Shown one piece after another: positions 1 to 64,000 of a stretch of 64,000 nt of DNA. Every line of letters begins with the position of its first letter. Within the stretch, counting starts at the first letter, position 1. A program made the position numbers and the translations under genes. The notes below the pieces were generated by a model. It was not told where the DNA came from. It ran no database searches and saw only the letters and a list, made by a program, of their open reading frames with translations. Source of the stretch: Chloroflexi bacterium GWB2_49_20 (GTDB taxonomy: Bacteria > Chloroflexota > Anaerolineae > Anaerolineales > Villigracilaceae); assembly GCA_001796335.1 (NCBI GenBank), contig MGMF01000021.1, forward strand, positions 186,001 to 250,000, read 5' to 3'.

Positions 1-268
1 CTGGAGACTCGGTGTTGTTGGAACCTCCATTGGCTTCACCGGCTTACCAGGTTTGGTAGATATGCGCGGAAAACCCGATTTATTCGGCGGAAAACTTCGT
101 ATAACACAAATTGCAGTAGCTGATGAGCTGGCAGCTGCCGCATCTCTTATGATGGGACAGGCTAATGAAGGAAAGCCAGTGATACATGTAAGAGGTTTTC
201 CTTACCCATTACGAAACGGTAAACTTGAAGAGCTCATTCGGCCGCATGAACAGGATATGTTTCGCTAA
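1..268 (+). CDS. cofE: coenzyme F420-0:L-glutamate ligase, C-terminal part (partial)
   Basis: The gene enters from the left edge in frame 2, so only the last 88 or so codons are seen and no start is present. CofE adds glutamate residues to F420-0 using GTP, the last step of F420 synthesis. The visible part has the family's C-terminal pattern: a GVVGTSIGFTGLPGLVD stretch, then DMRGKPDLFGG, a LRITQIAVADELAAAASL helix and the end strand KPVIHVRGFPYP. It lies 36 bases before cofD and 1 base separates cofD from cofC, so the three F420 genes are very likely one transcript. The assignment rests on recognised motifs plus these neighbours. Whether the full protein carries the extra FMN-reductase domain of some fused CofE (FbiB) proteins cannot be told; the C-terminus here ends directly after the ligase domain, so a C-terminal fusion is excluded. 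Confidence 0.88.
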   Translation, partial: WRLGVVGTSIGFTGLPGLVDMRGKPDLFGGKLRITQIAVADELAAAASLMMGQANEGKPVIHVRGFPYPLRNGKLEELIRPHEQDMFR

Positions 269-304
269 TATATCGTTATATCACTTCCATGGATTAATAA
301 TCAA

Positions 305-1243
305 ATGAAAATTGTTGCTCTTGCCGGCGGTGTTGGTGGGGCTAAATTAATAGACGGTTTTGCCAAGAATCTCTCCCCGCTTGATCTAACCATCATCGTA
401 AATACAGGGGATGATTTTAATCATTTGGGAATGCGCATCTGTCCTGATCTTGATACTATATGTTATACACTCGCTGGAATGGCTAATCCTGATACAGGAT
501 GGGGAAGAGAAAATGAATGTTGGACCGTACTTGCAGGTATAAAACAACTCGGTGGTCCGGACTGGTTCCGCATTGGGGACAAAGATTTGGCCACACATCT
601 TGAGCGCTCAAGAAGATTAATGGTAGGTCAGCCACTCAGCCGGATAATTCAAGACTTTTGTAAGTCTTGGAATATTAACCAAAAAGTCCTTCCAATGAGT
701 GACCAAAAAGTTTCAACGATAATCACCACCCTTGAGTACGGAGAAATTTCTTTTCAAGATTATTTTGTTAGAAATAAATGTGCTCCAACTGTTAAAAGAA
801 TCCATTTTGAAGGAATAAAAGATGCTACGCCAACTCCAGGTTTAATTGATGCCATTGAACAGGCTGATGCAATCGTAATATGTCCTTCCAATCCTTGGGT
901 AAGCATCGATCCTATTTTGAGTATTTCCGGAATTCGCACCAGTATAATAAAAAAACCAACAATCGCTGTATCGCCGATCATCAACGGGAAAGCCATAAAA
1001 GGTCCAGCAGCCAAGATGTATTCCGAGCTTGGCATTCAACCGTCCGCTCTTGCAGTGGCAAATCATTATAAAACAATCATTAGCGCAATTGTCATAGATA
1101 ATCAAGACTCAGCTCTATCAGAAGCCATTTCACACCTGGGTATCATACCTTTTGAATGTAATATACTTATGAAATTAACTGAGGATCGCGTTCAAGTGTC
1201 TCAAGATGTGCTAAACTACATAGAGAGGATATTAAACTTGTAA
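305..1243 (+). CDS. cofD: 2-phospho-L-lactate transferase
   Basis: CofD joins the phospho-lactate (or phosphoenolpyruvate-derived) moiety to the deazaflavin Fo, giving F420-0 or dehydro-F420-0, in the cytoplasm. The 312-residue product has the usual family length. It starts with the nucleotide-binding turn GGVGGAKL (residues 8-15), followed by VNTGDDF (32-38) that binds the substrate, and a CPSNPWVSIDPIL segment near residue 200, all typical of the family. The ATG at 305 is the first in frame and gives the conserved N-terminus directly. The gene is followed after one base by cofC, which makes the activated donor, and preceded by cofE. No cofG/cofH (Fo synthase) is visible in this window. Confidence 0.95.
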   Translation: MKIVALAGGVGGAKLIDGFAKNLSPLDLTIIVNTGDDFNHLGMRICPDLDTICYTLAGMANPDTGWGRENECWTVLAGIKQLGGPDWFRIGDKDLATHLERSRRLMVGQPLSRIIQDFCKSWNINQKVLPMSDQKVSTIITTLEYGEISFQDYFVRNKCAPTVKRIHFEGIKDATPTPGLIDAIEQADAIVICPSNPWVSIDPILSISGIRTSIIKKPTIAVSPIINGKAIKGPAAKMYSELGIQPSALAVANHYKTIISAIVIDNQDSALSEAISHLGIIPFECNILMKLTEDRVQVSQDVLNYIERILNL

Positions 1244-1244
1244 T

Positions 1245-1853
1245 ATGACCATCTGGGCTATCGTTCCCGTAAAACCACTACGTTTAGGAAAATCCCGCCT
1301 GGCGGGGACAATCTCCGAAGACGATCGAATTAATCTAAATACAAGGTTATTGGAACATACACTCCGAACACTGGCAAATTTAGCAGAAATTGGTCAGGTA
1401 CTTGTCGTTAGCCGAGATTCTAATGTTCTGGCAATTTCAAGAGAGTTAGGGGCAAAAACTATTTTAGAAAACGGGTCGCCGCATTTAAACACAGCTTTAA
1501 CAAGAGCAACTGTCTTTGCTCAATTGCATTCAATCCATGGAGTATTGATACTTCCTGCTGATTTACCATTGATAACCAGGAATGATATTCTTTCGCTCAT
1601 CAAGCTTGCTGAGAATCCTCCAGTTGTTGTAATTTCACCTGACAGGCGCGAGGAAGGTACGAATGCTCTGTTAATATCACCTGCGGGATTAATTGATTAT
1701 GATTTTGGACCAAATTCATTTGAAAGACATTGCCAACGAGCTAAACTTGCTGCCGCAAGACTCGAAATTGTAAATTTACCTTCTTTGGCATTTGATCTCG
1801 ATATTCCAGAAGACCTGCAAATGTTGGATGATTTATATGACATTGTAAAATAA
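1245..1853 (+). CDS. cofC: 2-phospho-L-lactate guanylyltransferase
   Basis: CofC activates 2-phospholactate (or phosphoenolpyruvate) with GTP for use by CofD. The 202-residue protein begins with the nucleotidyltransferase signature VPVKPLRLGKSRL (residues 7-19), and has LILPADLPL for the metal-binding aspartates and a C-terminal AFDLDIPEDL, all as in MobA-like guanylyltransferases of this family. Its ATG lies one base after the cofD stop, so translation is probably coupled. Which three-carbon acid is used cannot be read from the sequence. Confidence 0.93.
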   Translation: MTIWAIVPVKPLRLGKSRLAGTISEDDRINLNTRLLEHTLRTLANLAEIGQVLVVSRDSNVLAISRELGAKTILENGSPHLNTALTRATVFAQLHSIHGVLILPADLPLITRNDILSLIKLAENPPVVVISPDRREEGTNALLISPAGLIDYDFGPNSFERHCQRAKLAAARLEIVNLPSLAFDLDIPEDLQMLDDLYDIVK

Positions 1854-1880
1854 TAATCGTTCGTTTGAAAAGAGGAGTAT

Positions 1881-2879
1881 ATGACAAAACGAATCGCGCT
1901 TTATTTGCAAGACTCCCATAACCTAAGAGATGGATTAGATTATGTAAGATATGCAGAAGAACATGGCTTTGAGGCAGTTTGGCAAGCGGAATCACGCTTG
2001 GTTAGGGATGCTATTGTTCCTATGGCAGCATATGCTGCTGTAACAGAAAAAATAAAAGTGGGTTCTGGGGTAATTAATAATTGGACTCGAAATATTGGGT
2101 TATTGGCAGCAACATTTCTTACACTAGACGACCTCGCCCCAAATCGAATAATCTGTGGGATTGGAGCGTGGTGGGATCCACTTGCAAAAAATGTCGGCAT
2201 AGATCGCCGTAAACCTCTTGTTGCCATGCGTGAGACGATAGAAATTCTTCGCCGCTTACTTAATATGGAGCGCGTAACTTACCATGGTGAATTTCATCAT
2301 GTTGACGGCATTGAACTTGATATTGTTCATGGAAGACGTGAACCAAGACATTTACCCATCATGATTGGCGCCACCGGTGACAAGATGATGGAATTGACCG
2401 GTGAGATCGCGGATGGTGTGGTTCTAAATTATTGTGTTCCCCCAGAATATAACGATAGGGCCCTAGAAATGCTGGAAATTGGAGCCCGGAAATTTGGAAG
2501 AACCCTGAACGATCTTGATAGACCTCAATTAGTGGTATGTTCGGTGGATCATGACCATGATTCAGCTTTTGAAACATCCAAAATGCTTCTATGTCAGTAT
2601 CTGGCACAACAACCCCACATCGCCAAAGCATCAGGGGTATCTGATGATATTGTCGCCAAAATTCAATCCATATTGGGTTGGCCGGCAACAAAAGAACAAA
2701 TTAACCAGGCCAAGCACCTTGTGCCCGATGCGTTGGTAAGCCGTATTACCGCTTCTGGCACGCCAGATGAAGCTCGCTTAAAAGTAAACGAATACATTAA
2801 ACGTGGTTGTACATGTCCCATTCTATACCCGGCTGGTGGAGACGTAAACCTACTTATTGAGACATTTTCCCAGAAGTAG
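1881..2879 (+). CDS. LLM-class F420-dependent oxidoreductase
   Basis: A 332-residue luciferase-like monooxygenase-superfamily TIM barrel. Members with this N-terminus ([18 protein letters not shown]) use F420 rather than FMN; the closest well-known relatives are methylene-tetrahydromethanopterin reductases and F420-dependent glucose-6-phosphate dehydrogenases. Internal signatures are [31 protein letters not shown] and [27 protein letters not shown] clear AAGAGGAG ribosome site sits just before the ATG. It follows cofC by 27 bases, so the cofactor genes and a likely user of the cofactor are in one operon. The substrate is unknown; assignment to the F420-dependent branch is supported by the neighbourhood and general motifs, not by a visible specificity residue. 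Confidence 0.88.
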
Positions 2880-2933
2880 CCCCATCATATTAAAAGATGA
2901 CTTTTAGAATCAATAAATTATCTGGAAATAGCT

Positions 2934-3398
2934 ATGAAAAAACAACCGAATTCACTTCATTGCTTTATCTGTGGTTTAGAAAATCCAATTGGTTTAAAAC
3001 TTAAGATATATGAGACTGGAGAAGGTATTATTGAGACTACCTTCACAGCTCCAGATCATTTTCAGGGATATCCGGGGGTTCTACACGGAGGCATTGTCGC
3101 TTCTATCCTGGACGAGATCAGCGGTCGCGCCCTGATGGGGGATCCATCCTCTCCCCGCTTCATGTTTACAGGCAAATTGGACGTTAAATACCGGAAAAAT
3201 GTGCCCATCGGTAAACCTCTTCACATTGTAGGGAAAGCGGGTAAGTCCAAAGGAAAAATGGCGGAAGGATGGGCAGGAATTTATAATGAAAACAATGAAT
3301 TACTTGCTGAAGCCAATACCTTGTTAATTGATGTTCCACAGGATTTGCTGGCACAAACAGACTCGAACAACCTTGGGTGGAAAATTTACCCGGATTGA
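2934..3398 (+). CDS. PaaI-type hotdog thioesterase
   Basis: A 154-residue single hotdog-fold protein. The diagnostic PaaI/YbgC-like stretch YPGVLHGGIVASILDE is at residues 46-61, with H51-G52-G53 in the usual place of the active-site loop and D60 or E61 on the following helix. An N-terminal C10-x2-C13 pair resembles the short cysteine motif seen in a subgroup of these proteins. Such enzymes hydrolyse acyl-CoA thioesters; the acyl group is not evident. It lies between the LLM oxidoreductase and the FAD subunit, 16 bases before the latter, so it is probably part of the same transcript. Confidence 0.85.
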   Translation: MKKQPNSLHCFICGLENPIGLKLKIYETGEGIIETTFTAPDHFQGYPGVLHGGIVASILDEISGRALMGDPSSPRFMFTGKLDVKYRKNVPIGKPLHIVGKAGKSKGKMAEGWAGIYNENNELLAEANTLLIDVPQDLLAQTDSNNLGWKIYPD

Positions 3399-3414
3399 CG
3401 CAGGCATACAAAAT

Positions 3415-4179
3415 ATGATAAAGAAGTATTATCGACCTCAATCGCTGCCAGATGCCTTTCTTCTCCTGAATAAACCAAACACAATCCCACTTGCTGGCGG
3501 GACTTATATAACTACTGAAATAAATAGTGAATTTAATGTCGTTGATCTACAGGATCTAGGCCTGGATAAAGTAGTAGTTCAAAATCAAAAAATCGAGATA
3601 GGCTCAACCACTAAACTTCAACAATTGCATCAAAACCAACATATTCCCGAATTCTTCAGGACAGCAATCAAGCTGGAAGCCCCCCTAAATATTAGAAATT
3701 CAGCCAGTCTGGGTGGCTTATTGGTTACGTGTGATGGGAGATCTCCCGTTGCCACATCTTTGCTAGCCTTGGATGCCAGGATTATCCTTGATCCAGATCG
3801 TGAAGAAATATTAATTTCTAATTTTTTTTCTTTTCGCTCCAGCATAACAAGAAAACGTCTTATAACTTCGATAATCTTGCCCTCGCTCCAAAACTTTAGT
3901 TTTGCGTATGTTGCTCGGACTCCATTTGATCGGCCAATCGTAAGCACGGCAATGTCAATGTGGATGAATGGGCGATCAAGGCTGGCTCTTGGCGGATATG
4001 GAGCACAACCACTCCTTGTTATTGATGGTCAAATTTTGGATGACATTTCTTTAGCAGCCCGAAGCGCCTTTAGCAACGCAGAAGATGAGTGGGCCTCAGC
4101 ATACTATAGATCTGAAATGGCAGGTGTTTTAGCCACAAGATGCCTAAAAATAATTAAAAACAAATTCGGGAAGCAATGA
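3415..4179 (+). CDS. molybdenum hydroxylase FAD-binding subunit (CoxM/XdhB type)
   Basis: The middle subunit that carries FAD in xanthine dehydrogenase/CO dehydrogenase-type enzymes. I start at the ATG at 3415 (254 residues): it begins with YYRPQSLPDAFLLL, the usual start of this family, and a longer frame would run into the thioesterase gene. FAD motifs are LAGGTY at residues 26-31 and IRNSASLGGLLVT near residue 97, the equivalents of AGGTDL and IRNxATxGGN. The C-terminal domain (GRSRLALGGYGAQPLL onward) is present but short; the whole protein is some 30 residues shorter than typical members. Its stop overlaps the start of the membrane hydrolase (ATGA at 4176). The Mo/FeS subunit is two genes downstream, so the enzyme genes are split by an unrelated gene. 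Confidence 0.88.
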   Translation: MIKKYYRPQSLPDAFLLLNKPNTIPLAGGTYITTEINSEFNVVDLQDLGLDKVVVQNQKIEIGSTTKLQQLHQNQHIPEFFRTAIKLEAPLNIRNSASLGGLLVTCDGRSPVATSLLALDARIILDPDREEILISNFFSFRSSITRKRLITSIILPSLQNFSFAYVARTPFDRPIVSTAMSMWMNGRSRLALGGYGAQPLLVIDGQILDDISLAARSAFSNAEDEWASAYYRSEMAGVLATRCLKIIKNKFGKQ

Positions 4180-5834
4180 GAAAAAAAATCCAACTAATTA
4201 TCGGTATAACAATATGTCTGGCTATAGCCGTAAGCGCATATCTCTGGGCTACAAATATGATGCAGTCCCTATATCTCTATCGCTCGCCTTTATCAAGGAC
4301 ACCCCCTGCTCCAGGAGAAACAACGGGGTCTTCTGTCACCGCTAAAGTTGTGATCATCCTCGTTGATGCCCTGAGGGTAGATACGGCTTTCAATTCCGAT
4401 ATTATGCCGTCTCTGATTAAATTGCGAAATAATGCGGCCTGGGGAACAATGCACAGCCAACCTCCATCTTACTCAGAACCTGGATGGACAACTTTACTTA
4501 CGGGGGCTTGGCCAGATATATCAGATGGTCCTGCCATGAATTTGGATTATGCAAATATTTATCCATTTACACAGGATAATATTTTTTCTGCAGCTCATCG
4601 CCTTGGATTGAAAACAGCAATTTCCGGGTATTATTGGTTCGAAAAAATGTTGCCTCAAGGATCCACGGATAACAGCTTCTACACCGAAGAGGAGGATAAC
4701 TTGGCAGATCAACAGGTTGTTAATGCCGCTCTGCCCTGGTTAATGGACGATCAAATAAGTCTTTTGCTCATTCACATCGATCAGGTTGATTATGCAGGGC
4801 ATCATGAAGGAGGACCTCGCAGTATAAATTGGGAGGAGGCTGCAAAGCGTGCAGATACCTTGATTAACTCCATTGTCAGCCAGTTGGATTTAAATAAAGC
4901 TACCGTCATAATTGTGTCAGATCATGGACAAATCGATTCCGGTGGTCATGGCGGGCAGGAGACAATTGTCCTTACAGAACCATTTCTATTGGTTGGGAAC
5001 AGTATCACGCCTGGACAATACCCGGATATTCAAATGGTAGATATAGCTCCTACAATCTCCGTATTATTGGGTTTGAATATACCCGCAACAAATCAAGGCC
5101 GACCTCTCTTGAATATGATCACGCTTGGCAAAGACAAAACCTCGCTCGTTAATATCGCTCTCTCCAACCAGCAAGACCAATTACTCAAAATTTATTTGGA
5201 CGCAATTGGTCAAAAAGAAAAATTACTTGATGGGCAAAATATTGTATCTGCAACACAGAATTCTATTTTAAGCGCTCGTAATACGCGTCTTACATCCGAG
5301 CGGCTAAAACGAGGCCTGATTGCTATAATTCTTCTCGGAATGTGTTTATTTCTCGTAATTCAGCGACAAACCAGGAAAACAATTGTTTTTTATCTTCTAA
5401 TCGGAATTATTTATTCCTTGATATTTAATGTTCGCTATGCACTGCTGGATCAACACCCATATTCTCTTTCATGGGTCCCTGGCCAGAAGGAACTAGTTAT
5501 TTATATAGCAGTTACAACCACAATCGCTTATCTGATGTGTTGGTTAATGTTTAACTTGTTCATGAAGACATTTACAAAAAAACCCATTGAAGCTGCTCGT
5601 CAAACGATATTTTTGACAATTTCAACCATATTTATAGTTGCGATACCTTTATATCTAAGTTTTGTCATAAATGGTTTTCTGGTTTCTTGGACACTTCCTG
5701 ATATGCTCAGCATGTATCTGGCTTTCGTGGCTCTACTCCAGTGTATGGTGATTGCAATCATTGGAATCTTTCTCGCTGGATTATCAGTACCAATAAGCTT
5801 TGTAGCCAGACGATTTACCGGAGTTACTATTTAA
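4176..5834 (+). CDS. membrane alkaline-phosphatase-superfamily hydrolase (phosphodiesterase/nucleotide pyrophosphatase type)
   Basis: A 552-residue membrane protein. Residues 5-25 form an N-terminal signal anchor. The extracytoplasmic domain starts with the metal site at D64 in IILVDALRVD, followed by SEPGWTTLLTG with the nucleophile Thr, then HIDQVDYAGHHEG and IIVSDHGQIDSGGHG with the remaining Asp/His metal ligands. After about residue 390 there are four hydrophobic segments. This domain order resembles GPI ethanolamine phosphate transferase-like proteins and other type I phosphodiesterases. It could be a phosphodiesterase or a phospho-group transferase acting outside the membrane. It overlaps both neighbours (ATGA with the FAD subunit, TAATG with the Mo subunit), so it is locked into the hydroxylase operon although no link to that enzyme is known to me. 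Confidence 0.85.
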   Translation: MRKKIQLIIGITICLAIAVSAYLWATNMMQSLYLYRSPLSRTPPAPGETTGSSVTAKVVIILVDALRVDTAFNSDIMPSLIKLRNNAAWGTMHSQPPSYSEPGWTTLLTGAWPDISDGPAMNLDYANIYPFTQDNIFSAAHRLGLKTAISGYYWFEKMLPQGSTDNSFYTEEEDNLADQQVVNAALPWLMDDQISLLLIHIDQVDYAGHHEGGPRSINWEEAAKRADTLINSIVSQLDLNKATVIIVSDHGQIDSGGHGGQETIVLTEPFLLVGNSITPGQYPDIQMVDIAPTISVLLGLNIPATNQGRPLLNMITLGKDKTSLVNIALSNQQDQLLKIYLDAIGQKEKLLDGQNIVSATQNSILSARNTRLTSERLKRGLIAIILLGMCLFLVIQRQTRKTIVFYLLIGIIYSLIFNVRYALLDQHPYSLSWVPGQKELVIYIAVTTTIAYLMCWLMFNLFMKTFTKKPIEAARQTIFLTISTIFIVAIPLYLSFVINGFLVSWTLPDMLSMYLAFVALLQCMVIAIIGIFLAGLSVPISFVARRFTGVTI

Positions 5835-8752
5835 TGAATATTAACCTTTTAATAAATGGTGTGCAAAGCGATTTCACTGTTTCCCCTGGGGACACTTTAT
5901 TTACTGTATTGCGTAAGGCTGGTTACTATTCCATAAAGTTTGGCGATGAGCACGGCTTTTCCGGGGTTGATACAGTTTTATTAGATGGAGATCCAATAAA
6001 CTCAGGTCTAATTCTCGCTGCTCAGGCCGAAGGTCACAAAATTGTAACTGCAGAAGCCCTGGGAGATTTTCCTGATCAAGGATGGAAGAAAACCGAGGGG
6101 TTGCATCCACTTCAGCTCGCATTTATCGAGACCGGGGCGATTCAATGTGGATACTGTACACCTGCCCAGCTACTTGCCTCCAAAGCTCTCTTGGACAAAA
6201 ACCCCAACCCAACTGAAGAAGATATTCGAGAAGCTTTATCGGGTGTGTTATGTCGGTGTACGGGCTACCAAAAACCAGTTGAGGCTGTCCTGGTGGCTGC
6301 TTCAAAAATGCGTAATGATATACCTTTTGAATCGAGCTCAAATTTAATGGTACCAACAGATTCTAAAAACGATTTTAAAACAGTTGGCAAACCTGCAATA
6401 AAGAGCGATGCCGTAAAATTAGCCCAAGGAAAGCCGGCTTTTACGGCAGATATCGAAATGAAGGGGATGTTATTCGCCAAAGTACTGTTTAGCCCTCATG
6501 CGCATGCACGCATCCGCAGTATAGACACATGTCGAGCCGGCGCCTTGCCTGGTGTTGCAGTCATATTGACCTGGAAAGATATCCCCCGCGTGGTTTACTC
6601 AACAGCAGGACAATCTGACCCTATCCCAGGACCTTTGGACACCTTTTCACTTGATAACAAGGTACGTTTTGTTGGCGATAGAGTTGCTTTTGTAGCCGCA
6701 GAAAGCATCGAAATTGCTGAAAAGGCCATTAAATTAATAAAAGTTGATTATGAATTACTGGACCCTGTTTTAAATTCATCTGCTGCACAAAGAGATGGTG
6801 CGCCCATTTTGCACGATGAACCGGAATACCAGAATTTTGCGAATTCAAATCCACAAAAAAATCTTGCTGCAGAAATCAGGATAGATATTGGTGATGTAGA
6901 AAAAGGATTTTCTGAAGCCGATGAAATTATTGAGGAGGACTACGAAGTATCCAAAGTTCAGCAAGCCCACCTTGAACCACATGTTGTGGTTACCTATTGG
7001 GATGCCGATGATCGCCTTGTCATTCGAACCAGTACCCAGGTACCCTTTCACGTACGAAGAGTCTTAGCACCGGTATTGAATTTACCGATTAAAAGAATAC
7101 GTGTTATTAAACCTCGTATCGGAGGTGGTTTTGGCGGAAAACAGGAAATATTAATTGAGGACATCGCTGCCCACTTAACAATTGCGACCAAAAGACCCGT
7201 TATCCTTGAATACACACGCGAAGACGAATTTATAGCATCACGCTCACGCCATCCCATGAAAATTCATATGAAAACCGGGGTCAAAAAAGATGGCACAATA
7301 ACCGCCAATGAAATGGTAGTCCTTTCAAACACAGGTGCGTATGGGTGTCATGCCCTAACGGTGACTGGAAATACAGGTCATAAATCCATGGCACTCTATA
7401 TTGGTGATGGCAAGTATCGGAAATCGCCTAATATTAGATTTTACGCTGATGTTGTCTATACGAATACCCCTCCATCTGGCGCTTTTCGAGGATATGGGGT
7501 TCCACAGGGTTTTTGGCCTCTCGAACGCCACATGGAAATAATTGCCAATAAGTTGGGATTGGATCCGCTGGAATTTCGTCAAAAAAACACCATCCGTGCT
7601 GGTGAATTTCATCCATTTAGCACGGTGTGGAACGAAGGTCGCGAACCTCGTCCTGAAGTAATAAATACTGTTGGTTTGGAAGAATGTGTCAGGCAAGGCA
7701 AATTGGCCATCGGATGGGATCAAAAATACAATAACCAGAGTTGGCATTCAAATCATCACAACTCACATAAATCTTCAATCCGAAAAGGAATTGGTGTCGC
7801 ACTGGTCATGCAGGGAACTGCAATTCCATATTTGGATATGGGTGGTGCTTCGATCAAAATGAATGACGATGGTTCATTCAATTTACTGGTTGGCGCAACG
7901 GACCTGGGTACAGGATCCGATACAGTTCTAGGGCAAATGGCTGCTGAAATCCTCGGTGTTCCACTGGATGATATTATTACATATTCTTCAGATACAGATT
8001 TCACACCGTTTGACAAAGGTGCGTACGCTTCCAGCACAACTTATGTATCTGGTACAGCTGTCGTTCAAGCAGCGAAACTGGTTGCTGAGAGGATAAGAAT
8101 TCGTGCTGCCGAATTGCTTAAAGCCACAGAACATGATCTGATAATTCTAATGGATAGAAAAGCTATTTCCCCTGACGGACGCTTTGTTTATTACACCGAC
8201 ATTGCCCTAAGTACCTTACATCATTTTAAACAGGAACAAATTATGGCGGTCGCGTCTTTTGTTGCAGAAAACTCACCGCCTCCATTTGCCGCCCAATTTG
8301 CAGAAGTTTCTGTAGACACTGAAACCGGCCAGATCGTTGTAGACAAACTTGTCATGGCTGTAGATTCAGGGCAGATCATTAATCCAAGTACTGCCTTCGG
8401 ACAAATAGAGGGGGGTATGACACAAGCGCTTGGATATGCATTGTGCGAAGAAATGGTTTATGATAATTCCGGCAAAGCAAGAGAAAAAGATTTTTTAAAT
8501 TATCATATTTTTAGAGCCAACGAAATGCCTGAACTCATATCAATTTTTGTGGAAACAAAAGAACCCAGCCACCCATTTGGTGTTAAAGCAGTAGCGGAAA
8601 TCCCCATGGATGGTGTAGCCCCGGCCATTGGTAATGCAATTTGGGATGCAATTGGAGTTGAGATAAAAACATTACCAATTACACCCGAAAAAATCTGGCG
8701 AGCTCTAAAGTCAAAAAATTCGAATCATATAAAAACTAATAATTTACAATGA
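5834..8752 (+). CDS. fused [2Fe-2S]/molybdopterin subunit of a molybdenum hydroxylase, distal cluster ligands missing
   Basis: A 972-residue fusion of the small iron-sulfur subunit and the large molybdenum subunit of the xanthine oxidase family. I use the ATG at 5834 that overlaps the previous stop. Residues 1-75 form the plant-ferredoxin-like domain, but the four cluster cysteines are replaced by D38, S43, D46 and G58 with the surrounding frame (KFG...G...TVLLDG) intact. The second, helical FeS domain is normal: CGYC at 105-108 and CRC at 140-142. The Mo domain follows from about residue 180, with GGGFGGKQE, GAFRGYGVPQ, GATDLGTGSDTVLGQ and the catalytic glutamate in VKAVAEIPMDG. Substrate cannot be assigned from sequence. 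It is followed by xdhC (4-base overlap), which matures the cofactor. Confidence 0.93.
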   Translation: MNINLLINGVQSDFTVSPGDTLFTVLRKAGYYSIKFGDEHGFSGVDTVLLDGDPINSGLILAAQAEGHKIVTAEALGDFPDQGWKKTEGLHPLQLAFIETGAIQCGYCTPAQLLASKALLDKNPNPTEEDIREALSGVLCRCTGYQKPVEAVLVAASKMRNDIPFESSSNLMVPTDSKNDFKTVGKPAIKSDAVKLAQGKPAFTADIEMKGMLFAKVLFSPHAHARIRSIDTCRAGALPGVAVILTWKDIPRVVYSTAGQSDPIPGPLDTFSLDNKVRFVGDRVAFVAAESIEIAEKAIKLIKVDYELLDPVLNSSAAQRDGAPILHDEPEYQNFANSNPQKNLAAEIRIDIGDVEKGFSEADEIIEEDYEVSKVQQAHLEPHVVVTYWDADDRLVIRTSTQVPFHVRRVLAPVLNLPIKRIRVIKPRIGGGFGGKQEILIEDIAAHLTIATKRPVILEYTREDEFIASRSRHPMKIHMKTGVKKDGTITANEMVVLSNTGAYGCHALTVTGNTGHKSMALYIGDGKYRKSPNIRFYADVVYTNTPPSGAFRGYGVPQGFWPLERHMEIIANKLGLDPLEFRQKNTIRAGEFHPFSTVWNEGREPRPEVINTVGLEECVRQGKLAIGWDQKYNNQSWHSNHHNSHKSSIRKGIGVALVMQGTAIPYLDMGGASIKMNDDGSFNLLVGATDLGTGSDTVLGQMAAEILGVPLDDIITYSSDTDFTPFDKGAYASSTTYVSGTAVVQAAKLVAERIRIRAAELLKATEHDLIILMDRKAISPDGRFVYYTDIALSTLHHFKQEQIMAVASFVAENSPPPFAAQFAEVSVDTETGQIVVDKLVMAVDSGQIINPSTAFGQIEGGMTQALGYALCEEMVYDNSGKAREKDFLNYHIFRANEMPELISIFVETKEPSHPFGVKAVAEIPMDGVAPAIGNAIWDAIGVEIKTLPITPEKIWRALKSKNSNHIKTNNLQ

Positions 8753-9546
8753 AATCTATATATCAGGCACTTCTGGAACTTGAACAAAATTCGAAATCAG
8801 CAGCTCTTTGCACAGTCGTTAAAACAAGTGGCTCAACCCCTCGCCATTCAACCAGTAAGATGTTGGTGTTTCCCGACAGCCCGATTATCGGTTCAGTTGG
8901 TGGAGGAGAATTAGAAAACCAGGTTGTACTAGAAGCCAAACTTGTTATTAAGAATAAACACGCCAAGTTAATTGAATATAAAATGACGGATCCAGCGCAA
9001 GGAGATGTTGGAGTATGTGGAGGTCAGGTTATGGTATTTATTGAGCCAATTATTCCTTCTCCTTTGATCGTTATCATTGGAGGCGGTCATGTTGGAAAAG
9101 CTGTTGCTCATATATCTAAATGGCTTGGCTTTCGGGTTGCCATTTCAGATGATCGTCCGGAATTTTGCACCCCAGAAGCGAATCCAGATGCAGACATCTT
9201 TTTTCCGATAGAAATGAAATATTTACCAGATCAGCTCGTAATAACCGATCAAACCTATCTGGTTTTAACCACACGTGGAGTCTCCACTGACATCGAAGGT
9301 TTACCTGCGTTATTGAAAACATCCGCTGGATTCATAGGTATAATAGGCTCTAAACGACGGTGGGCCGAGACGGTTAAACAACTCGGATCCAAGGGGATAA
9401 CTCGGGAAGATCTGGCTAGAATTCACTCCCCCATTGGTCTCGAAATCAATGCAGAAACTCCAGAAGAGATTGCCGTAAGTATTCTGGCTGAAATACTCAT
9501 GCATCATCACAAGGGTACTGGAAAGCCAATGAAGGAGCAACCTTGA
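8749..9546 (+). CDS. xdhC: XdhC/CoxI family molybdenum cofactor maturation protein
   Basis: XdhC-type proteins bind molybdenum cofactor, promote its sulfuration and hand it to the hydroxylase. The 265-residue protein has the N-terminal XdhC_CoxI domain (GSTPRHSTSKML, then GSVGGGELENQV near residues 48-59 and a CGGQ turn near 91) and the C-terminal Rossmann domain beginning IVIIGGGHVGKAVAH, with ISDDRPEF after the second strand. The end has the family's GSKRRW and HSPIGLEINAETPEEIAVSILAEI. The gene overlaps the Mo subunit by four bases (ATGA). This pairing strongly supports that the upstream fusion is a functional molybdoenzyme needing a sulfurated cofactor. Confidence 0.94.
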   Translation: MKSIYQALLELEQNSKSAALCTVVKTSGSTPRHSTSKMLVFPDSPIIGSVGGGELENQVVLEAKLVIKNKHAKLIEYKMTDPAQGDVGVCGGQVMVFIEPIIPSPLIVIIGGGHVGKAVAHISKWLGFRVAISDDRPEFCTPEANPDADIFFPIEMKYLPDQLVITDQTYLVLTTRGVSTDIEGLPALLKTSAGFIGIIGSKRRWAETVKQLGSKGITREDLARIHSPIGLEINAETPEEIAVSILAEILMHHHKGTGKPMKEQP

Positions 9547-9673
9547 AGATTCCATCCAATCAGCGCAGCCATACTTCAGATGCTTTGTTTTGCCATGCAT
9601 GGCGAAACCCACTTAATCGAAGCGTAAGTGTGCAACTTAAAACAAGAAGTAACGTAGATATTTTAGCGGCTAC

Positions 9674-9702
9674 TTGTAACCTGTCTCCGCTTGGAATATA
9701 AT
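9674..9702 (+). promoter_or_regulatory. sigma-70-like promoter for the SPFH gene
   Basis: TTGTAA at 9674-9679 and TATAAT at 9697-9702 are separated by 17 bases and lie 39 bases before the SPFH start codon, with a GAGAGGAG ribosome site in between. The 194 bases between xdhC and the SPFH gene hold no other gene. Confidence 0.6.
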
Positions 9703-9740
9703 AAAGAAACTTCGGCAATATTATTTGAGAGGAGCTATAA

Positions 9741-10784
9741 ATGGCCAGGATTTTTGATGTAATTGAATACCCGAATGAGATGACGGATGAGATCGTTCAT
9801 CGGTTTCCTGAAAATGGAATTGGCGATTACCGAATCGGCTCACAAGTTATCGTTCGAGAAGCACAAAACGCAGTTTTTTTCCGTGATGGGAATGCATTAG
9901 ACACTTTCGGACCTGGTCGGCATACCATTGCCACAGCCAACATCCCAAAATTAATTGATTTCATCGGAAAGGCATTCAACGATCGAACCCCCTTCCCGGC
10001 AGAAGTATATTTTGTTTCGATGAAGGAATTCGTAAATCGAAAATGGGGAACCCCTCAACCCATCATTGTCCGCAATCCAGGGATGGGATTGGGCGTTGCC
10101 TTACTGCAAGGTTTTGGTTCGTACTCATTCAAGGTAAGCGACCCCCAGCAATTTATCACCCAAGTTGTAGGCACCCAGGGCACTTATCGCATGTACGAGA
10201 TTGAGGATCGTTTGCGGAATATCCTTCTCTCGAAGTTAGCCGATATCCTTGGTGAAACAACATCTGCGAAGAGCGTTGTAGAATTAATTGGTTTAACTGA
10301 AGAAATTGGTGCGGGCATTCGTGCTAAAGGCCAGGATGATTTTGCTGCATTAGGTCTGACTCTCATATCCTTCTATATCGGCAACTTAAAGCCTTCTGAA
10401 AAATCTGCCCAGGAATTGCGTGATATGGGTATGCTCGACATGGGAACTTACACACAACTCCAAGCTGCAGATGCCATGCGCGATGCAGCTCAAAACCCAA
10501 GCGGCGGAGCCGGGTTGACCGCAGGAATTGGAGCCGGGATGGGTATCGGAAACTTAATGCAACAAGCCACATCTGGTGCGATGGCTGGCCAACAACAATC
10601 TAATTCAAATACTGGCGTTAATGGCGTGCCAGATGTAATGACACCCTCTGAAGCTGCAAAAGTCCTTAAAGTAACTGAAGAAGATGTGATGGCAGCCATA
10701 ACTTCTGGAGATTTAAAGGCGAAAAAGTTGGGAAATGCTTACAGAATAAGCAAATCTTCGCTTGAAGAATTTCTCAAAGGTTAA
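9741..10784 (+). CDS. SPFH/band-7 protein (YdjI/virion-core-like) with C-terminal helix-turn-helix
   Basis: A 347-residue protein. Residues 1 to about 235 match the SPFH domain of the YdjI/virion core protein-like group (MARIFDVIEYPNEMTDEIVHR at the start, GPGRHTIATANIP, and VNRKWGTPQPI). A glycine/alanine/glutamine-rich linker follows (about 255-295). Residues 297-347 form a MerR/excisionase-type helix-turn-helix: MTPSEAAKVLKVTEEDVMAAI, then DLKAKKLGNAYRISKSSLEEFL. Related proteins that I know end instead in a zinc ribbon. SPFH proteins form rings or scaffolds on membranes; no transmembrane segment is visible here. The gene is monocistronic, with its own promoter and a strong terminator directly behind. 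The helix-turn-helix might bind DNA or serve as a protein-binding tail; the sequence does not decide. Confidence 0.88.
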   Translation: MARIFDVIEYPNEMTDEIVHRFPENGIGDYRIGSQVIVREAQNAVFFRDGNALDTFGPGRHTIATANIPKLIDFIGKAFNDRTPFPAEVYFVSMKEFVNRKWGTPQPIIVRNPGMGLGVALLQGFGSYSFKVSDPQQFITQVVGTQGTYRMYEIEDRLRNILLSKLADILGETTSAKSVVELIGLTEEIGAGIRAKGQDDFAALGLTLISFYIGNLKPSEKSAQELRDMGMLDMGTYTQLQAADAMRDAAQNPSGGAGLTAGIGAGMGIGNLMQQATSGAMAGQQQSNSNTGVNGVPDVMTPSEAAKVLKVTEEDVMAAITSGDLKAKKLGNAYRISKSSLEEFLKG

Positions 10785-10800
10785 ATTAAAATAATACATT

Positions 10801-10840
10801 AATCAAAAGCAGGTCGCGCAAACGCGACCTGCTTTTGATT
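10801..10840. terminator. perfect 18-bp hairpin, bidirectional terminator
   Basis: Arms 10801-10818 and 10823-10840 are exact reverse complements around a CAAA loop; the stem has a GC-rich core (GCAGGTCGCG) and an A/T-rich outer part that supplies T-runs on both strands. It lies between the convergent SPFH gene and nnr and can end both transcripts. Confidence 0.9.
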
Positions 10841-10941
10841 ATTCAGCTTATTAAGATATTCTTTCTCGTGCCAAATCAAGGAGATGACATATTTCTTATC
10901 CATAAACTTATATAAAAGGTTAACTTTCCATCTTATTCTAA

Positions 10942-12567
10942 TTAAATAAGTGCTGCACTGATTGCGTCAATAATATCACCAGCAATGACAGATGCGCTTC
11001 CACTCATACTTTCCGCAGCAAGTAAGCCAGCCCTGGCATGGTACCAGGCACCTGCAATTGCCGCATTATAAGCGTCCATCCCTTGAGCGCGGAAGCCAAC
11101 GATCATCCCAGCCAGTACATCCCCACTCCCGGCTCGAGCTAAAGCAGGCGTGGCCACCGGTATGGTTGTTGTAGATCCGTCTGGTGCAGCAATTATCGTA
11201 AAAGCCCCCTTAAGAACAATGATTTGCTTCCATTCTTTGGCAAAGTGTTCAGCGACACTTAATCGATTTGTTTGAATTTTTTCTATTGTTACCCCAGTTA
11301 ATGTTTCCATTTCCCCAGGATGGGGGGTCAATATTGAGTTATCTGGCAATATCTTTTTCCAATTAGGGATCTTTGCTAGAAGATTTAATCCATCTGCGTC
11401 AATCACCAACGGAGGGATCTTAAAGTTTTGTTTAGCTATACTCGAATCAGTATTTTGAACAAAGCCTATTCTTCCCTGATTCTTTATTGTTTTTGAACTG
11501 TTACACAAAACTGTTTCTATTAAGTCGTAAGTAGTATCATCAATACCTAGGCCGCATCCGATTAATAGTGCGTCGGTTTTTTCAAAATTCTTCATTAATA
11601 CCGAAGCTCCTGAACCTGCCAAAGCACCCATTTCATGAGGTAAAAGCAGCCAGGTGGCTTCTGGAATATGTCCTGCCAAATAACCATGCAATGGAGTTGG
11701 CACACCCAATGTCACCAGTCCAACTCCCACTCGATAAGCTGCCTTGCCAGCTAACAAAGCTGCGCCAGTATATTTTAACGATCCAGCTACAATTAAGGCC
11801 GTGCCAAATGTGCCCTTATGCGCATCGAGTGGTCTTTCAACCGAAAATGTTTTTATTAACCCTTCATCTGCTACACGATGCTTCACAGATAAAAAAGATG
11901 AATTCTTCTTTGTAAATCCAATATCAACGACCTTTAACTCTCCCACAAATTCGTATGCGGGTAATTTTAATAAACCTTGTTTAACTGCAGCCATACATAT
12001 TGTGAAATCTGCAGGGATCGATTCATCTGATACTTCACCAGTATTGCAATCAATTCCTGAGGGACAATCTACCGCTATAACAATTGGTGGAATTTCCAAT
12101 TCCCGGATTGTTCTGTTTATGTTTTGAAGAGGCAGTTTAATTTCCGATTTTAAAGGGAGCTTAAACCCGGTTCCTAGCACTCCATCGACCAGGATTTCGC
12201 AATTCATAATTAATTCGTTTAAAAGCTTGTAGTGCAAGTCTTCTTCACAAACAACTGCCTTTCCCCCCCCATTTTTAAACTGCACAAGTAAATGATCATC
12301 TAAAGTTCCGCGGTTTATAAGGTAAGCAGTAACATCCAATTCTTGTTCAGCAAGTTTACGTAAAGCAATCAGCGTGTCACCCCCATTATTACCAGGGCCA
12401 ACTAAACCAAGCAATTTTTCAGAATCATAAGAATGACTATGCGCAATTGATTGAATTTCTTTTGCCAGTCCTGTCCCGGCATTTTCCATCATTTTCTGAT
12501 AACTCAATCCATTAGAGTCTGCTTCTTTTTCAAAACTTAGCATTTGTTCCACTGAAACCAGTTTCAT
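10942..12567 (-). CDS. nnr: bifunctional NAD(P)H-hydrate epimerase / ADP-dependent dehydratase
   Basis: This enzyme repairs damaged hydrated NADH and NADPH: the N-terminal domain epimerises NAD(P)HX and the C-terminal domain dehydrates the S form with ADP. The first 220 residues are YjeF_N (VGPGNNGGDTLIALR, VDGVLGTGFKLPL, IAVDCPSGIDCNTG). From about 235 the ribokinase-like CARKD domain follows: HKGTFGTALIVAGS, LTPHPGEMETLTG, VLKGAFTIIA and AGSGDVLAGMIVGFRAQG. I take the ATG at 12567 (541 residues); a TTG one codon upstream has a slightly better distance to the AAGGAG site and is equally possible. It is the last gene of a minus-strand group with the aldehyde oxidoreductase 29 bases upstream. 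Confidence 0.95.
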   Translation of the reverse strand: MKLVSVEQMLSFEKEADSNGLSYQKMMENAGTGLAKEIQSIAHSHSYDSEKLLGLVGPGNNGGDTLIALRKLAEQELDVTAYLINRGTLDDHLLVQFKNGGGKAVVCEEDLHYKLLNELIMNCEILVDGVLGTGFKLPLKSEIKLPLQNINRTIRELEIPPIVIAVDCPSGIDCNTGEVSDESIPADFTICMAAVKQGLLKLPAYEFVGELKVVDIGFTKKNSSFLSVKHRVADEGLIKTFSVERPLDAHKGTFGTALIVAGSLKYTGAALLAGKAAYRVGVGLVTLGVPTPLHGYLAGHIPEATWLLLPHEMGALAGSGASVLMKNFEKTDALLIGCGLGIDDTTYDLIETVLCNSSKTIKNQGRIGFVQNTDSSIAKQNFKIPPLVIDADGLNLLAKIPNWKKILPDNSILTPHPGEMETLTGVTIEKIQTNRLSVAEHFAKEWKQIIVLKGAFTIIAAPDGSTTTIPVATPALARAGSGDVLAGMIVGFRAQGMDAYNAAIAGAWYHARAGLLAAESMSGSASVIAGDIIDAISAALI

Positions 12568-12596
12568 CAATATTGCTTTTCTCCTTAGAATTAACC

Positions 12597-14429
12597 CTAA
12601 TCATCGGGGTTTGTGAAATAAAATTCTTTTACAAGCTCTTTCAATCCAAGTTTTTCTAATTTATCCCTATTGGGAATACCTGTTAATTTATCCCACTCTC
12701 TTGCAGAATAATAGGCATCCAGCATCTCATCAAATGGTATTGTATATCCAGCTGATCCACCATCCGGCAATGGCTTTAAGAAAGCTTGTGGCAATTTATC
12801 ATTCGCCTTATTCAATCCCATACGAATATTGATACATCTCTTAAGGTTCCAGGAACGTTCGCCAGATAAAATAAGCTCCTCTTGGGATAATTCCAAACCT
12901 GTTGCTGTATTTATGAGATCCTTAATCATTTCAATTGGAATGTTTGAAAACAAGCATAGAACAAGAGCGTCAAATATAGTTCTATAGTCTTGATGCCTGG
13001 CTACATTAGCAGCTTTTTCAGCTCCATCCTGTCGCGAGAAATAACCAATGCCGATTGATTCATTAGTCTGTCCCCAATCAACCATAAAATAATCAGACTT
13101 GTTATGGCAGGCGCCCCTGGGGCTGGTAGCGTAAACCAACGCCATACCTGACGCACCTCGTGGATCGTGGTATGGCACTTCAAGACCATTTACCTGGATA
13201 GCTTCTTCTTCCACGCCAAAGGTTTTTGCAAATTTCCTTGCGCCATCTGCCATGATATCCCCTATTCCAACACGCTGGGCAATTAGGTGAATTAACTCTT
13301 TTGCACTGGATGTATTCCCCCAAACCAATTCCAGTCCTCCGGTATCTGCTTTGCTAATCGTGCCATCCTCGTACATTTTATACGCCAAACCAATAACATT
13401 TCCAGTACTGATCGTATCAAGACCATGGAGGTCGCATAATTCGTTTAAATGTACAATAGAGTTAACATCTTTATTCAACAGATTTGGGCCGAAACTTACT
13501 AATGTCTCATATTCAGGTCCCTTTCTATGTTTTCCATCGCCTACATCAACTACCCGACCACACGCAATCACACACCCATGGCACGCACTGGTGCCAACCA
13601 AGATGGTCTCACTTATTATGGATCCAGAAATATTTTCAGATCCGCTAAAAATCCCTTGTGAATAATATTTTTTCGGCATTATCCCCAAATAATCGCTGTA
13701 ATCAGTAATACTGGCTGTACCCAGTTCGTGAACCACTTGTGTGACTAAATCATTCCGCAAGAAACGGTTTGCTGAAGATCGAAAACTATTATAAGCTTCT
13801 GGTTGAGCTAAAAGTAATTTTCCCGCGCCTCGCACCGCGATCGCCTTCAGCTTTTTGGAACCCATTACAGCGCCTAATCCAGTCCGCCCGGCAGTTCTCC
13901 CATGATCGCAGAATAGGCCAGAATACAAAACCTTGTTTTCACCTGCCGGACCAATCGCCAGAACTTTCGCTTTAGGCTGGTTAATTTCTTCCTTTATTCT
14001 TTTCTGTATTTCGTACGTATCAAGCCCCCATAAATGGTCTGCGGTCTGAATGGTCACCTCCCCGTCAATAATCGAAATAAACGAAGCAGTATCAGAGTTT
14101 CCCGTTATCCATAAGCCATCATAACCTGCAAATCGAAGCTCTGGGCCCCAAAATCCTCCGCAATTTGATTCCCCCCATAATCCAGTTGCTGGAGATTTTC
14201 CACAAACTACAAATCTACCTACAGCCGGGCCGAGCGTTCCAGTCAGTGGCCCACCCAGAAAAAGCAGTGGAGCTTCAGGAGAAAATGGATCAAGATCTTT
14301 TGTTAAATATTCATATAGTATCCGGGCACCTAATGATGCTCCACCTATGTAATCTCGCACCCATGCTTCAGGAACTTCGAACGATTTGCATATCCCTGTT
14401 GATAAATTTATCTTTAATATTGGTTGCAT
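12597..14429 (-). CDS. aldehyde:ferredoxin oxidoreductase family tungstoenzyme
   Basis: A 610-residue member of the AOR/FOR family, which oxidises aldehydes to acids (or the reverse) with ferredoxin and a tungsten or molybdenum bis-pterin. The N-terminus has the pterin-binding domain (YIGGASLGARILYEYL, GGPLTGTLGPAVGRF, GESNCGGFWGPELRFAGYD). The [4Fe-4S] ligands are C283, C286, C290 (CHGCVIAC) and C492 (LVLCLFSN), with the usual spacing. HDPRGASGMALVYATSPRGACH and NLKRCINIRMGLNK are further family blocks. Length is normal. An SCP2-domain gene directly upstream (17 bases) and nnr downstream suggest one transcript. Substrate is not predictable. Confidence 0.94.
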   Translation of the reverse strand: MQPILKINLSTGICKSFEVPEAWVRDYIGGASLGARILYEYLTKDLDPFSPEAPLLFLGGPLTGTLGPAVGRFVVCGKSPATGLWGESNCGGFWGPELRFAGYDGLWITGNSDTASFISIIDGEVTIQTADHLWGLDTYEIQKRIKEEINQPKAKVLAIGPAGENKVLYSGLFCDHGRTAGRTGLGAVMGSKKLKAIAVRGAGKLLLAQPEAYNSFRSSANRFLRNDLVTQVVHELGTASITDYSDYLGIMPKKYYSQGIFSGSENISGSIISETILVGTSACHGCVIACGRVVDVGDGKHRKGPEYETLVSFGPNLLNKDVNSIVHLNELCDLHGLDTISTGNVIGLAYKMYEDGTISKADTGGLELVWGNTSSAKELIHLIAQRVGIGDIMADGARKFAKTFGVEEEAIQVNGLEVPYHDPRGASGMALVYATSPRGACHNKSDYFMVDWGQTNESIGIGYFSRQDGAEKAANVARHQDYRTIFDALVLCLFSNIPIEMIKDLINTATGLELSQEELILSGERSWNLKRCINIRMGLNKANDKLPQAFLKPLPDGGSAGYTIPFDEMLDAYYSAREWDKLTGIPNRDKLEKLGLKELVKEFYFTNPDD

Positions 14430-14446
14430 AATAGGGTATCTTTTCG

Positions 14447-14854
14447 TTACAATATTTCATCGGTTACTTCGCGTGCGCAACGAACAAAATCCAACACTGT
14501 TGGAACATTTCGCATCATAATGGCCATATTCCCCTGAACTTTCAATTTTCGAGTTAACATGGCTTGCATCGGGTCTAATTTGCCTTTCATAATCTGGGCA
14601 ATATTGTCATAGCTGGCTGTTAACACAAAAACTGGTTTTTCTTCTTCTGGATTTTCCAATATCGCAGCACGCCGGCATTTTCCATGCCAAAGATCCAAAT
14701 AATAATAAATAGTTTCTTTTACGTTTCCACTTGGTTCGATCACAACGCACATATCCCCCTCCCACCTTGCTGCTATGGACGCATATTTTTTATCCCTATT
14801 CAATTTCTCACACAATGTGTTCAACCACTCAGGACTAGGAAATATCGGATTCAT
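14447..14854 (-). CDS. SCP2 sterol-binding-like domain protein
   Basis: A 135-residue protein with an SCP2-like fold: a central region of VVIEPSGNVKETIYYYLDLWHGKC, then FVLTASYDNIAQIMKGKLDPMQAML and KLKVQGNMAIMM (I give only parts of each). The KGKLDPMQA...GKLKVQGNM pattern is typical of SCP2 domains, which bind hydrophobic acyl compounds. I choose the ATG at 14854 because GGAGG sits five bases before it; the GTG two codons earlier overlaps that site. It is the first gene of the operon with the aldehyde:ferredoxin oxidoreductase, a pairing that suggests handling of a hydrophobic aldehyde or acid, though this is only inference. Confidence 0.8.
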   Translation of the reverse strand: MNPIFPSPEWLNTLCEKLNRDKKYASIAARWEGDMCVVIEPSGNVKETIYYYLDLWHGKCRRAAILENPEEEKPVFVLTASYDNIAQIMKGKLDPMQAMLTRKLKVQGNMAIMMRNVPTVLDFVRCAREVTDEIL

Positions 14855-15125
14855 GCGCACCTCCGCTTTGCATAAGTTATTTATTATATCAATTATTATT
14901 CGACTTGAGCTATAACTGTTAATAATAAATATTCAAACGATAAATCTATGGTTAATATTTCATCAATTCGATATATAATGGATATGCACATTTAAGGTTT
15001 ATAATTTATCCTTATTACTTGGCAAGTAATTTATCAAAGAAAAAGGAGGCTGCATATTTCCAATTAATATTTTAATATCTTTATAAATGAATTTGAGAAG
15101 GAATATAATCAAACCGGAGGAGAAC

Positions 15126-16025
15126 ATGAGAAAAATCATTACCATCACCACATTACTTGTTATCGCCAGTACTTTACTTGCGGCTTGCGGCGGGGGAACA
15201 ACCACAGCATCGGATTTACTCGCACAGATCAAACAGCGCGGAACAATCCTTGTTTCAACTGACCCCAATTATGAGCCCCAGTCGTTCTTAAATACAGAAG
15301 GCAAACGCCCATCAGACACAAAATGCCCATCAGATACTCTGACGTCGGCCGAAATGCAGGGATTTGATGTGGATGTCGCCTTAGAAATCGGAAAACGTCT
15401 CGGCGTTGAAACCTGCTTTGCCACACCTGATTGGGATCTACTTGTTGCTGGAAACTGGGCGGACAAATGGGACATCAGTGTCGGCTCAATGACCATCAAA
15501 CCAGCACGCCAAGCTGTACTTGACTTCACCACACCCTATTACTATACACCTGCAATGATTGGTACTTTTGAAGGTTCTGGTATCAATTCAGTTGAGGATC
15601 TGGCAGGAAAAGCTATTTGTGTAGGCACAGCCACCACATATGATGATTGGTTGAATGGCAATCTGGATCTTCCTGCATCCTCAATTTATTCGCAACCTCC
15701 AGCGGGTGTAATAGTCGTACCCCTACCAACCGATCAGGAATGTGCTCAAGCATTAGCTGCTGGACGTACAGATTTTGTAGCCTATGCAACCTCAGAAACT
15801 GTTATTGATGCTAATATTGCTGCCGGCATGCCAGTAGTAAAAATTGGAAAAGCAGTCTTTTCCGAAGATCTCGGCGTTGCCATCGATAAAGCACACAGTT
15901 TACCTACCGTTACCTTACTAAAAGCAGTAGACGATATCGTTATTGCAATGCATGCTGACGGAACCCTTTCCCAGCTTTCAATCCAATGGTTTGGTGCGGA
16001 TCTGACCCAGGATCCTACGAAATAA
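15126..16025 (+). CDS. amino acid ABC transporter substrate-binding lipoprotein
   Basis: A 299-residue family 3 extracellular solute-binding protein. I start at the ATG at 15126, six bases after a CCGGAGGAG site; the N-terminus is then a lipoprotein signal (RKIITITTLLVIAST...) ending in the lipobox LLAAC, with acylated Cys at about residue 22. The mature part has the family blocks ILVSTDPNYEPQSF, MQGFDVDVALEIGKRLG, WDISVGSMTIKPARQAVLDFTTPYY and the late LSQLSIQWFG. It is followed by the permease and ATPase genes of the same system. The ligand is probably a polar amino acid by family, not resolved further. The 265 bases upstream are AT-rich; a TATAAT at 14974-14979 could be a -10 box but has no good -35. 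Confidence 0.93.
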   Translation: MRKIITITTLLVIASTLLAACGGGTTTASDLLAQIKQRGTILVSTDPNYEPQSFLNTEGKRPSDTKCPSDTLTSAEMQGFDVDVALEIGKRLGVETCFATPDWDLLVAGNWADKWDISVGSMTIKPARQAVLDFTTPYYYTPAMIGTFEGSGINSVEDLAGKAICVGTATTYDDWLNGNLDLPASSIYSQPPAGVIVVPLPTDQECAQALAAGRTDFVAYATSETVIDANIAAGMPVVKIGKAVFSEDLGVAIDKAHSLPTVTLLKAVDDIVIAMHADGTLSQLSIQWFGADLTQDPTK

Positions 16026-16042
16026 CACCTTAGAATTTAATA

Positions 16043-16081
16043 GTAATAGTGGAAGTGATAATTCGTCACTTCCACTATTAC
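16043..16081 (+). terminator. intra-operon hairpin between binding protein and permease
   Basis: Arms 16043-16058 and 16066-16081 are perfectly complementary (16 bp) around a 7-base loop. No long T-run follows. It lies just after the binding-protein stop and before the permease. In such operons a hairpin here commonly protects the 3' end of the binding-protein message or reduces read-through, giving more binding protein than membrane parts. That role is inferred. Confidence 0.7.
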
Positions 16082-16104
16082 ATATATCTCAAAAAGGACG
16101 TCAG

Positions 16105-16959
16105 ATGTCCCTATTTGGCCATAAAAACAATATTGATCAGCCTAAGACGCAGGGTGAATTGATATATGATGCGCAAAATCGCACCAAGCGCATGTTTACC
16201 ACCAACGTTGCAATATCCTGGATCATACTCCTTTTATTCTTATTTTTCTTGTTTAGTGGGTTAACCATTACATTGGGTGGATATACCTTCAAAACAATTC
16301 ACCTGGACACAGTGTTTATTCAAGAAAACTTGAGTTTTATTGCCAGTGGCATAGGCGTTACCATTGGCATCTCTTTACTCTCCATTTTACTTGCCACAGT
16401 TCTTGCGCTTTTAGCTGCTTTAGGTCGTTTATCAAAAATTCCGCCTGTGTATGCGCTCAGTACTTTTTATGTATCCCTGATACGAGGCACCCCTCTTTAT
16501 CTTCAAATATTCTTCTTTTTTCTCGCATTACCACAACTTGGCATTATTTTAACTGGCTTATATGCAGGAGTTTTAGCGCTCGGTTTAAATTACGGCGCTT
16601 ACATGAGTGAAATATTCCGCGCCGGGTTAAGCTCTGTTGGAAAAGGTCAACGTGAAGCTGCCCTTGCAATTGGTATGACTCCAAGCCAGATGATGCGCAG
16701 AGTGGTTCTACCGCAAGCTTTGCGTTTTGCATTACCCCCCACTGGTAATGAATTTATTGCCATGCTTAAAGATTCGGCCTTGGTTTCTGCAACAGGATTT
16801 GTTCATGAGTTGATGTGGCGTGCGACAAGAGTAGGCAGAGCACAATTTCACAATTTAGAAGCTCTAATTATTGCGGCGGTTTTTTATTGGATTATGACCC
16901 TGATATTCACTTCCTTGCAAAGTCGCCTTGAAGCTCATATGGCACGAGGAGATCGGTAA
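16105..16959 (+). CDS. amino acid ABC transporter permease (HisMQ family)
   Basis: A 284-residue inner-membrane protein. A soluble N-terminal tail of about 35 residues is followed by a first helix ([15 protein letters not shown]), a periplasmic loop and the transmembrane core. The family signatures are present: [75 protein letters not shown], given here only to mark the EAA coupling loop (EAALAIGMT). It sits behind the intra-operon hairpin and two bases before the ATPase gene. Only one permease gene is present, so the channel is likely a homodimer. Confidence 0.93.
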
Positions 16960-16961
16960 TC

Positions 16962-17714
16962 ATGAATCCAATTATAAAGATCAGTCATCTCGATAAATAT
17001 TTCGGGAAACTCCATGTGCTGAAAGACGTTTCCCTTGAACTGGTTCCCAAGGAAGTATGTTGTTTAATCGGTAGAAGTGGGTCAGGTAAAAGTACCCTGC
17101 TTCGTTGCATTAATTTTCTCGAAGAACCTTCTGCAGGTATCATAGAAGTTGATGGACTTGAAGTTCATGTTGAGGTCAAAGGAAAACAACGCCGTCAATT
17201 GGTTCACGATTTACGCTTAAAGACAGGTATGGTTTTTCAAGAATTTAATTTATTTCCCCACTTGTCCGTTATCGAGAACGTTATAGAAGGGCCCATCACG
17301 GTTAATAATATGGACAAAACCAAGGCAATTGAGATTGCTGAAATGAATCTTGAGCGTGTTGGCATGCTTGGTAAGCGCGATGAATACCCCAACCGTCTTT
17401 CTGGTGGGCAAAAACAACGAGTCGCAATTGCCCGTGCCCTGGCTATGGGACCTAAAGTTATGTTGTTTGATGAACCAACATCTGCGCTCGACCCGGAGTT
17501 GATCGGTGAAGTTCTAACAGTTATGAAAAAGCTGGCAGAAGAAGGAACAACTATGTTGGTGGTTACCCATGAAATGGGGTTTGCCCAGGAAGTTGCAGAT
17601 AGAATTATTGTCCTTGCAGACGGACAGATCATCGAACAGGGAAGACCTGATCAATTATTTAGCAATCCACAAGATAAACGAACGCAAGCCTTGCTCGAAA
17701 GATATCATAATTAA
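16962..17714 (+). CDS. amino acid ABC transporter ATP-binding protein
   Basis: A 250-residue GlnQ/HisP-type ATPase. Walker A is [12 protein letters not shown], the Q-loop is [13 protein letters not shown], the signature [15 protein letters not shown], Walker [16 protein letters not shown], and the switch histidine is in VVTHEMGF. All catalytic parts are intact. The insertion [17 protein letters not shown] before the Q-loop is common in this subfamily. It ends the three-gene transporter operon and is followed by a convergent terminator hairpin and a minus-strand tRNA. Confidence 0.95.
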
Positions 17715-17807
17715 AGTACTGAAGGCGTTTGTACCTGTTAAACTGGTAACTTTTGAGAATTAAAAACAAGATTATTCAAGAAAATCATATATTGTGATAT
17801 AAATAAT

Positions 17808-17836
17808 AAACTTCGGTATTTTCCATACCGAAGTTT
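17808..17836. terminator. terminator hairpin between transporter operon and tRNA-Leu
   Basis: A perfect 12-bp stem (17808-17819 with 17825-17836) with a 5-base loop. The arm ends are AAA and TTT, so short T-runs follow on both strands. It separates the plus-strand ABC operon from the minus-strand tRNA and can serve both. Confidence 0.8.
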
Positions 17837-17845
17837 CCTTGAAGA

Positions 17846-17927
17846 TGCGCTGAGGGGGACTTGAACCCCCACGCCTTGCGGCACATGGCCCTCAACCATG
17901 CCTGTCTGCCAATTCCAGCACCAGCGC
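17846..17927 (-). tRNA. tRNA-Leu (GAG)
   Basis: An 82-base cloverleaf on the minus strand with a long variable arm (TGCCGCAAGGCGT), as expected for a class II tRNA. The acceptor stem GCGCTGG pairs with TCAGCGC (one G-U at the base), the anticodon stem CATGG/CCATG holds a TTGAGGG loop with anticodon GAG, and the T arm is GGGGG-TTCAAGT-CCCCC. The discriminator is A, as usual for leucine. CCA is not encoded. Confidence 0.96.
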
Positions 17928-18015
17928 TTAAGCAAGGCGTATTATAATCGTCTTCAGTTGGATGTCAAGCAAAGTTATATTATCTACACAGAAAAATATA
18001 AATACAGGAGTTATC

Positions 18016-19029
18016 ATGGTTACAATTGTCGTCGATGCGATGGGAAGTGATGCATATCCTGTTCCAGATATTATTGGTTCTGTTACTGCTGCCCGTGAAT
18101 ATGCTGTGCAAATAATCCTTGTCGGAGACGAGAACATCATCAGACCAATATTAGATTCTCAAAAACCAGGTAACTTACCAATCCAAGTAGTCCATACACC
18201 AGAAATGCTTACCATGCAAGACAAAGGCATGAGTCTTGTTCTCAAAGCCAGGCGACCCAATTCAAAAAATTCTATGGCTGTCGGCCTGGATTTGGTAAAA
18301 TCTGGAATTGCAGATGCTTTTGTAACAGCAGGCAATACCGGAGCTGCAAGCGTTAGTTCTTATTTTCGCTTGGGAACCATACCAGGAATAGATCGCCCAG
18401 CCCTTGCACCTGTCTTTCCTACAGCAAAAGGTTCCTGTATCGTCCTGGATGTTGGCGCCAATCCAGATGTAAAACCAAACAACCTTTTGCAATTTGCGAT
18501 AATGGGTAAGGTGTATACCGAGCGTGTGCGTGGGGTTACTAACCCCAAAATCGGTCTTGTGTCAAATGGTGAAGAGGCTGGAAAAGGAAATCAATTGGTT
18601 AAAGAAGCATATCCGCTCCTGGCATCCTCCCAACTAAATTTCATTGGTAATGTTGAAGGCAAGGAAGTTATTGGCGGCGAAGTCGATGTGGCTGTAACAG
18701 ATGGCTTTACAGGTAATGTTATGCTAAAAACAGCAGAGGCTGTTGCGCAATTACTTGTAGATAAGATTAAAGAAAATATAAAGTCTGGTGACTTTTTGAC
18801 GCAATTGGGTGGTTTATTAATAAAACGTTCAATGGGAAAGATAAAAAAGTTCATGGACCCAAGCGAAGAAGGTGCCGCTCCATTGCTAGGAGTCAATGGA
18901 TTGGTCTTCATAGGGCACGGCCGCTCAGATGCCAACGCTATAAAAAATGCAATCCGTGTCGCCAAACAAGCGGTGGATTCAAATATACTCGACTCAATTC
19001 GAGATGCTATCCAAGTGTCTCTGCAATAA
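18016..19029 (+). CDS. plsX: phosphate acyltransferase PlsX
   Basis: PlsX converts acyl-ACP to acyl-phosphate, the first step of phospholipid synthesis in most bacteria. The 337-residue product from the ATG at 18016 (ACAGGAG ahead of it) has the diagnostic start VVDAMGSD, where the more usual second glycine of DAMGGD is serine, followed by GNTGAA, PGIDRPALAPVFPT, LDVGANPD and VTDGFTGNVMLKT. Earlier in-frame non-ATG starts have no ribosome site. The expected partners plsY, fabD or acpP are not adjacent; instead a membrane protein and a DinG helicase follow. A small hairpin (AGCGC/GCGCT near 19030-19050) lies after the stop. Confidence 0.95.
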   Translation: MVTIVVDAMGSDAYPVPDIIGSVTAAREYAVQIILVGDENIIRPILDSQKPGNLPIQVVHTPEMLTMQDKGMSLVLKARRPNSKNSMAVGLDLVKSGIADAFVTAGNTGAASVSSYFRLGTIPGIDRPALAPVFPTAKGSCIVLDVGANPDVKPNNLLQFAIMGKVYTERVRGVTNPKIGLVSNGEEAGKGNQLVKEAYPLLASSQLNFIGNVEGKEVIGGEVDVAVTDGFTGNVMLKTAEAVAQLLVDKIKENIKSGDFLTQLGGLLIKRSMGKIKKFMDPSEEGAAPLLGVNGLVFIGHGRSDANAIKNAIRVAKQAVDSNILDSIRDAIQVSLQ

Positions 19030-19096
19030 AAGCGCTTTAAAGGCGCTTAAATGATTAAATATATAGCTGAAACAATTCAATATAAGGATATAAATC

Positions 19097-19813
19097 ATGA
19101 AAATTGCAACAAACCATAAGCTCATAAAGCGAAATTCGCGTATAGGGCAAATCACCAGTCTGACTGCCTTGGGTATCCTGGCGGCAGGAATGTATATAAC
19201 CTTTAAAATGCCAGATAAGGTTGGCTATTCTTTAGCGGCACTTCTATTTGGTTTCTTCTTATCTCAGATAGGCATGTACTATGGAAATCGCTGGGGTCGT
19301 AGCCCGCGGCCAGATGAAGTACTCGATAAAAGCCTTAAGGGTTTAGGTCGGGATTATACAATTTACCATTACTCTGCTCCAACCCCTCATCTTCTGGTAG
19401 GACCATCCGGGCTTTGGGTCTTGTTGCATTTCTACCAAGGAGGCACGATTAATTACGGGAATAAACGCTGGCGTCAAAAAGGTGGTGGTTTTATTCAGAG
19501 CTATTTAAAAATGTTTGGTCAAGAAAATATCGGCCGCCCCGATGTTGAAGGAGCAGCAGAAGTAATTACACTGAAAAAATTTTTCAAGAAGACTCTACCC
19601 GAAATTGAGATTCCCGAGATCTACACCGCGGCTATTTTTTCCAATCCCAATGTCGATCTATCCGCAAAAGACTCTCCTATCCCCGCTTTGACCCCGAAGG
19701 ATTTTAAAGAATTTATTAAACAAAAAGCCAAAGATAATCCTTTTCCACAATTGGCTTTAAAAGCGATTCAGGATGTTCTTCCACATCCAGATTCAGAATC
19801 TAAAAAAGATTAA
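19097..19813 (+). CDS. membrane protein with NERD-like domain, function unknown
   Basis: A 238-residue protein with two adjacent hydrophobic segments (about residues 23-40 and 48-66, GYSLAALLFGFFLSQIGMYYG) followed by a soluble domain. The stretch DYTIYHYSAPTPHLLVGPSGLWVLLHFYQG resembles the start of nuclease-related (NERD) domains, where a protein-coding core follows VGPxGxxVI. The lysines and acidic residues of a restriction-like active site are not clearly recognisable, so nuclease activity is not claimed. It ends 38 bases before the DinG helicase and is probably co-transcribed with it. Confidence 0.65.
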   Translation: MKIATNHKLIKRNSRIGQITSLTALGILAAGMYITFKMPDKVGYSLAALLFGFFLSQIGMYYGNRWGRSPRPDEVLDKSLKGLGRDYTIYHYSAPTPHLLVGPSGLWVLLHFYQGGTINYGNKRWRQKGGGFIQSYLKMFGQENIGRPDVEGAAEVITLKKFFKKTLPEIEIPEIYTAAIFSNPNVDLSAKDSPIPALTPKDFKEFIKQKAKDNPFPQLALKAIQDVLPHPDSESKKD

Positions 19814-19850
19814 ACTCAATATTTCTTCTATTTCCGAAATATTTATAAAG

Positions 19851-22646
19851 ATGACTTCCATTGTAGCACTGGATATTGAAACAACCGGTCTCGATCCAAA
19901 TAAGGATGCGATCATAGAAATTGGCGTTCGCCTTTTTGATGGAAACCGGGTTGTAAATGAATGGGAAAGCTTTATAAACCCTCATTGCCATATACCAGAA
20001 TTTATTACTGGCTTAACGGGTATTTCAAATGAAATGGTCCGTAAAGCACCTGGTATCCAGGATGTTCTGGATGATTTGGCTGCATTTGTTGGAAATGTGC
20101 CCATCCTGGGTCATAATATTCGGTTTGACCTTTCGTTTTTCTTAAAATATAATCTCTTTCCATTTAACACGAGCCTGGACACTTATGAGATGGCTGCCGT
20201 TTTGTTACCATCTGCCAGTCGCTACAATCTTGGAGCTTTAACAAGGGAGTTAAATATACCCCAATCTGCAACGCATAGGGCTTTACAAGATGCACGCGCA
20301 ACCCACCTGGTCTTTTTACGTCTTTGGGATCTTGCCTGCAAATTACCTTTGGATCTGCTTGCCGAGATTGTCCACCATGGTGAACCGCTTGATTGGGGAG
20401 GTAATTGGCCATTTCAGCAAGTATTGCAAAGTCGGATTAAAGAAATTAATCCTGTCTATTCTGCGTCCAGGCATCCTTCAGCACATTTATTTTCCCCTTC
20501 AGAGAATTCTATCGGGCAGCCATTGCAGAACGATCAAGAGATTATTCCACTTGATGTTGACGAGGTAGCCTCGTCACTTGAATATGGAGGTCCGTTTTCG
20601 AAATATTTTGATATTTATGAATATCGCCCGGAACAAGTAGCAATGGTGCGAGCGATAACCAAGTCTCTATCTTCCGCTCAACACTTAATGGTTGAGGCTG
20701 GCACGGGTGTCGGAAAATCTTTTGCTTATCTCGTCCCTGCAGCTTTATTTTCAGTCCGGAATAATACCCGGATCATTATTTCCACCAATACCATCAACCT
20801 TCAGGATCAATTAATAAAAAAGGATATTCCTGACTTACGAGGAGCATTGGGTATTGACGTGCGCGCTTCTGTACTAAAAGGACGCTCTAACTATCTCTGT
20901 CCTCGTCGATTAGAGATGCTTCGCAAGCGCACGCCCCAAACCCTTGAAGAATTAAGGGTTCTTGCAAAAACATTAGTCTGGCTGCAAACCAACACAACTG
21001 GCGACAGAACCGATATCAATTTGAATGGGCCTAGCGAAAGGGATGTTTGGGTTCATATTTCTGCTGAAGACGACCAATGTACGACCGAAGCTTGCCTGGA
21101 ACGCACAGGAGGTACCTGCCCCTTTTTCAAGGCTCGTCAAGCCGCACTGACCTCTCACATTTTAATTGTCAATCACGCCTTGCTTCTTACGGACGTTGCC
21201 ACGGGTAATCGTGTGCTCCCAGATTATGAATATTTAATTGTGGATGAAGGTCATCATCTCGAGGCAGCAACAACAGATGCCCTTAGTTTCCGTTTATCAG
21301 AAGGGGATATCGATCGCCTCATGCGAGAAATCGGATCGAGTTCCAGCGGAACTCTCTCATATCTTTTATCAATTGCACGGGGAGGCATCCGTCCATCCAA
21401 TTTCGCGTCTTTGAACCAACTGGTGTCCCGGGCAACGGATCTTTCATTCCGTTTTGAAAATCAACAAAGAGCCTTTTTCCTAACACTGAAAAACTTTGTT
21501 TCTAATCAACGGGAAGGGCAACACACAAATTCATATGCATTTCAGATACGTATAATTCCGTCCACTCGAACCTTGCCAGGCTGGGATGAGGTTGAGATTG
21601 CCTGGGATACAGCAAACGAAACCCTGGATCTACTTTTTGCTATTATTGAAGATTTGCAAAAAGCAGCAGCTGAATTATTTGCTGAAGGCGTGGAGGATGC
21701 AGAAAATATATTAAGCAGCCTGGGAAATATCAATCGCCGATTTTCTGAAATTGAAATACATATGTCATCGATGATTGGTCAACCCGATTCCGGGGTGGTG
21801 TATTGGGTCGAGTTACAACCTAATGGAAACCGTATATCCCTACACGCATCTCCCATTCAAGTTGGACCCTTATTAGAAAAATATTTCTGGCACAACAAAT
21901 CCAGTGTAATTATCACATCAGCCACATTGACGACAAATGGCGAATTCAATTACATCCGGAACACATTGGGCGCAGATGAAGCCAACGAACTGGCGCTTGG
22001 GTCTCCTTTTGATTATGAAAGTGCAGCCCTATTATATTTATGCAACGATATAGCAGAACCACATACAAACGAATTTCAATTTCAATTAAGCAAAACTATT
22101 ATCAATCTCTGTCGCGCTTCAATGGGTCGCGCACTGATTTTATTCACATCCTATGCCCAGTTAAAACGAACAGCTAAATCTATAACCGGACCTTTGACCT
22201 CAGAAGATATCAACGTCTATGAACAGGGGGATGGCTCTTCCCCAAATGCTTTGCTTGAATATTTCAGGAGTTCAGACAAGGCGGTTCTGCTGGGAACTCG
22301 CTCCTTCTGGGAAGGTGTAGATATTCCCGGAGATGCACTCTCAGTATTAGTGATAACAAAATTACCCTTTGATGTTCCTACCGACCCATTGATTGCCGCC
22401 CGCTCTGAAGAGTTTGAGGATCCTTTTAATGAATATCATCTCCCTGAAGCAATCCTCCGCTTTCGTCAAGGTTTCGGCCGTTTAATAAGAACTCAATCAG
22501 ATCGTGGCGTTGTGGCTATTCTGGACAGGAGGGTTCTGACCAAGCAATATGGCCGATTTTTTATAAATTCGCTTCCTCTCTGTACAAAAATTGTTGGCTC
22601 ATTTAAAAATTTACCCAACGAAGCTGCAAAGTGGTTAAACCACTAA
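19851..22646 (+). CDS. dinG: DinG-family helicase with N-terminal DnaQ-like exonuclease domain
   Basis: A 931-residue protein from the ATG at 19851. Residues 1-165 are a DEDD 3'-5' exonuclease domain: VALDIETTGLD with the first acidic pair, ILGHNIRFDLSF and HRALQDARAT with the later Asp/His. From about residue 250 comes an XPD/DinG superfamily-2 helicase: VEAGTGVGKSFAYLVPA (Walker A), iron-sulfur cysteines in SNYLCPRR, DDQCTTEACLE and GGTCPFF, IVDEGHHLE (DEAH-like box) and the late LGTRSFWEGVDIPGD and RFRQGFGRLIR. This layout matches DinG of Bacillus and related bacteria, thought to act in DNA repair and R-loop or replication-block removal. Start choice: it gives MTSIVALDIETTG, the normal domain start. 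Confidence 0.93.
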   Translation: MTSIVALDIETTGLDPNKDAIIEIGVRLFDGNRVVNEWESFINPHCHIPEFITGLTGISNEMVRKAPGIQDVLDDLAAFVGNVPILGHNIRFDLSFFLKYNLFPFNTSLDTYEMAAVLLPSASRYNLGALTRELNIPQSATHRALQDARATHLVFLRLWDLACKLPLDLLAEIVHHGEPLDWGGNWPFQQVLQSRIKEINPVYSASRHPSAHLFSPSENSIGQPLQNDQEIIPLDVDEVASSLEYGGPFSKYFDIYEYRPEQVAMVRAITKSLSSAQHLMVEAGTGVGKSFAYLVPAALFSVRNNTRIIISTNTINLQDQLIKKDIPDLRGALGIDVRASVLKGRSNYLCPRRLEMLRKRTPQTLEELRVLAKTLVWLQTNTTGDRTDINLNGPSERDVWVHISAEDDQCTTEACLERTGGTCPFFKARQAALTSHILIVNHALLLTDVATGNRVLPDYEYLIVDEGHHLEAATTDALSFRLSEGDIDRLMREIGSSSSGTLSYLLSIARGGIRPSNFASLNQLVSRATDLSFRFENQQRAFFLTLKNFVSNQREGQHTNSYAFQIRIIPSTRTLPGWDEVEIAWDTANETLDLLFAIIEDLQKAAAELFAEGVEDAENILSSLGNINRRFSEIEIHMSSMIGQPDSGVVYWVELQPNGNRISLHASPIQVGPLLEKYFWHNKSSVIITSATLTTNGEFNYIRNTLGADEANELALGSPFDYESAALLYLCNDIAEPHTNEFQFQLSKTIINLCRASMGRALILFTSYAQLKRTAKSITGPLTSEDINVYEQGDGSSPNALLEYFRSSDKAVLLGTRSFWEGVDIPGDALSVLVITKLPFDVPTDPLIAARSEEFEDPFNEYHLPEAILRFRQGFGRLIRTQSDRGVVAILDRRVLTKQYGRFFINSLPLCTKIVGSFKNLPNEAAKWLNH

Positions 22647-22655
22647 TTTACCTTC

Positions 22656-22871
22656 CTAAAAACAATCTCTGAACGCGTGCCTGAGAGAATAAAAAAATTT
22701 GTGACTGGGAACGCTAAGCGCATAAAAAGTACTTACAGATGGCGATGTTTTATTGCGCTCAATCAAACTCAAGACATTCGCTGAAAGGCCATTTACGTGC
22801 ATTTGTCGCAACCGAATACCGACATTTACTGACAAGGCTTTTTTTCCATAATAGTTCATTCTCTTCTCCAA
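22656..22871 (-). pseudogene. remnant of an XRE-family (cupin-type) regulator
   Basis: The minus-strand frame encodes 71 residues with the recognisable blocks VGIRLRQ, GLS, VLSLIERNKTSPSVSTFYALS and VPSHKFF. These match the helix-turn-helix of XRE-cupin regulators (RLRxLR..GLSL...LSxIExGKTSPSVSTLxxLAxALxVP..xFF), but the piece between the first and third helices, about 10 residues, is missing in frame, and the protein lacks the cupin domain. This looks like a decayed gene rather than a working small regulator. Nothing downstream on the minus strand continues it; the DinG stop is ten bases away. Confidence 0.5.
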
Positions 22872-23003
22872 ACGTTTACTGTAAATATCCCATCATAAAA
22901 ACCAAAAAACTGGGGGGTGTATTAGGACATTAATTACCATCATTACCTTGTGACATTTGCAATAAATACTTTTGATATTTTGCACTATGGGAGGCTTGCA
23001 CCG

Positions 23004-23038
23004 AGTGTTAAATTATAAGGGAACACTTTCGCTATAAT
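23004..23038 (+). promoter_or_regulatory. arsR-type promoter with candidate operator
   Basis: TATAAT at 23033-23038 is a perfect -10 box 38 bases before the ArsR start codon. AGTGTT at 23004-23009 and AACACT at 23022-23027 form an inverted repeat with a 12-base spacer just upstream of the -10 box, where a repressor would block RNA polymerase. ArsR-family proteins usually bind such imperfect dyads in their own promoters. No good -35 hexamer is seen. Confidence 0.4.
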
Positions 23039-23076
23039 GTATATGCATAATTAACCAATCTCATTCTGGAGTAGCC

Positions 23077-23409
23077 ATGACAAGCATTTTGAAAGATGAA
23101 GTTAATCAGTTACATGCAAATATCTGCAATGGGTTGGCAGATCCGATTCGCATATTATTACTTTACAAATTATCCGAAGCTCCGTCCAGTGTTAACGATT
23201 TGGCCAATTCAGTTAATCTCTCTCAACCTACAGTCTCCCGTCACTTAAAAATACTCAGGGAGCGTGGCCTGGTGATACCAAAACGCAATGGGCAATATGT
23301 ATATTACCACCTTGCAGATATTCGCATCATTGAGGCACTTGACCTAATGCGTGCAGTAATGTCTGACACGCTGTCTGAACGAGCAAAAATTGCTTCTTCC
23401 GAAAAATAA
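23077..23409 (+). CDS. ArsR-family winged-helix transcriptional regulator
   Basis: A 110-residue protein with the complete ArsR DNA-binding domain: LADPIRILLLYKLSEAP, the recognition helix in NLSQPTVSRHLKILRERGLV, and the wing KRNGQYVYYHLAD. The metal-binding ELCVCDL motif of ArsR/SmtB is replaced by VNDLANSV and the protein has only one cysteine (C17 or near), so it probably does not sense a metal through the alpha-3 site. It stands alone, with its own -10 box and a dyad upstream; the next plus-strand gene is 430 bases away, so its target is not obvious. Confidence 0.88.
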   Translation: MTSILKDEVNQLHANICNGLADPIRILLLYKLSEAPSSVNDLANSVNLSQPTVSRHLKILRERGLVIPKRNGQYVYYHLADIRIIEALDLMRAVMSDTLSERAKIASSEK

Positions 23410-23842
23410 ACCGCGACAAATTTCCTAATGGAGAAATAAATTAGATCATTGTTTATACTTGTTGTAGTAAAAGACGGAACCGGGGAAACGATCTATAAGC
23501 TGTTCTCTATTTCCCAAAGGACCTGCAAAAAAAGTTGCCCGGATTTCACCATAGGACAATGTTATTGACATGACCATCTACTTCACTTTTTGGGGGATGG
23601 ACATTATCTCCAATTAATGTGATGGCAGTACCAAACTACAATTCTGCAAGATGACTGCAGAATTGTTTTGACTCAAAAATAATGTCTTTGTTGCGTGAGA
23701 AGAGGGGATTGTTATGGCTAGTGAATTTATCGATATGACCAAAGGTGAACAAATCATATTTATCGAGTTCCTGATAAAATAGCCAGGGATCCAGATTTGA
23801 GTGAAAATCATCTAGGCTCCCTAGGCAAAAATAATAAATAAT
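23410..23842. other. 433-base stretch without a recognisable gene
   Basis: No open frame here resembles a known protein. Short plus-strand pieces look coding-like but are interrupted, for example one containing VVVKDGTGETIYKLFSISQ and CKKSCPDFTIGQC before 23560 and one with MASEFIDMTKGEQIIFIEF from 23714, both ending in stops. They may be relics of a gene that the ArsR protein once controlled. A 9-bp hairpin (23640-23648 with 23656-23664) followed by GTTTTG may be a weak terminator. Confidence 0.35.
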
Positions 23843-24268
23843 ATGATAGAGATATCGCCTTTTCGCTTCCTTGATGAATCGGATATAACTTTAGAGTTTT
23901 TTAAAGCTTCGGGACCAGGTGGACAGAATATAAACAAGGTCTCAACAGCTGTACGTTTACGTTTTAATTTAAGTAAGTCATCTGCTTTAACCATCGAAGA
24001 GAAAATACGATTAAGCAGACTCGCTGCTAGTCGCTTGACTGCTGATGGATTAATAGTCATAGAGGCCAGACGATTTCGCTCTCAAGACCAGAACCGTTTG
24101 GACGCTATTCAAAGGTTGGTTCATTTGCTAGAATCTGCCATCAAAATTCCAAAAACGAGAATAAAAACACGTCCAAGTCGAACTGCTCGCGCATCAAGAA
24201 CATTCGAAAAGAAAAAACGCGGGGACCTTAAAAGAACTAGACATTACAACCCGGATGATTGGGGGTAA
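23843..24268 (+). CDS. arfB: ArfB-type peptidyl-tRNA hydrolase (RF-1 domain)
   Basis: A 141-residue, codon-independent release factor of the ArfB/YaeJ type that frees ribosomes stalled on broken messages. The catalytic GGQ is at residues 26-28 in ASGPGGQNINKVSTAVRLRF. There is no stop-codon recognition domain. The C-terminal tail after about residue 105 is strongly basic (KIPKTRIKTRPSR...KKKRGDLKRTRH), as needed to enter the empty mRNA channel. Length matches the family. It has no strong ribosome site. No tmRNA gene was noticed in the window. Confidence 0.9.
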   Translation: MIEISPFRFLDESDITLEFFKASGPGGQNINKVSTAVRLRFNLSKSSALTIEEKIRLSRLAASRLTADGLIVIEARRFRSQDQNRLDAIQRLVHLLESAIKIPKTRIKTRPSRTARASRTFEKKKRGDLKRTRHYNPDDWG

Positions 24269-24553
24269 TAACAATTAAATATTTTACGCTCTATACTCTC
24301 ATATAGCGTAATATTCAATTTGTCTGTTTTTCCATACAAAAGTCGTTTTTTTAATGAATCCGGAAAATCTGGTCAGGGAATACTTTCGGGGCTGTTCTAG
24401 AGTAACATTATTCTTGAGGCAACGATGTTCTCCAAAGTAAGATTCTATTTGAGGCAATACACTACTCAATGGGAAAATATTATAAGTTATATAATGGCGA
24501 TTTTAAATAGGTTTGATATAATTTGCGTTGTTATCTCACCAAGAAGGAGGATC

Positions 24554-24808
24554 ATGAACGAACTAAAGTGGGACTTACTCGCCGAAGTATTTGGTCGTAT
24601 GGAAGCTGAAATTATTCAAAGCATGCTCAACGCAAATGGAATTGATGCTGAGCTCTTTCAAGAAGCTGTTGGGCGGAATTTCGCCTATCCAACGACTGTT
24701 GGAGGGTTTGCACGTGTCCAAATATTCGTTCCAAAGAATAAATTAATTGAAGCAAAAGAATTACTAAAGAATTCTCAAAATGACACTTTGGAATTCCCTG
24801 CACACTAG
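24554..24808 (+). CDS. DUF2007-type small protein
   Basis: An 84-residue protein starting at the ATG at 24554 behind a perfect AAGGAGG site; an upstream extension in frame lacks such a site. It has the DUF2007 pattern: an N-terminal LAEVFGRMEAEIIQSMLNANGIDAELFQE with alpha-beta folding like a PII/ACT-type unit, then VQIFVPKNKLIEAKELL. These proteins are often linked to signalling or kept as a domain on zinc-ribbon proteins, but no function is established. It is 46 bases before the acyl-CoA dehydrogenase gene, and is likely co-transcribed. Confidence 0.75.
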   Translation: MNELKWDLLAEVFGRMEAEIIQSMLNANGIDAELFQEAVGRNFAYPTTVGGFARVQIFVPKNKLIEAKELLKNSQNDTLEFPAH

Positions 24809-24854
24809 CTCCAACCCAAACCAGCCATTCAAAATCAGCCACCGGAGGTGATAA

Positions 24855-26006
24855 ATGCAATTTGATTTCTCAGAGGAGCAAAAAATGTGGCGAAAGACTG
24901 TACATAACTTTGTTGCCACAGAAGTTAAGCCCAAAGCACGCGAGGTTGATGAAAGCGGTGAATTTAATTGGCCTGCTGTTAGAAAAATGGGGTCTCTTGG
25001 GCTTCTCGGACTCCTTGTTCCCGAAGAATACGGAGGGTCTAATGTAGACGCTATTAGCGCGGCAATAGCCATCGAAGAGTTGGGGTGGGGTTGCGGATCG
25101 ACCGGATTGGCGATCGCCGCTCATAATGGCTTGGGTTGTGCTCCGATTGTCAACTTTGGAACATCAGAACAAAAAGCAACATTTTTAGAACCTGTTGTCA
25201 CAGGAACTGGACGATTGGCCGCTCTTGCATTAACTGAGCCTGGAGCAGGTTCCGATCTTCAAGGTGGTGTTACCACAAAAGCTATAAAATCTGGAAATGA
25301 GTGGATCATCAATGGCGCCAAAATGTGGATAACAAATGCCAGCATAGCCGATTATATTATCACTTTGGTTCGCACAGATCCTTCTAGAGGAGCCCACTCA
25401 CTCAGCATGATCATCGTTCCGGTTGAAACCCCAGGTCTGCAGATTCATCCTCCAGAAAAGAAAATGGGTCTGCATGGCTCTCAAACCAACGCACTGACTT
25501 ATGATAATATCCGTGTTCCAACAAACTACCTATTAGGAGAAGAAGGGCGTGGATTATCCCAGACTTTGCACACTCTCGACGGAGGCCGTATTAGCATTGG
25601 GGCTTTGTCCATCGGACTTGCCCAAGCTGCATTTGAAAGCGCTGTTACTTACTCAAAAGAACGAAAAGCTTTTGGGAAACCGATAGCAGATCAACAAGCC
25701 TTACAGTGGATGCTGGCTGATGCCGCAACAGAATTAGAAGCTGCTCGATTACTCGTTTACCAGGCTGCATGGTTGAAACAAGAAGGTCGCTCGTTTAGCA
25801 AACAAGCAGCCATGGCGAAGCTATTCGCATCTGAAATGGCTGAGAGGGTTGCGAGGAATGCGATCCAAATTCATGGTGGCTATGGTTATTCGCGGGAGTT
25901 TGATGTAGAAAGAATTTATAGGGATATACGCTTGATGACTATCGGCGAGGGAACTAGCGAAATTCAAAGGCTTGTTATAGCCCGCTATGTTTTAGGTAAT
26001 AGTTAA
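24855..26006 (+). CDS. acyl-CoA dehydrogenase
   Basis: A 383-residue flavoenzyme that introduces a 2,3 double bond in acyl-CoA and passes electrons to ETF. The start (QFDFSEEQKMWRKTVHNF), GLLGLLVPEEYGG, the FAD-binding ALTEPGAGSDL and MWITNASIADY, and the C-terminal IQIHGGYGYSREFDVERIYRD are all standard. The catalytic base is E365 in GEGTSEIQ, the short/medium-chain and glutaryl-type position. CACCGGAGGTG precedes the ATG. Chain-length specificity is not evident. Etf genes and other beta-oxidation genes are not adjacent. Confidence 0.94.
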   Translation: MQFDFSEEQKMWRKTVHNFVATEVKPKAREVDESGEFNWPAVRKMGSLGLLGLLVPEEYGGSNVDAISAAIAIEELGWGCGSTGLAIAAHNGLGCAPIVNFGTSEQKATFLEPVVTGTGRLAALALTEPGAGSDLQGGVTTKAIKSGNEWIINGAKMWITNASIADYIITLVRTDPSRGAHSLSMIIVPVETPGLQIHPPEKKMGLHGSQTNALTYDNIRVPTNYLLGEEGRGLSQTLHTLDGGRISIGALSIGLAQAAFESAVTYSKERKAFGKPIADQQALQWMLADAATELEAARLLVYQAAWLKQEGRSFSKQAAMAKLFASEMAERVARNAIQIHGGYGYSREFDVERIYRDIRLMTIGEGTSEIQRLVIARYVLGNS

Positions 26007-26029
26007 TACAATTATTTAATTATTGATTA

Positions 26030-26074
26030 TAAGAACAAAGGCTGATTCCATTAAATCAAAAGCCTTTGTTCTTA
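26030..26074. terminator. bidirectional terminator hairpin
   Basis: A 14-bp perfect stem (26030-26043 with 26061-26074) with a 17-base loop. A/T-rich outer pairs give T-runs on each strand. It separates the plus-strand acyl-CoA dehydrogenase from the convergent minus-strand group that ends at 26107. Confidence 0.8.
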
Positions 26075-26106
26075 TTTATATTATTAATTTGGTTCTGACC
26101 TAAAGG

Positions 26107-26310
26107 TTATTTACGATTTAAATACCCTTTATAAACGTAATACAAAAGGATACACATGACAGCGGTGCCACCCCAAATCAACCACCCGCTTTTAATTGCA
26201 AGCCAGATATTTCCAATCGCAGGATAATATAAAAATGCTGTAAGACCAGCAAATACTAACACAAATATTCCAAATAACCAAAATCTCATAAGGTTAAGTT
26301 TCTTTTCCAT
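26107..26310 (-). CDS. small two-helix membrane protein
   Basis: A 67-residue protein from the ATG at 26310, which has a GGAGG site seven bases upstream; a longer frame to 26364 has none. It has two transmembrane segments (WLFGIFVLVFAGLTAFLYY and LIWGGTAVMCILLYYVYKG) and short charged ends. I recognise no family. It is the last gene of the minus-strand run and lies 63 bases after the methyltransferase stop, so it may have its own message. Confidence 0.6.
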   Translation of the reverse strand: MEKKLNLMRFWLFGIFVLVFAGLTAFLYYPAIGNIWLAIKSGWLIWGGTAVMCILLYYVYKGYLNRK

Positions 26311-26373
26311 ATTTTCCTCCAGATATTTACACGAAAGATCCCATGTTTGTATTTTAGCACACAATATAATATT

Positions 26374-26940
26374 TTATTTGCTCTTCTTAACCATAAACCA
26401 ACTATTGCCTTTATAGTGTTGAACTCGTATGTTATCAGTAAAATCCGCGATCAGAGAAACAATTGAGCTATCCGAAAGAAAATGAGATTTCATCAGTATC
26501 AATTTTTCAAATAACCTGATCACTTTTCCTGCCAAATGATCATAATTTGGTTCAATGATCACCAACAAACCCTCGGTCTGAAGAACGCGCCATACATCCC
26601 TTAAGACTTCTTTTTGATTAATACAATGGTGTAAAGCATCAACAATTAAGGCACGCGAGAACGATTTGCTCGGATATGGCAAAACTTCGCCAAGTGCACA
26701 AATTGCCGACAAACCCTTTCCTCTGGCAATTTTTAACATTTCAAAGGAAATATCAACAACTACTATCTTATCAATGAGCCCAACCAATGAACTCGCCACT
26801 CTTCCAGTGCCTCCTCCTATATCCAAAAGATTTCCTGCAGCAGGAAGTGCAGCTATTTTTTTGATCTCATCAACATCATTGTAAGTGATTAGTTTATCGT
26901 ACCACGGCGCCAATAATCCAAAATGGTCTAAGCCAGGCAT
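26374..26940 (-). CDS. class I SAM-dependent methyltransferase
   Basis: A 188-residue protein of the Methyltransf_11 type. Motif I is LLDIGGGTGRVASSL, followed by the acidic end of strand 2 in IVVVDISFEML, LGEVLPYPSKSFSRALIVDALHHC (motif II region) and a GLLVIIEPNYDHLAGK strand. The substrate is unknown; the family includes ubiquinone/menaquinone methylases and many small-molecule enzymes. The start codon lies three bases after the comEA stop, so the two are translated from one message. Confidence 0.85.
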   Translation of the reverse strand: MPGLDHFGLLAPWYDKLITYNDVDEIKKIAALPAAGNLLDIGGGTGRVASSLVGLIDKIVVVDISFEMLKIARGKGLSAICALGEVLPYPSKSFSRALIVDALHHCINQKEVLRDVWRVLQTEGLLVIIEPNYDHLAGKVIRLFEKLILMKSHFLSDSSIVSLIADFTDNIRVQHYKGNSWFMVKKSK

Positions 26941-26943
26941 TTT

Positions 26944-27492
26944 TTATTTTCCAACCGTAATGAGGAATTTAATTTTTTCATAAGTTGCTGGTCCAATCCC
27001 TGCAACTTTCTGGATATCCTCTATTCCCATAAATTCGCCATTCTCCACTCGATATTCAATAATATTCTTCGCAGCCGTCGGTCCAATTCCCGGAAGAATT
27101 TCCAATTCTTCTTCGGTCGCAGAATTAATATTGACCTTGCCAGATATCGTATTTTCCATTGACGAAAGTGATGGAATGTTTATCTGGCTTGAATCGATCA
27201 ATAAGGCTGCTAAATTCACAGAATCAACGTCCGCGCTTGGGAGAAATCCTCCAGCGCTATTAACTGCGTCTTGAATCCTACTACCTTGTGAAAGTCGGTA
27301 TACTCCCGGGTTTACAATATCTCCAGATATATAGATGCTTATTGTTTGGTCTGCCGACATTGTAGCAAGCACGACAGGGTTTCCTCGTGGTTGGCTTGCA
27401 GTTATCCAGATTAAACCTCCCACAAGCAAGCCTATAAAAACCCCATAAGATATAAATAAAAATGCTTGTTTAGTAGATGTATTAATCATCAT
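26944..27492 (-). CDS. comEA: ComEA-type DNA-binding protein
   Basis: A 182-residue membrane-anchored protein. Residues 10-30 form a signal anchor (FLFISYGVFIGLLVGGLIW). Residues about 48-105 are an SLBB domain (ISIYISGDIVNPGVYRLSQGSRIQDAVNSAGG, shown here only in part), and 115-180 hold two helix-hairpin-helix motifs (VNINSATEEELEILPGIGPTAAKNIIEYR and FMGIEDIQKVAGIGPATYEKI). ComEA binds DNA outside the membrane for uptake in competent bacteria. comEB (dCMP deaminase) is three genes upstream, but comEC, the channel, is not in the window, so transformation ability is not shown. Confidence 0.9.
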   Translation of the reverse strand: MMINTSTKQAFLFISYGVFIGLLVGGLIWITASQPRGNPVVLATMSADQTISIYISGDIVNPGVYRLSQGSRIQDAVNSAGGFLPSADVDSVNLAALLIDSSQINIPSLSSMENTISGKVNINSATEEELEILPGIGPTAAKNIIEYRVENGEFMGIEDIQKVAGIGPATYEKIKFLITVGK

Positions 27493-27531
27493 TAATCCCC
27501 GAACAATTAAATTCCATTTATTAGTGTGATT

Positions 27532-28149
27532 TCAACCGAACATACCGGCAGCAACTATTATTGTAAATGAGGCCACATACCAATGGATTAGAAATGGATA
27601 CACAAAAGATCTGGTTCGCAAAGCAACCCATCCAAATACAAAACCTCCAAATATTGTTGATAGCGTTTCAATTTCTGGTTTTCCGATATGCGCCAAGGCA
27701 AATGGAACCGCTTGAAGCCACAAAGCTTCAGGTCCAAATTTTCGCGCGTACCCAAATAACAACCAACCTCGAAAAATAAATTCCCACCCCAATAGATCAG
27801 CAAAAGTAGTCCAGGGTAATCCTTTTATCTGCCCTTGATAATATTCCTGCATATTTGAGTCCCCCTTGGCAATTATCCATAACACAGGACTGATTAATAA
27901 GATACATGTAAAAGTGATTATTATTCCGGCTTTCCAATCTCCAAATCCAAAACCAAAATCGACTGGTTTTTCACGAAATAGGAACAGGATGATTGCCATC
28001 GGTATAAATAAATATAGGATTGTACGATCTAGAGCCTTCCAGGGCGTCAACTGATGGTAATAATCAACCATCAATAGTAGCGTACTGATGATTGTAATAA
28101 CTGCAATTTTCCAATCGAGGTGTATCGGCACTTTTTTCAAGAATTTCAT
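27532..28149 (-). CDS. CPBP-family intramembrane protease-like protein
   Basis: A 205-residue polytopic protein of the CPBP (Rce1/CAAX protease-like) group. Motif 1, normally EExxxR, is here WEFIFR (W122, E123, R127), so the first glutamate is replaced; motif 2 is FALAHIGKPE and motif 3 FLIHW near the end. At least five hydrophobic segments are seen. WExxxR variants are known in the family, so activity as a glutamic endopeptidase is uncertain. I use the ATG at 28149; a TTG four codons upstream is also possible. Its position in the comEB-comEA run has no evident functional reason. Confidence 0.8.
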   Translation of the reverse strand: MKFLKKVPIHLDWKIAVITIISTLLLMVDYYHQLTPWKALDRTILYLFIPMAIILFLFREKPVDFGFGFGDWKAGIIITFTCILLISPVLWIIAKGDSNMQEYYQGQIKGLPWTTFADLLGWEFIFRGWLLFGYARKFGPEALWLQAVPFALAHIGKPEIETLSTIFGGFVFGWVALRTRSFVYPFLIHWYVASFTIIVAAGMFG

Positions 28150-28217
28150 GAATATATCCAATCCGTTTATGTTCCGCTGTCACGACCCATAAAGGAGAAG
28201 GCTAACTTTAGACAATA

Positions 28218-29666
28218 TCAATAAGGGAAAAAGGTTTTGTTACCATCTGGTCCAAAAAGGAGAGATATCATGTGTCTATCGCGATAAAGCTCAAAAGTCC
28301 AATTCGCAATTAGTAACACGGTTAAGAAAATCGCCAGTACAATGGCTATCTTACCGCTTGATGTTTGCCACCTTTCTTTCATCAACAACCGCCCGCCTCC
28401 CCAAATATATGCTGCGGGGATTGCCAGGAATGGAACGAGGGTCAGGTGAAAGCGATCCTCTCCAAGAATAAAGATATGTGGGATTAAATAGCCAAGAACG
28501 AGTATCACAATCAGAATATTAATTTGATTCCATCTTATCACAGCAATGCCAAATGTTGCTGACAGGCTAACAATAACAAATGGAATTAATAAAAGAACAG
28601 AAATCAAAATCAATGGAATTTCGGATATATATCCAAAGAAATTATTAGAATAAAAATAAGTAAGTGCTCTTCTTTCCAGTCCCCAAAAATATCCCAACCG
28701 ACGTATCATCAAATAGGGTATCCTCCCAGGGTTGGATTTAATATATTCAAAAGCCTTGGATTGACCGATTTCGTCCCGTAGACCATCGTCTAGGTAAGGA
28801 ATTAAATCAAGCGAAATTCCATACTGAAAAGTGCCTGTACTATCGGGATGATAACCTACATAAAGGTCGTATCCTAGCGCCGATTCAATTCCAGTTAACT
28901 TGTGGTGCAATAAGGTGTTTCTTAGCATCCAGGGGACTATCACAACACCGATCGTAATTAAGATTATTAGTGCATACTTAAATTCTTTTAAAATCAACCA
29001 TGCCCAAACGATGACCAGTCCTGCAAAGGCTAATGCAACTGATCGTGTAAGGGCTGTCATACCAAGAAGTATTCCTGCCAAGGCAAACCAGTACCATCTT
29101 CTTTTTCTTTCAGCAATGAGAAGCACCCATACAGATGTAAGTATCAGCAGGAAGAATAAATTTTCAGTTGCCAAAGATAACGGATAAATGACAAGCATCG
29201 GATACAAAGCAACGATCCAGGCTGTAACTTTGCTACTTTTCGTGTTTGCTGGAAATATTGATTTCGAAATTACGAAAATAAGTGGAACTAAAGATGCACT
29301 GACAAAGGTTTGTACTATTCGAGCAATAAAAAAGCGTTTGGCTCCAGTCCCAAATATGGAGTAAACCAAAGCCAGAAAAGCAGGATATAAAGGAGGGCGA
29401 AATGAAGTTAGTACTCCACGCGGATCATAATCCACATCAGACATATCAAAATCGATATATTGTTGTGCAAGATACAAATCATCTTGCGCATACCACCGAT
29501 ATCCATTCCCAGCTTCAATGCTGCGCGCCAGCATATCATATTGGAACATATCATCCAATCCTATGCCTAAATCAAAGGAAAGCATTACGGGAATCAAGCG
29601 TATCAAAAGAGCAAGAATAAATATCCTGACAGAAAAAGTGCGTTCAGAGTGGAACCACTGTTTCAA
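28218..29666 (-). CDS. GT39-type membrane glycosyltransferase
   Basis: A 482-residue multi-spanning protein resembling ArnT/PMT-family glycosyltransferases, which use polyprenyl-phosphate sugars. The first loop has the typical acidic pattern DLGIGLDDMFQYDMLARSI and RPPLYPAFLALVYSIFG. About ten hydrophobic helices follow. The start is TTG at 29666 with a GGGAGAG site 4 bases ahead; no in-frame ATG occurs nearby. The acceptor could be a lipid or a protein; the sequence does not tell. It is 68 bases ahead of the CPBP gene. Confidence 0.8.
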   Translation of the reverse strand: MKQWFHSERTFSVRIFILALLIRLIPVMLSFDLGIGLDDMFQYDMLARSIEAGNGYRWYAQDDLYLAQQYIDFDMSDVDYDPRGVLTSFRPPLYPAFLALVYSIFGTGAKRFFIARIVQTFVSASLVPLIFVISKSIFPANTKSSKVTAWIVALYPMLVIYPLSLATENLFFLLILTSVWVLLIAERKRRWYWFALAGILLGMTALTRSVALAFAGLVIVWAWLILKEFKYALIILITIGVVIVPWMLRNTLLHHKLTGIESALGYDLYVGYHPDSTGTFQYGISLDLIPYLDDGLRDEIGQSKAFEYIKSNPGRIPYLMIRRLGYFWGLERRALTYFYSNNFFGYISEIPLILISVLLLIPFVIVSLSATFGIAVIRWNQINILIVILVLGYLIPHIFILGEDRFHLTLVPFLAIPAAYIWGGGRLLMKERWQTSSGKIAIVLAIFLTVLLIANWTFELYRDRHMISLLFGPDGNKTFFPY

Positions 29667-29716
29667 TTAACTCTCCCTCGCTATTACTAAGATGATTAAT
29701 AATATCCCAAACTTAA

Positions 29717-30151
29717 TCAGGGATTTTGGTTAAACTCTTGTTGGAATAACTCTATATTTGCTGTTTGTAGAAATTTTAATGCATTTTCATCTGTCCGATA
29801 AGCTTCACAATAAACAAGACGGACAATACCTGCATTTATTAGCGCTTTTGTACAATTGATACATGGCAAGTGTGTAACATAACATGTCGCCCCTTTGGTC
29901 GAGACTCCATGTAAGGCGGCTTGGATAATTGCGTTGGTTTCCGCATGAATCGTTCGAACGCAATGACCGTCCACCATCAAATGCCCCTCTTCATCACAAT
30001 GGGGTTGTCCCTTTGGAGATCCATTAAACCCGGTAGTAAGTATGCGTTTTTCTTGGACTAGTACACACCCCACAAAAGCTCTATCACAAGTGCTTCGTTC
30101 GGAAACTGCATAAGCTATCTTCATAAAGTACAAATCCCATTCTGGACGCAT
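29717..30151 (-). CDS. comEB: ComEB/dCMP deaminase family protein
   Basis: A 144-residue zinc deaminase. The catalytic HAE is in TIHAETNAII and the second zinc pair in HLPCINCTKALINAGI. A second N-terminal metal-site-like set (STCDR, H and C in GQPHCDEEGHLMVDGHC) is typical of dCMP deaminases of the ComEB type. It supplies dUMP for thymidylate synthesis; in Bacillus the gene sits between comEA and comEC, though it is not needed for DNA uptake. AGGAGATGG precedes the ATG. It begins the minus-strand run that reaches comEA. Confidence 0.92.
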   Translation of the reverse strand: MRPEWDLYFMKIAYAVSERSTCDRAFVGCVLVQEKRILTTGFNGSPKGQPHCDEEGHLMVDGHCVRTIHAETNAIIQAALHGVSTKGATCYVTHLPCINCTKALINAGIVRLVYCEAYRTDENALKFLQTANIELFQQEFNQNP

Positions 30152-30348
30152 TTGCCATCTCCTAATAATATAATTTGAAGATTATACCTCCACCTGATTA
30201 TTGTTTATTTTATAACCTTTTATTCCAAATAGAAAATATTATTGAATACCAATTTGTGGATTTTTTTGTTGCACTCAATGAAAAAATAATCTATACTTAG
30301 CTTTGTTGATACCGAAGGGAATTCAAACTTCAATCATAAGAGAGCAAA

Positions 30349-30582
30349 ATGAATATGGCAAACCAAACATTATTCTTCTGGGTAATAATCGATCCGCTTA
30401 CATTTATTTTGGGTTCTTTAGGTGGTTTTATCCTATTTCATGAAGTTGTCGATATGGATCATGTACCTGCATACAAAGAAATCCTCCAAATAGCAAAACG
30501 CCGTTGGATGGCATGCTTATCTCTCTCGATTTCAATTATTTATTTCTTTTATCGTATGATTTCTATATTGACTAATAACTAA
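30349..30582 (+). CDS. small membrane protein
   Basis: A 77-residue protein with two hydrophobic segments (LFFWVIIDPLTFILGSLGGFILF and ACLSLSISIIYFFYR) joined by a short charged loop. No family is recognised. The ATG at 30349 and the one two codons on are both possible; an AGAGAG stretch precedes them. A 7-bp hairpin (30599-30605 with 30612-30618) follows before rarA. The 197 bases upstream are AT-rich and hold no gene. Confidence 0.5.
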   Translation: MNMANQTLFFWVIIDPLTFILGSLGGFILFHEVVDMDHVPAYKEILQIAKRRWMACLSLSISIIYFFYRMISILTNN

Positions 30583-30649
30583 TCACTCCAGGTTAATAGA
30601 AAACCTTATTTGGTTTTCCGAATAGTTTTCTTTCTAAATTAGATTCCAA

Positions 30650-32056
30650 ATGAATGATCTTTTCGATCACGCTATGCAAAAACGTTTATCACAGGAAGGG
30701 CCCTTAGCTGCCCGTATGCGCCCTCAGGTTCTGTCTGAGTATATAGGTCAAACCCATATTATTGGAGAAGGAAAGTTGCTTCGCAGAGCAATTCAGGCCG
30801 ACCGCTTATTCTCTTCAATCATTTTTTGGGGACCTCCAGGAACAGGGAAAACCACCCTGGCGCAAATAATTGCAAATACCACTCAATCCCATTTTGAAAC
30901 AATGTCTGCTGTTCTGGCGGGAGTACCCGAATTACGTCGGGTCATAAAAGACGCACAAGAACGACGACGTTTATATCAAAAGCGCACAATCTTATTTGTG
31001 GATGAGGTCCACAGGTGGAACAAAGCTCAGCAAGACGCACTCTTACCCCATGTTGAGAACGGATTACTCATACTGATTGGCGCAACTACTGATAATCCTT
31101 ATTTTGAAGTAATCAAAGCACTTGTATCCCGTTCCAGAATCTTCCAATTAATTCCATTATCTGTGAATGAAATGGGGCAGGTCATACAAAGAGCTCTCAC
31201 CGACCCTGAGCAGGGTTACGGAAAACGTACTATTATCTTGGATGATAACGCTCACAATCATTTGATTGATAGTGCAAATGGAGATGCACGAAATGTACTA
31301 AATGCTTTAGAACTTGCTGTTGAATCAACTAATCCGAATCCGGATGGCTCAATTCACGTCTCACTTGAAATTGCACAGGAATCTATCCAGCGGCGGGCTG
31401 TATTATATGACAAGGATGGCGATTCGCATTATGATACTATTTCAGCCTTCATTAAGTCTGTGCGCGGGTCTGATCCAGACGCCGCTCTCTATTGGCTGGC
31501 AAAAATGCTTTACGCAGGGGAAGATCCTCGTTTTATTTTGAGGCGCCTATTGGTATTAGCCAGTGAAGATATCGGCCTGGCAGATCCCCAGGGATTGGTT
31601 GTTACCAACGCTGCTGTTCAATCTTTTAGTTACCTGGGCCTGCCGGAAGGTATTTATCCGATTGTAGAAGCTACCCTTTATCTATCTACAGCTTCAAAAT
31701 CCAATTCAGCGGGAGCTTATTTCAAAGCATATAACTTGATAGAGCAAGAAGGGGTTGGCGATGTACCTGTCCACTTAAAAGACAACAATAGAGATGCAGC
31801 GGTTCTTGGACATGGCAAAGATTATCAATATCCACACAAAATGGACAGTCATTTTATTCCCCAGCAATATTTACCCAAAGATCAACTTGGAAAATATTTT
31901 TACTCTCCGTCAAACGAAGGCTATGAAGCAGAGATTCGACTACGCCTTGAACATTGGCGTGAAGCCCAACGTAAAGCGCTTGGCATTACAAGAAACGAAC
32001 CTCTTCCAGATCTTACCCAGGATTTGATTGATATTATCAAACATAAAACAAATTAA
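30650..32056 (+). CDS. rarA: replication-associated recombination protein RarA (MgsA)
   Basis: A 468-residue AAA+ ATPase that acts at stalled replication forks. Walker A is GPPGTGKTT at residues 61-69, Walker B is ILFVDEVHRWNKAQQDALLPHVE (only part of which is the catalytic DE), the sensor 1 is IGATTDNPYFEV, and RNVLNALELA belongs to the helical lid. The clamp-loader-like C-terminal domain follows (DAALYWLAKMLYAGEDP, LASEDIGLADP, PEGIYPIVEATLYLS). The end KDYQYPHKMDSHFIPQQYLP is also typical. No ribosome site is strong; the start is set by the conserved N-terminus. Confidence 0.94.
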   Translation: MNDLFDHAMQKRLSQEGPLAARMRPQVLSEYIGQTHIIGEGKLLRRAIQADRLFSSIIFWGPPGTGKTTLAQIIANTTQSHFETMSAVLAGVPELRRVIKDAQERRRLYQKRTILFVDEVHRWNKAQQDALLPHVENGLLILIGATTDNPYFEVIKALVSRSRIFQLIPLSVNEMGQVIQRALTDPEQGYGKRTIILDDNAHNHLIDSANGDARNVLNALELAVESTNPNPDGSIHVSLEIAQESIQRRAVLYDKDGDSHYDTISAFIKSVRGSDPDAALYWLAKMLYAGEDPRFILRRLLVLASEDIGLADPQGLVVTNAAVQSFSYLGLPEGIYPIVEATLYLSTASKSNSAGAYFKAYNLIEQEGVGDVPVHLKDNNRDAAVLGHGKDYQYPHKMDSHFIPQQYLPKDQLGKYFYSPSNEGYEAEIRLRLEHWREAQRKALGITRNEPLPDLTQDLIDIIKHKTN

Positions 32057-32078
32057 CTCCTTCCTATGATTTCAAATA

Positions 32079-32933
32079 TTACCCATGCTTGCAAAACAAA
32101 TCGTGGGAAAGATTCCCCTTGGATGAAATCGGAGGATAAGCCTGCATAAATGATTCATTATTGCCAAATATTCTTAATAATATACTTAATAATCTCCCAC
32201 CCATTCGACCTCCACCTTGGCTAGCATGACAGCTGCCTGCTTTTTCTTTTTGTTGACGGAATTTTCTAATATCGATAACAGCATGAATCGGGAAATTCTC
32301 GTTAGCAAAAGATTCTAAATCAATATCTCTATTTCGACCAAATCTTTTCGGATTTCTTCCCAAAATCTTTAATATTTTTACAGCAGTGCGCAAGAAGCCA
32401 CGCGAAAAGGTATGAAAGTATAATCTTTCGGGTTGAAATGGTTTGTAACCATTGACTTTATAATGGCTATCACCCGCCTGATCAAAAGCGCGTACTGTTG
32501 CATTGTGAATCGCTATATGATCTGGATGTCGATATCCCCCAATAGGATCAAAAGTTACAACTACTTGTGGCTGTAATTCACGGATATATCTGACAATTGC
32601 TTCAGATACAATATCGATTGGCTGGGAGACCAAAGCCTTGGGATGTTTGTTATCCAACGACCCTGGCATTCCCGAATCACGAAATCCAAGAAAATGAACT
32701 CCAGTTAAACCTAAAATCCCGGCTGCACAGCGTAATTCTGCCTCCCTAAGACTTGCTATTGAATCGTAACCAATCAGTTTATCAGGAGAGACATCCCCTG
32801 CTTCGCCTTTGGTCGCGCATATCAAGTGAACATCTACATCCTGGGCTGCATAATAAGCCAGAGTTCCTCCCATCCCAAACGACTCGTCATCAGGGTGGGC
32901 TAATACAATCAGAAGCACATTTTTTTTATTCAT
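32079..32933 (-). CDS. PIG-L/LmbE family deacetylase
   Basis: A 284-residue zinc hydrolase. The metal motif AHPDDE is at residues 12-17 and the second ligand stretch is YRHPDHIAIH; GEAGD and LRECAAGILG-type blocks complete the family. Relatives deacetylate N-acetylglucosaminyl lipids or sugars (MshB, BshB) or teicoplanin-type products. I use the ATG at 32933, which overlaps the stop of the upstream hydrolase as ATGA; an ORF extended by two codons to a GTG overlaps the ribosome site. Coupling with the alpha/beta hydrolase is therefore certain at the transcript level. Confidence 0.88.
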   Translation of the reverse strand: MNKKNVLLIVLAHPDDESFGMGGTLAYYAAQDVDVHLICATKGEAGDVSPDKLIGYDSIASLREAELRCAAGILGLTGVHFLGFRDSGMPGSLDNKHPKALVSQPIDIVSEAIVRYIRELQPQVVVTFDPIGGYRHPDHIAIHNATVRAFDQAGDSHYKVNGYKPFQPERLYFHTFSRGFLRTAVKILKILGRNPKRFGRNRDIDLESFANENFPIHAVIDIRKFRQQKEKAGSCHASQGGGRMGGRLLSILLRIFGNNESFMQAYPPISSKGNLSHDLFCKHG

Positions 32934-33832
32934 TTCCACCTATTTTCAATATAATTCCCGATAGCGGACACAGCTTGTCGAGCTTCAGGAACAAGACTAC
33001 CGGCAAATTGCCAGACATGTTGCATATCCTTCCAAACATCCAAGGTTGCATCAACTCCAGCTGCTTTTGCGCTTGTTACAAGATTAACCGAATCGGACAG
33101 TAAGATTTCATCTGATCCAGCTTGGATAAGCATTGGGGAGAGCCCTTTCAAGTCTGCGAAAATTGGCGAAGCAAGGGGATCCTCAGCTCCTACTTCACCA
33201 AGGTATAATTTGGCAGCTTTTTTCAGGTTTTCCGCATTTAAAATAATATCTTTTTTTGCATTTAGAAGGACAGACTCTCCACTCACTGTCAAGTCAGTCC
33301 AGGGTGACAAACAAATTGCCATAGCAGGCAGGTCTTGTTTCAAGTTCCTAATTACTAGCAATAATGACAGCGCCAAACCACCTCCAGCAGAATCACCTGC
33401 AATGATTATTTCATTTGGAGAATTTCCGTTTTCCAATAACCAACCATATGCCAATTTTGCATCTTGAATGGCTGCTGGAAATGGAAACTCGGGTGCCAAT
33501 CGGTAATCAATAATTAAGGCACGTGCCTTCGCGGCAGCTGCAAGGTTTGCAACAAATATTCTGTGCGAATTTAAAGATCCAGCAATATATGAACCACCAT
33601 GCAGATATAAGATTGTTCTTTTAAGAACGATGTCCGAAGGAAGAATCCATTCCGCAGGAATTCCATGCACCGATATCGGTATAGTTTGGACTTCCTGCAT
33701 ATATTTGAATAAACGTACCATTTTCTCCAATTCGCGACGTTCCTTTTGCGCATCAAGTTCTTCACGCGGGCCAGATAATAGATTGTCAATTCTAAAGAAT
33801 AACTTAAGTGCAATTGCCTGGTAGCTAGCCAT
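32930..33832 (-). CDS. alpha/beta hydrolase of the HSL/GDXG family
   Basis: A 300-residue esterase-like protein. The oxyanion motif is YLHGGSYIAGS, the nucleophile Ser lies in GDSAGGGLAL, the acid Asp in AGSDEILLSD and the His in MQHVWQF, the full triad for hormone-sensitive lipase-like esterases. The ATG at 33832 has AGGAG four bases upstream; an ORF running on to 33859 needs a TTG. It overlaps the PIG-L deacetylase (4 bases), which suggests that the two hydrolyse parts of the same acylated or acetylated compound, an inference only. Confidence 0.9.
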   Translation of the reverse strand: MASYQAIALKLFFRIDNLLSGPREELDAQKERRELEKMVRLFKYMQEVQTIPISVHGIPAEWILPSDIVLKRTILYLHGGSYIAGSLNSHRIFVANLAAAAKARALIIDYRLAPEFPFPAAIQDAKLAYGWLLENGNSPNEIIIAGDSAGGGLALSLLLVIRNLKQDLPAMAICLSPWTDLTVSGESVLLNAKKDIILNAENLKKAAKLYLGEVGAEDPLASPIFADLKGLSPMLIQAGSDEILLSDSVNLVTSAKAAGVDATLDVWKDMQHVWQFAGSLVPEARQAVSAIGNYIENRWK

Positions 33833-33960
33833 CCTTCTCCTAATAAATTCAAAACTCAAAATCGATTCTAAATTTTAACTATACATCAGGTTGATTAAAA
33901 ATGTATGAATTATCTATTATAATCACGCAATTATTTTGGCCGGAAAAAGGGTATACCGTT

Positions 33961-34650
33961 ATGAATCGCGTAGAATCTTCATCTTTTTCAGAATTCTTGT
34001 TTGGCTTTCGCGATGAGCTTCCAATTCTTGTTGGAGTGATCCCATTTGGGTTGATTTTTGCGATCCTTGCCCAGCAAGCAAATATATCTGCAGTAGAAGC
34101 TCAAGCTATGTCTTTGATCGTTTTCGCTGGCTCATCTCAATTTATGCTGGTTCAACTGGCAGGAATAAACGCGCCAATTCCGGTGATGGTAGTTACTGGT
34201 TTTATTATTAATTTGCGCCACCTCCTTTACAGTGCATCGATCGCTCCATACACAAGAAAGTTGAGCTATCCATGGAAGCTAATTCTCTCTTACTTGCTGA
34301 CTGATGAAGCCTATGCTGTGACAATTGCTTATTTTCAAAAAAACAATAAGAGTAATATGCATTGGTATTATTTGGGAGCAGGTCTCGCTTTGTGGGGTTC
34401 CTGGCAATTAAGTACATGGTTTGGGTTGTTACTTGGAGCTCAAATCCCATCGAATTGGTCTTTGGATTTTTCACTAGCTTTAACTTTTATTGCCCTGGTA
34501 GTTCCTATGATTAAAGACCGCCCAAGCTTATTTGTTGCGCTTTCAGCGGGTTTTGTTGCAATAATCACGGCAAATTTTCCATATAAGCTTGGTTTACTAA
34601 TCGCTGCTCTTGCAGGGATTCTTGTTGGTTTATGGAGCGAAAAGAATTGA
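33961..34650 (+). CDS. azlC: AzlC-family branched-chain amino acid exporter subunit
   Basis: AzlC with AzlD exports branched-chain amino acids or their analogues. The protein (229 residues from the ATG at 33961) has the family blocks FGFRDELPILVGVIPFGLIFAI, AMSLIVFAGSSQFM and FIINLRHLLYSASIAPY, and about six hydrophobic helices. A further ATG 20 codons upstream, at 33901, gives an extra hydrophilic/hydrophobic tail not seen in relatives. The azlD start lies inside its end (19-base overlap). Confidence 0.88.
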   Translation: MNRVESSSFSEFLFGFRDELPILVGVIPFGLIFAILAQQANISAVEAQAMSLIVFAGSSQFMLVQLAGINAPIPVMVVTGFIINLRHLLYSASIAPYTRKLSYPWKLILSYLLTDEAYAVTIAYFQKNNKSNMHWYYLGAGLALWGSWQLSTWFGLLLGAQIPSNWSLDFSLALTFIALVVPMIKDRPSLFVALSAGFVAIITANFPYKLGLLIAALAGILVGLWSEKN

Positions 34651-34970
34651 CTTCAATCTGGTATCCTATAATTTTCGTAGGTATTCTTACCTTCTTAACC
34701 CGCCTATCGTTTATTGTATTATCGGATATGATTAAATTACACCCCAGAGTACGAAGTGCTTTTCGATACATTCCCATTGCAGTCTTATCGGCAATAATTT
34801 TTCCTGAACTTGTCCAAAACCATGATGCCCAAATTCTATTTTATTTCCCCCGTATATTCGCAGGATTATTTGCAATTCTAATTGCCTGGCGAACCAGGAA
34901 TATAATTCTTACGATCACAGGTGGTATGTTAGTGCTATATATTATGCAATATTTGTTTATTCTACGATGA
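34632..34970 (+). CDS. azlD: AzlD-family membrane protein
   Basis: A 112-residue partner of AzlC with four hydrophobic segments. The recognisable features are FVGILTFLTRLSFIVLSD, the HPRVRSAFRYIPIAVLSAIIFPEL core (quoted in part) and a C-terminal ILTITGGMLVLYIMQYL. It overlaps azlC by 19 bases, so translation is coupled; a TTG at 34647, after the azlC stop region, could be the real start. It converges with moeB; no strong terminator is visible in the 19 bases between. Confidence 0.85.
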   Translation: MERKELTSIWYPIIFVGILTFLTRLSFIVLSDMIKLHPRVRSAFRYIPIAVLSAIIFPELVQNHDAQILFYFPRIFAGLFAILIAWRTRNIILTITGGMLVLYIMQYLFILR

Positions 34971-34989
34971 TCTATCAAATTATTAATCC

Positions 34990-36144
34990 CTAATAAACTG
35001 GTATAGAGGGGTCAATATTTAACGCCCACGCATTAATACCGCCTTGTAAATGTTTGACTTTATTTAAACCCATACTTGTTAGTAATTCCAACGCTCTTCT
35101 TGAACGGTTACCCGTCTTACAAAACAGAACGATTTCCTGGTTTTTATCTAACTCATTTATTCGACTTGCCAGTTGCCCGAGCGGAATTTGCTTAGCGCCT
35201 TTTATGGATGAAATTTCCAGCTCATGAGGTTCTCTTACGTCCAGTAGTAGAAAGTCTTCATTCGCAGATAATTTCTTAAATAACTCATGCGGACTTATCA
35301 ACCACATTTCTTCTAAATTTTCATCGCTTAACGCATGGCCTGGTGCGCCGCAGAATTCATCATAATCAATCAACTCGCTTATATCCGGATTCGCTCCACA
35401 AATTCTGCACGCAGGATTCTTTTTAAGCCGGACATAATCAAAAGTCATATCCAGAGCATTGTACAACAACAAACGCCCCACAAGAGTGGAACCAATTCCT
35501 AATAGCATTTTGATGGTTTCTGTAGCTTGAATTGTGCCTATCGTCCCAGGTAAAATACCAAGAACACCACCATCGGCACAAGTCGGTATTAATCCTGGCG
35601 GTGGAGGTTCAGGAAAGAGACAACGATAACAGGGTCCTTCTTTTGCATAAAAAACACTTACCTGCCCATCAAAACGGAAAACTGATCCATATACATTCGG
35701 TAACCCAAGAAATACACATACATCGTTTGTTAAATACCGGGCTGGAAAGTTATCGGTTCCATCAATAATGATATCATAATTCTTGGCTATGCGCAGCGCA
35801 TTCTCTGATGAAAACGGTTCATTATAGGTGTTAACTTGAATGTCTGGATTTAGATCCAACATTCGCCCGCGAGCAGAATATACTTTTGAAACTCCAATAG
35901 TTGTGGATCCGTGGATAACTTGGCGTTGTAAGTTGGATTGATCTACTACATCAAAATCCACAATACCGATTTTACCCACTCCAGCAGCAGCGAGATACAA
36001 GGCAACAGGAGAGCCAAGCCCTCCTGTGCCCACAATTAATGCCGATGAATTTTTTAACTTTTTCTGACCCTCAAGCCCTACTTCCGGGATAAGCAGATGC
36101 CTGGAATACCGCAAGAATTCTTCGCGAGTTAATCCTGTATCCAA
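34990..36144 (-). CDS. moeB: MoeB/ThiF-type adenylyltransferase with C-terminal rhodanese domain
   Basis: It activates the C-terminus of a MoaD/ThiS-like carrier with ATP and, through the rhodanese part, may hand on sulfur. The E1-like domain has TREEFLRYSRHLLIPEVGLEGQ at the start (shown partly), IVGTGGLGSPVALYLAAAGVG, QRQVIH, and the zinc pairs CYRC and CRIC; the active Cys is in TCADGGVLG. Residues from about 285 are a rhodanese domain with the persulfide loop CKTGNRS. I choose TTG at 36144: the codons of the final GG of the upstream gene form its GGGGGG ribosome site, seven bases away. Any upstream start would lie inside the moaD frame. Such MoeB-rhodanese fusions (MoeZ) serve molybdopterin, thiamine or cysteine pathways. 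Confidence 0.9.
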   Translation of the reverse strand: MDTGLTREEFLRYSRHLLIPEVGLEGQKKLKNSSALIVGTGGLGSPVALYLAAAGVGKIGIVDFDVVDQSNLQRQVIHGSTTIGVSKVYSARGRMLDLNPDIQVNTYNEPFSSENALRIAKNYDIIIDGTDNFPARYLTNDVCVFLGLPNVYGSVFRFDGQVSVFYAKEGPCYRCLFPEPPPPGLIPTCADGGVLGILPGTIGTIQATETIKMLLGIGSTLVGRLLLYNALDMTFDYVRLKKNPACRICGANPDISELIDYDEFCGAPGHALSDENLEEMWLISPHELFKKLSANEDFLLLDVREPHELEISSIKGAKQIPLGQLASRINELDKNQEIVLFCKTGNRSRRALELLTSMGLNKVKHLQGGINAWALNIDPSIPVY

Positions 36145-36145
36145 C

Positions 36146-36424
36146 TCATTGCCCCCCTGCAATGGAAGCAATTATCACCAAAGAATCGCTTTCTTGTATG
36201 TCTATATCCAATCCATCAATTAATTCTTTAATGTTTTCTTTCTCCACGAAAATCTTAATAAAAGCCCTCAATCTACCTTCTGGATCAAAAATCTGCTGCC
36301 TTATGGAAGGATATTTTTCTGCCAAGTTCAAAACCGTCTCACTCACGGTTGACCCATCAATTATTATCGCTTTTTGCCCGTCTACATATGCCCGAAGAGG
36401 GGCAGGAATTTTGACTATTGGCAT
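36146..36424 (-). CDS. MoaD/ThiS-like sulfur carrier with a one-residue tail after the GG
   Basis: A 92-residue ubiquitin-fold protein. The N-terminus MPIVKIPAPLRAYVDGQ and the LVIIASIAGGQ end fit the MoaD/CysO group. Working carriers end in an exposed GG; here G90-G91 is followed by a single Q and a TGA, so the carrier would need trimming or would be activated differently. The length matches the CysO type better than short MoaD. Coordinates are tight: its end overlaps the start region of moeB, its likely activating enzyme, and it starts 10 bases after the EF-G-like gene. It may serve molybdopterin for the hydroxylase and the aldehyde oxidoreductase in this window, or another sulfur pathway. 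Confidence 0.85.
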   Translation of the reverse strand: MPIVKIPAPLRAYVDGQKAIIIDGSTVSETVLNLAEKYPSIRQQIFDPEGRLRAFIKIFVEKENIKELIDGLDIDIQESDSLVIIASIAGGQ

Positions 36425-36434
36425 AATGCCTGGT

Positions 36435-38507
36435 TCACTCTACTTTCTTATCTGCGATTTCTTTCTTGTGCGCTTCTATGATGTCTGTTGCGATATGAGC
36501 TGGAACTGTTTCGTAATGATCCAATTCCATATTAAAGTATCCGCGCCCGCCAGTGATTGAACGTAATTGAGTTGTATACCGTAACATTTCTGCCAGAGGA
36601 ACGTGTGCTATAACAATTGTGTTACCATGCTCAGACTCAGTGCCCTGGACACGTCCCCGCCGGGAATTCATATCACTCATAACATCACCCATGTAGACGT
36701 CTGGAACCACTACGCGCACATTCATGATGGGCTCAAAAAGGACCGGGCCGGCATCATGAACCGCGAGTTTGAAAGCTTCTCGACCAGCAATTTCAAACGC
36801 AACCGGTTTTGAATCTACGGGATGCTCTTTTCCATCAAAGACAATCACTTTTACGTTATTTAGTGGATATCCAGCAACAACCCCGGTGATTAATGTCGCA
36901 GCAATTCCCTTCTCAATAGCGGGTAGATACGATTTAGAAAGGTTCATGCCTACAAGCTCATCAGTAAACTCAAAATCAGCATCCGGCAGCGGTTCTACTC
37001 GAAGATGGACCTCACCGAATTGACCAGATCCTCCGGATTGCTTTTTATGTCGATATTGAGCAGTTGCCTTTTTCGTAATTCCTTCTCGGTATGGAACTTT
37101 TGGTTCGAATATTGTTAATCCGACCTGAAATTTTGTTTCTGCCCGACGAATCGCTACATCAATGTGTTGATCGCCCATTCCCTGTAAAATCGTCTGTCCG
37201 GTGGCCTTTTCATTATGCCAGGACAACGTCATATCCTCTTCACATAATCGCGTTAAAGACGAAGAAATCTTTGTTGCGTCTGCTTGTGTTTTTGGTCCTA
37301 CAGCTACACGATATAAGGCATTGGGATAGTCTGGTATGGATAGTGTCAGTGGATGCCCTTTATCGCTGAAAGTATCACTTGTGGATGAAACAGCTAACTT
37401 TGAAACTGAAGCTATATCTCCAGCATGAACAATTTTCACAGGTATTTGCTCTTTCCCGCGTTGTAGATGAAGTCCCGACATCCGTTCTTCGGTTTCTTTG
37501 GCCTGATTCCAAACCCGAGAATCAGCACTGAGAGAGCCTGAATGAACTCGGAAATACGTCATTCGACCCACAAAGGGATCTGCTGTAGTTTTCCAAATAT
37601 ATGCAGCTAAAGGACCATCATCAGAGGAGAATAACTTCTCCACTCCATTTTTTCCCTGCGCTTGTTGTGCAACAGAATCTATTGGTGAAGGCATCAGCGA
37701 AATAATTGCATCCAGTAATTTACCGACACCAATTTCATGGCCAGCAGCTGAACATACCACAGGGACAAATGTGCCTGAACGAACAACATTCTTTAAACCT
37801 CGCACTAATTCATCGTCATTCAATTCCCCGGTTTCCAAATATTTCTCAAGTAATGCATCTTCCCCTTCTGCAGCTGCTTCCATTAGTTCTGCGCGCGCTT
37901 GTTCGGCAACAGCCTTAAATTCTGCAGGGATCTCTAGTGCTGTTTTTGCATCGCTTCCAAAAGCCTTCATAGTGATGAGGTCGATGACACCTTTGAAATT
38001 TTGGCTTTCTCCCCAGGGTAATTGCATTTTTACTAAGCGAGTATTAATGTTTTGGGAGACGGATTCAAGAGCTTTTGCAAAATTTGCATTATCTCTATCC
38101 ATTTTATTTACGACCAACATCCGAGGTAAATTAAACTGGTTACAATATCGCCATGCTATTTCTGTGCCTACCTCCATTCCTGAAACAGCATCAACCAAAA
38201 CCAAGGCTCCATCGGATACACGGAGTGCGGATATTACTTCCCCTACAAAGTCAGGAAAACCAGGTGCATCCAAAACATTAATCTTTATATTATTGTATTC
38301 AACAGGAAGTATGCTGGTATATAACGAAATTCTTCGGCGGATTTCTTCTTCATCATAATCAGAAGCACTGGTGCCGTCCTCAATTCTTCCCAACCTAGTT
38401 GTAGCACCTGTGTAGTGCAAGAACGCTTCTGCCATCATTGTCTTTCCGGCGCTTCCATGAGCAACTAATGCGACATTTCGGATAAACTCGGTGGTATACT
38501 CTTTCAT
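36435..38507 (-). CDS. fusA: EF-G-like translational GTPase (EF-G2 type)
   Basis: A 690-residue five-domain GTPase. The P-loop is AHGSAGKT at residues 16-23, differing from the AHVDAGKT of the main EF-G and typical of the second, EF-G2-like group. G3 is LDAPGFPDFVGEV and G4 VVNKMDRDNANF. Domain IV has PYREGITKKATAQYRHKKQSGGSGQFGEV (in part), and the C-terminus has SRRGRVQG, a standard domain V block. This paralogue has no tufA, rpsL or rpsG neighbours, unlike a classical fusA; the main EF-G is presumably elsewhere. Its exact job is unknown. GAGAGG precedes the ATG. Confidence 0.93.
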   Translation of the reverse strand: MKEYTTEFIRNVALVAHGSAGKTMMAEAFLHYTGATTRLGRIEDGTSASDYDEEEIRRRISLYTSILPVEYNNIKINVLDAPGFPDFVGEVISALRVSDGALVLVDAVSGMEVGTEIAWRYCNQFNLPRMLVVNKMDRDNANFAKALESVSQNINTRLVKMQLPWGESQNFKGVIDLITMKAFGSDAKTALEIPAEFKAVAEQARAELMEAAAEGEDALLEKYLETGELNDDELVRGLKNVVRSGTFVPVVCSAAGHEIGVGKLLDAIISLMPSPIDSVAQQAQGKNGVEKLFSSDDGPLAAYIWKTTADPFVGRMTYFRVHSGSLSADSRVWNQAKETEERMSGLHLQRGKEQIPVKIVHAGDIASVSKLAVSSTSDTFSDKGHPLTLSIPDYPNALYRVAVGPKTQADATKISSSLTRLCEEDMTLSWHNEKATGQTILQGMGDQHIDVAIRRAETKFQVGLTIFEPKVPYREGITKKATAQYRHKKQSGGSGQFGEVHLRVEPLPDADFEFTDELVGMNLSKSYLPAIEKGIAATLITGVVAGYPLNNVKVIVFDGKEHPVDSKPVAFEIAGREAFKLAVHDAGPVLFEPIMNVRVVVPDVYMGDVMSDMNSRRGRVQGTESEHGNTIVIAHVPLAEMLRYTTQLRSITGGRGYFNMELDHYETVPAHIATDIIEAHKKEIADKKVE

Positions 38508-38695
38508 ATTTGAAGACCTCTCTATTTAGGTTATAAAGCCGAATTATCATTGTAAAAGAAATCGGGTGAATTGTCAAAGAAAAACAGTTTTAGTATTAGA
38601 AAAAAAGATGCGAATTGGCAATGTTTTAATAATATGAATTGAAAGTTAAAACTCAGTGCTTATAAACCACCACTTCAGTTGCCCGACAGTCACAA

Positions 38696-39667
38696 ATGAA
38701 AATTCTATTTCTATTCCTTGACGGGGTCGGCTTGGGGGAGGATGATGCCTCTAAAAATCCTTTTTCTTCTGCTCACACTCCGATTATCAATCATCTCCTG
38801 GCTGGCAAGAAATTACTAGCTAAAAATTCCCCATACTTTTCTCCCTTATGCACTTTGCTAAGCTTAGATGCACAAATGGGGGTAGCTGGATTACCTCAAT
38901 CAGCAACTGGTCAAGCTACTTTACTGACCGGGGTAAATTTCGCCAAAAGGCTGGGGTACCATTTTGGACCTAAACCAAATCCAGAAATAAAAATGTATTT
39001 CCAGCCTAGAAACGCATCAAATACTCAAATTTCAGCTGGTTTAGATGACATTCAATCCAATACATCAATTTTCTCTCAACTTTTTCATGCTGGTAAAACA
39101 GCAAGTTTCCTAAATGCTTATCCATCTGTTTATTTTCAAAAAATCAATTCGGGTAAACGAAATCATTCGGTTATACCATTGGCAGCAACTTCATCCGGCA
39201 TAAATCTTTTTAATCAAAATGACTTAATTATGGATAGGGCTTTATCTGCTGATTTTACGGGTCAGGGTTGGCATGATCACTTAAATATTAGCGATACCCC
39301 AATACTTGACCCGGTGCAAGCCGGGATAAGGTTGGCGGCTCTTTCTAAAAATTATCATTTTTCGATGTTTGAATTCTGGGAAAGCGATTTTATTGGCCAT
39401 AAGCAAAATTTTTCAAATGCGATTCGCTTAATTGAAAAAATCGACCTTGTTTTAAAAGGTCTTTTAAGCAACTGGGACATGGAAGATGGGGGCATATTGA
39501 TCACATCAGACCATGGGAATCTGGAAGATTTAACTACGCGAAAGCATACAAAAAATTGTGTTCCCGCTATATTCATTGGAGCTCCCGCCTATCAGCAAAA
39601 ATTTTCTCAAAGAGTTAGGAGTATTGTCGATATTGCACCTTTCATCATTGAGCTGCTTTCAGATTAA
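38696..39667 (+). CDS. metalloenzyme of the alkaline phosphatase/phosphoglycerate mutase superfamily
   Basis: A 323-residue protein. The first metal Asp is in FLFLDGVGLGEDD, the catalytic Ser or Thr in SATGQATLLTG, and the later ligands in FEFWESDFIGH and ITSDHGNLEDLTTRKHT; SDHGN is the hallmark of this superfamily. It lacks the inserted cap domain of true independent phosphoglycerate mutase and resembles the short bacterial proteins often annotated simply as metalloenzyme. The substrate is unknown. It stands alone between divergent and convergent neighbours. Confidence 0.85.
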   Translation: MKILFLFLDGVGLGEDDASKNPFSSAHTPIINHLLAGKKLLAKNSPYFSPLCTLLSLDAQMGVAGLPQSATGQATLLTGVNFAKRLGYHFGPKPNPEIKMYFQPRNASNTQISAGLDDIQSNTSIFSQLFHAGKTASFLNAYPSVYFQKINSGKRNHSVIPLAATSSGINLFNQNDLIMDRALSADFTGQGWHDHLNISDTPILDPVQAGIRLAALSKNYHFSMFEFWESDFIGHKQNFSNAIRLIEKIDLVLKGLLSNWDMEDGGILITSDHGNLEDLTTRKHTKNCVPAIFIGAPAYQQKFSQRVRSIVDIAPFIIELLSD

Positions 39668-39822
39668 TTCATCCTGTATCAGTAATTGAACTAATAGGGT
39701 TTGGCCATCAAAGAAATATTACCTATGTATATTTGTATGCACCTTATTCGGGTTCTAAAATAGATATTCAGTAAAGGCAAATAATCTTAAAGAATTTCTA
39801 CAGTTTTTCAACTAATTTCCAC

Positions 39823-41079
39823 TTAGTTAACCTGAGATCTCTTAAAAAGCTTGCTCCAGACAGATTTCTGTTGGTGGAACGCTCCTTTACGTCTAGATAC
39901 GCGCTTCCACATCTCTGTAGGATTGTCGGGAAAGCTTAATTGCTCTATAGGTCGACTCAGGTCCCACGATAGATCCTCAAGCGTCGCAACAAGTGTCCTT
40001 GACTGATTGTTTAATATCACAGGGATACCAGTACTGATCGCCTCGGAAACATTGGTGTCGTACTGAATTAGCGTACCAATTTTGTGTTGGAATGCTTCTT
40101 GAATATGATCTACGCTTAAACCGTTTTCTTTGAAAGTCCAATTAACTACCAACCGGATCTTGTCCTGAATATACCCAAGTTCTTCAAATATTTGTAAAGA
40201 TGCCTTGGTTAGCAATAAAGAAGCGATATCCGGGGGAACTGGAATTAATATTTCATCTGCCTTATCAAAAATTGACAGGGTTTGTGGTGAAAAATCATGT
40301 GACGTATCAACAACTACGTATGAGAATTGTTCCCTCATTCTTTCCAGGATGGCTGCTACATGCTTCTCTGTTACTTTCTCAGCATTTGCTGGTTCAAAAA
40401 TTCCACCTAATAGATAGATTCCTCCGGATTCGTGATAAGTTAAATGGCTTTCAATTAACTCTTTGTCGAGCACTTCCGGATAGAATTCTGTCAATTCGCT
40501 GATCGAATGCTGAGGGCGGATATTTAGGTAAATATTCGCAACTCCAATTGGCAAACTAAAATCAACCAATCCAACGTCTTCATTCCAGAGATGTTTTAAA
40601 CCAACCGCTAAATTAACTGCAAGCGTGGTACAACCAGCTCCGCCGCGTAAATTAAACACTGCAATTATTTTACCAGGTTGGGCACCCTGTCTTTCCTGAG
40701 GGCTTGCATGAGCCCTCCTAAGTAACGCTCGAATTCGTAATAAGAGCTCATCGCGCTCAAAAGGAACGGTCACATAATCATCTGCTCCCACCTGGAGTCC
40801 TTTAACTTTATTCGCAGTTTCAGCCTTAGCTGTTAGAAAAATTACCGGTGTGTCAATCGTTTCTGGTAATTTTCGGAGTTGTATACATACTTCAAAACCA
40901 TTCATACCAGGCATCATCAGGTCTAATAAAATTAAATTTGGCTTCACCGATTTAGCCATCTTCAAACCTTGCTCCCCATCAAAAGCGGTCATACACTGAA
41001 ATCCAGCTTTATTTAAAATTATTTTTGTGAGCGCTGCCCGATCAGTATCGTCATCAATCACTAAAATTATATCTGCCAT
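39823..41079 (-). CDS. response-regulator receiver fused to a CpaE/MinD-like ATPase
   Basis: A 418-residue protein. Residues 1-120 are a complete receiver: the acid pair D9-D10, phosphoacceptor D53 in LLDLMMPGMNG, a T in FLTAKAE and K near 104 in the GADDYVTVPFE region (here V replaces the usual lysine position in part). After a short linker the MinD/ParA-type domain starts with NLRGGAGCTTLAVNLAVGL, a deviant Walker A where the signature lysine is not in the usual place, as in CpaE-like proteins; then VGLVDFSLP and YVVVDTSHDFSP. CpaE localises pilus assembly in tad systems. No tad gene is nearby, so a pilus role is a guess. Confidence 0.88.
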   Translation of the reverse strand: MADIILVIDDDTDRAALTKIILNKAGFQCMTAFDGEQGLKMAKSVKPNLILLDLMMPGMNGFEVCIQLRKLPETIDTPVIFLTAKAETANKVKGLQVGADDYVTVPFERDELLLRIRALLRRAHASPQERQGAQPGKIIAVFNLRGGAGCTTLAVNLAVGLKHLWNEDVGLVDFSLPIGVANIYLNIRPQHSISELTEFYPEVLDKELIESHLTYHESGGIYLLGGIFEPANAEKVTEKHVAAILERMREQFSYVVVDTSHDFSPQTLSIFDKADEILIPVPPDIASLLLTKASLQIFEELGYIQDKIRLVVNWTFKENGLSVDHIQEAFQHKIGTLIQYDTNVSEAISTGIPVILNNQSRTLVATLEDLSWDLSRPIEQLSFPDNPTEMWKRVSRRKGAFHQQKSVWSKLFKRSQVN

Positions 41080-41374
41080 AAGGTTCCCTCAATATTTTTT
41101 TCTATTTTCAAAGAACTCAGTGTGTATTTAATAAAGAGTATTATTGTACATCAAACTTCTAAAAATATTATTGTCAATTTCTGACTAAATATAATATTAA
41201 TTCCGTTATATTAATAAAGGAGACCATAAGAAGGTGTAGAAAAATGCCTTTTAGTTGGTTAGACGCGCAATTTATCAGATTTTCTGCAAGAAATAAGAGG
41301 TAAACAATGCATTGAAAGCTCATTATCGGACTTTTTCTCACTCCTTTTGGTAAATTGAGAAAATTCACCCTTGG

Positions 41375-42185
41375 CTAAGCAGCAGATGGGCTTTGGGTCT
41401 TGAAGCTAACTCCTGTCAAGGTTTTGACCATCCACTTGAGGTTGAGCATGATAGCAGTTAGAAAAGCCTGGACGGCAAAGCGCATTGCAGACAGATGGCG
41501 ACAGCGTCCAAAACCATGTCTCTGTTCGGCTTCTCCAAATTTGCGCTCGATCTTGCTACGCTTCTGCAGACCTTGTTGATTTTTTCGGGGTCTCAAGCAT
41601 CTCCAACCAGCTCTGATTGTTGTAGTTTTTTTGCGGTGCGAGTTTTGGTCAAACTGATGGCTGAGTACAGTTCTTCCTTTCCATCAGCGGTCTTGGCCTT
41701 GTATTTGTGCTTCGCCCCTCAGCGGGCATCTGGACCATCCCTTTTATTTCTACCTTCATCTTTGTGGGTGTTCACGCTGGCGATTCTGTGCACGCTGTCC
41801 ACTATCTGGATCGAACCAAATTGTATGCCCTGCAGGAGGGCAATTTGCACAATGTCTGTCAGCATCCCTTCAAAAACCCGCAATTTACCCCGTAGTAGCA
41901 ACCGTTCACGAAACACCGTCAAGGTTGAGTGATTCAGCGATTTTTGATCTACCGCCAACCCACAAAGTATTAAGCTGGTAGATACACGTTGACGTACAAA
42001 TCAACTTGCCGTTCGGATATTCCGTACAAAGATTCGATTAGTTCTATCTTCAGTTCCAACTCCGGATCGAATGATGGGCAACCTATCAGTCCTTCTCCTT
42101 TATGTAGCTTTATCAGCTTGCTCGTAAAATGCCTCCAACCCATTCTTTCCCGCAGCTTACGCTGGAAGTGATCTGCTGGAACCAC
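41375..42185 (-). pseudogene. broken IS5/IS1182-like transposase remnant
   Basis: Three minus-strand fragments in three different frames match successive parts of a DDE transposase. 42185-41970 has PADHFQRKLRERMGWRHF and CPSFDPELELKIELIESLYGIS (N-terminal part); 41958-41719 and the continuing piece to about 41600 have IQIVDSVHRIASVNTHKDEG and later GAKHKYKAKTADGKEELYSAIS; 41596-41375 has RSKIERKFGEAEQRHGFGRC and AVQAFLTAIMLNLKWMV (C-terminal part). At least two frameshifts have occurred, and the central part carrying the second catalytic Asp seems deleted. No terminal inverted repeats are found. It marks the boundary before the tRNA and the composition change. Confidence 0.82.
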
Positions 42186-42343
42186 CTGATCATATAGTTA
42201 TTCACCAAAAAAGGAGGTGTTGCCGTTTCGACAAAGCGCTTGTGTTCATTTCTACCACTTGTTTTTTTAGATTTTTTCTTTTGAATCACATTTCCCTCTT
42301 ATGGTCAATTGTCACTTGTTTTTGAAAACTCTCAATAATTAAC

Positions 42344-42372
42344 TTGACCTTTACAGATGTAGATGATAACAT
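42344..42372 (+). promoter_or_regulatory. promoter of the initiator tRNA
   Basis: TTGACC at 42344-42349 and TAACAT at 42367-42372 are 17 bases apart and lie 20 bases before the tRNA 5' end. This fits a sigma-70 promoter for a stable RNA. Confidence 0.6.
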
Positions 42373-42391
42373 TGTATTCTTGAATCAACAA

Positions 42392-42463
42392 CGCGGGGTA
42401 GAGCAGTGGCAGCTCGTCGGGCTCATAACCCGGAGGTCGCAGGTTCGAGTCCTGCCCCCGCTA
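42392..42463 (+). tRNA. initiator tRNA-fMet (CAT)
   Basis: A 72-base cloverleaf. The anticodon loop is CTCATAA with anticodon CAT, flanked by three G-C pairs (GGG/CCC), the classic mark of initiator tRNA. The first acceptor pair is C1-U72, a mismatch; a non-paired 1-72 position is the other initiator mark (usually C-A). The T arm is GCAGG-TTCGAGT-CCTGC. The D loop is short. CCA is not encoded. A weak hairpin (42475-42480 with 42487-42492, one mismatch) plus TTTTT just downstream is a likely terminator. Confidence 0.93.
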
Positions 42464-42846
42464 CTGTTTCCGAGACGCCCAGAAATGGACGTTTTTGGTT
42501 TAAACATGCTTTTTTACTCCATTATTTGATTGTCATTGCCCAATAATCTGATTTCCTACAGATTGAGCTTACTTCATGTTCAATTGGTCTTCTTCGTATC
42601 AGATATGCGCTAAGAATAGCATAGCAGGATACCTTGCTCAAGGAGTCAATTTGAACACCCTTGACTACCCAGGCTCCAATGGAACCTTACCCTAAGTTTT
42701 TTAGAATTATCCTGATATACTTGGTCTGATATACTTAATTGTGCCTGGAAAATCCGGGCTTTTTTTATTTTCGGAAGGGTGGGATTTTGACGCAGACATT
42801 TTAGCCTTGGTGATACAATAAATTATATAAATATTTTGGAGGTTGG
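42464..42846. other. 383-base stretch without a gene
   Basis: Between the initiator tRNA and the UbiB gene. It holds the tRNA's likely terminator (42475-42496) and the hairpin at 42743-42759 described separately. No open frame resembles a protein. Base composition changes from AT-rich to GC-richer across it. Confidence 0.5.
42743..42766 (+). terminator. hairpin plus T-run before the UbiB gene
   Basis: A 6-bp stem (42743-42748 with 42754-42759, one T-G pair) with an AAAAT loop is followed by seven Ts. It is a good intrinsic terminator for plus-strand transcripts although no gene lies within 250 bases upstream, so it may belong to a lost gene or to a leader of the UbiB message. Confidence 0.6.
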
Positions 42847-44544
42847 ATGAAATCTTCACAACTACGCGCCCGTTACTGGCGTATCCTGGTTTTTTTTGCA
42901 CGCGCCACCCTGGGTTTTATTTTCTGGGAGATATTCCTGGCGCACATCGGTTTTCGCAGCTTTTCCCGCCGCACTCGTTCCAGGCGCTTACAGAAAGTTG
43001 CCGCCCAATTTCGCAGCCTGGCCATCCGCATGGGTGGAGTCATGATCAAAGTGGGCCAATTTCTTTCATCCCGTTTGGACGTCCTGCCTCAAGAAATAAC
43101 CGATGAATTATCCGGCCTGCAGGACGAAGTGCCTCCAGAGAAATTTGAAGATATTCAACGCCAGGCAGAAGCGGATCTTGGCGCTCCCCTGAAAGAAAAA
43201 TTTGATTTTTTTGATGAAACCCCCCTGGCAGCCGCCTCACTTGGACAGGTGCACCGTGCGCGTCTGTGTGTAAAAGATGATAAGGGGGATTTTTGTGATG
43301 TGGTCGTAAAGATCCAGCGCCCATTCATTGACCAGCTCATCGAAGTGGATCTATCTGCCTTGCGGCGGGTGGCAGGCTGGCTGGAAAAGTATCCACCCAT
43401 TGCCAAACGGGCAGATATTCCCGCCCTGGTGCAGGAATTCTCCACGACCCTTCGCGAAGAAGTGGACTACCTGGCGGAAGGTCGCAATGCCGAGATCTTT
43501 GCCGAAAATTTCAAAGATGCACCCCGCGTCCATGTGCCGCGCGTGGTCTGGAGTCACACCACCCGGCGTGTGCTGACGCTGGAAGATGTCTTTGCCATTA
43601 AAATCAGCGACTACGCTGCCATTACGGCTGCCGGGATCGACCGGTCTGAGGTGGCCAATGAATTACTGGACATCTACCTCAAGCAGATCTTCGAGGATGG
43701 TTTCTTTCACGCCGATCCGCATCCCGGCAATCTGTTCATCACGCCCCTGCCCGGGAGATCGGAAAACGAGGCGCCAGCCTGGCGGCTCACTTTCGTGGAT
43801 TTCGGAATGGTGGGACGTGTTCCCGATAACCTGCGCGTTGGGCTGCGGGAACTGCTGATAAGTGTTGGCACCCGGGACGCAGCCCGCCTGGTGCGTTCTT
43901 ACCAGACCCTGGATATATTATTATCCAGTGCGGATCTGAAGTTGATTGAGCGCGCCACCTCCCAGGTTTTTGGGATGTTCTGGGGCAAGTCCATGAGTGA
44001 ATTGCGCGGCATCGACCATGCAGAGATGTTCCGGTTTGCCGACCAATTCCGTGAACTCATGTATGACCTGCCCTTCCAGCTTCCGCAGAATTTGTTGATG
44101 CTGGGACGAACCGTTGCCATCCTGTCTGGCATGTGCAGCGGACTCTACTCCGAATTCAACCTGTGGGAGCAGCTGGCACCCTATGCCACCCGACTGATCT
44201 CCCAGGAGGCTGGTTCCAACTGGAAAGTGTGGTTGGACGAACTGGGGAATGTATTCAAGGAATTGATCGCGCTCCCATCCCAGGCTGGACGGGTAATGAG
44301 CCAGGTGGAACGCGGCGATTTGAGCGTGCAGGTGCCTGCGGTCTCCCGCCAGATGGGTTCCCTGGAAAGGGCTGTCAACCGCCTCACAGGCAGCGTCATT
44401 TTTGGCACATTTTTGTTGGGAGGCGTTATTCTATACGCAGTTGGGAAAGACCTGGCTGCCTACCTATTGCTTGGAATTTCGGGATTAGTCCTGATCTGGG
44501 TACTCTTTTTTAGCCGCAGAAATCAACGCCGCTTCCACCCTTAG
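42847..44544 (+). CDS. ubiB: ABC1/UbiB (AarF) family atypical kinase
   Basis: A 565-residue member of the UbiB family, ATPases or kinases tied to quinone and other isoprenoid metabolism. The invariant KxGQ motif is KVGQ at residues 68-71 in GGVMIKVGQFLSSRLD, and the Ala-rich loop is AAASLGQVHRARL. Later blocks are VVKIQRP, EVDYLAEGRNAEIF and the catalytic-loop equivalent FHADPHPGNLFI with LTFVDFGMVG. Two C-terminal hydrophobic segments (about 500-550) anchor it. TTTGGAGG precedes the ATG. No ubi or men gene is adjacent. This is the first gene of the GC-richer half. Confidence 0.92.
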   Translation: MKSSQLRARYWRILVFFARATLGFIFWEIFLAHIGFRSFSRRTRSRRLQKVAAQFRSLAIRMGGVMIKVGQFLSSRLDVLPQEITDELSGLQDEVPPEKFEDIQRQAEADLGAPLKEKFDFFDETPLAAASLGQVHRARLCVKDDKGDFCDVVVKIQRPFIDQLIEVDLSALRRVAGWLEKYPPIAKRADIPALVQEFSTTLREEVDYLAEGRNAEIFAENFKDAPRVHVPRVVWSHTTRRVLTLEDVFAIKISDYAAITAAGIDRSEVANELLDIYLKQIFEDGFFHADPHPGNLFITPLPGRSENEAPAWRLTFVDFGMVGRVPDNLRVGLRELLISVGTRDAARLVRSYQTLDILLSSADLKLIERATSQVFGMFWGKSMSELRGIDHAEMFRFADQFRELMYDLPFQLPQNLLMLGRTVAILSGMCSGLYSEFNLWEQLAPYATRLISQEAGSNWKVWLDELGNVFKELIALPSQAGRVMSQVERGDLSVQVPAVSRQMGSLERAVNRLTGSVIFGTFLLGGVILYAVGKDLAAYLLLGISGLVLIWVLFFSRRNQRRFHP

Positions 44545-44570
44545 ACCTATCCTTAATTTTAGAATGTTGC

Positions 44571-44607
44571 GGGGGAGTTGGCGGCGCATAGCGCCGCCAA
44601 CTCCCCC
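44571..44607. repeat. perfect 17-bp GC-rich palindrome
   Basis: Arms 44571-44587 and 44591-44607 are exact complements around ATA. The arm reads GGGGGAGTTGGCGGCGC. No T-run follows on either strand, so it is less a terminator than a REP-like or 3'-stabilising element at the end of the UbiB message. It is 27 bases after the stop. Confidence 0.75.
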
Positions 44608-44653
44608 AACTCACCTTCACCCGCTAATTTTTGGATGGATAATTAAATAGAAG

Positions 44654-44684
44654 AAAACCGCCCTGTTTGCAACGGGGCGGTTTT
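44654..44684. terminator. bidirectional terminator hairpin
   Basis: A 14-bp stem (one T-G pair) between 44654-44667 and 44671-44684 with a 3-base loop, a GC core CCGCCC/GGGCGG and AAAA/TTTT ends. It lies between the convergent UbiB gene and the small minus-strand gene at 44694 and can end both messages. Confidence 0.88.
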
Positions 44685-44693
44685 TTGGATTTG

Positions 44694-44924
44694 TCAGGCT
44701 TTTTTCTGTGGTTCTTGCATCCGTTCCAGCGAGTCGTCAATCATGCTGCGCCAGGCCAGCAGCATTTCCTTGCGGGCATTGCGGTGGTGTTCCGCAAACT
44801 CCGGCGGGAGCATCCCTGCAATGCTTTTATGGAACTCTTCCCGGGCCGTGCGAAAATGCTGACGGGTCTCTTCGGAAATCTTACCTTCAAATGGTTTATG
44901 TTTACTTTCAGTTTTTTCAGGCAT
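44694..44924 (-). CDS. small charged helical protein, function unknown
   Basis: A 76-residue protein without hydrophobic segments, rich in Glu, Lys, Arg and His, predicted as mostly helix: EETRQHFRTAREEFHKSI, then PPEFAEHHRNARKEMLLAWRSMIDDSLERM. The EHHRxARKExLLAxRSxxD pattern is one I associate with a conserved hypothetical family in this kind of bacterium, without known function. GGAG precedes the ATG and a strong terminator follows the stop. Confidence 0.6.
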   Translation of the reverse strand: MPEKTESKHKPFEGKISEETRQHFRTAREEFHKSIAGMLPPEFAEHHRNARKEMLLAWRSMIDDSLERMQEPQKKA

Positions 44925-45131
44925 TTAGCTAACTCCTTACTATGGGTGGATTATAGCGCGGAGTCACTTGCAATGCAATATGTTCCTTGATTACCTCGTC
45001 TTAAACAACCCCTACCTGTTTTAATGAAAGAGAAGAGTAAGTATATTTTCTGGAGCAGAATAATAATCTACGCCCCGGAGAACCAGGACGTAGATTATTT
45101 TCGTTGAAAGGTGTTATCTTTTAATATTTTA

Positions 45132-48100
45132 CTACTTGTGAATGACGATGGATCCTCCACCTAATTCCGTTAATTGGGTGGCATCATCCGCCGCGTCAAG
45201 CATATTGTCGTAAATGATTTTATCTGTTGACTTTTCCCAAATTTTGATTCGGAATCTATCCACTCCGCCACCACCGCTGATCTGGCCATCTATGGCAGTG
45301 AGCATGAAGCCGTATTCGCCCGCACCATTGATTGCGCCGGTTCCCTTGAATTGAGCTCTTGCTCCAGCAACCACCAGCCACTCATAACTGGTGCTCTTGA
45401 AGTCCAGATCGCCAGCCTTGAATTGGAATTGGGTATTGCCATCCGGGACGGTGGCACCCTTCTTGTACTTGGCCACAAAACCAAAGGTAGCCTTACCCGA
45501 CAAGTCTGGATAGGCTATGTACGCTCCTTCAGGGGAATTGATCCATCCGGCACCAGTGACGAAGCCGGCAGCAGGGTCGTACACGACCAGCAGGATACAT
45601 GAGGACTCGCCTATGGCTCCCCCAACGTCCGTGCCGCGCACACACAGATCATAGACGCCAGGTGCGGATGGGGCAGTGATGGTCGCTGTGACATCTTCGC
45701 CGACCGCGTCAAAGGCACCATCCTGCGCCTGCATGCCAGCCCAGGTGCCGCCGCCATCCAGGCTGTACTCAGCAGAAAGGATATCGGAACCACCCCTGCT
45801 GGTGTCGTCCACGTTGGCTGTCAGAGTTATCAAGGCGCCCACTGGCACTAGATTAAGATTGGCGACCACATTGGAGGTGACTGGGCCGGCACATGAAATA
45901 TCCAGGTTGGGCTGGAAGCCGGGTGTGGAGTTTTCAGTGTCTGTGCCGTCGCACAACCACGGGTCGAAGTCCACAGTGTTGCTGTTGTATAAGTAGATGG
46001 GGGAGCCTATGCCTGAGCCTACGCCAGAAGGTCCACTGGAATCGCCCCACCAATTCATCTCAACGTTGGCATTACCTAAATTGAGGTTGAGAGGGTTGCC
46101 TACAATAGAGTTTTGGTGTAGCTCGAATGTCGTGTCTGGCGCGTTCAAAAGAATACCAAACCCGCTGTTGAGAATTATGTTGTTGTTAAACTCTGCGGTC
46201 TGCGCGTTGGCGGCTACACCGCCATTATTCTCATGAAGATAGTTATTGTTGATTTTCGCCCCTGTACTCCCTGTTTCTATGACAATGGCCGCATACCCAG
46301 TCACATTATAAATCTCGTTGCCATCGATGTTTGCATTGTCTGCGAGCTCCCTGGCCAAGATCCCGTTGCCCTGGGTGCCATGGATATTATTGCCGATAAC
46401 AGTGGCAGTACCCGAGAAGCTGCCCAGATTGATCCCATCATAGGTGGAACCGTCGATGGTGTTGCCAGTTATTTCGAGATTGATTGCTCCCCACGACTCA
46501 ATCGGTCGCACAGTGTTTGTTAGCGTATTTGATGTTATGTTCACTGTGCCACCATTTATGCCTATGCCAAAGATGGGATATTCGGGGCCGGTGGGCGTGT
46601 TGCTGATTGTATTATTGGCTATAGTCGTGGTACCTATGTTACCGCCATCTATCTGGATGCCACGTTTTCCGCCGGTTATGGTGTTGTACTGGATAGTGTT
46701 GCTGCCGGCACCCACAGTATTGTCCACCCAAATGGCATAGAGCAAAGGTGGGGATGCCCAGTAACCGGAAGTGGCCATCGTGATGGTATTCCCGTCTACC
46801 TGGGTGGAGCCTCCGATCATATTGCCTGTGGAGCCGTTGGACAGGCCAATCGCCACGTCATCGGTCCCACCAACAGGCCCGATGATCGTGTTCCCTGATA
46901 CTGCATTGTTGTCTGCGTCGCTCAGAGTAATGCCTCGTTTGATATTGTCAGTCAGTTCGTTGTTCAAAATGAAATTGTTATTAGATCCATCCTCGAGGTT
47001 GATGCCGTAGAAGTTACCGTTGACATGGTTGCCGGAGATGGTTAGCCCGGAGGATGTCCAGGCGACGATGCCCCCGGCTGCCCATGGATCGGAGCGGGTA
47101 TGCCCGGTGATGGTATTGCTTGTCACAGCGCCTGTGGTAACATCCTGGATATTGATGCCGTTCAGTGGTGTGGCTGAACCTGTGACGGTGTTGTTGCTGA
47201 CCGTTACATTGCCACCAATGACAAGGATGCCATCGCGGGTGTAGTCGCTGATGTCGTTATCGTTCAGCGTAAGCAGGGAATCACCGTACACAGCCAATCC
47301 CCAGCTTTCATATGCCGGTGTTGCGGCAAAGTTGTGGATCGTGCTGGCAAAAAGTCCAGCCAGCGTGCCGCTAGCATCTTTTACGTCGCGGAAGAACACT
47401 CCGTCCAACCGGGCTGTGCCCGTAGTCTTGTTCTGTCCGTTGACATCCAGCGTGAAGCCTTCCACGCGTACATCAATGGTACCATTGGTGGCATACGCAG
47501 CCAGGAGATAGTCGTGAGTGGTTCCGTTGTGAGTCACCGAACCTGCCCGTGCGGTTGGGGCGAGGATCGTGGTTGATCCTTCACCTGCACCGATCAGCTC
47601 CAGGGACTTGGTGATGGTGACCTGTTCTGTGTACGTCCCCGCCGCCACGTTGACCGTGCTGCCACTGACCAGGTTGATGCTTTCCTGGATACGTCCAGTG
47701 GAACTGGTCTGGGAGCCAAGCGTGTGAACCGTGAGTGAAGAAAGGCTTGGTTGAAAACCTGGTGCTGGATCATTTGTATCGGTCCCGCTATCCAGCAATG
47801 GCGTGAAGTCCACTGTGCCGGAAATATTCCCCGCCACCGTAGCTAGGTCTGTGCTACCCCAATAATTGCTGGAGGCATCAATTGTTGAACCAAGCGACCC
47901 ATCCGCCTTCAATCCATAAAACAGATTACCGGCGATGGAATTGTTGTTGATTGTGATAGTCCCGTTCAGGCCCGTCACAATGATGCCGTTGCCGCTCGGG
48001 ACATGAACAACATTATTACGAATGTTGGCGCTGACCCCTCCGGCTGGATCGTTGTTCGAGGGCGTGCTGACGTTCTTCAGATAGACTGCACCGTTCAGAT

Positions 48101-48971
48101 TCGTGATGTCCGTCGTCGCAAAGTCAAAATTGTTGTCTTCAATCACAACATTCGTGAACTTGCCTGGCGTTTGGCCCGAGAACCCACCAGAGAACTGCAC
48201 GCCTGTGGACGCGAAATTGACGAACTTATTTCCCTTGATCTCCTGCAGAGAGGTAACATTCATCGATCCATATGTGATCGCCTCGATGGCACGGCCTCCG
48301 TATTTATAGCCATCTGTATACGTTCCCGTGAACAACGCGTCGAAGGTGTTGTTCTCCACCGTCGTGGCGCCAGATTGCCGCTCCAGCAATATGGCGTGAT
48401 ACATGTTTTTGAAATAATTGTTGCTGATGACCAGTTCCCCCGTGCCTGTGTATGCCCACAAGCCATAGTCCTCTCCCAACCCCACAGAGTTGCCATGACC
48501 GATGATCTTGGAATTCTGAATCGTCCGTGACTGGGCACCTTTTGTGAGGATGGCGAAATAGGTGCCGCTGCTCGTTGCGCCATTGACAATCTTGAATCCC
48601 TTGAAGACTACGGGACCAGTGGGATTGTAGATACGCACCTGTCCATCTAATGTGAGTGAGGTGCTGTTTTGACCGTCGATCACGACATTGTCCGGATTCA
48701 GCTCGTCACCGACAATCGTAAGTCCCTTAGTGATGACAACCTGTTCTGTGTACGTCCCCGCGGCCACGTTGATCGTATCGCCTTCTGAGGCAGCGTTGAT
48801 CGCCGCCTGGATAGTCTGGCATTGAAAGGTAGGAGATATACAGTTGGAATTATCTGCCAGCGCGGCGTTGACCGTCCAGGAGCCAGCTGCCTGAGCCGGA
48901 ACCGTCCATACCCCTATCAGCACCAAAGCCACCAGCACTGCCAGGTTAAAGATGATCGATTTTGCTTTCAT
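45132..48971 (-). CDS. large secreted right-handed beta-helix protein
   Basis: A 1279-residue exported protein. Residues 1-28 are a Sec signal peptide ending in PAQA-A. The mature part starts with a CQTIQAAINAASEGDTINVAAGTYTEQV block (in part), the NosD/pectate-lyase-like start, and this whole beginning is repeated at about residue 430 (VHTLGSQTSSTGRIQES...NVAAGTYTEQV). Between and after lie many short NxIxxNxI turns of parallel beta-helix (PbH1) repeats. Residues about 1090-1160 form an Ig-like segment (SAEYSLDGGGTW). The C-terminus from GAGWINSPEGAY to GGGSIVIHK is a post-COAP-like beta domain. No LPXTG, transmembrane end or catalytic triad is seen. It could bind or cleave polysaccharide, or act as adhesin. 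GGAG precedes the ATG. Confidence 0.85.
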   Translation of the reverse strand: MKAKSIIFNLAVLVALVLIGVWTVPAQAAGSWTVNAALADNSNCISPTFQCQTIQAAINAASEGDTINVAAGTYTEQVVITKGLTIVGDELNPDNVVIDGQNSTSLTLDGQVRIYNPTGPVVFKGFKIVNGATSSGTYFAILTKGAQSRTIQNSKIIGHGNSVGLGEDYGLWAYTGTGELVISNNYFKNMYHAILLERQSGATTVENNTFDALFTGTYTDGYKYGGRAIEAITYGSMNVTSLQEIKGNKFVNFASTGVQFSGGFSGQTPGKFTNVVIEDNNFDFATTDITNLNGAVYLKNVSTPSNNDPAGGVSANIRNNVVHVPSGNGIIVTGLNGTITINNNSIAGNLFYGLKADGSLGSTIDASSNYWGSTDLATVAGNISGTVDFTPLLDSGTDTNDPAPGFQPSLSSLTVHTLGSQTSSTGRIQESINLVSGSTVNVAAGTYTEQVTITKSLELIGAGEGSTTILAPTARAGSVTHNGTTHDYLLAAYATNGTIDVRVEGFTLDVNGQNKTTGTARLDGVFFRDVKDASGTLAGLFASTIHNFAATPAYESWGLAVYGDSLLTLNDNDISDYTRDGILVIGGNVTVSNNTVTGSATPLNGINIQDVTTGAVTSNTITGHTRSDPWAAGGIVAWTSSGLTISGNHVNGNFYGINLEDGSNNNFILNNELTDNIKRGITLSDADNNAVSGNTIIGPVGGTDDVAIGLSNGSTGNMIGGSTQVDGNTITMATSGYWASPPLLYAIWVDNTVGAGSNTIQYNTITGGKRGIQIDGGNIGTTTIANNTISNTPTGPEYPIFGIGINGGTVNITSNTLTNTVRPIESWGAINLEITGNTIDGSTYDGINLGSFSGTATVIGNNIHGTQGNGILARELADNANIDGNEIYNVTGYAAIVIETGSTGAKINNNYLHENNGGVAANAQTAEFNNNIILNSGFGILLNAPDTTFELHQNSIVGNPLNLNLGNANVEMNWWGDSSGPSGVGSGIGSPIYLYNSNTVDFDPWLCDGTDTENSTPGFQPNLDISCAGPVTSNVVANLNLVPVGALITLTANVDDTSRGGSDILSAEYSLDGGGTWAGMQAQDGAFDAVGEDVTATITAPSAPGVYDLCVRGTDVGGAIGESSCILLVVYDPAAGFVTGAGWINSPEGAYIAYPDLSGKATFGFVAKYKKGATVPDGNTQFQFKAGDLDFKSTSYEWLVVAGARAQFKGTGAINGAGEYGFMLTAIDGQISGGGGVDRFRIKIWEKSTDKIIYDNMLDAADDATQLTELGGGSIVIHK

Positions 48972-49219
48972 CGAATTTTTCTCCTTTTAAAATCAGATCT
49001 ATCGAATTCAGGATATGCATTGAAATAGAATTCCTTGTTTTAAAAATCGTTGCTCTTTCTTGTTTATTGTAGCGATACGCAACCCTCCTTTGGCCAACCA
49101 TATTCAAGTCTGCTTCTCTTTTCGGGACCTGCGAAAGGAGATGACTGTTCTCTACCTGATTTACGCGCTGCGGTGGATCGGCTCCAACCGGGATTCTTTT
49201 TTCGCCTGTTCATCAGCCC

Positions 49220-49558
49220 TTATAGAAACCTATATTTCTGAAACTTGATGGCGATGCCAATCGCTCCGTCCGAGAGATGCTCGTTTCTGACCACAGTTCC
49301 TCTGGTTGCCAGTTGGGATGAGTCCCATTCCGGGGACTCGCTCGAAAGGGCGATCTTGACATGGATTTCAGCTTCATTTGCAATGGAGCATTGGGTCGCC
49401 ACCAAAGCTCCGCTTGAGCTCAAGTCAATCACTCTGGCTGTCTCAACGAATTTCTGCCCCTGCGCGTTCTGCCATTGCATGGTGACCGGGTAATCACACT
49501 TCATCCTGGGTTTTGTCCGTTTTTCAGGAAAGAGAGACTTGCGACCGGTCTGTTCCAT
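49220..49558 (-). CDS. PilZ domain protein
   Basis: A 112-residue protein that is essentially a single PilZ domain, which binds cyclic di-GMP. The two ligand motifs are visible: an R-rich stretch KRTKPRMKCDYPV for RxxxR and VIDLSSSGALV for DxSxxG. LATRGTVVRNEHLSDGAIGIAIKF forms the last strands. A protein this small acts by binding a partner. It is upstream of, and in the same orientation as, the beta-helix exoprotein gene (248 bases between), so c-di-GMP could influence that product, but the link is only positional. Confidence 0.85.
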   Translation of the reverse strand: MEQTGRKSLFPEKRTKPRMKCDYPVTMQWQNAQGQKFVETARVIDLSSSGALVATQCSIANEAEIHVKIALSSESPEWDSSQLATRGTVVRNEHLSDGAIGIAIKFQKYRFL

Positions 49559-50299
49559 TTTGGGCCCGTACTCCTTAAAAATGATCTGTCTTTCACATTA
49601 CAGGGTTTCTACCCTTCTATCATTCTATTGGAAAGGCCTTGAAAATACATCCGCGCTTTGGATAGAATTCACTCCTACATTCCGCCCCTTCTTGAACCTT
49701 AAGCAATACGACAATCCGTCTATTCCCCCGGCACAATTGTGCCGTTTCCGTCTGAAACACGGGATTGGAATTAATGAACTTACTGGGAAAAAACACGCAA
49801 AAACCATTTACCACCAAGTCACCAAGAACAATGGAAAAAGATTTGTTCTTTTTGTCGTATCTACTCACGTCCATAATTGCGATTAATTCCACAGTGGCAG
49901 AACGCTGTTGTTCAATGCAAAAAAGCTCTATCTTCTGTCTTTGCGAGGAGCATCCTCCCAGCGACGCCGGAGACCCCGATGCTTTTTGGGGTGGCAATCC
50001 CCTTGCCGGAGAGGAGACTGCCACGCTGCGCTCGCAGTGACAAAATCTGATATGGTGAGTAGATACTTTTTGTCTTAAAAACCATTGCGACTCTGCGCCT
50101 TTGCGTTAATTTTTTTCCTGGCACCTCTTTACAATAACCATTTACCACCATCCCAAAGTGACGGGACATGAGTCACAAAGACTCCAAGAAGAACATAATG
50201 TTGTTTCTTCGTGCCTTCGTATCTAGTGGTTTCGGATTTTTGATTGGTGGGTGTTGGATTGCGGATTATAATGCTCCAGAAGGATTCTGGGCAGTACTT
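49559..50299. repeat. 741-base intergenic stretch with dispersed-repeat sequence
   Basis: No convincing gene. The part 49940-50040 looks like a dispersed bacterial repeat of the type GCAATCCCC...GGAGACTGCCACGCTGCGCTCGCAGTGACA. It is framed by a 12-base inverted repeat, GTATCTACTCAC at 49857-49868 and GTGAGTAGATAC at 50055-50066, and by a 15-base direct repeat, AACCATTTACCACCA, at 49802-49816 and 50136-50150. Shorter CACCAAG/CACAAAGACTCCAAG tracts next to both copies belong to the same repeat type. A non-autonomous element or its debris is likely. Confidence 0.55.
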
Positions 50300-50992
50300 T
50301 CAATTCATTTTATGCTGGACTTGGGTAAGCCCGTGGCTGTGTGCAAAAACCAGCAGCTCCAGCCTGTCTGCTACGCCCAGTTTAGCGTAGATCGAGGTCA
50401 GGTAGTGCCGCACCGTTGTCTCAGCAATGCACAACTGGCTTGCAATTTGCTTGTTTTTCATTCCCCGCCCAATCAATTGGATGATCTCGCGTTCGCGTTC
50501 ACAGAGCTGCCCTATGCTTTCCACCTCAGGGTCTGCGGCAGTGGCACTTTGCCCGTGAAATGAATGGTTCACCAGATCTGCCATTAAGGAATGCTCGATC
50601 CACACTTCCCCGGCATGAACTTTCCTGATCGCTTTTATTAAAGCCTCTGGCGGTTGGGTCTTTGACACAATTCCCAGGACCCCACGCTGCACCGCCTGCA
50701 GGTAAGTCTGGCGGTCGTTTGAGCCGGTAACCAGGATCATGCGCGCCTGGTTACCGGCTTTGTGGATCTCTGGAAAAACGTCAAAACCGAAACCGTTTTC
50801 CGGATCATGCTTAAGCAGAATGATGTCGGGCCTGCTTACAGCGATCAGGCTCAACGCCTCGTTCAGATTTCCCACCTCTCCCACCACCTTCATATCCGGC
50901 TGGCTCTCGACAATAAGGCGTATACCTGCCCGCACCAGGGCAAGGTTGTTCAGGAGAATGATGCGAATGGGTTCTATTGATGTTTTGGTCAT
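50300..50992 (-). CDS. NarL/LuxR-type regulator with a degenerate receiver domain
   Basis: A 230-residue protein with the NarL layout. Residues 1-130 are a receiver domain in which key residues are replaced: the acidic pair is N15-N16 in IILLNNLALV, and the phosphoacceptor position is K61 in DIILLKHDPENG. The signalling Thr (VTGSN) and Lys (VSKTQPPEAL) remain. Residues 160-225 are a normal LuxR helix-turn-helix: LCEREREIIQLIGRGMKNKQIASQL and ETTVRHYLTSIYAKLGVADR (in part). It therefore is unlikely to be switched by phosphorylation. No histidine kinase is adjacent. A promoter follows repeat R1 about 330 bases upstream. Confidence 0.9.
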   Translation of the reverse strand: MTKTSIEPIRIILLNNLALVRAGIRLIVESQPDMKVVGEVGNLNEALSLIAVSRPDIILLKHDPENGFGFDVFPEIHKAGNQARMILVTGSNDRQTYLQAVQRGVLGIVSKTQPPEALIKAIRKVHAGEVWIEHSLMADLVNHSFHGQSATAADPEVESIGQLCEREREIIQLIGRGMKNKQIASQLCIAETTVRHYLTSIYAKLGVADRLELLVFAHSHGLTQVQHKMN

Positions 50993-51328
50993 GCCTGGTG
51001 TCCCCCGTGTTGATTGAATGCTGGAAGAGGCTTGCGATTCAACCGTGTGCTGTCAATGATCGATTTGATGTGATCCATTGTCTCCCTCAGATGCAATTCA
51101 AATCACCAACCACTGGAAATTAAAATAAGGCATTTTTTGCATTTCCACAGCATATCGCACCCATTGAAGAGTACATGATCATGGATCAACTCGATCTGCG
51201 CCCAGGAAAATACCTTGCTTTTCCAACCTCATTTGAGGTATTCTTTGGACATTGATCTGTTGGGTTTACAAGTTGAATCCAGGAATTAAAACAAAACTGG
51301 ATCTCGAACAAAATTTCCACCATTCTAT

Positions 51329-51357
51329 AGATTACACTTATTACAGATGCCTGTCAA
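51329..51357 (-). promoter_or_regulatory. promoter next to repeat R1
   Basis: On the minus strand TTGACA (51357-51352) and TAATCT (51334-51329) are 17 bases apart. It would read toward the LuxR-type gene, giving a leader of about 330 bases. It lies four bases beyond the end of R1, in the same relation as the promoter at R2. Confidence 0.55.
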
Positions 51358-51361
51358 CAAT

Positions 51362-51480
51362 ACAAACCTCTCAAAAGCATAGACATTTGTACTGTGTTTG
51401 TCCTGCCGGAAAGAGCCTTATTAGAATTCGATCCCTGCTGGCTCGAGCAACCCCCTTTGGCTAAATTTTTCAAGACCATC
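51362..51480. repeat. direct repeat copy R1 (119 bases)
   Basis: Identical at 117 of 119 positions to 52792-52910, in the same orientation, with weaker similarity for about 14 bases more at the right end. The mismatches are at 51400/52830 and 51463/52893. The two copies are 1430 bases apart and enclose the secreted protein gene. The rest of the gene-free stretch 50993-51699 holds the R1 promoter and the hairpin at 51630-51660; no gene is seen. Confidence 0.93.
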
Positions 51481-51629
51481 CGGCGCGTGTTTTTTTCCCG
51501 GGTAGTGAATTAAAGTGGAATTACCTTCTCCCCCATGCTTTCCGCCGGGAATTTGCGCATCCATGCTCAGGAATGGGATGGATCTTTATTTCCTGGCAAA
51601 ATTGAAGCGGCATGTATCGTCACAGAATG

Positions 51630-51660
51630 ACACACCCCACTTAATAATTGTGGGGTGTGT
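51630..51660 (+). terminator. hairpin plus T-run
   Basis: An 11-bp stem (51630-51640 with 51650-51660), ACACACCCCAC, with a 9-base loop, followed by TTTTT on the plus strand. As an intrinsic terminator it would stop plus-strand transcription toward the 3' end of the secreted protein gene; as a stem it may also protect the end of that minus-strand message, which stops 40 bases away. Confidence 0.7.
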
Positions 51661-51699
51661 TTTTTAGTTATCGAAAATTGTCAGAATGTGCAGCAGTTT

Positions 51700-52533
51700 T
51701 TACTCAAAAATTACACTGAATACATCGCTGATGAGAATTGTTGGTGATGATCCTTTATTAATCCAGACGGATAGATCTCTAGGGCCAGATCCAGTATAGT
51801 TCTGCTCGGTAATATTTACATGCCAGCTTCCTGTGCCGTATGCATCAGTTGTGAAAGTAAATGCTGGAATGGTACTTGTAAAAAATCCTGTCCAACCAGC
51901 AGAACCTGTATAAGTTTTGACTGCAATGCCTGTTGTGCTATTCCAAGTCCCACCGTCACCGTCAGTAGCTGTCCATGTTCCACTTAACATCCCAGATCCT
52001 GAAATTATCCCTATAGCTGTATAAGTATAAGGATAAGCACCACTGCCAATGTTATACACGGCTACAATAGTAACAGCATTACCAGTTACAGAAACTGTAG
52101 CTGAATAAGTGTTTCCGGTAGATGAACCAGTTGCGGAATTACCTGAAATATTTAAGATATGTTGATAAGGATTACCACTCGGCCACTTTGTGGAGTTAAA
52201 TTCCAATCCAGTAACGCCATTCAAATTCCAACCTGTAAACACATATGGCGTATAACCATTAGACAAGTAGACCGTGTAAGTGGTGTTCGGATTTAAACCA
52301 CCCATGACTCCAGTGATAGTGACTTGAGTGTTACCATTGGGTTGGTTAACAATCAGCTTGGATGCCACATCTGATCCTGGAATGTCCATTGACCCGTAAG
52401 GTGGAACGGGCATAACAGCTGCTGATAGATTCCAATCAACGAAAGTAGCCCCATTTGGTTTTACAGCCAAAGCTGGTGTCGCAAATAAAGAAAGTGCAAG
52501 AACAAGCATGAGAATAATTCTAATTTTTTTCAT
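51700..52533 (-). CDS. secreted protein of unknown function
   Basis: A 277-residue exported protein. Residues 1-23 are a signal peptide (KKIRIILMLVLALSLFATPALA). The mature part is rich in Gly, Ser, Thr, Asn and aromatic residues, with few charges and no cysteine, as in extracellular beta-sandwich or surface-layer-like proteins; ITGVMGGLNPNTTYTVYLSNGY resembles a fibronectin-type strand turn. No family is recognised and no anchor is seen. The gene is more AT-rich than its neighbours, lies between two long direct repeats, and has a 240-base leader with a terminator and its own promoter. GGAGG precedes the ATG by six bases. Confidence 0.75.
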   Translation of the reverse strand: MKKIRIILMLVLALSLFATPALAVKPNGATFVDWNLSAAVMPVPPYGSMDIPGSDVASKLIVNQPNGNTQVTITGVMGGLNPNTTYTVYLSNGYTPYVFTGWNLNGVTGLEFNSTKWPSGNPYQHILNISGNSATGSSTGNTYSATVSVTGNAVTIVAVYNIGSGAYPYTYTAIGIISGSGMLSGTWTATDGDGGTWNSTTGIAVKTYTGSAGWTGFFTSTIPAFTFTTDAYGTGSWHVNITEQNYTGSGPRDLSVWINKGSSPTILISDVFSVIFE

Positions 52534-52562
52534 AATAATCCTCCATAATATGATTTAATAAA

Positions 52563-52598
52563 TTATTTTTCAACGAATTTTATTATTAATCTTTTCAT
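52563..52598 (-). CDS. possible 11-residue leader peptide
   Basis: The frame encodes MKRLIIKFVEK with AAGAGGAGGT immediately ahead. It lies between the leader's terminator hairpin and the secreted protein gene, 29 bases before that gene's start. The site-start spacing is short. It may be translated as a leader peptide, or the ribosome site may be a chance match. Confidence 0.3.
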   Translation of the reverse strand: MKRLIIKFVEK

Positions 52599-52620
52599 TT
52601 ACCTCCTCTTGAAAACAAAA

Positions 52621-52742
52621 AAACCGACATATATGCCGGTTTCGCTATTGGCTCCCCAAAGATTTCCCCAATTATGTTTGAAAGGTAATGTGTGATGTCG
52701 GGAAAGCGACCAAATTAAACCCTTGGTTCAAAGCCCTGTGTG
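52621..52742 (-). promoter_or_regulatory. structured 5' leader ending in a terminator: candidate riboswitch or attenuator
   Basis: Transcription from the promoter at 52749-52777 should begin near 52742. The next 120 bases contain several complementary segments, such as TTGAACC with GGTTTAA and ACCAA with TTGGT. They end in the hairpin 52642-52621 (AAACCGGCAT with ATGTCGGTTT, one mismatch) followed by a T-rich run (TTTTTTTG). The terminator is therefore inside the leader, 88 bases before the gene. This is the layout of transcription-terminating riboswitches and attenuators. I compared it by eye with c-di-GMP-I and -II, cobalamin, SAM, glycine, fluoride and guanidine classes and found no convincing match. 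Confidence 0.45.
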
Positions 52743-52748
52743 CATTAA

Positions 52749-52777
52749 ATAATACTATGTATAAAACCTAAAGTCAA
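52749..52777 (-). promoter_or_regulatory. promoter of the secreted protein gene, next to repeat R2
   Basis: On the minus strand TTGACT (52777-52772) and TATTAT (52754-52749) have a 17-base spacer. It starts 14 bases beyond the end of R2 and reads toward the secreted protein gene through the leader. Confidence 0.6.
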
Positions 52778-52791
52778 GTTAGAGAGTTGAG

Positions 52792-52910
52792 ACAAACCTC
52801 TCAAAAGCATAGACATTTGTACTGTGTTTCTCCTGCCGGAAAGAGCCTTATTAGAATTCGATCCCTGCTGGCTCGAGCAACCCCCTTTGGCTTAATTTTT
52901 CAAGACCATC
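52792..52910. repeat. direct repeat copy R2 (119 bases)
   Basis: Second copy of the repeat described at 51362-51480. The rest of the gap 52534-52999 holds the leader, its promoter and about 90 bases without recognised content. The core GCAACCCCCTTTGGC is also found with one extra base at 49079-49094, about 108 bases before the beta-helix gene. Confidence 0.93.
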
Positions 52911-52999
52911 CAGCCCGAGTTTTGTTTTCAAACAACAGAATATACAGGTTTATGATTCATATTCCACCCCCACCGCCTTGAACAACAATAACGCTTCAA

Positions 53000-53797
53000 C
53001 TAAGTATGATACTTCTTGACCATCCCGGCTACAGCCAGGTCCACCAGCCAGGGCAGGTGCGCATCCAGCCAGATCACCGGCGGCATCCAGCACGGGATCA
53101 CCACGGCGCGCCGGGGATGTTTTGCCAGGCTCACCACCTTTTTGGCAACATACAGCGAGGTCATGCGCAGCCAGGCGGGTGTTTTCACGCTGCGTTTTAA
53201 TGGTGAGTTCCCGGAATGCTGGCTGAACTCAGTGGCTGCACCCCCCGGATAAATTCCACTTACCTGGATGCCTTGCGGTCTCACTTCACGCCGCAGCGCT
53301 TCCGTAAAGCCGCGCAAGCCGTACTTGGTGGCCGCATAGATCGAATACAAGGGGGGCGCCATCCAACCTGCCACGGAAGACATGTTTATGATGCTCCCGG
53401 AGGCCTGTGCCTGCATAAAAGGTAGCACGGCGCGCGTTACCTGGATCACACCCCGCAGGTTGACATCGATCTGGGCATCAATATCCCGGGCCGGCTCAAG
53501 GTTTTCCAACCAATCCAGGCGCCCAAAACCGGCATTGTTAAACAGGATATCGATGCGACCATATTCTTTCAGTACGGTCGCCACCATTTCGTCTATCTGG
53601 GCTTGCTGACTTACGTCCAGACTGACAGGCAGGGCGCTGCCACCCTGAGCCCGGATCTCTTCAGCCAGCAGGTTCAATCGCTCCATCCGGCGGGCAGCCA
53701 GCACCACCCGGCAGCCTTCGCGGGCAAACAAGCGGGCTGCATCCTCCCCAAAACCGGAAGATGCCCCGGTGATCAGAACTACCTTATCTTTCAACAT
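53000..53797 (-). CDS. short-chain dehydrogenase/reductase
   Basis: A 265-residue classical SDR. The cofactor loop is TGASSGFGED, NNAG is in LFNNAGFGRL, and the active site has Ser in NMSSVAGWMAPPLYSIYAATKYGL with YAATK as YxxxK. The motif R in AARRMERL after the second strand points to NADP. The C-terminal WMPPVIWLDAHLPWLVDLAVAGMVKKYHT part (only partly quoted) is hydrophobic and may touch the membrane. It is 38 bases downstream of lon on the same strand and may be in that operon. Confidence 0.9.
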   Translation of the reverse strand: MLKDKVVLITGASSGFGEDAARLFAREGCRVVLAARRMERLNLLAEEIRAQGGSALPVSLDVSQQAQIDEMVATVLKEYGRIDILFNNAGFGRLDWLENLEPARDIDAQIDVNLRGVIQVTRAVLPFMQAQASGSIINMSSVAGWMAPPLYSIYAATKYGLRGFTEALRREVRPQGIQVSGIYPGGAATEFSQHSGNSPLKRSVKTPAWLRMTSLYVAKKVVSLAKHPRRAVVIPCWMPPVIWLDAHLPWLVDLAVAGMVKKYHT

Positions 53798-53835
53798 GCA
53801 AGTTCCTGTAATCTAAACGACAATAGTCTGGGGCA

Positions 53836-56331
53836 TTAATCCTGTTCTTCATCCCCATCCACCGCTTCATCCGTCCGCACACGGGGTCGGGGTGGATCCA
53901 CAACGACCTCCGGAGACAATGCCACTTTCAAGACCTGGTCCATATGGGTCACAGGGATGATCTTGAGAGCTTCCCGGGCTGTTTTGGGTATATCCACCAG
54001 GTCCTTAAGGTTTCGCTCCGGGATCAATACCGTTTTAATGCCCACCCGGTAGGCTGCCAGAAGTTTTTCCCGCGCCCCTCCAATGGGTAAAACCCTGCCC
54101 CGCAGGGTGATCTCTCCGGTCATGGCCACATCTTTATAAATCGGCCGGCCGGTGAAAGCGGATACCATGGCAGTACACAGGGTGATGCCTGCACTTGGGC
54201 CATCTTTGGGGATGGCTCCTTCCGGCAGGTGCAGGTGGATATCCAGCCGCTCGAAAACTTCGCCATCAATTCCCAAAACACTGGCACGCGATTTTAAATA
54301 GGAAAGCGCTGCCTGTGCGGATTCCTGCATCACATCCCCCACCTGGCCCGTTATTTGCAGGTTGCCTTTGCCTTCCAAAACCGCCACCTCAATGGACAGG
54401 ATCTCACCGCCATTCTCGGTCCAGGCCAGGCCGGTCGCCACCCCCACCTCATCATTCCTCTCCGCTTCGGGCAGGAAGAACTGCGGAGGGCCCAGGTATT
54501 TCTCCACCACCTGCCCGGTGATCTCAACCGGAAATTTCTTTCGTTCTGCTTTGGTGCGGGCGATCTTTCGGCAAACCTTGCTGATCTCCCTCTCCAGGTT
54601 GCGCACCCCGGCTTCATAGGTGTACTCCCGGATCATGCGCTTTAGAGAATCGGGGGTAAATTTTAAACCAATATCATCAATTCCGTTTTCTTCCATCTGG
54701 CGGGGGATCAGGAATCTTTCCGCAATTAATAATTTTTCCTCTTCGATATATCCGGGAAAATCAATAACTTCCATCCTATCCAGAAGGGCTGGCGGGATCG
54801 TTCCCAGGTAGTTGGCGGTGGTCACAAACATCACCTTGGAAAGATCAAAGGCCAATTCCAGGTAATGGTCTGAAAACGAGTTGTTCTGTTCCGGGTCTAA
54901 CACTTCCAGTAAAGCGGAGGATGGGTCACCTCTAAAATCCGCACCCAATTTGTCAATTTCATCCAGCATGAACAACGGATTCGCCGTCCCGGCGCGTTTG
55001 ATGGTCTGAATGATCCTGCCTGGCAATGCCCCGATGTAAGTGCGCCTGTGTCCGCGGATCTCGGCTTCATCCCTTACCCCCCCCAGGGAAAGACGCACAA
55101 ACTTGCGACCCAACGCATCCGCGATGGAGCGGCCAAGCGAGGTCTTCCCCGTGCCTGGAGGACCCACAAAACACAGAATGGGTTGGCGCTCTTTTTTGGG
55201 GTGCAGGCTGCGTACTGCAATATATTCCAGGATGCGATCCTTGGCTTTCTTTAAACCGTAGTGATCACGTTCCAAGATCTTGCCGGCATTGCGCACTTCC
55301 AGGTTGTCTTTAGAGTAGGTTGACCAGGGCAGGTCTACGATCCAATCTATATAGGTGCGGATAATACCTACTTCGGGTGCCATAGGAGGCATCTGCAATA
55401 ACCTCTCCATTTCCTTTAAAGCGGTTGCTTTGGCTTCCTCAGGTAAATTGGCTGCCTCCACTTTTTTACGGATATCAGCGAGATCGCGCGCAAAGATATC
55501 TCCTTCCCCCAATTCGGTTTGGATGGCTTTCATTTGTTCACGCAGGTAAAATTCGCGCTGCGAGCGATCCACCTCCGATTGAACCCGGTTGTGGATGTCC
55601 TCCTCCAACTCAAGTACATCCACTTCCTGTGCCAGAAGACTATTAATGTGGGAAAGCCGTTTTGCAGGTTCCGGGGTCATCAATAAAGACTGGCGTTCTT
55701 CCATTTTGATGGAAACTGCGGTGGCGATCATATCTGCCAACCAGCCCGGCTCAGATATATTCAGCGCAAACATATGCGCTTCTTCCGGAATGGAGCGGTC
55801 AAGTTGCACGCAGGTTTCGAAAAGGTCCAGGGCTGAGCGCATTAAAGCCTTGGTTTCACGGTCAGGTATGAGCGGTTCAAAAATGACCCGGGCACGCGCC
55901 TTCAATACTGGCGTCAGTTGTGTGAACTCAAGGATGTGCACACGCCGCCGCCCTTGCACCAGTGCAGAACTCGACCCATCCGGCATGCTCAATAAACGCC
56001 CAACCGCCATTTCCACGCCGATTGGCATAAAATCGTCCGGACCGGGGTCTTCAATATCCGCATCCTTTTGCGTCAGGCCAATGACCGTTTGAGTCTGAGT
56101 GTGTGCCTCCTGGATGGCTCGCAGTGACCCCTGGCGCGCCACAAAAACAGGGCTGACCATGTGCGGAAATATGACCATGTCCCGCAACGGCAGCACAAAA
56201 GCTTCTATGATCCCATCATTATCTGCCTGGAAATTTGGAACGCGGTATAGTTCTTCTGTTCGTTGAGATAAAGCCAGGTTAAAATCTTCATCTTCCTCTT
56301 GAAAAGACCAATCATTTTGAGACATTTTCAT
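53836..56331 (-). CDS. lon: ATP-dependent Lon protease
   Basis: An 831-residue LonA-type protease. The N-terminal substrate domain starts near residue 40 ([21 protein letters not shown]). The AAA domain has Walker [20 protein letters not shown] and the pore-like [24 protein letters not shown]. The protease domain has the Ser-Lys dyad in [15 protein letters not shown] and the lysine in [15 protein letters not shown] 20-residue acidic tail follows the domain. It degrades misfolded and regulatory proteins. The ATG at 56331 and one two codons on are equally possible. It is 23 bases after folC. Confidence 0.97.
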
Positions 56332-56354
56332 TCCTATCTAATCTATATAAATTT

Positions 56355-57707
56355 TTAGTCACCGGTGGTTTTGTGGTCAATCTGCTGGTTGATTTTTTGC
56401 CAGGCCGTTCGTACTTCTGCGGTCACGAACATACTGCCTGCTGAAAGAATAATATCGCCTGTGATCGCTGAAATTATAAGCGCCCTGTTCAGTGCAGCCT
56501 CCACCGAAGGAACCACTTCACTGGGGATACCAGCTTTACGGGACAGGTCTGCCAACTGCTGCGGGTCGAGGGCGCGCGGGTGGTCTGCCCGCGTGGTGAT
56601 GATCAGGCTAAGGCAGGGCTTCCACTCTGCAAACATGCCTGCCACATCCTTATCCTCGGATGCACCAAAGATCAAGATCACTTTCCTGCCGGGAAAATAC
56701 TCGTCCAGGGTTTTGTGAAGTTTGATGGCAGAATCCTGGTTGTGTGCCGAATCCAATATGACAGGGGGCTCACGGCGGACGATCTCAAAGCGGGCTGGCC
56801 AGAAAGTTTGTGCAAAACCTTTCTGAATGTCTGCATCCGTCAAGTTCAACCCGGCCTGCGTGGCGACTTGAAGTCCAACATAGGCTGTGGCTGCATTTTG
56901 TACCTGGTGTGCACCCAACATTTGGATGTGAAGTCCAACTCGTTCCCTGCCATTCTGCCACACTTCCAGGTCCTGCCCAGCCAGGGAAGCGCTGCGCTCC
57001 GCAAACATCCAATCGCGCCCGACCAGGGTCAGGTCTGCAGAGCGCTTTTCAGCAATTTCTTCCAGTACCTGCAGGGCTTCCTCTTTTTGCGGAGAGGAGA
57101 CAACCGGCACTCCTGCTTTGATGATGCCAGCTTTTTCACCCGCAATCAGCGCCAATGTGTTGCCCAGTACGGCTGTATGATCCAGAGAAAGGGATGTGAT
57201 CACAGATACCACTGGTAGAACAATATTGGTGGCGTCCAGCCTGCCGCCCATTCCCACTTCGATCACAGCCGCATTTACCCCCTTTTTGGCAAAATACAAA
57301 AAAGCCAACGCAGTGGTTAATTCAAAAGTCGTTATGAATGGGATTTTTGCAACCGCAGGCTTGATCTCATCCACCAGGTCGGCCAGATCGGCATGGGGGA
57401 CAGGTTCTCCGTTCACCTGGATTCGTTCGCAAAAATCCTGAAGATGAGGCGAAGTGTATAATCCGGTTGTATATCCTGCCTGTTTCAAAGCAGATGCCAT
57501 GAACGCAGATGTCGAGCCTTTCCCCTTGGTTCCGGCTACATGCAAAATTGGGTATTTCCGCTCCGGATTACCCAGCATGCCCATTAGATCAACCATACGG
57601 TCAAGGTTAAAATCAGCTTTAACCAGCTCTGAGGTATGTTTCAGGCTATAATCGACAAAACCATACAGGTAATCCAGTGCATTGCTATAGGCAAGTTCAG
57701 TATCCAT
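56355..57707 (-). CDS. folC: bifunctional folylpolyglutamate/dihydrofolate synthase
   Basis: A 450-residue Mur-ligase-superfamily enzyme that adds glutamate to dihydropteroate and folates. The P-loop is VAGTKGKGSTSAFMASAL, TTFELTTALAFLYFAKKGVNAAVIEVGMGGRLDATN is typical (in part), LDHTAVLGNT carries the metal-binding His, and the C-terminal PVILDSAHNQDSAIKL is diagnostic for FolC. Length is normal. It leads the folC-lon-SDR run. Confidence 0.95.
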   Translation of the reverse strand: MDTELAYSNALDYLYGFVDYSLKHTSELVKADFNLDRMVDLMGMLGNPERKYPILHVAGTKGKGSTSAFMASALKQAGYTTGLYTSPHLQDFCERIQVNGEPVPHADLADLVDEIKPAVAKIPFITTFELTTALAFLYFAKKGVNAAVIEVGMGGRLDATNIVLPVVSVITSLSLDHTAVLGNTLALIAGEKAGIIKAGVPVVSSPQKEEALQVLEEIAEKRSADLTLVGRDWMFAERSASLAGQDLEVWQNGRERVGLHIQMLGAHQVQNAATAYVGLQVATQAGLNLTDADIQKGFAQTFWPARFEIVRREPPVILDSAHNQDSAIKLHKTLDEYFPGRKVILIFGASEDKDVAGMFAEWKPCLSLIITTRADHPRALDPQQLADLSRKAGIPSEVVPSVEAALNRALIISAITGDIILSAGSMFVTAEVRTAWQKINQQIDHKTTGD

Positions 57708-57765
57708 TGTGAAAGCATTGTAATCGCCGCAAGTTCATAAAGCAAGAGTATATAAGAGTATATAT

Positions 57766-58056
57766 ATGAATAGGATTGGTCTGCTCACCACCCACCTGAA
57801 TATGCCTGGTTGCAAATCCCTGAAAGAAAAGCGCAGTCAGCTCAAACCCTTGCTGGTACACTTACATCGCGAATTTAACATATCCGTGGCTGAGATGGGG
57901 CTGCAGGATAAATGGTCTGAAGCAATTATCGCGTGTGCCATGCTTGGAAACGATGCTGCCCACCTGCAGCGCTCGTTAGCCACCATCCAAAAATGGATCG
58001 AAGCCAACTGGCGTGACGGGCAGGTTTATGGTGATGTCATCGAGATCATCCAGTGA
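57766..58056 (+). CDS. ylxP: DUF503 (YlxP-like) protein
   Basis: A 96-residue protein with the DUF503 hallmark CKSLKEKRSQLKPLLVHLHREFNISVAEM (in part) and HLQRSLATIQKWIEAN. In many bacteria the gene lies in the nusA-infB-rbfA region, and the protein is thought to have a ribosome-related role; here it is divergent from folC. No strong ribosome site is seen. The 59 bases between the two divergent genes must hold both promoters. Confidence 0.88.
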   Translation: MNRIGLLTTHLNMPGCKSLKEKRSQLKPLLVHLHREFNISVAEMGLQDKWSEAIIACAMLGNDAAHLQRSLATIQKWIEANWRDGQVYGDVIEIIQ

Positions 58057-58204
58057 TTTTGAGCCTCTCATTGGTGATCATATTTATACTCACATCTCGT
58101 CTCACGCAGACTTGTCTGCAGGTTGCTTTAATTCCTGCCTGCAAAGTAATCCTGTTGGATGGTATATGGGATGAGAGCTTATTAATTCTTGAAAAGGAGA
58201 AAAA

Positions 58205-58996
58205 ATGGACTTGCATTTGAAAGGAAAAACAGCGTTCATCGCCGGAGCCTCACGCGGACTTGGATACGCGGTTGCCCGTGGATTATTATTGGAGGGCTGC
58301 CGGGTGGCCATCAACGGCCGCAATCATGTCAGCCTGGAATCGGCAGCAAATAAATTGCGCTCCGAAACAGGTGGCGAGGTGGTTCCTGTCACTGGAGATT
58401 TGACAGATGCGATCATCCCGTCCCAGTTGATCGATTATGCAACCAATGCTCTCGGAAGCCTTGACCTCCTGGTCACCAATGCGGGTGGGCCTCCCGCAGG
58501 TCAATTTGAATCTTTCGACGACGCCGTCTGGCAAAAAGCCATTGATCTCTCTTTCATGAGCCATGTCCGCCTGATCCGGGCGGCTTTGCCACACCTCAAA
58601 GCATCCCAGGCTGCCAGTGTCCTCACCGTCACATCTTATTCAGTCAAACAACCCATTCCCAACCTGGTACTTTCCAACAGCATCCGGGCAGCCACTGTGG
58701 GTCTTACCAAAACTTTGGCTCTTGAAGTTGGTAATGCAGGCATTCGCTTTAATTCAATTTTGCCTGCCTGGACTGAGACTGAAAGAGTGACTGAATTAAT
58801 GACCAACCGCGCCGCTCAAAATGGCACAACTGTTGAAGTGGAGATCACCCGCCAGTCCAAAGAAAGTCCGCTTGGACGCATGGCCACTCCGGAAGAATTC
58901 GCCAACGCGGCTGTTTTTCTTCTTTCGCCAGCAGCCTCTTATATCACCGGTGTCATGTTGTCCGTGGATGGCGGTATGTTCAAAGGCACTCTCTAA
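58205..58996 (+). CDS. SDR-family protein without the YxxxK active site
   Basis: A 263-residue protein of the SDR fold. The N-terminal cofactor motif is GASRGLG (residues 14-20) and VTNAGGPPAGQF stands for NNAG. The active-site Tyr and Lys are replaced: aligned with FabG-type YAAAKAG the segment reads SNSIRAA, i.e. S157 and R161. The C-terminus ends as usual (GVMLSVDGGMFKG). It forms part of a known subgroup that keeps the NxxSNSxRAxxxGL pattern, so the change is family-wide and not damage. It may bind cofactor without the classical chemistry. GAAAAGGAG precedes the ATG. Confidence 0.85.
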   Translation: MDLHLKGKTAFIAGASRGLGYAVARGLLLEGCRVAINGRNHVSLESAANKLRSETGGEVVPVTGDLTDAIIPSQLIDYATNALGSLDLLVTNAGGPPAGQFESFDDAVWQKAIDLSFMSHVRLIRAALPHLKASQAASVLTVTSYSVKQPIPNLVLSNSIRAATVGLTKTLALEVGNAGIRFNSILPAWTETERVTELMTNRAAQNGTTVEVEITRQSKESPLGRMATPEEFANAAVFLLSPAASYITGVMLSVDGGMFKGTL

Positions 58997-59204
58997 TAAT
59001 CCTGGCCCTCCGGCTGCAATAAAATAACCCCGGCAATCTACACCTTCCCTGGCAGATGGGCGTTTTTAGATGTGAGGAACCAATGAAAAACTCGCATCCT
59101 CCTTCTTCGCCGGAATATTTATTAATTGGACGATATTGACCATAATAAGGTAAAATCATAAATCACACTTCCATCCCTTATACTCACTTACAAGGAGAAA
59201 TACA

Positions 59205-59387
59205 ATGCACACCTGTCTGAATTGCAACCGATCTGAAAACGAAATGCCTCTAATCAACCTCCAGTATAAAGGCGAAAAACTTTACATTTGCTCGGGCTGC
59301 ATGCCTGTCCTGCTGCATTCCCCCGCCAAACTGGCCGGTAAACTGCCCGATGCTGAAAAGATCCAACCTGCCCATCACGATCACTAA
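59205..59387 (+). CDS. small zinc-ribbon-like protein
   Basis: A 60-residue protein with two CxxC pairs, CLNC near residue 4 and CSGC near residue 29, spaced like a zinc knuckle or rubredoxin-type ribbon, and a His-rich C-terminus (HHDH). CAAGGAG lies six bases before the ATG. It has no recognised family. It stands between the SDR and the radical SAM gene. Confidence 0.65.
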   Translation: MHTCLNCNRSENEMPLINLQYKGEKLYICSGCMPVLLHSPAKLAGKLPDAEKIQPAHHDH

Positions 59388-59439
59388 TCCTATTTATTCC
59401 CGTATCAGGTCTTAGATCTTCTCAGGTATAATCCCGCCC

Positions 59440-61347
59440 ATGTTAAACCCCCAGCAAATCGAATCCCGCCTGGAACGGATCCTATTAACTGTCCAAAAAC
59501 CCGGCCGCTACGTGGGCGGAGAATTGAACATAACCATTAAGGATTGGGAGCAGGTCCAAACCCATGTTGCCTTCATCTTTCCTGATATCTACGACCTGGG
59601 TATCTCCAATGTCGGGCTCAAAATACTTTATAACCAGGTTAACCAGCGCCCGGATGCCCTGGCTGAACGGGCATATGCCCCCTGGCTGGATATGGAAGAA
59701 GCCATGCGCTCCAACCACATCCCGCTTTACTCATTGGAGAGCAAACACGCCCTGGCAGATTTTGACATTCTCGGTTTTTCTCTTCCGTATGAAACCCTCT
59801 ACACCAATGCCCTCAATATTTTAGATCTGGCAGGCGTACCTTTGTATTCCAAAGAGAGAGATGCAACTCATCCGCTCGTTATTGCCGGTGGACACGCTTG
59901 TTATAATCCCGAACCCATGCACGCTTTTATGGATGCGTTTGCCATTGGCGAAGGCGAGGAAATCATTCACGATATTGTTGAGGTTCATCAAAGCTGGAAA
60001 GCGACAGGCGGCAGCCGGAACGATTTGCTGATCGCCCTGGCAAAGATTCCAGGAGTCTATGTACCCTCAATTTATGCTCATCACTACCTGGATGATGGCA
60101 CAATCTCACATGTCGAGAAGCTTATACCGGATGCATTCCTTCCCATTGTCAAGCGCATCGTCGGCAAATTACCACCGCCGCCCACTCGATTCATTGTCCC
60201 GAATATCGAAGTCGTCCACGACCGGGTTTCGGTCGAGGTCATGCGTGGGTGCACACGTGGCTGCCGGTTCTGCCATGCGGGCATGATCTCACGTCCCATC
60301 CGCGAGCGCAGTGTGGCAGAAGTGGTCGATGCGGCTGAATCTGCCATCCGTTCCACAGGTTTTCAGGAATTTTCCCTGATGAGTCTCTCGTCTTCCGACT
60401 ACACGCATATTCTTGAGTTAGTATCTGCCATCGGAGAGCGCTTTGGAAAAGACCGCCTGACCCTATCTCTGCCTTCCTTGCGCATCGATACGGTCTCTGT
60501 TGAGCTCATGGACCGTCTTGGCAACCGCCGGGGTACCGGGTTCACGCTCGCCCCAGAGGCCGCCACCGAACGCATGCGCCGCATTATCAACAAGTTCATC
60601 CCTGATGAGCAAATACTCGAAACGGCCCGGGCGGCTTATTCTCACGGTTGGACAACCATCAAGGTGTACTTCATGATCGGCCATCCTTCCGAGACAGAAG
60701 AGGATGTGGAAGCCATTGCCCGATTGTGCAACAGCATCCTCACAGAAGGCCGCCGGTTGATCGGCGGACGCGCCAAAGTTCATGTTTCGGTTGGCACCTT
60801 CGTACCCAAACCGCATACACCTTTTCAGTGGGTCTCCTGTGACACACCACAGCAGATCGAAGCCAAGCAGGATATCCTTAAACACAAATTACGTGATCGC
60901 AACATTAAACTCACCTGGACTGCCATTGAAGACACCCTCCTGGAAGCCTGGTTATCGCGTGGCGACCGTCGCCTGTCTGATGTAGTCCATACAGCCTGGA
61001 AAAATGGGGCCAAGTTCGATGCCTGGCAGGATCAGCACCGCTATTCGATCTGGCGCGACGCATTTGCCAACCACGGCCTCGATCCGGATTTCTACACCCA
61101 CCGTCAGCGCCGCGTCGACGAAGTCTTTCCCTGGGATCACATCTCCCCGGGTGTCCGCAAAAACTACTTGTTCCAGGACTTTCGAAAATCCCTGGAGGGC
61201 GAGGTGCGCGTGGATTGCCGCGAGCAATGTTATGCCTGCGGTATCCTGCCCCAGTTTGCAGATCTGCGCCGTGAAAATCCGGGTGATTTGTGGAAATGCC
61301 CAGACGTCAAGAGCCCCAGGCGCATTCCTGCCGGGAGCCAGGCATGA
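59440..61347 (+). CDS. B12-binding-like radical SAM protein (TIGR03960 type)
   Basis: A 635-residue protein. Residues 1-200 form a B12-binding-like domain with the FPDIYDLGISNVGLKILYNQVNQ start (quoted in part) and VIAGGHACYNPEPMHAFMDAFAIGEGEE. The radical SAM domain follows with the cluster motif CTRGCRFC (CxxxCxxC) after VSVEVMRG. The end has a CYACG motif and other cysteines near residue 600. This family is nearly always paired with the DUF2344 gene that follows here, sometimes fused to it; the reaction is not known to me. The stop overlaps the next start by four bases. Confidence 0.92.
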   Translation: MLNPQQIESRLERILLTVQKPGRYVGGELNITIKDWEQVQTHVAFIFPDIYDLGISNVGLKILYNQVNQRPDALAERAYAPWLDMEEAMRSNHIPLYSLESKHALADFDILGFSLPYETLYTNALNILDLAGVPLYSKERDATHPLVIAGGHACYNPEPMHAFMDAFAIGEGEEIIHDIVEVHQSWKATGGSRNDLLIALAKIPGVYVPSIYAHHYLDDGTISHVEKLIPDAFLPIVKRIVGKLPPPPTRFIVPNIEVVHDRVSVEVMRGCTRGCRFCHAGMISRPIRERSVAEVVDAAESAIRSTGFQEFSLMSLSSSDYTHILELVSAIGERFGKDRLTLSLPSLRIDTVSVELMDRLGNRRGTGFTLAPEAATERMRRIINKFIPDEQILETARAAYSHGWTTIKVYFMIGHPSETEEDVEAIARLCNSILTEGRRLIGGRAKVHVSVGTFVPKPHTPFQWVSCDTPQQIEAKQDILKHKLRDRNIKLTWTAIEDTLLEAWLSRGDRRLSDVVHTAWKNGAKFDAWQDQHRYSIWRDAFANHGLDPDFYTHRQRRVDEVFPWDHISPGVRKNYLFQDFRKSLEGEVRVDCREQCYACGILPQFADLRRENPGDLWKCPDVKSPRRIPAGSQA

Positions 61348-61979
61348 GACTTCGCATTACCTTTTCCAAATCCGGCACTTTGCGATATACCGGTCATCTC
61401 GACTTGCACCGCATCTGGGAGCGCACCTGCCGCCGCGCAGGCATCCCCCTCAGCTACAGCCAGGGCTTTCACCCTCAACCCCGCATTTCGCTGGCGGCTG
61501 CCCTGCCACTCGGATTTATCGGGCAGGCTGAACTGGTGGACCTGTGGCTGGACCAGGATGAGGACTTGAACCAAATCCTCAAAGACCTGCAAGCCGCGGC
61601 TCCTCCTGGATTGATGTTGACTTCCATCCAATCCATAGACCCTCAACAGCCCGCCTTGCAAACCCAGGTCAATTCTGCAGATTACGAAGTCGTTTTTCTG
61701 GATCCGGTTGACCCGCTCCATGTAACTTCCAGCCTTACAGGTATCCTTTCTTGTGTTTCAATTCCACGCCAGCGCCGTGGAAAGGATTATGACCTTCGGC
61801 CTCTACTGAAATCCTTGGAACTCATAAGGACTGATAATGAAAATTCGCCAATTTTGACAATGCGGCTGAGTGTCTCTCCCTCCGCCACAGGCCGCCCAGA
61901 GGAAGTATTGGCTGAACTTGGTTTCAGTCCCGAAAACACACGCATAACCCGCACTCGCCTGATCCTGGATAACGGGTAG
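61344..61979 (+). CDS. DUF2344/TIGR03936 radical SAM-associated protein
   Basis: A 211-residue protein beginning MRLRITFSKSGTLRYTGHLD, with AGIPLSYSQGFHPQPRISLAAALPLGF, the signature of this family. The ATG at 61344 lies in the ATGA overlap with the radical SAM gene, so an upstream in-frame start is rejected. It is the constant companion of the TIGR03960 protein; some link it to tRNA or ribosome modification, which I cannot confirm here. Confidence 0.9.
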   Translation: MRLRITFSKSGTLRYTGHLDLHRIWERTCRRAGIPLSYSQGFHPQPRISLAAALPLGFIGQAELVDLWLDQDEDLNQILKDLQAAAPPGLMLTSIQSIDPQQPALQTQVNSADYEVVFLDPVDPLHVTSSLTGILSCVSIPRQRRGKDYDLRPLLKSLELIRTDNENSPILTMRLSVSPSATGRPEEVLAELGFSPENTRITRTRLILDNG

Positions 61980-62073
61980 AATCTTCTTTTGGTAACCTTT
62001 CTCTGCTCATCTTTTACGGATGAATGCTCGAGAAATCACCTAAATTCTATCCCATGAGTGGGAGGGAGTTCCA

Positions 62074-63057
62074 ATGCCTTTCCTGGTTTCGCTCTTCTTC
62101 GGTTTTGCTCCCATGCTCTTACTTGCATATATTCTGTATTGGATTGACCGTTATGAAAAAGAACCCGGGTTGCTGCTGGGTGCGGTTTTTTTATGGGGTG
62201 CAATTGTCGCGGCTGGCGGGGCTTTTATCATCAATACATTTTTAGGAGTTGGACTATATATTTTTACCAGTTCAGAAGCAGCCACCGCCTTTGCCACCGG
62301 GTCTCTCATCGCTCCCTTTGTGGAGGAAATCCTCAAGGGGTTTTCCGTTCTCATTGTATTCTTAATTTTTCGCAAGGAATTTGACTCGATTCTGGATGGC
62401 ATTATCTATGCCGGAGTGGCTGCCCTGGGTTTTGCTGCCACCGAAAACATATACTACATTTTCAATTACGGTTTCGTTCAATCCGGCTGGCAAGGGCTCT
62501 GGACCCTGGTTTTTATCCGTGTCATCCTGGTTGGCTGGCAGCACCCATTCTACACGGCGTTCACTGGAATCGGGTTTGCTTTAGCCCGTTTGAACCGCTC
62601 CATCTGGGTAAAAATCATAGCCCCACTGATCGGTCTCGGCCTGGCAATGTTCACTCATTCTGTTCATAATACGCTTGCATCCATATTGAGCGGTCTGTCC
62701 GGATTAGCCTTTGGCATCCTGATCGATTGGATCGGCTGGTTCTTTATGTTCTGTTTCATCCTGTGGGCTATCAACAAAGAAGGACAAATTCTAAAAAAAT
62801 ATCTTGCAGAAGAAGTTAAGCTAGGGATCATTTCATCATCCCACTACCAAACCGCTTCGTCTTCCTGGTCACAAGTATTCAAATGCCTCACGAGTCTATT
62901 CCATGGACGCTATATGAACACACGATGCTTTTATCAGCTATGCGGAGAACTCGCTCATAAGAAATTGCAGCTTGCTCAACTCGGCAATGAAGATGGAAAC
63001 CTGGCAACCATCAAAATCATCCAAACCGAACTTACCCGCCTTGCCCCGTTGGTGTGA
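62074..63057 (+). CDS. PrsW-family intramembrane metalloprotease
   Basis: A 327-residue polytopic protein. The two catalytic motifs are VEEILKG (EExxK) in SLIAPFVEEILKGFSVL and FAATENIYYIFNYG with the paired E. A third conserved H is in FTHSVHN. About seven hydrophobic segments precede a 90-residue soluble tail. PrsW-type proteins cleave membrane-anchored anti-sigma factors; no sigma/anti-sigma pair is nearby. A GGGAGGGAG site precedes the ATG. Confidence 0.9.
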   Translation: MPFLVSLFFGFAPMLLLAYILYWIDRYEKEPGLLLGAVFLWGAIVAAGGAFIINTFLGVGLYIFTSSEAATAFATGSLIAPFVEEILKGFSVLIVFLIFRKEFDSILDGIIYAGVAALGFAATENIYYIFNYGFVQSGWQGLWTLVFIRVILVGWQHPFYTAFTGIGFALARLNRSIWVKIIAPLIGLGLAMFTHSVHNTLASILSGLSGLAFGILIDWIGWFFMFCFILWAINKEGQILKKYLAEEVKLGIISSSHYQTASSSWSQVFKCLTSLFHGRYMNTRCFYQLCGELAHKKLQLAQLGNEDGNLATIKIIQTELTRLAPLV

Positions 63058-63109
63058 CACCAATTCACCCAACTCTAAACCAGGCACCTATGGTAAAATC
63101 TTACTCCTC

Positions 63110-63184
63110 GCCCCCGTAGCTCAGTGGATAGAGCGTCGGCCTCCGAAGCCGGAAGCGGCAGTTCAAGTCTGCCCGAGGGCACCA
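63110..63184 (+). tRNA. tRNA-Arg (CCG)
   Basis: A 72-base cloverleaf plus encoded CCA (63182-63184). The anticodon loop CTCCGAA gives anticodon CCG, with stem TCGGC/GCCGG. The T arm is GGCAG-TTCAAGT-CTGCC. The acceptor stem GCCCCCG pairs with CGAGGGC, with a C5-A68 mismatch where relatives have a G-C pair. Discriminator is A. Unlike the other two tRNAs, CCA is encoded. Confidence 0.94.
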
Positions 63185-63187
63185 ACC

Positions 63188-63223
63188 AACCCTCCCTGTG
63201 GAAAGTTTTCAGGGAGGGTTTTC
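63188..63223 (+). terminator. terminator after tRNA-Arg
   Basis: An 11-bp stem (63188-63198 with 63210-63220), AACCCTCCCTG, with an 11-base loop, followed by TTCC. It lies four bases behind the tRNA. Confidence 0.75.
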
Positions 63224-63281
63224 CGTTTCTTGAAACCTTAAATACAAAACAGCGTAGATATTTGCAAAAGGAGAAATTAAA

Positions 63282-63485
63282 ATGTCACCATACAAACAAC
63301 TAACCCGCTCCAATCACAGCCGTATGCTGGCAGGTGTCTGCGGTGGGCTGGGTGAATATCTCGATGTCGACCCCACCATCCTGCGCCTGGCTTTTGCGTT
63401 TGGATTCTTCGCCACAGGTGGATCCGTATTTCTGGTATACATTGTGATGGCGATTGTAGTTCCAGCCGAACCGCTCAATGCCTGA
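63282..63485 (+). CDS. PspC domain protein
   Basis: A 67-residue protein made of one PspC domain: RSNHSRMLAGVCGGLGEYLDVDPTILRLAFAF (in part) and a hydrophobic C-terminal helix FFATGGSVFLVYIVMAIVVP. PspC in phage-shock systems is a membrane regulator; single-domain proteins like this are common and often of unknown role. No psp genes are adjacent. AAAGGAG precedes the ATG. Confidence 0.88.
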   Translation: MSPYKQLTRSNHSRMLAGVCGGLGEYLDVDPTILRLAFAFGFFATGGSVFLVYIVMAIVVPAEPLNA

Positions 63486-63563
63486 AACAATTTCCGCCAC
63501 CCCTCCAGCCAAAAACCAAACATCCTGGTCTGATCCTGTCCCGCCGGAATCCATCCTGAAGAT

Positions 63564-63989
63564 CTAATCACCAAATTCCTGCCCCACAGGTGGGGTGGGT
63601 TTCCAAACATGCCAGGCTTTCTGCCACAGTATTTGCAGAACCAAACCTGAGCGCCAGAATGCCACTGCGGCCATGCCATGCGCCAGGATTGCAAACAAGG
63701 GTGGTTTTTGCAAGGTATAGTATGTCCAACACTCGCGGGTTGTGCCCCAATACTCCAGGAAATAACCCAATCCGGCACCGGCCAGGAAGGTCAGAATGGC
63801 TATACGCTTGTCACTGGGAGTAAAGACCAGGAATATCACCAGCAGAAGCGCCATCAGGGTCATTGATTTCCCGATGGTCGGCCAGACGAAGTAAATCATC
63901 ATCCCCGTGAAGGTCAGGAACACCAACCAGTAAGCAGCCTGGTAGACCTTCTTCCAGGTACCTTCCTGCGCGGGTAAACGCTTGTTCAA
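63564..63989 (-). CDS. polytopic membrane protein, possibly truncated by the window edge
   Basis: At least 141 residues with about four hydrophobic segments (WLVFLTFTGMMIYFVWP, MTLMALLLVIFLVFTP, IAILTFLAGAGLGYFLEYWG and FAILAHGMAAVAFW). The frame stays open to the right edge; the TTG at 63989 is the first listed start, but the real one may lie outside. The FLEYWGTTRECWTYYT motif and HG in LAHGMA look conserved, but I do not recognise the family. Confidence 0.6.
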   Translation of the reverse strand: MNKRLPAQEGTWKKVYQAAYWLVFLTFTGMMIYFVWPTIGKSMTLMALLLVIFLVFTPSDKRIAILTFLAGAGLGYFLEYWGTTRECWTYYTLQKPPLFAILAHGMAAVAFWRSGLVLQILWQKAWHVWKPTPPVGQEFGD

Positions 63990-64000
63990 GAAGCGCAGCA

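Follow-up and report, generated by a model that had tools for sequence, protein, structure and literature searches.

The window, i.e. the entire analysed stretch of 64,000 nucleotides, carries on its forward strand a gene for a fused FeS/Mo protein of the XdhD type, which is embedded in the gene run ssnA-npdG-cofE-cofD-cofC-luciferase family-hotdog-ygfM-phosphodiesterase-xdhD-xdhC (Table 1). The first two genes are located directly upstream of the window; SsnA, encoded two genes before cofE, matched TIGR03314 with 488.2 bits (cut-off 455.5) and NpdG matched TIGR01915 with 192.8 bits (cut-off 149.8). The ATG of xdhD overlaps the stop codon of the preceding gene, and the xdhC start is located inside the 3′ end of xdhD. 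In the initial annotation, xdhC and a FAD subunit gene had been assigned to the same operon; both are present, but the FAD subunit gene (start at position 3415) is split from xdhD by the phosphodiesterase-like gene, which is seldom conserved (four of the 80 named loci L036 to L115, many of them with short flanks). The ygfM-like product scored 78.7 bits with TIGR03312, which is below the cut-off of 241.5, and contains two double-glycine motifs (AGGTY and SLGGL), whose FAD role we assume by comparison with CO dehydrogenase. For the luciferase-family protein, the top NCBIfam matches listed are F420-dependent families, all of those listed being below their cut-off.

Passages of a study on urate breakdown propose the product of the luciferase-family gene as yanthine reductase in Chloroflexota and describe that, in the ssnA clusters of this phylum, such an F420-type gene replaces YgfK/UacX (PMC12507026). 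The window locus fits this pattern and adds genes for F420 synthesis and F420-NADP reduction to the same run. Elsewhere in the genome, a D-hydantoinase above the cut-off (TIGR02033, 470.2 bits), at most a candidate for the HyuA-type hydantoinase of the urate pathway downstream of SsnA, is encoded at C21:261965-263413, about 67 kb from the locus, and a second, Se_dep_XDH-like enzyme (L002) contains all eight cluster cysteines. For YgeX (diaminopropionate lyase), another enzyme of this pathway, the best candidate in the genome reached 39.4 bits at a cut-off of 532.25.

Table 1 Genes and protein features of the xdhD locus; positions refer to the window unless a contig is given
Feature	Position	Strand	Basis
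ssnA and npdG, directly upstream of the window	contig C21:183460-185504	+	profile matches
cofE, 3′ end (coenzyme F420-0:L-glutamate ligase)	1..268	+	TIGR01916 248.4 bits, cut-off 180.65
cofD, 2-phospho-L-lactate transferase	305..1243	+	TIGR01819 294.8 bits, cut-off 257.45
cofC, 2-phospho-L-lactate guanylyltransferase	1245..1853	+	TIGR03552 155.7 bits, cut-off 105
Luciferase-family (F420-type) oxidoreductase; candidate yanthine reductase	1881..2879	+	PF00296 214.6 bits
Hotdog-fold thioesterase-like protein	2934..3398	+	PF03061 29.3 bits; often adjoins ygfM in relatives
ygfM-like FAD-binding subunit, 254 aa, ATG at 3415	3415..4179	+	PF00941 75.8 bits, cut-off 27
Phosphodiesterase/phosphatase-like membrane protein, gene located between ygfM and xdhD	4176..5834	+	PF01663 82.8 bits
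Fused FeS/Mo protein, xdhD-like, predicted urate reductase, 972 aa, ATG 5834 to stop 8752	5834..8752	+	alignment, Pfam, NCBIfam, model
N-terminal domain, [2Fe-2S] beta-grasp fold, cysteine-free, residues 1-80	5834..6073	+	no Fer2; model of residues 1-165
Former distal ligands 1-3: D38 (5945-5947), S43 (5960-5962), D46 (5969-5971)	5945..5971	+	alignment
Former distal ligand 4, codon of G58	6005..6007	+	alignment
Proximal cluster ligands C105, C108, C140, C142, intact	6146..6259	+	alignment; PF01799 94.9 bits
Codon of E601, counterpart of E. coli XdhD E606	7634..7636	+	alignment
E922 codon; presumed catalytic glutamate at the Mo site	8597..8599	+	alignment; conservation
xdhC-type Mo-cofactor maturation factor	8749..9546	+	PF13478 134.1 bits, PF02625 69.6 bits

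Cluster ligands and fold of the window protein

In an alignment of the window protein with L027, a cysteine-bearing relative that is 71% identical to it, and with the E. coli iron-sulfur subunit XdhC, residues D38, S43, D46 and G58 are found at the positions of the four cysteines of the distal [2Fe-2S] cluster. The four positions named in the initial annotation therefore hold, as does the intactness of the proximal ligands and the Mo site (alignment; PF01799). Two details had to be corrected: there are three rather than four residues between the TVLLDG and NS motifs, and the alignment, described as free of gaps, needs a one-residue gap for some relatives (KFGGC). Since C105 is the first cysteine of the protein, the N-terminal domain holds no replacement set for the distal cluster. 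Among the Mo-site residues, E922 is the expected catalytic glutamate, which we take to be the equivalent of bovine Glu1261.

The Pfam analysis of the window protein revealed Fer2_2 and no Fer2, and the models of the Mo-binding and hammerhead domains (PF02738, PF20256, PF01315) were far above the cut-off. When the N-terminal stretches of seven proteins were searched alone, Fer2 was found in L027 and L165, which contain the cysteines, and was absent from the window protein (first 80 residues), L010, L082, L160 and E. coli XdhD. The absent match alone proves nothing, however, because the full-length Cetobacterium XdhD, a cysteine-bearing protein, is likewise without a Fer2 match.

The AlphaFold model has a mean pLDDT of 87.3 for the whole chain and of 89.4 for residues 1-165, and this N-terminal part superimposes on the [2Fe-2S] subunits 1rm6_C (Z 24.6, rmsd 1.3 Å, 154 residues aligned) and 3hrd_H (Z 24.2, rmsd 1.2 Å, 153 residues aligned). 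Thauera 4-hydroxybenzoyl-CoA reductase (1rm6) is the top match for the Mo part (Z 39.4, 721 residues aligned, 1.9 Å) as well as for the N-terminal part. It is an example of reductive dehydroxylation by an enzyme of the xanthine oxidase family and, unlike the window protein, is composed of separate subunits with both [2Fe-2S] clusters and an extra [4Fe-4S] cluster in the FAD subunit. The same fused FeS/Mo architecture as in the window protein is found in the Desulfovibrio gigas aldehyde oxidoreductase (1sij; whole-chain model, residues 1-960, 850 aligned, 2.2 Å, Z 37.4), which carries the two [2Fe-2S] clusters, is devoid of FAD (PMC10223205) and, in contrast to the predicted reductase, is named for aldehyde oxidation.

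Conservation was analysed for 41 proteins of the window clade with the distal set lost and the proximal set kept, L033 included. Residues D38, E39 and D46 are invariant (41/41), position 43 is always serine or threonine, and G58 is a glycine in 37 of the 41 proteins. The ratio of the divergence of the N-terminal domain to that of the Mo domain is 1.84 in 40 window-clade proteins versus 2.08 in 29 hand-chosen cysteine-bearing relatives, two sets that differ in mean divergence (0.175 vs 0.228); a relaxed constraint on the cysteine-less domain was not seen, its ratio being no higher than in these relatives. Judged from the invariance of D38 and D46 and from the fold kept in the model, the domain is not decaying, and the invariance of the two aspartates in all 41 proteins suggests that it may do more than serve as a scaffold. 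The earlier expectation of a lost relay step or a scaffold domain is retained insofar as the ligands of one cluster are gone and the domain is modelled as folded (pLDDT 89.4).

Distribution and history of ligand loss

Loci were collected with the window protein and L082 as similarity queries, and the proportions given here are no census. Of 151 loci, four were duplicates, leaving 147 distinct ones including the window and E. coli; in 20 of these, among them fragments and three-subunit forms, the distal motif was unreadable (both motifs in 19 cases). Within the 127 loci readable for both motifs, 65 have kept both ligand sets (full-cysteine), 47 have lost the distal set (distal-lost), 14 have lost both (double-lost) and one has lost the proximal set only. 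The double-lost proteins, in which at least three of the four proximal ligands are replaced in addition to the distal loss (one proximal cysteine remains in L050, L159 and L160), occur in E. coli, several Chloroflexota and an actinomycete. A sequencing error as cause of the ligand replacement was rejected because 47 of the 127 loci, the window included, display the same state.

A tree of the Mo domain was calculated from the 146 rows with enough columns, thinned to 139. The window protein is located inside a clade of 48 rows, in which all readable rows are distal-lost. Nested in this clade are L008, L050 and L071, which have lost the proximal set too, a nesting that points to successive losses. 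A strict loss order from outside to inside (FAD site, distal, proximal) was discarded as a rule, since L165 has kept the distal CCCC and has its proximal ligands replaced by SDSE. Parsimony on the 139-row tree requires at least five changes of the distal state and at least five of the proximal state. In a 47-row Mo-domain set, the placement of the 22 distal-lost rows together in a single clade was rejected in a quick tree (dlnL 525.8, p-AU 1e-39), and for the window clade together with L033, L086 and L046 a single loss is compatible with the AU test (p 0.53). One loss with subsequent swapping of N-terminal domains between genes was discarded, as the N-domain tree (127 rows, ligand columns removed; six changes by parsimony, 61 of 124 inner branches open) also leaves the cysteine-less domains apart. 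That the distal loss is common to a whole clade and repeated in the family had been missed in the initial annotation.

XdhD of E. coli is devoid of all eight cluster cysteines. Its sister in a quick tree of 28 rows (support 100) is XdhD of Cetobacterium somerae, encoded on plasmid NZ_CP143320.1 together with ssnA, hydA, a FAD subunit and an xdhC-type gene, a similar gene cluster; unlike the window protein, it has kept all eight cysteines. The E. coli line has therefore most likely lost both sets independently. Taken together, the alignments and trees indicate that distal, proximal or both ligand sets were lost several times in the family, one case being E. coli XdhD.

A relay of two clusters is usually regarded as a constant feature of the xanthine oxidase family. 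It is stated as such for molybdenum hydroxylases in the abstract of PMC4548258. A loss of FeS ligands in XdhD or its relatives was not found described in the titles, abstracts and passages covered by the literature search, and the terms cysteine and 2Fe-2S are absent from the main text of PMC12507026. The window protein represents an uncommon form of a known kind of enzyme rather than a new kind. In this family, the relay ligands disappeared on repeated occasions, whereas the Mo site and the modelled fold of the domain were retained, as was SsnA in the majority of the genomes tested.

Proposed assignment to urate reduction and electron supply

The best curated model for the Mo protein of the window is TIGR03313 (XdhD) with 738.7 bits, below the cut-off of 1101.9, which the full-cysteine Cetobacterium XdhD (1032.5 bits) likewise does not reach; with the XdhA model NF043082, the window protein scored 688.9 bits (cut-off 780). 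Its identity to E. coli XdhD is 40%. As in the XdhD-YgfM system of E. coli (TIGR03313/TIGR03312; PMC12507026), a fused FeS/Mo chain and a small FAD subunit are encoded beside ssnA, the distal cysteines are gone, and the first and third ligand positions are occupied by aspartate. In contrast to the window protein, E. coli XdhD also lacks the proximal cysteines and has Q at the position of R552, and its gene cluster contains ygfK, whereas the window cluster contains the F420 genes and the luciferase-family gene instead. E601 corresponds to E606 of E. coli XdhD, a residue proposed, on the basis of modelling, to orient urate (PMC12507026).

Position 601 is occupied by glutamate in 47/47 distal-lost, 14/14 double-lost and 54/65 full-cysteine proteins, and E. 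coli XdhA has a gap at this segment. Q402 is retained in all 47 distal-lost and all 14 double-lost proteins, and E922 in 46 of the 47 (one gap) and in all 14. Marker and co-occurrence counts were taken per row or genome, ignoring relatedness, and the genome searches scored few candidates per genome (two, later mostly four), so that misses are possible. The search for SsnA covered the genomes of 69 rows: both E601 and SsnA are present for 52 of them, E601 only for six, SsnA only for none and neither for 11; E601 is thus present in 52/52 rows with SsnA and missing in 11/17 rows without it. At the threshold used, genomes without SsnA account for 2/26 distal-lost and 3/6 double-lost rows. Among 400 genomes of the phylum of the window, XdhD-like matches were found in 62 and SsnA matches in 67 (47 with both, 15 with XdhD-like only, 20 with SsnA only, 318 with neither). 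Eleven of 12 genomes reached through loci have an SsnA match, eight of them above the cut-off, the miss being the genome of L107. For the double-lost loci L050, L071, L080, L081, L082, L085 and L097, all seven genomes have an SsnA match, five above the cut-off.

The order ssnA-npdG-cofE-cofD-cofC-luciferase family-hotdog-ygfM-xdhD-xdhC is also present in L053, L054, L058, L060, L062, L065, L076 and L086, of which L086 alone is distal-lost and the other seven have all cysteines. In loci of at least 9 kb, ssnA or F420 genes were present in the fetched stretch in 4/20 distal-lost (window included), 22/51 full-cysteine and 0/11 double-lost cases; L049, which holds ssnA, is a longer copy of L008 and was excluded from this count as a duplicate. 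By these numbers, the linkage is mostly broken in the other distal-lost relatives.

Given the observed ligand replacement, its repetition, the conserved replacement residues, the fold kept in the model and the gene run of the urate type, we think it probable that the window protein is an XdhD-like urate reductase with the proximal cluster only, in which electrons flow into Mo and the N-terminal domain is kept as a folded clamp. According to this proposal, the Chloroflexota enzyme would remove the 6-oxygen of urate to form yanthine and so initiate the reductive breakdown of urate, with the ygfM-like FAD subunit as its putative partner and the proximal [2Fe-2S] as the sole cluster bound. A low-potential donor, either YgfM through its FAD or a carrier supplied by F420H2 or NADPH, would deliver electrons at the proximal cluster, from which they would pass to Mo. 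The ferredoxin-like domain would act as the clamp, D38 and D46 probably replacing hydrogen bonds once made to the cluster. The scores below the cut-offs, the 40% identity to E. coli XdhD, the weak linkage, the distal-lost and double-lost rows in genomes without SsnA and the lack of a YgeX above the cut-off count against an assignment to urate reduction; the proposal as a whole is further weakened by the slow electron path estimated below for Kdh-like placement, by the proximal-only loss in L165 and by YgfM motifs that do not follow cluster loss. Electron flow from Mo via the proximal and distal clusters to FAD, as assumed in the initial annotation, does not suit a gene run of the urate-reduction type, from which we infer that electrons most likely flow into Mo.

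For the electron path, rates were estimated by the tunnelling-rate rule with zero driving force and a reorganisation energy of 0.7-1.0 eV. The published steps in Kdh, a family member of solved structure, are 13.5 Å (Mo-FeS), 13.8 Å (FeS-FeS) and 10.8 Å (FeS-FAD) (PMC8305194). With Kdh-like placement, skipping of the distal cluster would leave 24.6 Å between FAD and the proximal cluster and a rate of 10^-1.8 to 10^-2.7 per second, and skipping of both clusters would leave about 38.1 Å between FAD and Mo and a rate of about 10^-10 per second, these distances being sums of the published Kdh steps and not distances in the window protein. As tunnelling over 24.6 Å would be too slow, proteins of the window type would require either a different donor or a YgfM that docks at a shorter distance, and with Kdh geometry the double-lost type would be unable to operate through the standard wire. 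For E. coli XdhD-YgfM, however, conversion of urate to yanthine with NADH has been reported; the assay contained 1 mM NADH and 10 µM enzyme, the controls were minus enzyme or minus substrate, no rate is stated in the passages concerned, and the protein of about 30 kDa that co-purified with XdhD was taken as YgfM (PMC12507026). The geometry, the donor or the reaction of the double-lost enzyme must therefore differ from the assumption. The repeated loss of ligands exposes an assumption on the electron supply of urate reductases. In gut bacteria, XdhD-type enzymes start the reductive breakdown of urate. The natural series of two, one and zero clusters is a direct test system for this supply.

More generally, XdhD-type urate reductases might dispense with the FAD-FeS-FeS-Mo wire altogether, either by obtaining electrons or hydride directly from an external donor or by redox-neutral purine transhydroxylation, which would render the clusters dispensable and explain their repeated loss; we put this forward tentatively and with some doubt. 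Transhydroxylation of xanthine to yanthine as the main activity in E. coli is weakened by the report that a strain without xdhA did not consume xanthine in M9 glucose medium (PMC12507026).

A related possibility, to which we give only limited credence, is that YgfM is structural or vestigial and another reduced protein docks by the proximal cluster or Mo, the distal cluster having been lost because FAD no longer feeds it. A ferredoxin or the F420-dependent luciferase-family protein would be candidate donors, and in other clades a DHO_dh/UacX-like flavoprotein would be one. Double-glycine motifs are eroded in several YgfM proteins, among them those of L080, L081, L082 and L085 (second motif) and of L084, L089, L105 and L156 (first motif); a DHO_dh protein is encoded immediately before the double-lost L159 and L160, for which the fetched stretch revealed no YgfM; and, according to PMC12990295, the physiological electron donor used by clostridial XdhAC is unknown. 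On the other hand, the double-lost L097, L161, L162 and L172 as well as the window YgfM have retained both motifs, some full-cysteine lines have lost one, and E. coli XdhD co-purified with the putative YgfM and was assayed with NADH. A YgfM was recognised near 92 of the 147 loci, many others having too little flank to tell, and across the loci a link of cluster loss to loss of the YgfM FAD motifs was discarded for lack of a simple correlation.

Besides these views of the donor, it is unlikely that the protein is an oxidase or dehydrogenase for a substrate other than urate that tolerates a slow outer relay. The TIGR03313 score below the cut-off, the nearly equal proximity to the XdhA model NF043082 and the rare linkage of ssnA and F420 genes in distal-lost relatives would fit such an enzyme, but the window protein has these genes in its own run, and E601, which co-occurs with SsnA, lies in a segment that E. 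coli XdhA lacks. Still less likely is a metal site at D38, S43 and D46, i.e. an Asp/Ser-ligated cluster or a mononuclear ion in place of the distal [2Fe-2S] cluster. The invariance of D38, E39 and D46 and the constant S or T at position 43 would be expected for such a site, and the D..[ST]..D pattern recurs in L090/L102/L107, L080/L082/L085 and L046/L051, the first two groups being apart from the window clade in the Mo tree; however, the glycine present in most proteins at position 58 offers no ligand, the four positions read S/T/A/D in another clade and D/A/D/S in E. coli, and ligation of a cluster by aspartate only is, to our knowledge, very unusual. Finally, a decaying or regulatory pseudo-enzyme, for which the repeated loss of cofactor ligands and the presence of the all-eight-cysteine enzyme L002 in the same genome could be cited, is very improbable in view of the retention of Q402, E601 and E922, the divergence of the N-terminal domain, which relative to that of the Mo domain does not exceed the value in the chosen cysteine-bearing relatives, the reported activity of the double-lost E. 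coli XdhD (PMC12507026), and the presence of the initial 504 bases of its gene, covered to at least 80%, in 5128 of 5426 E. coli genomes.

Cluster ligands and neighbouring genes in related loci

The XdhD-like protein of locus L165 is the converse of the window protein, as its distal [2Fe-2S] cysteines are present and its proximal ligands are replaced, and a genome search detected SsnA, a marker of the reductive urate pathway, in the same genome (G242). At L159 and L160, where xdhD has lost both ligand sets, the gene immediately upstream encodes a UacX-like flavoprotein, and ygfM, the FAD-subunit gene, was not found within the retrieved stretches of either locus.

Full-cysteine relatives lacking E601

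E601, the counterpart of an E. coli XdhD residue with a urate-orienting role proposed by modelling, is absent from eleven Chloroflexota relatives possessing all eight cysteines (L177-L183, L185, L186, L188, and L189). Since, in addition, all 11 of 11 belong to genomes with no SsnA match, these proteins probably act on another substrate.

Further genes of the contig and composition of the window

The second fused molybdenum hydroxylase of the window's genome (L002), in which all eight cluster cysteines are present, is near the selenium-dependent xanthine dehydrogenases (TIGR03311), yet scores below the cut-off. A D-hydantoinase gene about 67 kb from xdhD is a candidate for the HyuA step. For the aldehyde:ferredoxin-oxidoreductase-like protein, whose gene adjoins that of an SCP2-domain protein, tungsten is our guess as the metal. 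The G+C content of the window rises from 0.40-0.43 over the first 40 kb to 0.45-0.52 over the last 24 kb (40000-64000), where the ORFs scanned include that of a beta-helix protein.

Coordinates of the features discussed
Feature	Location	Strand	Remarks
xdhD, L165 (G242)	2978-5941	-	distal CCCC; proximal S/D/S/E
DHO_dh (UacX-like), L159	5936-6937	-	
DHO_dh (UacX-like), L160	6737-7744	+	
Fused Mo hydroxylase, L002	G000:C21:272249-275041		TIGR03311, 795.6 bits (cut-off 830.45)
D-hydantoinase	G000:C21:261965-263413		470.2 bits, above its cut-off
Aldehyde:ferredoxin-oxidoreductase-like	window 12597-14429	-	NF007354, 188 bits, below its cut-off
SCP2-domain protein	window 14447-14860		
Beta-helix protein	window 45132-48971		1279 aa
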